From: Sulfurovum sp. bin170
GTDB lineage: Bacteria > Campylobacterota > Campylobacteria > Campylobacterales > Sulfurovaceae
DNA: 8,375 nucleotides
Direction of reading: 5' to 3'
NCBI RefSeq assembly: GCF_010892395.1
Contig: NZ_JAACKB010000125.1
Span: 1-8,375, forward strand
Within the stretch, counting starts at the first letter, position 1. Each line of letters opens with the position of its first letter. The notes beneath the pieces are model-generated. The model was not told the DNA's origin, made no database searches, and was given only the letters and a program-made list of their open reading frames with translations. Positions 1 through 8,375 of this stretch are shown in pieces. A program made the translations under genes and the position numbers.

Positions 1-2685
1 ACAAAGTTCATCAAAACCCCTCTCACGCTCCACCTCCCAAAACTTCTCAAACTCATCAGCAATGCTCTCACTATCTTCAATACTCATCAGATTTTCATTG
101 ATAAATTTCTCTATCAACTCTCGTTTAGAACGCAAAGAGGCATCACCATTAATAATATTTGAGATATGCTCTTTTTGAGCTTTTTTATCCTCCTCTTTAG
201 CATCTTTGAGTCTGCCCAACAGCATCAAAATATAACTCACATTTATCTCATCGACCTGTATCAGTTCAAGTTCAAAATCCACATCTTCTAGTATCGAAAC
301 CTTTTCACTCTCTCTGTTACTCTTGATGCTATCATAGAGGTCGAGGTACTTAGATTTATAATCCTCAAACTCCTGTGCCGACATCTCCAAATCATCAAAA
401 CCAAAGTCAGAAAACCCTGCCAAGATATTTTTGAGTCTCATCAATGCTCTAAAAGCCTGAACAAACACAAACTGGCTCTCCTCATCATCAAGCTCATCTA
501 CCGAATCAACCGTAGGAGTAATAACCAAAAGCTTCTCTCTATACGCCTCATCAAACTCACCCAGATACTCCTCATAAGGCTTCATCAAAATAATATCTTT
601 GGCATCTTTGTTAGAAAAGAGAGCAATAGCATCATCGGTATTGGGTTTCAAATTTCTAAAACAGACGATATTCCCTTGCGATTTCTGCTCATTTAGTATC
701 CGATTGGTTCGTGAAAAGGCTTGGATAAGTCCGTGATATTTCAAATTTTTATCCACATAAAGTGTATTGAGCGACTTCGCATCAAACCCTGTCAAGAACA
801 TATTGACCACCAACAAAATATCTATCTCTCGGTTCTTCACCCTCTTAGAAAGCTCATTGTAGTAGTTGTAAAAACTCTGTGAATCTTTGGTGCTGTACTT
901 CGTGCCAAACATCGTATTATAATCACCTATAAACTCATCGAGCTTCTCACGGCTATGCATATTTTTTGGAGATAAAAGCTCTTCTTCGCTCGGAATCGAC
1001 GGCTTTAGCCTCGCTTTGTTCGGGACTGAAGTCTCCGATTCCGAAAAATCCAGCTCTATAATGCCATCAGCATCTTTGTCCTCTTCATTCGCCGTATAAG
1101 AAAAGATAGTCGCAATTTTAAGCTTATGTTCTTTGGCTTTAAACATCTCATAGTACTTAATAAGCATCTGAACCGAACTCACACACATCATCGCTGTAAA
1201 CTCTCTGCTATGCGTTTTGCGTGAATGGTTAGCGATAATATAATCCACTATCTTCTCCACCCTCACCTCACTCTCTAGCAACGCTTTGGTATCTATCGCC
1301 TCAACATCTATGTCAATATTGGTTGCCGACCCCTCTTTCTCACGGTATCGCCCCACATACTCCACCGAAAATTTCAATACATTATCATCACCTATCGCAT
1401 CGGTTATCACATACTTGTGCAACACATCATCAAAGAGCTGTCTTGTGGTGCGTTTCCCAAGCTTATTCCCCACAGCATTCTCTTCAAAAATAGGCGTACC
1501 TGTAAACCCTATCATCTGATTGTTAGTAAAAAAATTGCTGATAGCTAAATGCGTCTCACCAAACTGACTACGGTGACACTCATCAAATATAAAGACAATA
1601 TGCTCATCCCTCACCTCTTCCATCTCTGCCAAATATCGTGTTTTACTTATAGCAGTGTTGAGCTTCTGTATGGTGGTCACAATGAGCTTGGTATCATCTC
1701 CAAACTGTCGCACCAAAGCTTTGGTATTGTCCGTACCATCGACCGAGCCATCAGAAAAGCTGTTAAACTCTTTGGTGGTCTGATAGTCCAAGTCTTTTCT
1801 ATCCACCACAAACACCACCTTGTGTACCTTTGGCAACTTCATCAATATCTGTGAAGCCTTAAAAGAAGTGAGCGTCTTCCCTGAACCTGTGGTGTGCCAG
1901 ATATAACCGTTTTTGTCGCTGTTGTTCACCCTCTCTATTATCGCTTCCACAGCATGAAACTGATAGGGTCGTAGCACCATGAGAATTTTGGGTACTTCTG
2001 CTAAAACAATATATTTACATATCATCTTCGCCACATGACATCGCTCCAAAAAAACATCGGTAAAGGATTCAAGATTAGTGATATTGTTGTTCTGCTCATC
2101 TGCCCAGTAAAAAGTCTGTTTAAAAGTTTGCACCTTGTTGTTCGAGTAGTACTTGGTATTAACCCCATTACTAATCACAAAAAGCTGTATGTAGTTAAAA
2201 AGTGCCGAGTTCGACCCATAAGAGTGCCGTTGATAACGGTTAATCTGATTAAACGCCTCTTTGAGTTCCAAGCCACGCCGTTTGAGTTCTATCTGAACCA
2301 AAGGCAATCCGTTTATAAGAAGCGTCACATCATATCGGTTTTTGTAAACACCCTCTACTGTTACTTGACTTGTCACTTGAAACTCATTTTGACACCAGTG
2401 TTCAGAGTTTAAAAACTCGATATATTTGGTCGTGCCATCATCACAACTGAGTGAAAACTTATCTCGTAACAGCTTTGCTTTTTCAAATACAGAGCCTTTG
2501 TTCAGATAATTCAATACGCGTTTGAACTCTTGGTCACTTAAGGTAGTGTTGTTGTGGATTTCCAGTTGGGTTTTGAGATTGGCTTCTAGGGCTTTGTCAT
2601 CTTTTATGGTGACTTTTTGGTATTCTAGTTTTGCTAGTTGCTCTATGAGATTTGTTTCTAGTGTCGCTTCGCTTTGAGTTCCCAT
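1..2685 (-). CDS. hsdR: Type I restriction enzyme subunit HsdR (C-terminus beyond window)
   Basis: Motor and nuclease subunit of a type I restriction enzyme: it uses ATP to translocate DNA toward the bound HsdM/HsdS complex and cuts far from the unmethylated target. The frame is open for 895 codons from ATG 2685 and runs off the window edge. An AGGGG Shine-Dalgarno (2691-2695) lies 5 nt before the start. Visible motifs are the nuclease D119, E133-x-K135 and QINRY (147-151, the HsdR QxxxY motif); Walker A GSGKT (267-271); DECH (368-371); GFTGTP (393-398); a TGFDA motif before the last helicase motif; and QAFSRTNR (655-662). The segment LRSKRELIEKFI near the window edge is typical of HsdR C-terminal regions, so I estimate that roughly 80-120 residues are missing. 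Residues about 548-566 are encoded by a palindromic repeat inserted in frame. No frameshift or lost catalytic residue is seen, so the protein is probably active. Confidence 0.96.
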   Translation of the reverse strand, partial: MGTQSEATLETNLIEQLAKLEYQKVTIKDDKALEANLKTQLEIHNNTTLSDQEFKRVLNYLNKGSVFEKAKLLRDKFSLSCDDGTTKYIEFLNSEHWCQNEFQVTSQVTVEGVYKNRYDVTLLINGLPLVQIELKRRGLELKEAFNQINRYQRHSYGSNSALFNYIQLFVISNGVNTKYYSNNKVQTFKQTFYWADEQNNNITNLESFTDVFLERCHVAKMICKYIVLAEVPKILMVLRPYQFHAVEAIIERVNNSDKNGYIWHTTGSGKTLTSFKASQILMKLPKVHKVVFVVDRKDLDYQTTKEFNSFSDGSVDGTDNTKALVRQFGDDTKLIVTTIQKLNTAISKTRYLAEMEEVRDEHIVFIFDECHRSQFGETHLAISNFFTNNQMIGFTGTPIFEENAVGNKLGKRTTRQLFDDVLHKYVITDAIGDDNVLKFSVEYVGRYREKEGSATNIDIDVEAIDTKALLESEVRVEKIVDYIIANHSRKTHSREFTAMMCVSSVQMLIKYYEMFKAKEHKLKIATIFSYTANEEDKDADGIIELDFSESETSVPNKARLKPSIPSEEELLSPKNMHSREKLDEFIGDYNTMFGTKYSTKDSQSFYNYYNELSKRVKNREIDILLVVNMFLTGFDAKSLNTLYVDKNLKYHGLIQAFSRTNRILNEQKSQGNIVCFRNLKPNTDDAIALFSNKDAKDIILMKPYEEYLGEFDEAYREKLLVITPTVDSVDELDDEESQFVFVQAFRALMRLKNILAGFSDFGFDDLEMSAQEFEDYKSKYLDLYDSIKSNRESEKVSILEDVDFELELIQVDEINVSYILMLLGRLKDAKEEDKKAQKEHISNIINGDASLRSKRELIEKFINENLMSIEDSESIADEFEKFWEVERERGFDELC
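990..1044. repeat. Palindromic repeat inserted in frame within hsdR
   Basis: A 55-bp element with perfect 9-bp terminal inverted repeats, TCGGAATCG (990-998) and CGATTCCGA (1036-1044). Each half contains a small hairpin: GGCTTTAGCC (1001-1010) and GACT-GA-AGTC (1024-1033). It encodes HsdR residues 548-566 (FSES...ARLKPSIPS), between the DECH/GFTGTP half and the TGFDA/QAFSRTNR half of the motor. Related sequence lies at 5467-5532 and 6622-6677, so this is a dispersed family and not a peculiarity of hsdR. Confidence 0.8.
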
Positions 2686-2711
2686 TTTTTCCCCTGAATG
2701 TTGTTTTGAAT

Positions 2712-2720
2712 ATTATAACA
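2712..2720 (-). promoter_or_regulatory. Extended -10 promoter for hsdR
   Basis: On the minus strand this reads TGTTATAAT, an extended -10 box with a perfect TATAAT, 26 nt before the hsdR start codon. No good -35 box is visible at 17 nt, but the upstream stretch is T-rich. The string TTATGTTATA is shared with the box before rhuM. A start of transcription near 2705 would give a leader of about 20 nt carrying the AGGGG site. hsdR can therefore be expressed apart from hsdM and hsdS. Confidence 0.6.
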
Positions 2721-2763
2721 TAATCGTCAAAATCAAACCAGCAAATCAATATATTGGAAACGG

Positions 2764-2910
2764 CGTAGGTCGGGTTGCCCTCATCCCGACAATGATTTAC
2801 ATATAAAAATATTCTATCGTTCAATGGTTATTTATATACCAATATTATTTGTTTTATTGGGTTTTTTATTTATGCGTGTTTATGTCGGGATGAGGGCAAC
2901 CCGACCTACG
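2764..2910. repeat. REP pair (BIME-like element) between hsdS and hsdR
   Basis: Two perfect 28-bp inverted copies, at 2764-2791 and 2883-2910, are separated by 91 bp of AT-rich sequence. Each copy starts (after a leading C) with GTAGG and then folds on itself as GTCGGG...CCCGAC. A GTAG head followed by an imperfect hairpin is the published hallmark of REP sequences mobilised by RAYT transposases. The right copy ends one base after the hsdS stop codon. This element and the hsdR promoter fill the hsdS-hsdR gap (2686-2911). There is no U-tract, so it is not a standard intrinsic terminator. Confidence 0.8.
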
Positions 2911-2911
2911 G

Positions 2912-4126
2912 TTACACAAACATCTGTTGCAACAACCCCTTCTTAAAGCTTTTACTCTCTTCTATCTGCTTGTTTACCTGCTCAATTTTTTTGTCTATGG
3001 AAGATAGGAAGTTTGCTATTTTTGTTTGTTCTGCTTTTTGTGGTAAATTTAATTTTAAAGATTTTAATTGTGATGAATATAAATGCACAACAGAAATACC
3101 TTGTGATAATCTTGCAATATCAAGTTTCATTTTACTATTCAAATAATAAGCCAAAAAAATACCATTTTCATTACTTCTTATAATATTTAAATCTCCACTT
3201 AATGCAACATCATCTTTTAATACACATGAAGCTGTTGCAATATCAATTTGAGTTTCACCAGAAGCAGGAATAATAACATCATTAAATTTACTAAAAACTA
3301 AATTATTTCTATCTAAATTAGTTTTTGATTTTATTTCTGAAATCACCTCATTGTAAATAGTATAAAGCTCTCCATAACGAATACACTCTATTTTCCCATT
3401 TTCAACAATATCAGATTTAGATATTCCTTTTCCTTTGAAAAAAATAGCAACCTCCCCCAACTTCCTCTCAACCCAATCCCCAAAAACCTCACCATCATCA
3501 CCCCTAAACCGTATCTCCTGAGAAAAAATCTTCTGCATCACCCCTTTTTTATAAGCAACCAAAAGCTTCTCTTTTTTTGTTAGTTGTTCTATTTTTTGGT
3601 CTACTGCTGTTAGGAAAGTGGCTATTTTTTGTTGTTCTTCTTTATAGGGTAGGTTTAACTTTAAGGTTTTTAATTGAGATGAATAGAGATGTACAACAGA
3701 AATTCCTTGTGATAATCTTGCAATATCTATTTTTTTGTTACTATTTAAATAATAATCTAAAAAGAGTCCATTTTTATCTGTTTTAATAATATTTAAATCA
3801 CCACTCAAAGCTACATCATCTTTTAAAACACATGAAGCAGTTGCAATATCAATTTGTGTTTCACCAGATGCAGGAATGATGACATCATTATATTGACTCA
3901 ATATCAAATTACTTTTATCTAAATTTGTTTTTGATTTTATATTTTGAATTAATTCTCCATATACTGTATAAAGCTCACCATAACGAATACACTCCAAATG
4001 ACCATCTTTTGTAATATCAGATTTTGAAATACTTTTTCCTTTTGAAAAAGTAGCAATATCCCCTAACCTCTCCTCAACCCACTCCCCATCAAACTCCCCA
4101 AATCTCAATGTTGGTACATTAAGCAT
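2912..4126 (-). CDS. hsdS: Type I restriction-modification specificity subunit HsdS with twin TRDs
   Basis: DNA-recognition subunit of the type I complex, 404 residues, a usual length. The layout is TRD1 (about 1-160), central conserved helix (about 161-200, with EEQQKIATFL and KKGVMQKIF), TRD2 (about 205-362), and C-terminal conserved helix (363-404, with AEQTKIANFL and KKGLLQQMF). The two halves align with a 202-residue offset. Residues 33-160 and 235-362 are about 80% identical by hand count, and residues 80-114 equal 282-316 exactly. Usually the two TRDs of an HsdS differ, each reading one half of an asymmetric site. Here both should read the same half-site on opposite strands. The start ATG has a strong GGAGG at 4133-4137, 6 nt upstream. 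The TRDs are much more AT-rich than the conserved helices and hsdM, a sign of domain exchange. The gene is bracketed by REP pairs. Confidence 0.96.
   Translation of the reverse strand: MLNVPTLRFGEFDGEWVEERLGDIATFSKGKSISKSDITKDGHLECIRYGELYTVYGELIQNIKSKTNLDKSNLILSQYNDVIIPASGETQIDIATASCVLKDDVALSGDLNIIKTDKNGLFLDYYLNSNKKIDIARLSQGISVVHLYSSQLKTLKLNLPYKEEQQKIATFLTAVDQKIEQLTKKEKLLVAYKKGVMQKIFSQEIRFRGDDGEVFGDWVERKLGEVAIFFKGKGISKSDIVENGKIECIRYGELYTIYNEVISEIKSKTNLDRNNLVFSKFNDVIIPASGETQIDIATASCVLKDDVALSGDLNIIRSNENGIFLAYYLNSKMKLDIARLSQGISVVHLYSSQLKSLKLNLPQKAEQTKIANFLSSIDKKIEQVNKQIEESKSFKKGLLQQMFV
3041..4030 (-). repeat. Internal tandem duplication of the TRD-coding segment in hsdS
   Basis: The segments 3041-3424 (TRD2) and 3647-4030 (TRD1) encode 128-residue blocks that align without gaps. 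In the identical 35-residue core (3179-3283 and 3785-3889) I count 11 base differences in 105, all synonymous. The copies are therefore diverged at the DNA level but held the same as protein. The DNA similarity is high enough for recombination or mis-assembly between the two halves. Confidence 0.9.
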
Positions 4127-4235
4127 AACGAGCCTCCGTAGGTTCGATTTTATCGAACATTTTTATACCTATTTGATATTTTTGTTCGATAAAATCGAAC
4201 CTACAGTATTTAAATATTTTCATCTCACGCATCAT
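4119..4235 (-). CDS. Possible 38-residue leader ORF coupling fic to hsdS
   Basis: ATG at 4235 overlaps the fic stop as ATGA, and GAGG lies 7 nt before it. The frame stays open through both arms of the REP pair and ends at TAA 4119-4121, 8 nt inside hsdS. Its product would begin MMREMKIFKY and end PTEARYA, with no recognisable domain. The stop-start overlaps at both ends and the presence of a ribosome site suggest a translational-coupling leader, not a functional protein. An ORF this short could also occur by chance, and it consists largely of repeat sequence. Confidence 0.35.
   Translation of the reverse strand: MMREMKIFKYCRFDFIEQKYQIGIKMFDKIEPTEARYA
4133..4137 (-). promoter_or_regulatory. 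Shine-Dalgarno GGAGG of hsdS, abutting the REP pair
   Basis: GGAGG stands 6 nt before ATG 4126, which fixes the hsdS start. Its 5' base directly touches the base of the REP hairpin (4138). A long stem in the mRNA would end exactly where the 30S subunit must bind, so folding or translation through the stem could alter hsdS expression. Confidence 0.8.
4138..4204. repeat. REP pair (BIME-like element) immediately upstream of hsdS
   Basis: Two perfect 22-bp inverted arms, 4138-4159 and 4183-4204, surround a 23-bp AT-rich loop. Each arm starts GTAGG and itself contains the hairpin GTTCGAT-TTT-ATCGAAC. The architecture (GTAG head, self-complementary body, paired inverted copies with heads outward) matches the element at 2764-2910, but the hairpin sequence differs. 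It nearly fills the 105-nt fic-hsdS gap. I see no extended -10 box in the rest of that gap. Confidence 0.8.
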
Positions 4236-5365
4236 ACTTTCACCTCATAACAGACATTACGCCCTAAACTTCCCTCTATCTGAACGATACACCCATACTC
4301 CAACAACTCATTTATATCTCGCACGGCTGTTGCTCGGCTTGTTTTGGTCATTGACATATATTTTTTGGTATTGATACCACCCTCAAAATCACTCTTGTCC
4401 AAAACTTTACCCAACACCTTTAGCTGTCTAGAATTCAGGCTCTTGTCTCTGCATCTATCCCAAAATTTTGTCTTGGCAATCACATCATCTATTCTCTCTA
4501 GTGCCATCTCCATTGCATGGCTCAAGGTCTCCAAGTGCCACAATAACCAAGGGGTAAAATCATAATCACGATTCTTAAAAAGATTGGTCGTTCGGTCTAA
4601 AATAGCATAATACCCTTTTCTATCACTGTTTACTGCCATCGAAAAGGAGTAGAGTTTAAACGCATTTTCGTCACTTTGGCTAGAGAGCAGATAATCAGTA
4701 ATGGCTCGTGCAATCCGTCCATTACCATCATCATAAGGGTGGATAATCACAAACCACAAATGAGCCAAAGCACTCTTGATATAGATGTTTTCATCAGCAC
4801 CATTACTCCACTCCAAAAGCTCCAAAATATCCTGCCGAATCCATTTTTGAGGAAGAGCCAAATAGTGTACCTTTTCCTGACCCATTGCTCCAGAGACCAC
4901 CTCCATCTCATCATGTGTTCTAAACGAAGCCACATCAATCTTGGTCAATACATCAAAGCGTTTTCCCTCAAACAGAGCATTATGCCACGCATGAAGTCGC
5001 TCCACCTCCAGAGGCTTACGGTTCAAACTGCAATCCAACAACACAGCCACCAACGCATCACTCTGATGGGTTGAGCTGTCCTCTAGGGCTAAAAACTCTC
5101 TATCTAGTCTTTTTTTTAATGAGTTCTGCACACTCTGTCGACGAAGATACTCCCCCTCTATCGCCGAAGTATGTAACGCCTCTTCGGTCAATATATCAAC
5201 CTCAACACTCACCCTATCTCGCTCACTGAAAAACTTTGCTACCCCATCAAGCAGACCACGCCTATACTCAAGAGAAACCAATAACTCTTTTAACTGACTT
5301 TTATCATAAGAAAAATGGGGATAGTTCTCATGTTGCCATACCCATTTTTTGATATTTTGCTCCAT
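4232..5365 (-). CDS. Fic family protein with N-terminal inhibitory-helix motif and winged-helix C-terminus
   Basis: Probable Fic-domain AMP transferase or related nucleotidyl transferase, 377 residues from ATG 5365. The N-terminus (WVWQHENYPHFSYD) matches the DUF4172-type start seen in this Fic subgroup. TSAIEG (about 66-71) fits the [ST]xxxE[GN] inhibitory motif whose glutamate blocks ATP binding. The catalytic loop HPYDDGNGRIAR (about 209-220) has every key residue of HxFx(D/E)GNGRxxR, with Y for F. The last 65 residues look like a winged helix (TSRATAVRDINEL...). Start choice: AAGGG (5371-5375) lies 5 nt upstream, homologues begin near WxWQ, and an extended -10 box is at 5397-5405. The alternative start is ATG 5536, with AGAGG 7 nt upstream and just after the rhuM stop. 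It would add 57 residues encoded partly by a repeat element. The protein substrate is unknown. Confidence 0.9.
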   Translation of the reverse strand: MEQNIKKWVWQHENYPHFSYDKSQLKELLVSLEYRRGLLDGVAKFFSERDRVSVEVDILTEEALHTSAIEGEYLRRQSVQNSLKKRLDREFLALEDSSTHQSDALVAVLLDCSLNRKPLEVERLHAWHNALFEGKRFDVLTKIDVASFRTHDEMEVVSGAMGQEKVHYLALPQKWIRQDILELLEWSNGADENIYIKSALAHLWFVIIHPYDDGNGRIARAITDYLLSSQSDENAFKLYSFSMAVNSDRKGYYAILDRTTNLFKNRDYDFTPWLLWHLETLSHAMEMALERIDDVIAKTKFWDRCRDKSLNSRQLKVLGKVLDKSDFEGGINTKKYMSMTKTSRATAVRDINELLEYGCIVQIEGSLGRNVCYEVKV

Positions 5366-5396
5366 TTTAACCCTTTTGAACCAATTAAGTGGTCTA

Positions 5397-5405
5397 ATTG
5401 TATCA
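5397..5405 (-). promoter_or_regulatory. Candidate extended -10 promoter for fic
   Basis: The minus strand reads TGATACAAT, an extended -10 box with one mismatch to TATAAT, 31 nt before ATG 5365. It supports the shorter fic start, because a transcript starting here would lack the 5536 start. The -35 region is weak. Confidence 0.4.
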
Positions 5406-5466
5406 TGTTTCGAGTCAATTAACACCTTTAATTGTTTCATTTTAAGCTTTTTTTGAATCAAATAGT

Positions 5467-5532
5467 TCGGGTGTAAACACGCCGATTCCGAAAATGCAGA
5501 TTGCACATAAGGAACCGATGGCTTTAGCCTCG
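5467..5532. repeat. Rearranged palindromic repeat between rhuM and fic
   Basis: Two half-units of the family at 990-1044 lie here in inside-out order. TTCGGG...CGATTCCGA (5467-5491) is followed by a 19-bp spacer and GGAACCGATGGCTTTAGCCTCG-like sequence (5511-5532). If translated from 5536, it gives ARLKPSVP and FSES, nearly the same peptides and the same reading frame as the hsdR copy. Part of the 183-nt rhuM-fic gap is thus repeat-derived. The remainder up to the fic promoter shows nothing I recognise. Confidence 0.65.
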
Positions 5533-5548
5533 CCATATTCAAACCTCT

Positions 5549-6544
5549 CTATTCACCATCATAAATCATATTCAGAATCAACCGTATAATTATATCTTTC
5601 TGTTCAGGCATACTAGTCGCCACCAAAAGAGCCAAAGAAGCCAACGCATTATCGTTTATCTTCAACTCACCATTTGCTTTGTACAACGCCCTGTTTTTCG
5701 CCAAAAACAATATAAACAGATACGCCCCAATCCGTTTGTTACCATCATTAAAAGGGTGACCTTTTATCACATAGTAGAGCAGATTTGAAGCTTTTTGCTC
5801 CAACGAGGGCAAGAGGTCAATCCCTCCAAAAGTTTGGTAGATATTGAGCAAGTTCCCCTTGAACTCACCTGCTTTCTCTTGTCCAAAAAGTACCGTCGCT
5901 TCACCTTTGTTCATTAGCGTTTTTTTGAAAAGCTCTATCGCCTCTTTGGCTTCATCATAACCCAAGATAAACTTCTCTTCACTGTTTTGTGTCACCTCTG
6001 CTAGACTCTGCTCATCATACCCCTGCAACAACGCCCAACTTCGTGCATAGTTACTCACAATCTCCACAAAACCTTTGGACTCGGCGAGAGTTAGTTCATG
6101 GTTTTCAATATTGCTTTTTATGAGTGCTATGGTAGCGTTTAACTCATCTAGTTTTCTCTGTTGAAGTCGCTCTTTGTTGAGGGCATAGCCTTTTATGAGG
6201 TACTCTTTTAATACGCTATTTGCCCATATACGAAACTTTGTACCCTCTTTTGATTTGACTCTATATCCTACAGAGATAATGACATCAAGGGTATAACATT
6301 GAATATCTTTAGTTTGAGTTTTTCCCTCTATCGCACCATGTTGAGTGGTATGTGCAAAATTTGCACATACCACTTTTTCTTCCAATTCTTCTTCTTTGAA
6401 AATATTTTTAATATGCTTAGATATAACACTTCTATCTCTATTAAAAAGCAACTCCATCTGTTTTTGACTCAACCAAATAGTCTCATTCTCAACCGTTGCA
6501 TTTAGGGCAACCTCTCCATTTTCATAAATTACAATATCACTCAC
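5549..6544 (-). CDS. rhuM: RhuM family protein with C-terminal Doc/Fic motif
   Basis: A 331-residue protein of the RhuM/Fic/DOC family, a usual length for it. Residues 1-125 form the RhuM part, with a helix-turn-helix-like stretch (about 22-49, LSQKQMELLFNRDRSVISKH) and the family signature YTLDVIISVGYRVKSKEGTKFR (84-105). The C-terminal part carries HPFNDGNKR (263-271). Lysine replaces the second glycine of Fic GNGR, as in Doc, which phosphorylates EF-Tu instead of adding AMP, so this may be a phosphotransferase or a regulator. The start is GTG 6544, with AAAGGG at 6551-6556 and 6 nt spacing. RhuM genes are often found inside type I restriction loci and their role there is not settled. A perfect 31-nt palindrome lies within the coding sequence at 6344-6374. 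Confidence 0.92.
   Translation of the reverse strand: MSDIVIYENGEVALNATVENETIWLSQKQMELLFNRDRSVISKHIKNIFKEEELEEKVVCANFAHTTQHGAIEGKTQTKDIQCYTLDVIISVGYRVKSKEGTKFRIWANSVLKEYLIKGYALNKERLQQRKLDELNATIALIKSNIENHELTLAESKGFVEIVSNYARSWALLQGYDEQSLAEVTQNSEEKFILGYDEAKEAIELFKKTLMNKGEATVLFGQEKAGEFKGNLLNIYQTFGGIDLLPSLEQKASNLLYYVIKGHPFNDGNKRIGAYLFILFLAKNRALYKANGELKINDNALASLALLVATSMPEQKDIIIRLILNMIYDGE
6344..6374. repeat. Perfect 31-nt palindrome inside rhuM
   Basis: Fifteen-base arms (6344-6358 and 6360-6374) are perfectly complementary around a single central A, with core TGTGCAAA/TTTGCACA. It falls in codons of the segment VVCANFAHTT (58-67). It could be a DNA-binding site, an mRNA hairpin, or a consequence of the encoded peptide. 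The palindrome itself is certain; its function is unknown. Confidence 0.7.
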
Positions 6545-6563
6545 GATTCACCCTTTTTTCACA

Positions 6564-6572
6564 AGTATAACA
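6564..6572 (-). promoter_or_regulatory. Extended -10 promoter for rhuM
   Basis: The minus strand reads TGTTATACT, 19 nt before GTG 6544, in the context TTATGTTATA, which matches the hsdR box. Initiation here would leave a very short leader starting close to the AAAGGG site. A rival reading uses TTGACA (6599-6604) with a poor CATATT -10 (6575-6580) at 18 nt spacing. Either way this 147-nt gap carries signals for separate expression of rhuM. Confidence 0.5.
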
Positions 6573-6621
6573 TAAATATGAAAAAATGTTAAAAAATATG
6601 TCAAATTGTAATACTTTTACA

Positions 6622-6677
6622 GGAAACGCAGACTTTAGTCGCGTAAAAATATAGACGAGGCTAAAGCCATTGATTCC
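6622..6677. repeat. Palindromic repeat between hsdM and rhuM
   Basis: A third, more degraded member of the family at 990-1044: GGAA...GACTTTAGTC (6631-6640)...GAGGCTAAAGCC (6657-6668)...GATTCC (6672-6677). Both internal hairpins are kept with the ends outward, as in hsdR. It begins 15 bp after the hsdM stop and about 50 bp before the rhuM -10 box. It could affect 3'-end stability of the hsdM message, but no U-tract follows, so a classical terminator is not supported. Confidence 0.65.
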
Positions 6678-6691
6678 AAGAAATAACTTCA

Positions 6692-8254
6692 TCAAAATGG
6701 AGCTTTAATCCCCAACTCATCACAAAACCCAACTATGACTTTATCGCTCTCTTTCATCTCTACTTCCAAATCTTTTAAAGCTTTGGAAACCTCAGCCAAA
6801 TCAACAGCCTCTTCCTCTTCAAAAGTATCCACATAACGAGGAATATTGAGATTATAATCATTCTCGGCTATCTCTTTAAGGGTCGCACGATGAGAGTATT
6901 TATCTTCTGCCTTTCGCTCTCTAAAAGTGGTCACAATCTTCTCTATATCTTCATCACGCAAAAGGTTCTGATTTTTCACCTTCTCAAAATGGGCAGAGGC
7001 ATCTATAAACATCACACAGTCACTATCTTCACGGCATTTTTTGAAAACCAAGATAGAAGTAGGAATGCTCGTACCATAAAAGATATTCGCAGGAAGCCCA
7101 ATCACAGCGTCCAAGTAGTTTCGCTCTTCTATAAGGTAACGCCGTATATGTCCCTCACTAGCCCCACGAAATAGCACACCGTGAGGCATAACTACAGCCA
7201 TCGTACCGTTGTCATCGAGATGGTGAATCATGTGTTGAATAAATGCAAAATCTGCTTTGGTTTTTGGGGCAAGTTTTCCGTATTGAGAAAACCTATCATC
7301 TCCCAAGTGCAGAGGGTTCGCCGACCAGTGAGTCGAAAAAGGAGGATTGGCGACAATCGCTTCAAAATGTTGGTCAAGATGTTGTGGATGCTCTAGCGTA
7401 TCCTCTTGTCTAATGTCAAACTTTCGGTAGTGAACATCGTGCATTATCATATTCATTCGTGCAAGGTTGTAGGTGGTACGATTTAGCTCTTGACCGTAGA
7501 AGTTACTGACATCTTCCACCTCTCTGGCTACTCTTAAAAGTAGCGAACCCGAACCACAAGTTGGGTCATAAACCGACTTTAGTTTACCCTTTTTAGTCGT
7601 AACAATTTTAGCTAAAATCTTAGAAACCTCTTGAGGAGTATAGAACTCACCTGCCTTTTTACCAGCACCCGATGCAAACTGCCCTATGAGGTACTCATAC
7701 GCATCACCCAAAACATCACGGTCATGATTTTTAAGCTCAAAATCTATTTTGTTTAGATGAGAAAGCACCTTGGCAATAAGCGTGTTTTTTGCCTCTTCAC
7801 TTCGTCCAAGTTTGGTACTGGTCAAATCAAGGTCTTCAAAAAGATGTTCAAAATCATCCTCACTCTCCTGCCCCATTGTGCTTTGCTCTATACTGCCCAG
7901 TATCTGTGTAAGGTCTTCGAGTATGAAGTTGTCGGTATCACCATTACCTCGTTCTGCCACAGCCGAAAAGAGTTCAGATGGTTTCAAAAAATATCCAAGC
8001 TGTTCTAGAGAGTCCTCTTTTATCGCTTCGAGATACTCCTGCCCCTCAGTGCTCTGCTCATCTATATTATCATAAATTAGCTCATCCTCTTGCAAGATAT
8101 GGTCAGCATGGTTTTGCATCTTTTCAGAGAGATATTTGTAGAAAATGAACCCCAAAATATAGTCTCGAAACTCATCTGCATCCATCTTGCCACGCAAGGT
8201 ATTTGCGATATTCCATAGTTGTTGTTCTAACTGTTTTTTCTGCTCTTCGCCCAT
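6692..8254 (-). CDS. hsdM: Type I restriction-modification methyltransferase subunit HsdM
   Basis: Methylates adenine N6 within the target chosen by HsdS, protecting self DNA and forming the core that HsdR joins. It has 520 residues, a usual length. The N-terminal helical domain (about 8-150, LWNIANTLRGKMDADEFRDY) matches HsdM_N. The catalytic domain has EFYTP (203-207), the AdoMet-binding motif DPTCGSGSLL (230-239) and the catalytic NPPF (303-306, the N6-adenine form). The C-terminal tail (about 480-515) is charged and helical, fitting contact with the HsdS helices. AGAGGG (8262-8267) lies 7 nt before ATG 8254. The gene is first in the locus and has its own promoter, which fits methylation being set up before restriction. 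All motifs are intact. Confidence 0.97.
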   Translation of the reverse strand: MGEEQKKQLEQQLWNIANTLRGKMDADEFRDYILGFIFYKYLSEKMQNHADHILQEDELIYDNIDEQSTEGQEYLEAIKEDSLEQLGYFLKPSELFSAVAERGNGDTDNFILEDLTQILGSIEQSTMGQESEDDFEHLFEDLDLTSTKLGRSEEAKNTLIAKVLSHLNKIDFELKNHDRDVLGDAYEYLIGQFASGAGKKAGEFYTPQEVSKILAKIVTTKKGKLKSVYDPTCGSGSLLLRVAREVEDVSNFYGQELNRTTYNLARMNMIMHDVHYRKFDIRQEDTLEHPQHLDQHFEAIVANPPFSTHWSANPLHLGDDRFSQYGKLAPKTKADFAFIQHMIHHLDDNGTMAVVMPHGVLFRGASEGHIRRYLIEERNYLDAVIGLPANIFYGTSIPTSILVFKKCREDSDCVMFIDASAHFEKVKNQNLLRDEDIEKIVTTFRERKAEDKYSHRATLKEIAENDYNLNIPRYVDTFEEEEAVDLAEVSKALKDLEVEMKESDKVIVGFCDELGIKAPF

Positions 8255-8284
8255 CTTTTGACCCTCTGTTTAATTCTTGATAGG

Positions 8285-8293
8285 ATTATATCA
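8285..8293 (-). promoter_or_regulatory. Extended -10 promoter for hsdM
   Basis: The minus strand reads TGATATAAT (perfect TATAAT with TG extension), directly preceded by TTTTT and 30 nt before the start codon. A T-rich region instead of a clear -35 box is typical of Campylobacterota housekeeping promoters. The expected leader is about 24 nt and includes AGAGGG. Confidence 0.65.
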
Positions 8294-8309
8294 AAAAAGA
8301 CTCTTTAGC

Positions 8310-8375
8310 TTACTTCTTAAATGGTTTTATCAAAACAAACAGTTTGGGTAGAAGCAAAATATCAGCAATCAAAGC
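8310..8375 (-). CDS. Possible C-terminal end of an upstream gene
   Basis: The minus strand is open from the window edge for 21 codons to TAA at 8310-8312, giving a hydrophobic tail with a lysine-rich end (ALIADILLLP...PFKK). This could be the last residues of a membrane protein preceding hsdM, but a stretch this short is easily open by chance. No other gene sign is visible in 8294-8375. Confidence 0.2.
   Translation of the reverse strand, partial: ALIADILLLPKLFVLIKPFKK

Follow-up and report, generated by a model that had tools for sequence, protein, structure and literature searches.

The window (the whole stretch of 8,375 nucleotides analysed here) encodes a full-length HsdS with 2 closely related target-recognition domains (TRDs), 102 of 128 residues being identical between them. 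This protein probably reads half-sites on the two strands that are the same or almost so, with an interrupted palindrome being methylated. In Type I enzymes, an antiparallel helix pair turns the 2 TRDs toward opposite strands, each TRD presents a base to one HsdM in the M2S1 enzyme, and HsdR translocates DNA and cuts where sites are unmethylated. The Type I sites known so far are mostly asymmetric, owing to differences between the 2 TRDs; 2 equal TRDs would instead read an interrupted palindrome, since the antiparallel helices oppose their orientation. From the sequence, the site is best predicted to be an interrupted palindrome, symmetric or nearly so: HsdM and HsdS would methylate it, HsdR would cut DNA with unmethylated sites, and selection would hold the recognition core of both TRDs, so that one specificity is kept.

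All 5 genes of the window are carried on the minus strand:

6692..8254, minus strand: hsdM, a 520-aa N6-adenine methyltransferase (TIGR00497, 456 bits with a cut-off of 243)
5549..6544, minus strand: RhuM-Fic/Doc gene (Virulence_RhuM, 5.6e-24, plus Fic; best PADLOC model PDC-S23, 2.2e-126)
4232..5542, minus strand: Fic gene (DUF4172 plus Fic; PADLOC SoFic, 6.2e-33), start position uncertain
2912..4126, minus strand: hsdS, a 404-aa ORF with 2 tandem TRD-plus-helix halves at an offset of 202 aa
1..2685, minus strand: hsdR, EcoR124I-like, 895 aa inside the window and the C terminus beyond the window end

The Type I genes hsdR, hsdM, and hsdS are present together, with the Fic-type genes separating hsdM from hsdS. 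HsdM keeps the motifs DPTCGSG (at 230) and NPPF (at 303), and HsdR keeps E-x-K, GSGKT, and DECH, matches Pfam EcoR124_C, and aligns with the R.EcoR124 structures 4bec (HsdR; 6.8e-169) and 2w00 (1.2e-168). Apart from HsdR, which runs off the window end, this appears to be an intact Type I locus. Its placement in Type IC would rest on the HsdR match to EcoR124I and not on the strict in silico family rule of >90% identity in HsdM and HsdR (PMC5399793, excerpt; here and below, "excerpt" marks a source available to us in part). The 2 proteins encoded between hsdM and hsdS carry the signatures GHPFNDGNKR (RhuM-Fic protein) and HPYDDGNGRIAR (Fic protein).

HsdS matches Pfam Methylase_S in 2 stretches (9e-35) and PADLOC Specificity_I (2.4e-109), and its AlphaFold2 model (pLDDT 95.2, pTM 0.86) has 2 TRDs linked by long helices. 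The parts of the protein are as follows, the helices being taken from the secondary structure of the model:

3647..4030, minus strand: TRD1 (N-slot), residues 33–160, 79.7% identical to TRD2
3785..3889, minus strand: identical core of TRD1, residues 80–114, a 35-aa run common to both copies
3524..3643, minus strand: coiled-coil helix D1, residues 162–201
3041..3424, minus strand: TRD2 (C-slot), residues 235–362, 79.7% identical to TRD1
3179..3283, minus strand: identical core of TRD2, residues 282–316, the same 35-aa run
2921..3037, minus strand: coiled-coil helix D2, residues 364–402

Comparison of the halves at the 202-residue offset revealed 134 of 202 residues identical without a gap, rising to 79.7% (102/128) between residues 33–160 and 235–362; helices D1 and D2 share 19 of 40 residues. 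The longest identical stretches are residues 80–114 (35 aa), 134–153 (20 aa), and 45–54 (10 aa). The preliminary description of this DNA, which had reported a gap-free identity of about 80% with a 35-residue core at 3041..4030, is exact on these points, residue 33 falling at 4030 and residue 362 at 3041. HsdS is one 404-aa chain with 2 TRDs rather than a single-TRD half-S of the NgoAV type.

At the nucleotide level, the two TRDs have diverged at 39.8 of 80.0 synonymous sites (pS 0.50, dS 0.82) and at 34.2 of 304.0 nonsynonymous sites (pN 0.11, dN 0.12). The host assembly is a fragmented draft of 462 contigs, which would favour misassembly of one TRD copy, a concern raised in the preliminary description; an assembly or chimera artefact is scarcely credible, because the copies disagree at roughly every second synonymous site, have different nearest relatives, and lie in a continuous reading frame. 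The artefact was ruled out on the synonymous divergence. Within the 35-residue core, the copies have 11 synonymous and 0 nonsynonymous differences. A run of at least 35 residues occurred in 31 of 20,000 shuffles of the 26 differing positions and in 6 of 640 matched pairs, a control at similar divergence. The identity of the core thus appears unusual given the divergence of the copies, and 35 identical residues amid diverged synonymous sites suggest selection for a common half-site. The core identity nevertheless says less than is apparent, because conservation across the TRD family covers most of these residues: 88 close TRDs match the core at a median of 31 of 35 residues, and all 35 are matched in 0 of the 88. 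The core that the preliminary description singled out is hence present but partly a family feature. In the stretches beside the TRD (residues 10–32 and 161–202), dN was above that of the TRD, and no clean flanking repeats were resolved of the x and y kind that mediate TRD movement in domain-movement S genes. The divergence also bears on whether the system is decaying or inactive, in which case the symmetry would be without consequence. The activity of the system is a prediction, and a repeat element adds ~19 residues to the hsdR product; the low dN/dS between the copies, the uninterrupted frames, and the intact HsdM and HsdR motifs, however, make decay highly improbable.

Outside the compared segment (33–160/235–362), a mismatch lies one residue before it:

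4031..4033, minus strand: Ser32 codon, mismatched with Gly234 of TRD2, in a loop likely touching DNA

The column of S32/G234 is occupied by G in 74, S in 7, and N in 7 of the 88 close TRDs, and its loop, read by eye, aligns with EcoKI residues ~23–29. Tyr27 of EcoKI HsdS crosslinks to DNA. This crosslink was looked for in the excerpt of PMC3874165 and was not found there. Three further residues, F230, D124, and M333, are each absent at their columns in 88 of 88 close TRDs. The loop segments were placed after the identical runs had been seen, and their positions are approximate because PacII was absent among the sequence-profile matches of HsdS; they were taken from aligned ranges and from residues named in PMC9613975 (excerpt). 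The loops were no more alike than those of matched unrelated pairs in 8 of the 18 alike-half proteins tested (window included), so that similar halves do not necessarily imply similar sites.

These loops are the main ground for a competing reading, in which the 2 TRDs recognise related, non-identical half-sites set apart by the loop differences S32/G234 and S28/F230, the site being a quasi-palindrome or an ordinary asymmetric one. We regard this reading as unlikely: despite the synonymous divergence, the copies do not differ in the 35-residue core or the remaining loops, although S32/G234 falls at a conserved column in the EcoKI-aligned loop, freely differing loops recur among the alike-half proteins, and few-residue changes of specificity are documented. 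TRDs of Helicobacter pylori with few differences read CTA versus CCA, and the authors report finding no identity threshold by which specificities could be told apart (PMC3983042, excerpt). Because the same TRD family does not guarantee the same half-site, the predicted site may be quasi-palindromic. The proposal of the preliminary description, one half-site read on both strands as an interrupted palindrome, is partly supported and holds as the best prediction, with close-family TRDs in a full-length S and an EcoR124I-like HsdR in its favour, and is tempered by the H. pylori cases.

Structural and functional precedents were compared with the window HsdS. Among the closest is M.BstXI, a methyltransferase of Type I that belongs to the Type II system BstXI and likewise has a full-length S with 2 similar, non-identical TRDs (PMC4335341) and has the symmetric site CCAN6TGG (PMC4335341; PMC3874165, excerpt). 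The preliminary description is corrected on this point, M.BstXI being a characterised full-length case (PMC4335341). The partner of M.BstXI is a Type II endonuclease, whereas that of the window HsdS is an EcoR124I-like HsdR. A full-length S with alike TRDs and a symmetric site is therefore already known from BstXI; what is new here is (i) the predicted case in an EcoR124I-like system, (ii) its absence from the order-level sample and recurrence among homologs (described below), and (iii) the contrast between core and synonymous divergence.

The preliminary description mentioned half-size HsdS mutants with symmetric targets; a 2013 review names EcoR124I, EcoDXXI, and NgoAV, all Type IC, as symmetric cases that act as homodimers (PMC3874165, excerpt). 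As in the window prediction, EcoR124I HsdS(delta50), the EcoDXXI half-S, EcoR124INT, and NgoAV combine 2 copies of one TRD with an interrupted palindrome in Type IC; in these cases, however, 2 copies of a truncated or halved S pair, whereas in the window both TRDs are in one chain (excerpts). An engineered half-S of Staphylococcus aureus CC398 has the symmetric site ACCN5GGT (PMC6158711, excerpt). EcoRD2 and EcoRD3, Type IC hybrids of EcoR124I and EcoDXXI, have matching half-sites (GAA N6 RTTC and GAA N7 RTTC), but their TRDs come from 2 different enzymes joined by hybrid construction (PMC3874165, excerpt). In the domain movement (DoMo) S genes of H. pylori, TRDs occur in either slot, as in the window TRD family (PMC3077401; PMC3983042; excerpts), and one Type IIG allele bears the same TRD in both slots (PMC3077401, excerpt); within an H. 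pylori TRD group, members show no or almost no differences, whereas the window copies are 80% identical. The Type I-like motif RGAN7TCY of H. pylori F32 is palindromic and has no assigned gene (PMC3983042, excerpt). The only solved HsdS relative at E ≤0.001 by sequence is the S subunit 1yf2 (5e-19), with 24% identity to the window HsdS; the PacII M1M2S–DNA complex 7vs4 has 14%, and PacII differs in having an asymmetric site and 2 different M subunits (PMC9613975, excerpt).

Among the top-ranked matches in openly licensed papers, no characterised complete Type I system (HsdR present) with a full-length S and alike TRDs was found; the nearest cases that these matches yielded were BstXI, NgoAV, and those of H. 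pylori. The excerpts of PMC13335696, PMC8597746, PMC10030836, PMC7591249, PMC5399793, and PMC4752239 described no such case, and PMC9465063 is a possible exception: in Mycoplasma agalactiae, 10 m6A motifs are called palindromic and methylated on both strands, and 8 motifs are assigned to Type I (excerpt).

The order-level baseline was drawn from 199 genomes of the order searched with PF01420, 125 of which gave a match. The 87 loci came from the E-value-ranked matches listed (30 fetched, and 57 hand-chosen regions with an open frame of ~367–455 aa); of their 127 ORFs of 330–620 aa, 81 matched a home-made HsdS-half profile, 80 had 2 halves, and 79 remained after the removal of identical proteins and short halves. 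The identity between N and C halves in these 79 sampled HsdS proteins had a median of 27.4% and a maximum of 52.4%, reaching at least 60% in 0 of 79, whereas the window HsdS has 73.8% by the same profile and rule and 75% with a profile built from its own halves. The other HsdS of the same genome (PF01420 match; contig C204, ~832–2046) has unlike halves, 25.4% identical; a 340-aa ORF overlaps the 3′ end of its gene.

Homologs give a different picture. Searches with HsdS (best 120 of 7,999 scored) and with TRD1 (best 120 of 8,000) yielded 148 proteins, 129 of them with 2 complete halves; N/C identity was at least 60% in 21 and at least 70% in 13 of these 129 best-ranked homologs (the window HsdS counted in both), counts that tilt toward alike halves because the homologs are ranked by similarity. 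The view that alike TRDs are uncommon in an intact Type I enzyme thus holds for the order-level sample, but the feature recurs in 12 of the 128 other best-ranked homologs at 70% or more. A tree was built of 132 half domains, taken from 66 proteins among the first 120 homologs listed; for 9 proteins (P0008, P0009, P0010, P0012, P0017, P0022, P0057, P0060, and P0062) the N half is sister to the C half of the same chain, with SH-aLRT of at least 95, so alike halves arose repeatedly; in many other proteins of the tree, the N and C halves are in separate groups. Near-exact doubles among the best-ranked homologs are P0057 (99%), P0010 (98%), and P0022 (92%), which may stem from very recent copying of a TRD inside the gene. 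The contigs of P0010 and P0022 measure 2.3 and 4.6 Mb, and the hosts might therefore be obtainable for methylation calling.

The 2 window TRDs are probably not a fresh duplication. Among the relatives listed, those nearest to TRD1 are the N-slot TRDs of P0067 (90%) and P0083 (88%), and those nearest to TRD2 are the N-slot TRDs of P0065 and P0137 (84% each) and the C-slot TRDs of P0049 and P0052 (83%). P0067 and P0083 bear a window-type TRD in one slot and another TRD in the other, their halves being 39% and 33% alike (the second P0083 half only partly matched). Close TRDs occur in both N and C slots of other proteins, these being homologs rather than shown alleles of one locus. The likeliest route to their union in a single gene is shuffling among related hsdS alleles that form one pool. 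The alternative to a joining of separate TRDs, duplication of one half in place or copying of a TRD within the gene, seems doubtful: the first tree (132 rows, 66 proteins), which lacks the closer relatives, pairs the window TRDs at SH-aLRT 84, and P0010 and P0057 with halves 98–99% alike look like in-gene copies, but in a fuller tree of 96 TRDs (few columns, bootstrap unsettled) TRD1 groups with the N-slot TRDs of P0094, P0067, and P0083 at 97/82, apart from TRD2. The fuller tree weakened the case for recent in-gene duplication that the first had made.

We advance only tentatively the broader idea that Type I enzymes made symmetric by a full-length S form a class that recurs in nature: in this TRD family, different hsdS genes would repeatedly come to bear the same TRD in both slots, after which selection would hold the core identical while the rest drifts, and a reader with built-in asymmetry would become a palindrome reader. 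A natural full-length S with same-family TRDs is a clean test of TRD similarity as a predictor of half-site identity, and in the window HsdS one TRD type can be measured in the two slots together. Should the symmetry be under selection, the question becomes why some hosts forgo the larger site repertoire of 2 different TRDs.

Plasmid, viral, and genome sequences were also compared. Named plasmid relatives over the TRD are from Pseudoalteromonas nigrifaciens (60.5%), Arcobacter (47%), S. aureus (46%), and Escherichia coli (41%), and no methylation motif attachable to them was found, so no half-site is proposed; no methylation data were found for the host. The TRD had no phage match, and a viral scan with the window HsdS protein returned no locus, whereas P0012 (alike halves; standing for 19 sequences and 123 contigs) had a best plasmid match of 47% and 2 viral loci at 30% and 29%. 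A scan of genome contigs gave 4 loci at 29–43%.

Several repeats lie in and around these genes. A perfect 28-base inverted repeat (2764–2791/2883–2910, 91 bases between) just downstream of hsdS looks, by its sequence, like a small mobile or REP-like element; its arm has 17 genome matches at ≤2 mismatches, including the 2 window arms. A perfect 22-base inverted repeat (4138–4159/4183–4204) lies in the gap between the Fic gene and hsdS, its arm having 5 genome matches at ≤2 mismatches, 2 of which are the window arms. With the 28-base pair downstream and the 22-base pair on the Fic side, inverted repeats flank hsdS on both sides and might assist the exchange of alleles.

A palindromic repeat of ~50–60 bases is found at 990–1044 (inside hsdR), 5466–5540 (upstream part of the Fic frame), and 6625–6680 (gap between hsdM and the RhuM-Fic gene). 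The copy in hsdR accounts for ~19 added residues missing from R.EcoR124 and leaves the frame unbroken. In the host genome, the core pattern was counted 108 times (0 for the reversed control), and it was present in 20 of 60 genomes examined (its own included), all of the same genus. Among copies in 20 fetched loci, one lies in the same frame in a 780-aa ORF (locus L024), and most are in short ORFs. The repeat resembles the in-frame palindromic elements of Rickettsia.

Gene order on 2 plasmids was also recorded. On the Arcobacter plasmid (L055, 338–922), a short hsdS precedes hsdM and a long hsdS follows it, past a RhuM gene; on the S. aureus plasmid (L057, 1858–2433), a short hsdS likewise comes before hsdM and a long one after. 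These short genes are like hsdS_short of Staphylococcus xylosus (PMC10030836, excerpt).
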